This document shows positions 1 through 9,227 of a stretch of DNA of 9,227 nt, piece after piece (positions within the stretch are counted from its first letter, which is position 1; every line of letters starts with the position of its first letter). The DNA lies in assembly GCA_900551515.1 (NCBI GenBank), contig URWH01000065.1, positions 1 to 9,227 on the forward strand. Reading direction: 5' to 3'. The stretch comes from an uncultured Porphyromonadaceae bacterium. Lineage in GTDB: Bacteria; Bacteroidota; Bacteroidia; Bacteroidales; Muribaculaceae. The notes beneath the pieces are model-generated. The model did not search any database. It was not told where the DNA came from and was given only the letters and a program-made list of their open reading frames with translations. The translations under genes were made by a program, and so were the position numbers.

Positions 1-2
1 CG

Positions 3-863
3 GCTCCGCTGACGCCCGTGGCCGCCGTGGAGTGCTGCCATTCGCCGGTGATGGCGCTGCTGCCTGCCGTGCGCTCGCAGTCGTGGGATTTCTCGCGATG
101 CCATCTCTATGCCTTCTCGGCGGCGGCCGCCTATGCCGTCAGCATCAACTGCGGGCGCAGTGCCATAGCGGCTTCGGTCATCGACCCGAGGGGCATCACA
201 GCGCCCGACGCCGTGTGTCGCACGCCCGACGCCGTCATGGCCGTGCTCTCGGGCCGGCCCACACGTGTCACGGCGTCGCGCACCGACGCCGCAGGCTCTC
301 TGTCGGGCTTCAGCCGCGCGGCATGGGATCCTGAGCGTCAGCGCCTTGCGCTGCTCGACGGGAAAGGAAACCTCTATCTCCACGACTTGACTGCCGGCGG
401 CCTGAGCCTGATCACCGCGCCGGTCGATTTCGAAAGCATGGCCACGGTGGCCGACACGCTGTGGCTCTGCGACTCCGACACGCTGATGCGGTTCCCTCAG
501 GCCGACCAATCGGACCACGGCCGTGAGATAGCGTGGCGCTCGGCCGTAGCGATGCCTCCGGGTTGCCGGGCGGTGGCGCTGGAGGTGATCATGTCGGCGT
601 CGCATTTCTCGGGCACGATAGCCCTCACGGCAAGCGCCTCGCCCGCGCCTGCTTTCTCACGCGAGCGCACGCTGCTGTCGCTGCGCATCGACGGCGCCAT
701 CCATGCGCCGATAGTGCGCCGCATCATCGCGCCGCCACGGCCGCTGATGCATCTCGCCCTCGAAGGCACCGCCTCGCCCGACACGGTGATAAGCCGCATC
801 GCCGTGCGCTTTACCGACTCTCCTGTCTCACAATCAATTTTCATGCCTTATGACAAGTTCTGA
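3..863 (+). CDS. C-terminal part of a large phage-type protein (5' end outside the window)
   Basis: The reading frame is already open at the left edge, so this is the C-terminal part (287 residues visible) of a longer protein. A GTG at position 18 could be read as a start, but nothing favours it. There is no signal peptide or membrane segment. Short beta-rich segments such as LYAFSAAAAYAVSI, LALLDGKGNLYLHDL and DTLWLCDSDTLMRF look like beta-propeller blades. From memory of the family, the order of motifs resembles large Bacteroidales prophage proteins: a blade like 'FYVFASDGVWAL', then a segment on loading or default values, then 'YDYxNQRIxV', then an end like 'CTVQFTPR' (here RIAVRFTDS). That suggests a virion-associated role, but I could not run a profile search. 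The stop overlaps the terminase start by 14 bases, implying coupled translation and a shared phage origin. The coding frame is sure, the product is not. Confidence 0.6.
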   Translation, partial: APLTPVAAVECCHSPVMALLPAVRSQSWDFSRCHLYAFSAAAAYAVSINCGRSAIAASVIDPRGITAPDAVCRTPDAVMAVLSGRPTRVTASRTDAAGSLSGFSRAAWDPERQRLALLDGKGNLYLHDLTAGGLSLITAPVDFESMATVADTLWLCDSDTLMRFPQADQSDHGREIAWRSAVAMPPGCRAVALEVIMSASHFSGTIALTASASPAPAFSRERTLLSLRIDGAIHAPIVRRIIAPPRPLMHLALEGTASPDTVISRIAVRFTDSPVSQSIFMPYDKF

Positions 864-2031
864 AATATCTGCCATCATAGAGGAAAACGCCCGCCGCCGC
901 GAGCTGCTCGAGGTGGCGCCGCCCGATCCGCTGCTCGGCGACCCCGGTGCGTCATGGCGCCGTCGCGCGATGGTGTCGTGGAGCGGGGCGCCGCTCTACA
1001 TACCCGCCGAGATGACCGAAGCGCGGGGCTACAGCCCGGAGCTCGACCGCCTGTCGTTTGAGCGTATGCGCGTGCGCTACGATTTTGAATTCTGGTGCGC
1101 CCGCTGCGTCAGGATCCGCGACAAGCTCTCGGGGCAGCGCATACCGTTTGTGCTCAACGGCCCGCAGCGCCGCGTGGCCGCCATGCTCGAAGCCGACCGG
1201 CGCGAGGGCCGGCCGCTGCGCCTCATCATGCTCAAAGCCCGCCAGTGGGGTGGCTCGACTTTGATACAGATGTATTTCGCTTGGATACAGCTCACGCGCC
1301 GGCGCAGCTGGAACTCGCTGATATGCGCGCAGGTGAAGGACACGGCGGGGGTGATACGCGGCATGTACGACGACATGCTCGCCGACTATCCCGAGGAGCT
1401 GTGGGACGCCGACGACGGCGACCCGCGGTTCACGCCGTGGAAGCGCTCGCAGAACACGCGCGCCGTAGCCGGACGCGACTGTCGCGTGACCGTATGCTCG
1501 AGCTTCGGGCAGGACGCCACGCGCGGTTTCGACATATCCATGGCCCACCTGAGCGAGGTGGCTTTCTGGAACGAGACCGACCGCATGAAGCCGGGCGACT
1601 TCATACGCAGCGTCACCGGCGGCATTCCGCGCGAGGCCGACACGGTGATAGCCATGGAGTCGACGGCCAACGGCGTGGGCAACTATTTCCACCGCCAGTG
1701 GCTCTCGGCCGAAGGGGGCAAGAGCGCCTACCGCCCGGTGTTCGTGCCGTGGTATGAGATCGAGATCTACCGCGAGGAGTGCCCCGACAAGGAGGCGTTC
1801 ATCAGCTCGTGGACCAACTATGAGCAGGAGCTGTGGGAGCGCGGCCTCACCATCGAGATGATATGGTGGTACCGCGGCAAGCTGTCGGAATTTCAGACCG
1901 AGACGCAGATGCATGCCGAGTTCCCGTCGACGCCTACCGAAGCTTTCGAAAACACGGGGCATGCCGTGTTCGCCCCGTCCGACATCGACAACCTGCGGGC
2001 CGGATGCCGCGAGCCGACCGAAGCCGCCTGA
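850..2031 (+). CDS. Phage terminase large subunit, ATPase part (393 aa)
   Basis: This is the motor half of a phage DNA-packaging terminase, which uses ATP to pump DNA into a procapsid. Visible motifs are an adenine-contact motif LNGPQRR (residues 102-108, Q106), the deviant Walker A typical of TerL proteins, LKARQWGGST (128-137), a Walker B-like strand MAHLSEVAFW (231-240) whose probable catalytic carboxylate is E236, and the coupling motif ESTANG (270-275). A basic N-terminal region precedes the ATPase core. The frame ends at AGCREPTEAA-stop, right where the linker to the nuclease domain should continue. The missing nuclease is encoded immediately downstream in the -1 frame. The start ATG lies inside the end of the preceding gene and has no Shine-Dalgarno sequence, which is normal in Bacteroidota. 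A complete TerL is usually a single chain of roughly 500-650 residues, so this is either one half of a two-chain enzyme or the 5' part of a frameshifted gene. Confidence 0.88.
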   Translation: MTSSEISAIIEENARRRELLEVAPPDPLLGDPGASWRRRAMVSWSGAPLYIPAEMTEARGYSPELDRLSFERMRVRYDFEFWCARCVRIRDKLSGQRIPFVLNGPQRRVAAMLEADRREGRPLRLIMLKARQWGGSTLIQMYFAWIQLTRRRSWNSLICAQVKDTAGVIRGMYDDMLADYPEELWDADDGDPRFTPWKRSQNTRAVAGRDCRVTVCSSFGQDATRGFDISMAHLSEVAFWNETDRMKPGDFIRSVTGGIPREADTVIAMESTANGVGNYFHRQWLSAEGGKSAYRPVFVPWYEIEIYREECPDKEAFISSWTNYEQELWERGLTIEMIWWYRGKLSEFQTETQMHAEFPSTPTEAFENTGHAVFAPSDIDNLRAGCREPTEAA

Positions 2032-2049
2032 CGGTCGAGACACGTCCGA
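2029..2049 (+). other. Frame junction within the terminase gene
   Basis: The ATPase frame stops at TGA (2029-2031) and the nuclease frame runs through the same bases one position back. Adding one C to the CC just before the TGA (gccgcc-tga becoming gccgcc-ctg) would join the frames as EAA-LTVETRP without any stop. One lost base in a C run therefore explains the split most simply. I see no classic X-XXY-YYZ slippery heptamer or evident stem-loop that would argue for programmed -1 frameshifting. A sequencing or assembly error is equally compatible. Confidence 0.55.
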
Positions 2050-2771
2050 TGCTCGACACACCCTCGCCCGACGGCGAGCTCAAGGTGTGGGCGCTGCCCG
2101 ACAGGACCACGCGCTCGCCCCGCAACCGCTATGTGATAGCCGTCGACGTGGGCGGCCGCTCCTATCATTCCGACTATTCGGTGGTGACGGTGTTCGACCG
2201 TCTGCCCGGCGGCGCCTGCTCGTCGCGCGAGGCCGTGCCGGAGCCTGTGGCCCAGTGGCGCGGCCATTGCGATCACGACCTGCTGGCTGCCTACGCCGCG
2301 CGCATGGGGCGCATCTACGGCGACGCCCTGCTGGCCGTGGAGAGCAACACGCTCGAATCGGCCGCCGAAGGCGCCTCGCAGTATATCCTCGAGGAGCTGC
2401 GCGCCGGTTACCGCAACCTCTACGTGCGCATGCCCAAGGACACCACCTACGACCCCTCGCCCCTGCCGCGCGTGGGCTTCCACACCAACCGCAGTACCAA
2501 ATCGCTGATCATCACCGGCCTGATTGCCGCCGTGCGCGACGGCCGCTACCGCGAACTCGACAGCGGCACGTGCAACGAGCTGGCCACCTACGAGCTACGC
2601 GAAAACGGCTCCTACGCCGCACGCCCGGGATTTCACGACGACCTGCTGATGACTCGCGCCATCGGCCTATACATCATCAGCGGCCTGCCGCACATCACCA
2701 TCATGTCGGAAGATGAACTGACAGCCGCCCGGACGCGACGCCGCGAAGGGGCCATACGCAATATATATTAA
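2049..2771 (+). CDS. Phage terminase large subunit, RNase H-like nuclease part (240 aa)
   Basis: This is the nuclease half of the terminase, which cuts concatemeric phage DNA at the start and end of packaging. Counting from the ATG at 2049, the three acidic motifs of the RNase H-like fold are present in order: YVIAVDVGG (D33), LLAVESN (E98) and GFHDDLLM (D197/D198). The segment VGFHTNRSTKSLII (142-155) is also typical of TerL nucleases. The start is uncertain. An ATG at 2004 in the same frame would add 15 residues and overlap the ATPase frame by 28 bases, and the frame stays open back to an ATG at 1833, but that part is only a shadow of the ATPase gene. The conserved segment GELKVWALPD near the N-terminus suggests that the linker is largely intact. 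The active site looks complete, so decay is not advanced. It could be a separately translated subunit, a product of frameshifting, or the 3' part of a broken gene. Confidence 0.8.
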   Translation: MLDTPSPDGELKVWALPDRTTRSPRNRYVIAVDVGGRSYHSDYSVVTVFDRLPGGACSSREAVPEPVAQWRGHCDHDLLAAYAARMGRIYGDALLAVESNTLESAAEGASQYILEELRAGYRNLYVRMPKDTTYDPSPLPRVGFHTNRSTKSLIITGLIAAVRDGRYRELDSGTCNELATYELRENGSYAARPGFHDDLLMTRAIGLYIISGLPHITIMSEDELTAARTRRREGAIRNIY

Positions 2772-2849
2772 AAAGTTGCGTTATTGTTATGATATATCTT
2801 CACCTGCCGTCACCGTCACCGCCGTAGGCCTTCACACCAACCGACAATT
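2772..2849 (+). promoter_or_regulatory. AT-rich spacer after the terminase, possible weak promoter
   Basis: Between about 2760 and 2800 the sequence turns sharply AT-rich (atatatattaaaaagttgcg and beyond) inside otherwise very GC-rich DNA. This is where transcription of the downstream lipoprotein gene would have to start if it does not depend on phage-side transcripts. The best -7 candidate, TATATCTT (2793-2800), matches TAnnTTTG only partly, and the TTG at 2776-2778 is too close (14 bases) for a normal -33 element. I see no terminator hairpin here. Confidence 0.25.
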
Positions 2850-4259
2850 ATGAACCGCACTTTTCTCAGACATATCCACCTTACGGTAATCCTCGCCGTC
2901 ATGCTCACCGCCTTCGCGGCATGCATCGAGGACTCCATATCGACTTCGCCCGCCGACCAGCCGGAATTCAGCACCGACACGCTGCGTTTCGGCACACAAT
3001 ATTCCGACGAGGTGACGCCCACCATGATGCTCATGGTCTACAACCGCCACGATAAGGTGATGTCCATTTCCGACATATCCATCGAAGGCGACGACGGCGT
3101 GTTCCGCCTCAACGTCGACGGTTTCTCGGGCACCCGCTTCTCGGGCGTGGAGATCCGTCCCAACGACTCTATCTACGTGCTCGTGTCGGCGCGCTTCCCC
3201 ACCAACGGCGATTTTGAGCCGGCACGCGTCGACCGCACCCTTACGTTCACCACCAACGGCGTCACCCGCAAGGTGGTGCTCACGGCCGAATCGCAGGACG
3301 TGGAGCGCCTCACCGACCCGGTGATCACCGCCGACACGCGCTGGCGTCCCACCCATCCGCGCCGCATCTACGGCCGTCTGACGGTGGCCCCGGGCGCCAC
3401 ACTCACCCTCGAAGCCGGCACCACACTCCTCTTCCACGACAAAGCGTCGGTGGAGGTGGAGGGACGGCTGGTGTGCCTCGGCACTGCCGAACAGCCCGTG
3501 GTGATGCGCGGCGACAGGCTCGGCAGCGTGGTCGGCGACATCTCCTTCGACCTCATGGCAAGCCAGTGGCATGGTGTAAGACTGACACCGCAGTCGGCCG
3601 GCAACGAGCTTAGCTTCACCGAGATACGCAACACCGTGAGCGGCCTCACCGCCGACACTACCGACCTGGCGCTCGTCAACTGCCGCCTCCGCAACTCGGC
3701 CGGCCGCGTGCTCACCTCCAATCACAGCACCTTGCGCGCCGTAGGCTCGGAGTTTGCCGAAGCCGCCGAAGGCGCCGTGCTCCTCTGCGGCGGCTCGGCC
3801 GAGATGGTCAACTGCACATTCTCCAACTATTATCTCTTCGCAGCCATCACCGGCGCGCTGCTGCAGGTTGACCACACCGACGCCGACCACACCGACGGCT
3901 CGACACTCCCCTACCTCTCGGCACGCATCGTCAACTCGATACTCTACGGCTCGTCGGGCGAGATGAACCGCAGCGACCTCACCGGCACCGATGTCTACGT
4001 CACCTCATGCCTGATGCGCAGCAAAGGCACCGACGACGACCATTTCATCCGCTGCCTGTGGGACACCGACCCGCTGTTCTACACCGTGCGTTCGGAATAT
4101 CTCTTCGACTATCGCCTGCAGCCCGACTCGCCCGCCATCGGCGCCTCGCAGCCCTGCGACACTCAGCTGCCCGCAACCGATTTCTACGGCACGCCTCATC
4201 CCTCGCCCGCCTCGCTGGGCGCCTATGAGCCGCGCCCCGACGGCGAGGAGAATCCCTGA
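2850..4259 (+). CDS. Parallel beta-helix lipoprotein (469 aa)
   Basis: This is a predicted secreted lipoprotein. Residues 1-24 form a signal peptide with a hydrophobic core (LTVILAVMLTAF) and a lipobox FAAC, so C25 would be the lipidated first residue. The following IED fits acidic export signals that send Bacteroidota lipoproteins to the cell surface, though it is a weak match. Residues about 38-150 look like an Ig-like beta-sandwich (TLRFGTQY, TLTFTTNGVTRKVVLTA). From about 165 the chain shows the regular rungs of a right-handed parallel beta-helix: GRLTVAPGATLTLEAGTTLLF, VEVEGRLVCLGT, QWHGVRLTP, ELSFTEIRNT, LALVNCRL, AEMVNCTFSN and ARIVNSILYG. It ends with YRLQPDSPAIGA and LGAYEP, common at the end of such proteins. 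No catalytic residues of a polysaccharide lyase can be assigned, so a binding or structural surface role is as likely as an enzyme. A tandem DHTDA/DHTDG pair lies at residues 341-350. It is followed after 51 bases by the kinase gene. Confidence 0.85.
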   Translation: MNRTFLRHIHLTVILAVMLTAFAACIEDSISTSPADQPEFSTDTLRFGTQYSDEVTPTMMLMVYNRHDKVMSISDISIEGDDGVFRLNVDGFSGTRFSGVEIRPNDSIYVLVSARFPTNGDFEPARVDRTLTFTTNGVTRKVVLTAESQDVERLTDPVITADTRWRPTHPRRIYGRLTVAPGATLTLEAGTTLLFHDKASVEVEGRLVCLGTAEQPVVMRGDRLGSVVGDISFDLMASQWHGVRLTPQSAGNELSFTEIRNTVSGLTADTTDLALVNCRLRNSAGRVLTSNHSTLRAVGSEFAEAAEGAVLLCGGSAEMVNCTFSNYYLFAAITGALLQVDHTDADHTDGSTLPYLSARIVNSILYGSSGEMNRSDLTGTDVYVTSCLMRSKGTDDDHFIRCLWDTDPLFYTVRSEYLFDYRLQPDSPAIGASQPCDTQLPATDFYGTPHPSPASLGAYEPRPDGEENP

Positions 4260-4310
4260 CCCACCCCACCCACGATCAATAGCTCACACCAATAATAAAC
4301 CGCTCATCCC

Positions 4311-5399
4311 ATGAAAGATCTCCAGTCGATCACATCGCAATTCGCCACCGAAGGCACCATCACCGAAATACGCCCGCTGGGCAACGGCCTCATCAACGAC
4401 ACTTATCGCTGCAACACCGCCGATGCCGACACTCCCGACTATGTGCTCCAGCACATCAACCACCACATATTCACCGACGTCGACGCCCTCCAGCGCAACA
4501 TCATGGCCGTCACACGCCACATCCGCCGCAAGCTCACCGAAGCCGGGGCCGACGACATCGACCGCCGCGTGCTCTCTTTCATACCCCTGCGCTCCGACGC
4601 CGACCGCACCTACTACTTCGACGGCGCTGACTACTGGCGCATGATGCGCTTCATCCCCGAGGCCGACACCTTCGAGGCCGTCACCCCCGACTCGTCGCGC
4701 TCGGCCGGCGAAGCTTTCGGCCGGTTCCAGGCCATGCTCGTCGACATCCCCGACACGCTCACCGAGACCATCCCCGACTTCCACAATATGGAGTTCCGCC
4801 TGCAGCAGCTGCGCGAAGCCCTCGACGCCGACGCCGCCGGTCGCCTCGACAGCGTGCGCGACATAGCCGACGACCTCCTGCGCCGCGCCGACACCATGTG
4901 CCGCGCCGAGCAGCTCCACCGTCAGGGCATCCTGCCAAAACGCATCTGCCACTGCGACACGAAAGTCAACAACATGATGTTCGACCGTCAGGGACGCGTA
5001 CTCTGCGTAATCGACCTCGACACCGTCATGCCCTCCTATATCTTCAGCGACTACGGCGACTTCCTCCGCACCGGCGCCAACACCGTGGCCGAGGACTGCC
5101 CCGACCTCGACAAAGTGAGCTTCCGCATGGACATCTTCCGCGCATTCACCGAAGGCTATCTCCGCTCGGCAGGTCAGTTCCTCACCGACGTGGAAATCGA
5201 CAACCTCCCCTATGCCGCCGCCCTCTTCCCCTACATGCAGGCCGTGCGCTTCTTCGCCGACTACATCAACGGCGACACATATTATAAAATATCCTACCCC
5301 GAACACAACCTCGTGCGCACACGCAACCAGATACGTCTGCTCGAAAGCGTCGAAGCCCACACGCCCGAGATGACCGAATTCATCAACTCACTCCGCTAA
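4311..5399 (+). CDS. APH-fold sugar kinase, N-acetylhexosamine 1-kinase-like (362 aa)
   Basis: This is a cytoplasmic phosphotransferase of the aminoglycoside phosphotransferase/choline kinase fold. It has an N-lobe with the nucleotide loop LGNGLINDTY (23-32) and the family segment YVLQHINHHIFTD (44-56), then a catalytic loop ICHCDTKVNN (212-221) giving the HxDxxxxN pattern with H214, catalytic D216 and N221. The metal-binding motif VIDLDTVMP (233-241, D235 and D237) follows, and then SDYGDFLRTG. These motifs match bifidobacterial NahK-type kinases, which phosphorylate GlcNAc/GalNAc at C1 during mucin and host-glycan use. The same family in Bacteroidales is often labelled after the mucin-desulfation operon gene mdsC. 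An antibiotic-resistance role is unlikely from this motif set. The length is normal, and nothing is missing. The next gene starts 11 bases after its stop, so the two are probably co-transcribed. The family is sure; the sugar substrate is inferred. Confidence 0.87.
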   Translation: MKDLQSITSQFATEGTITEIRPLGNGLINDTYRCNTADADTPDYVLQHINHHIFTDVDALQRNIMAVTRHIRRKLTEAGADDIDRRVLSFIPLRSDADRTYYFDGADYWRMMRFIPEADTFEAVTPDSSRSAGEAFGRFQAMLVDIPDTLTETIPDFHNMEFRLQQLREALDADAAGRLDSVRDIADDLLRRADTMCRAEQLHRQGILPKRICHCDTKVNNMMFDRQGRVLCVIDLDTVMPSYIFSDYGDFLRTGANTVAEDCPDLDKVSFRMDIFRAFTEGYLRSAGQFLTDVEIDNLPYAAALFPYMQAVRFFADYINGDTYYKISYPEHNLVRTRNQIRLLESVEAHTPEMTEFINSLR

Positions 5400-5410
5400 T
5401 CCTCCCCGCC

Positions 5411-6079
5411 ATGAAAGCTCCACACACCCTTCTCATTGCTATGCTCGCTCTGTGCTGCATAGCCTGCGGCAACAAGACACGCGACGACCGAGACGAATAC
5501 GACGACACAGAGGAATACCTCGCCGATACCGACATCGACTTATATCTCGTGGCCGGCGATGAAGCCCGGCAGGTGATCGCTGCACTTGCAACCACATATC
5601 CGCAACTCTCGGAGATGATCTTGCCGAATAACGCTTCATCATTCAGTGCTACGGTAAAAAAGAAATACATCCCGACCGTCGACTCCCTGCTCAACACGCC
5701 GGCGGCCGCGCAGATAATCGGCAATGACCTGAAAGCGGCCTGGTGCCGCAATTCCATCAATGGCGACGTCGGCTCGGACCTCTATCTCATTCACACTCCG
5801 GCCATATTCAGGCCCTCCGGCCCAGTTCATGTCAGCTTCAAAGAGGCCGACAATTACGATCCCTATGAGGCGATCGACGTACGGTTAGTCGACGAAGATG
5901 CCCGGACATGGGCCACGGTGACACGCAACAACATCGGCCGCCAGCTGGCCATTATGATCGGCGGCGAGATAATTTCCGCCCCGGTTGTACAGTCGGAAAT
6001 CCTCGGCGGACACATCTCCATCACCGGCTACGGAATCCGAAATCTCTTCGAAAAGATGACCTCCAAAAAGCCAGACTGA
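5411..6079 (+). CDS. Lipoprotein with a free-standing SecD P1-head-like domain (222 aa)
   Basis: Residues 1-18 form a lipoprotein signal (TLLIAMLALCCIAC) with a lipobox CIAC and lipidated C19, followed by an acidic linker (RDDRDEYDDTEE, 24-35). The rest resembles the periplasmic P1 head region of SecD. By hand alignment, residues 161-206 match SecDF residues 366-412, encoded next door, at 23 of 46 positions (shared EDA, RxW, NNIG, SAP, VQ, GG, ITG). An upstream block IPTVDSLL...NDLKAAW (87-111) matches MRTIDSLI...QDLKFAW (290-313). No membrane helices of SecDF are present, so it cannot translocate protein itself. It sits 11 bases after the kinase gene and 121 bases before secDF, which has its own promoter. 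A role as an envelope partner, substrate holder or regulator of SecDF is inference. It could also be an old partial duplication with an unrelated job. The fold assignment is good, the function unknown. Confidence 0.85.
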   Translation: MKAPHTLLIAMLALCCIACGNKTRDDRDEYDDTEEYLADTDIDLYLVAGDEARQVIAALATTYPQLSEMILPNNASSFSATVKKKYIPTVDSLLNTPAAAQIIGNDLKAAWCRNSINGDVGSDLYLIHTPAIFRPSGPVHVSFKEADNYDPYEAIDVRLVDEDARTWATVTRNNIGRQLAIMIGGEIISAPVVQSEILGGHISITGYGIRNLFEKMTSKKPD

Positions 6080-6200
6080 AAGCCGAACTGACGAAAAATG
6101 CGGAAACTATTGGCTTTAATCCAAAAGAAAATTGTATATTTGCAGGCTGAAACCGTGAAATTTAAAATTTAATAACTCAAATATCACCCATTAACTCACA
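6080..6200 (+). promoter_or_regulatory. Promoter and AT-rich leader of secDF
   Basis: The element TATATTTG at 6135-6142 matches the Bacteroidota -7 consensus TAnnTTTG exactly. TTGG at 6110-6113 is a fair match to the -33 element TTTG, with a 21-base spacer, inside the known 19-21 range. Transcription should start a few bases downstream of 6142, leaving a leader of roughly 50 bases that is rich in A and T (gaaatttaaaatttaataac). There is no Shine-Dalgarno sequence before the ATG at 6201; AT-rich leaders are normal in this phylum. The promoter means that secDF can be expressed separately from the kinase and lipoprotein upstream, although no terminator blocks read-through. Confidence 0.7.
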
Positions 6201-9041
6201 ATGCAAAAAGGAAAATTAGGAAGCATTGTCGCCGGCGTTTTGGCTATCTTCTTGATTGTCATCTGCCTTTTCTATCTCTCGTTTACCTTCGTGGCAAACC
6301 ATCATGAGAAACTGGCCGATGAATACGCAGCAGCCAAAGTGCAAGACAAAAACACTTCCGATTACATGAAGGTCCGCAAGGATTACTTCGACGGCATCGC
6401 CAACAAACCCGTGTGGTTGGGCTACACCTACAAGCAGGTGCAGAAACTCAGCATCGGCCTCGGCCTCGACCTCAAGGGCGGCATGAACGTTACGCTTCAG
6501 CTCTCCGTGCCCGATATTCTCAAATCGATGGCCGGAAGCAACGCCAACTCCACACTCGACAAAGTAATCACGACCACCGACTCAATTGTAAAAAGCAAAC
6601 ACGAAACCGACTTCATCAGCGAATTCGTTAAGCAGAGTCAGGCCGTCAGCCCGAAACTCGATCTCGCAGTGATGTTCCGCGATCAGATTAAGGCAGGCGC
6701 TTCACAGTCGGAAATTGAAAACACACTCCGTCAGGAAATCAAAGACCGCGTCAGCAGCTCGGCCAACGTGCTCCGTCAGCGCATCGACCAGTTCGGCGTC
6801 GTCGCTCCTAATATCCAGGAACTCGAAAATCAGGGCCAGATCCTCCTCGAGCTTCCGGGCGTCACCGACCACGAACGCATGGAAGAGCTCCTCAAGGCTT
6901 CGGCAAACCTCGAATTCTATATCGAAAAACCGGTCAACGACTATTACCGCACTCTCCAGCAGCTCGATCAGCAGCTGAAAAAAGAGGGCGACAGCAAAGG
7001 ATTCTTCAACCACTTCACCGACGTTTATCCCTCGGGCATGGTTGTGGGACGCGCAACAGCCAAAGAGATGCGCACCATCGACTCGCTCATCCAGGTGGCT
7101 CAGAACGACGGCATGTTCCAGGATCTCAAATTCGCCTGGGGCGTGAAACCCGAAGCTACCAAAGGCGGCGACGTCTATGAGCTCTATTCGATGAAGACCG
7201 ACGGCGGCGAAGCCGTGCTCAGCGGCGACGTTGTCAAAGACGCCACAATGGACTTCGACAAACAGGCCGGCGGCACATTCGTGAGAATGACAATGAACGA
7301 AGACGCCGCACGCAGCTGGTCCAGCATCACCGGCAACAACATCGGCAAACGCGTGGCCATCGTCCTTGACAACCGCGTTTACTCCGCTCCTACCGTTCAG
7401 ACTCAGATCTCCGGCGGCGTGTCGCAGATCACCGGCCAGTTCACCCCCGACGAAGGCAAAGACTTGGCCAACGTGCTCAAATCCGGCAAAATGGCCGGCA
7501 GCATCGACATCATCAGCTCCACGAAGATCGGTCCTTCACTCGGTGAACAGGCCATCCACGACGGCCTCTGGTCGTTTGTATTCGCACTCATCCTCCTGAT
7601 GATCTTCATGTGCGCATTCTACGGCATCATCCCCGGCCTCATCGCCAACCTCGGATTGATCTTCAACATCTTCTTCACCTTCGGCATCCTCGCATCGTTC
7701 CAGGCCGTGCTCACACTCTCCGGTATCGCCGGTATCGTGCTCGCCCTCGGTATGGCCGTCGACGCCAACGTGCTCATCTTCGAGCGCACCAAAGAAGAAC
7801 TCCGCGCCGGCAAGAACCTGCGCAACGCCATAGCCGACGGCTACAGCAACGCATTCTCCGCCATCTTCGACTCCAACCTCACTTCGGTGATCACAGGCAT
7901 CATCCTGCTGATGTTCGGTACAGGCCCCATCAAAGGCTTCGCCACCACACTTATCATCGGCATCGTCTGCTCATTCTTCACGGCAGTCTATCTGACACGC
8001 CTCGTGTTCATCGCTTTCGACAAGACAAAACCCTTCAAGAAACTCACATTCAGCACCCCGCTGTCGAGCAAGATGTTCACCAACGCTCACATCAACTTCC
8101 TCGGCAAGCGCAAAGCTGTGTTCGGCATCATCCTCGCTGTCATCCTCCTGTTCGTCGGCTCGCTCTTCTATCGCGGCCTCAACCAGGGCATCGACTTCTC
8201 TGGTGGCCGCAACTACGTGATCCAGTTCGACAAAGCTCAGGACCTCAACCAGGTGCGTGACGTACTCGCCAAAGAGTTCGAAGGCAACAAACCCACCGTC
8301 ATCAACATCGACGATCCCACAAAGATCCGTGTTTCGACCAACTATATGATCGACAACAAGACCGTCAACGTCGACAGCATCATCACAGCCAAGATGTACA
8401 ACGCCCTCGTGCCCGACAAATCGAAGATGACCATCGATCAGTTCCAGGCATCCGACGAAGACCACGGCATCATCAGCTCGCAGAAAGTAGGCCCGACAGT
8501 GGCCAACGACATGCGCACCAACGCTTATATCGCCGTCGGCCTCTCGCTCCTCGCCATGTTCTTCTACATCCTGCTCCGCTTCCGCAACATCGCCTTCTCC
8601 GTCGGCGCTCTTGCAGCCGTAGCATTCACCGCATTCTCCATCATCGGCTTCTACTCCATATTCTGGGGCATGCTGCCCTTCGCAATGGAGATCGACCAGA
8701 CGTTCATCGCCGCCATCCTTACCGTGATCGGTTATCAGATCAACGATACGGTGGTTGTGTTCGACCGTGTGCGTGAAAACGTCGGCCTCTATCCCAAGCA
8801 GAACTTCTTCACCACCATCAACGAGTCGATCAACTCCACACTCGGCCGTACGGTGATGACATCAGCATCGACACTCCTCGTGCTCCTCTGCATCTTCGTC
8901 CTCGGCGGCGACGCCATCCGATCATTCACATTCGCCATGATCTTCGGTGTGATTGTCGGTACACTCGCCACCATGTTCATCGCAGCACCTGTCGCCTACG
9001 AAACCGACAAGCGCCGCAACAAAACCAACAAGCTCGCCTAA
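6201..9041 (+). CDS. secDF: Fused protein translocase subunit SecDF (946 aa)
   Basis: SecDF is an inner-membrane subunit that uses the ion gradient to pull exported proteins out of the SecYEG channel into the periplasm. The fusion of SecD and SecF into one chain is the usual form in Bacteroidota. Segments in order: TM1 (about 8-32); the SecD signature GLGLDLKGG (86-94); a long periplasmic P1 region to about 450, including a helical stretch at 105-190 and the head at about 285-430 (NNIG, SAPTVQ, ISGG, ITG); and TM2-TM6 (about 456-606) with the ion-relay motif GMAVDANVLIFER, D521. The SecF half starts at TM7 (about 638-657), followed by GIDFSGG (663-669), P4, and TM8-TM12 (about 774-930). This half contains INDTVVVFDR with D849 and GRTVMTS with R883, matching the functional Asp and Arg known from Thermus SecDF. 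All key residues are present and the reading frame is intact. The start at the ATG at 6201 is set by the promoter and by the position of TM1. Confidence 0.98.
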   Translation: MQKGKLGSIVAGVLAIFLIVICLFYLSFTFVANHHEKLADEYAAAKVQDKNTSDYMKVRKDYFDGIANKPVWLGYTYKQVQKLSIGLGLDLKGGMNVTLQLSVPDILKSMAGSNANSTLDKVITTTDSIVKSKHETDFISEFVKQSQAVSPKLDLAVMFRDQIKAGASQSEIENTLRQEIKDRVSSSANVLRQRIDQFGVVAPNIQELENQGQILLELPGVTDHERMEELLKASANLEFYIEKPVNDYYRTLQQLDQQLKKEGDSKGFFNHFTDVYPSGMVVGRATAKEMRTIDSLIQVAQNDGMFQDLKFAWGVKPEATKGGDVYELYSMKTDGGEAVLSGDVVKDATMDFDKQAGGTFVRMTMNEDAARSWSSITGNNIGKRVAIVLDNRVYSAPTVQTQISGGVSQITGQFTPDEGKDLANVLKSGKMAGSIDIISSTKIGPSLGEQAIHDGLWSFVFALILLMIFMCAFYGIIPGLIANLGLIFNIFFTFGILASFQAVLTLSGIAGIVLALGMAVDANVLIFERTKEELRAGKNLRNAIADGYSNAFSAIFDSNLTSVITGIILLMFGTGPIKGFATTLIIGIVCSFFTAVYLTRLVFIAFDKTKPFKKLTFSTPLSSKMFTNAHINFLGKRKAVFGIILAVILLFVGSLFYRGLNQGIDFSGGRNYVIQFDKAQDLNQVRDVLAKEFEGNKPTVINIDDPTKIRVSTNYMIDNKTVNVDSIITAKMYNALVPDKSKMTIDQFQASDEDHGIISSQKVGPTVANDMRTNAYIAVGLSLLAMFFYILLRFRNIAFSVGALAAVAFTAFSIIGFYSIFWGMLPFAMEIDQTFIAAILTVIGYQINDTVVVFDRVRENVGLYPKQNFFTTINESINSTLGRTVMTSASTLLVLLCIFVLGGDAIRSFTFAMIFGVIVGTLATMFIAAPVAYETDKRRNKTNKLA

Positions 9042-9073
9042 CAGGCAGCCCCCCGCAGCCTAAGCGCTCCTCC

Positions 9074-9154
9074 GCCAAGCTCACCGAGCCCAACCGGCAC
9101 TCCCTGCCAAGCTCACCGAGCTCAAACGGATTCCCCGCCAAGCTGCACCTCAGC
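9074..9154 (+). repeat. Imperfect 32-base tandem repeats, about 2.6 copies
   Basis: The 16-base core GCCAAGCTCACCGAGC occurs exactly at 9074-9089 and 9106-9121, 32 bases apart. A third, degenerate copy begins 31 bases later at 9137 (GCCAAGCTGCACCTCAGC). The bases between cores are also similar (cCAAcCGGcacTCCC against tCAAaCGGattCCCC), so these are contiguous tandem units, not repeats with unique spacers. Each core contains a small inverted repeat, GCTC-ACC-GAGC, able to form a short hairpin. The units lie in the non-coding stretch between the secDF stop and the terminator. Confidence 0.75.
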
Positions 9155-9184
9155 AGAATAGCTATAACAACCCTGCATAACCCG

Positions 9185-9227
9185 AAGCGGTGTGTCGCCA
9201 ACCCCGACACACCGCTTTCTTCTCTCT
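9185..9227 (+). terminator. Rho-independent terminator of secDF
   Basis: A perfect 13-bp stem is formed by 9185-9197 (aagcggtgtgtcg) and 9205-9217 (cgacacaccgctt), with a 7-base loop at 9198-9204. A pyrimidine tract rich in T (ttcttctctct, from 9217) follows to the edge of the window. It lies 144 bases past the secDF stop, so the tandem repeats are inside the transcript. There is no A-run on the left side, so it should work mainly for the + strand. Confidence 0.85.

Follow-up and report, generated by a model that had tools for sequence, protein, structure and literature searches.

The window, a stretch of 9,227 nucleotides from an uncultured Muribaculaceae bacterium, carries a gene (5411..6079, + strand, ATG start, 222 aa) whose product, judged from its sequence and predicted model, is a free-standing, putative lipoprotein bearing the head subdomain of SecD P1 alone on an acidic tether, which would hold it on a membrane.

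The SecD P1 head and its lipoprotein-type signal

Different comparisons agreed in assigning this protein to the SecD P1 head without its membrane parts, as an earlier note had proposed. PF22599 (SecDF_P1_head) was the single Pfam family detected (51.0 bits against a curated cut-off of 27 bits; E 1.5e-13; profile positions 37-93 of 114), and positions 296-454 of the SecDF profile NF009585 aligned to residues 54-206 (E 4.9e-15). In BLASTP against SecDF from the same window (E 8e-12; 48/130 identical, 37%), the alignment spanned the VDSL..DLKAAW block and then the C-terminal block, bearing out the claim that two SecD-like blocks occur in order. A PDB sequence search retrieved Thermus SecDF (3aqo, E 5.9e-6), and the structure comparison that had been suggested as a check pointed the same way: the predicted model superposes on the P1 head as seen in experimental SecDF structures, with residues 41-217 (5531..6061, +) adopting the P1-head fold and overlaying 3aqo_B 112-246. 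Thermus SecDF heads (3aqo/3aqp/5yhf; PF22599) share with the lipoprotein the fold, the order of elements and the core motif, located here at residues 150-206 (5858..6028, +; NNIG..AI....SAPVVQ.EI.GG..ITG), and the protein retains the eight residues that do not vary among SecDF heads. In contrast to SecD/SecDF, the protein lacks the P1 base, the membrane segments and the SecF half, and carries a lipid tether (by eye) instead. Neither PF21760 (N-terminal part of the P1 base) nor PF02355 or PF07549 was matched at E up to 0.1, and the thresholds for SecD/SecDF translocase subunits, which possess a membrane core, a P1 base and a GG motif, were not reached (TIGR01129, 38.7 vs 244.4 bits; NF009585, 54.6 vs 1037). 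A head devoid of base and membrane parts would therefore be incapable of a proton-driven stroke.

A signal peptide (residues 1-18; 5411..5464, +) was recognised by eye from MKAPHTLLIAMLALCCIAC, followed by a putative lipid-accepting Cys19 (codon 5465-5467, +) that is invariant across the 4 relatives. The classic lipobox has Leu at -3. In this protein the position is occupied by Cys, a departure from the classic form, and lipid anchoring, as in the earlier description, is probable. The acidic linker (residues 20-40; 5468..5530, +) varies in length among the relatives; residues 20-39 include 9 D/E and 3 K/R, and model confidence is low over residues 1-32. The idea that this linker might serve for surface sorting was weakened by comparison with published signals. 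The Capnocytophaga export signal (LES) consists of K-(D/E)2 or Q-A-(D/E)2 at about +2 to +6, where position is critical, and the B. fragilis surface signal is SDDDD (PMC5080379), whereas the lipoprotein reads GNKTR from +2 to +6 and its acidic residues begin only at +7. A canonical surface signal was thus discarded. Nevertheless, divergent surface signals are also described in PMC5080379, and hence the lipoprotein may still be surface-exposed.

Gene neighbourhood

The lipoprotein gene starts 11 bp past the stop (5399) of a gene encoding an APH-type phosphotransferase (kinase; 4311..5399, +; 362 aa; PF01636, 80 bits), and a gap of 121 bp with 32% GC separates it from secDF (6201..9041, +; 946 aa). 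The latter was identified by NF009585 (1130.8 bits vs a cut-off of 1037) and Pfam, and its P1 head lies at residues 337-431 (7209-7493, +; PF22599). Within the gap, a candidate secDF promoter (6110..6142, +) is formed by TTGG (6110-6113), which by eye is one mismatch from the TTTG of the -33 part, a 21-nt spacer and TATATTTG (6135-6142). This is the only exact TAnnTTTG, the Bacteroides-type -7 box, on both strands of the window, and since the chance mean is 1.21 per window, the box is only suggestive. The consensus for the -7/-33 box is cited in PMC7366714, according to which the -33 motif was not found in another member of the phylum. The 11-bp gap behind the kinase gene and the promoter-like box before secDF suggest that the kinase and lipoprotein genes are probably co-transcribed and that secDF is probably expressed from its own start.

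Further upstream, 2850-4259 (+) encodes a protein of 469 aa that begins like a lipoprotein and weakly matches PF13229 beta-helix and choice-of-anchor Q, both below the cut-off; this gene may open an operon that also includes those of the kinase and the P1-head lipoprotein. The large subunit of a phage terminase is matched in its two parts by overlapping frames at 850-2031 and 1833-2771 (+; phrog_2 and phrog_24361/phrog_38407). Lying close to chromosomal-type genes, they suggest the edge or remnant of a prophage, divided between two frames. The window SecDF is 48.9% identical over 456 aa to P0119, from a Muribaculaceae record (other rows cover other spans), and in a quick 103-row P1 tree it falls among rows including Paludibacteraceae.

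The earlier placement of the lipoprotein gene beside secDF is accurate in that the two adjoin, but the gene also follows that of the kinase closely. A second PF22599 gene was absent from 4/4 comparison records (Prevotella sp. OT299, Phocaeicola massiliensis, Bacteroides finegoldii and Parabacteroides distasonis), the single match in each being SecDF (open frames of 1001-1008 aa); 3/4 of these records span only 39-91 kb, which makes this a small test. Upstream of secDF they carry M3 metallopeptidase, endonuclease/exonuclease/phosphatase or DUF4468 genes (by annotation for two records, by eye for the other two). A general association with the secDF neighbourhood, as had been envisaged, is not supported, given the promoter-type box lying between the genes, the abutting kinase gene and the four Bacteroidales records; any link would be local.

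This arrangement bears on two roles aimed at SecDF itself. The lipoprotein could act as a competitor or regulator that occupies the partners of the SecD head (PpiD/SurA-type chaperones, SecYEG) and thereby lowers or redirects SecDF action. Its predicted fold, identical to that of the SecD head, the adjoining genes and the head contacts described in parts of PMC7793623 and PMC9987972 are consistent with such a role; however, secDF has a separate candidate promoter, the four records searched revealed no wider genomic link, and we consider this explanation unlikely. Highly improbable is a VemP-like function, in which the protein would monitor secretion or govern secDF as an arrest peptide, even though an exported protein is encoded just upstream of secDF and ORFs ending in NAP-stop occur upstream of Bacteroidota secDF genes (PMC10987492, excerpted text). 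The arrest peptides presented there (VemP, Apd and uDF_NAP-stop) are short exported ORFs with a C-terminal RAPP-like or NAP-stop sequence, and the survey looked for short ORFs that lacked a functional annotation. The lipoprotein is neither short nor so terminated, being a folded 222-aa domain with the C-terminus SKKPD, in which the final KKPD is not NAP or RAPP-like, and its gene precedes the candidate secDF promoter.

Close relatives, descent and other stand-alone P1 proteins

A search of 5.8 billion proteins (E <= 0.001; 1117 scored candidates) returned three close relatives, P0001, P0002 and P0003 (96%, 90% and 80% identical, respectively; PF22599 scores of 50.8-52.2 bits); as it relies on shared five-residue words, more distant forms may be missed. 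Besides the linker length, which differs among the four window-type sequences, P0003 is without three head residues. Within residues 40-222, 38/38 substitutions relative to P0003 fell in 40-132 and 0 in 133-222, a split picked after inspection of the data, and recombination or chimeric assembly could be the cause. The comparison with P0002 revealed the opposite tendency, with 9/12 substitutions in residues 133-222, and therefore no single variable face is shown.

These patterns are relevant to the possibility that the head was repurposed outside Sec, for instance as a lipoprotein with a binding role at the surface or outer membrane, its gene sharing an operon with those of the kinase and the beta-helix-like lipoprotein. 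The clustering against P0003 would suit an exposed part that varies, or an allele that arose by recombination, within the limits of that post hoc split, and the operon-like spacing with the kinase, the strongly acidic stretch after the Cys and a very long branch in the tree point in the same direction. Nevertheless, the P0002 substitutions lean the other way, the acidic run from +7 is outside the critical Capnocytophaga position (+2 to +6), and the eight invariant residues of SecDF heads have been kept, so that a role unrelated to Sec seems possible but rather doubtful, ranking second to the tethered holder described below.

In a 48-row tree of the head segment, the four window-type proteins formed one clade (100/100). 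Two long branches set it off from the rest, one on each side of the root as drawn, with 6.27 and 3.12 changes per column. The branch of the window's own SecDF was also long (2.1), and two rows of lipoproteins containing the whole P1 grouped with P0057, a Marinilabiliales SecD (98/88). Trees that joined the lipoprotein clade to the window's SecDF (AU p 0.211) or to the whole-P1 lipoproteins (AU p 0.434) were not rejected; because the branch is very long, neither an origin from that SecDF nor a common origin with the whole-P1 lipoproteins is shown or rejected. Judged by its residues, the lipoprotein is a diverged offshoot of some SecDF head. The long branch and narrow distribution, together with a GC3 of 0.69, below the 0.76-0.85 of four other window genes, could also mean that the gene is a largely or wholly functionless remnant of a partial secDF duplication. 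Yet four sequences, the most distant 80% identical, have all preserved signal, length and core, the clean domain boundary is accompanied by an added signal peptide, and similar architectures exist elsewhere, all of which make a relic distinctly unlikely.

A phage origin was discarded. The sole lipoprotein match among phage records was MT837209, and no PHROG family matched the protein at E up to 0.01. MT837209.1 (L005), deposited as 'Bacteriophage sp.', reads by eye as a bacterial block (queA, tgt, yajC, secD, secF). Genome contigs yielded 52 pattern-matching stretches in a search with the lipoprotein alignment and 19 when searched with SecDF, with no relative confirmed in either case, and in viral contigs none was confirmed for the lipoprotein, SecDF, P0095 or A5. 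Four PLSDB 'plasmids' carrying secDF (NZ_OY725917.1, OY725988.1, NZ_OY725770.1 and NC_022111.1) probably represent pieces of chromosome, or a main chromosome, filed under plasmids.

It seems that pieces of SecD P1 on a lipid anchor have appeared more than once. Among 120 listed matches, at least 22 (P0086, P0093-P0095, P0071, P0122-P0136, P0138 and P0142) possess the entire SecD P1 (base and head) behind a lipoprotein-type signal in 396-457 aa, and P0208 is one more, placed apart in the tree. Two of the records are named Bacteroidetes/Bacteroidales bacterium. Two of the proteins are labelled 'SecD/SecF fusion protein' (JGI), two 'hypothetical protein' (NCBI) and the rest bear no label, so that they are easily overlooked. 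Like the window protein, these whole-P1 lipoproteins (P0123, P0124, P0134, P0071, P0086 and others) combine a SecD periplasmic domain with a lipoprotein-type signal and no membrane part; they differ in comprising base and head in approximately 400 aa, whereas the window protein has the head only, and in lacking the acidic run after the Cys (3-4 D/E per 20 residues vs 9). In the 103-row tree, a quick one whose stars are less trustworthy and in which P0208 is a long row, most of them lie beside the SecDF rows P0121 and P0137 (Bacteroidales bacterium), with the window SecDF elsewhere; three changes are needed to account for the whole-P1 lipoproteins, at least two of them forced by starred branches. 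The head-only and whole-P1 forms may have separate origins, although this is a reading rather than a result. P0121 (505 aa) is a SecD with TM1 and GLDLKGG that ends where P0086 and P0093-P0095 do, and its last 118 residues are identical to P0093; it is possibly a recombinant gene or a chimeric assembly.

Outside the Bacteroidota, a plasmid of Tsukamurella tyrosinosolvens (NZ_LR134464.1, L004 2671-3210) encodes a 179-aa 'hypothetical protein' (PF22599, 74.8 bits) that resembles the window lipoprotein in consisting of the head only, with a signal and Cys recognised by eye. It differs in its actinomycetotal, plasmid-borne origin, and the match covers only 23% of the window protein; its listed neighbours, sulfotransferase and SDR genes, are unrelated to secD. 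Other candidate stand-alone heads were rejected, as a Nonomuraea match sits in a 639-aa ORF reading as full SecD and three Kitasatospora matches are inside open frames of 985 aa.

Possible role in handling exported chains

The reading that we tentatively favour is that of a passive tethered holder or docking site for exported chains. The lipoprotein would reside in the periplasm, held on either the inner or the outer membrane, where its head would bind stretches of newly exported chains, or chaperones meeting those chains, and would take over chains from SecDF without the ability to pull. PpiD and YfgM have folds that differ from the SecD P1 head. As an analogy of function, these tethered SecD partners are also membrane-anchored periplasmic factors near the Sec exit, and the SecD P1 head is described as possessing a substrate-binding cavity and as lying near PpiD (PMC7793623, PMC11470409). 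AlphaFold contacts of SurA with the SecD head are given in the excerpted text of PMC9987972. However, no VemP-SecD crosslink was observed in PMC7793623, and PMC11470409 labels steps 3 and 4 of its own model (VemP motif, head binding) highly speculative; chain binding by the SecD head is therefore not settled. The narrow lineage of three close relatives, the probable transcription with the kinase gene instead of secDF and the 4/4 other Bacteroidales records without a second head also speak against a holder, and given the very long branch of the lipoprotein head, its binding properties may have changed.

In a broader and rather speculative scenario, to which we assign little weight, Bacteroidota would have repeatedly detached the gripping domain of SecD onto a lipid anchor as a motor-free station for exported chains, perhaps at the outer membrane, and the head-only and whole-P1 proteins would represent two versions of an undescribed export factor. 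No description of a stand-alone, truncated or lipid-anchored SecD P1 head was found among the matches listed in the open-access literature, subscription journals being mostly outside the scope of the search. On the current view, the SecD head grips chains leaving the translocon, an action that has been difficult to study apart from the proton motor. Lipoproteins with the head only or the whole P1 would provide natural forms without the motor, which could show directly what the head binds and could reveal whether Bacteroidota, which produce large numbers of lipoproteins and outer-membrane proteins, handle chains in a further step beyond SecDF. The apparent occurrence of a lipid-anchored whole SecD P1 in related bacteria hints at such an undescribed, additional handler of exported proteins.
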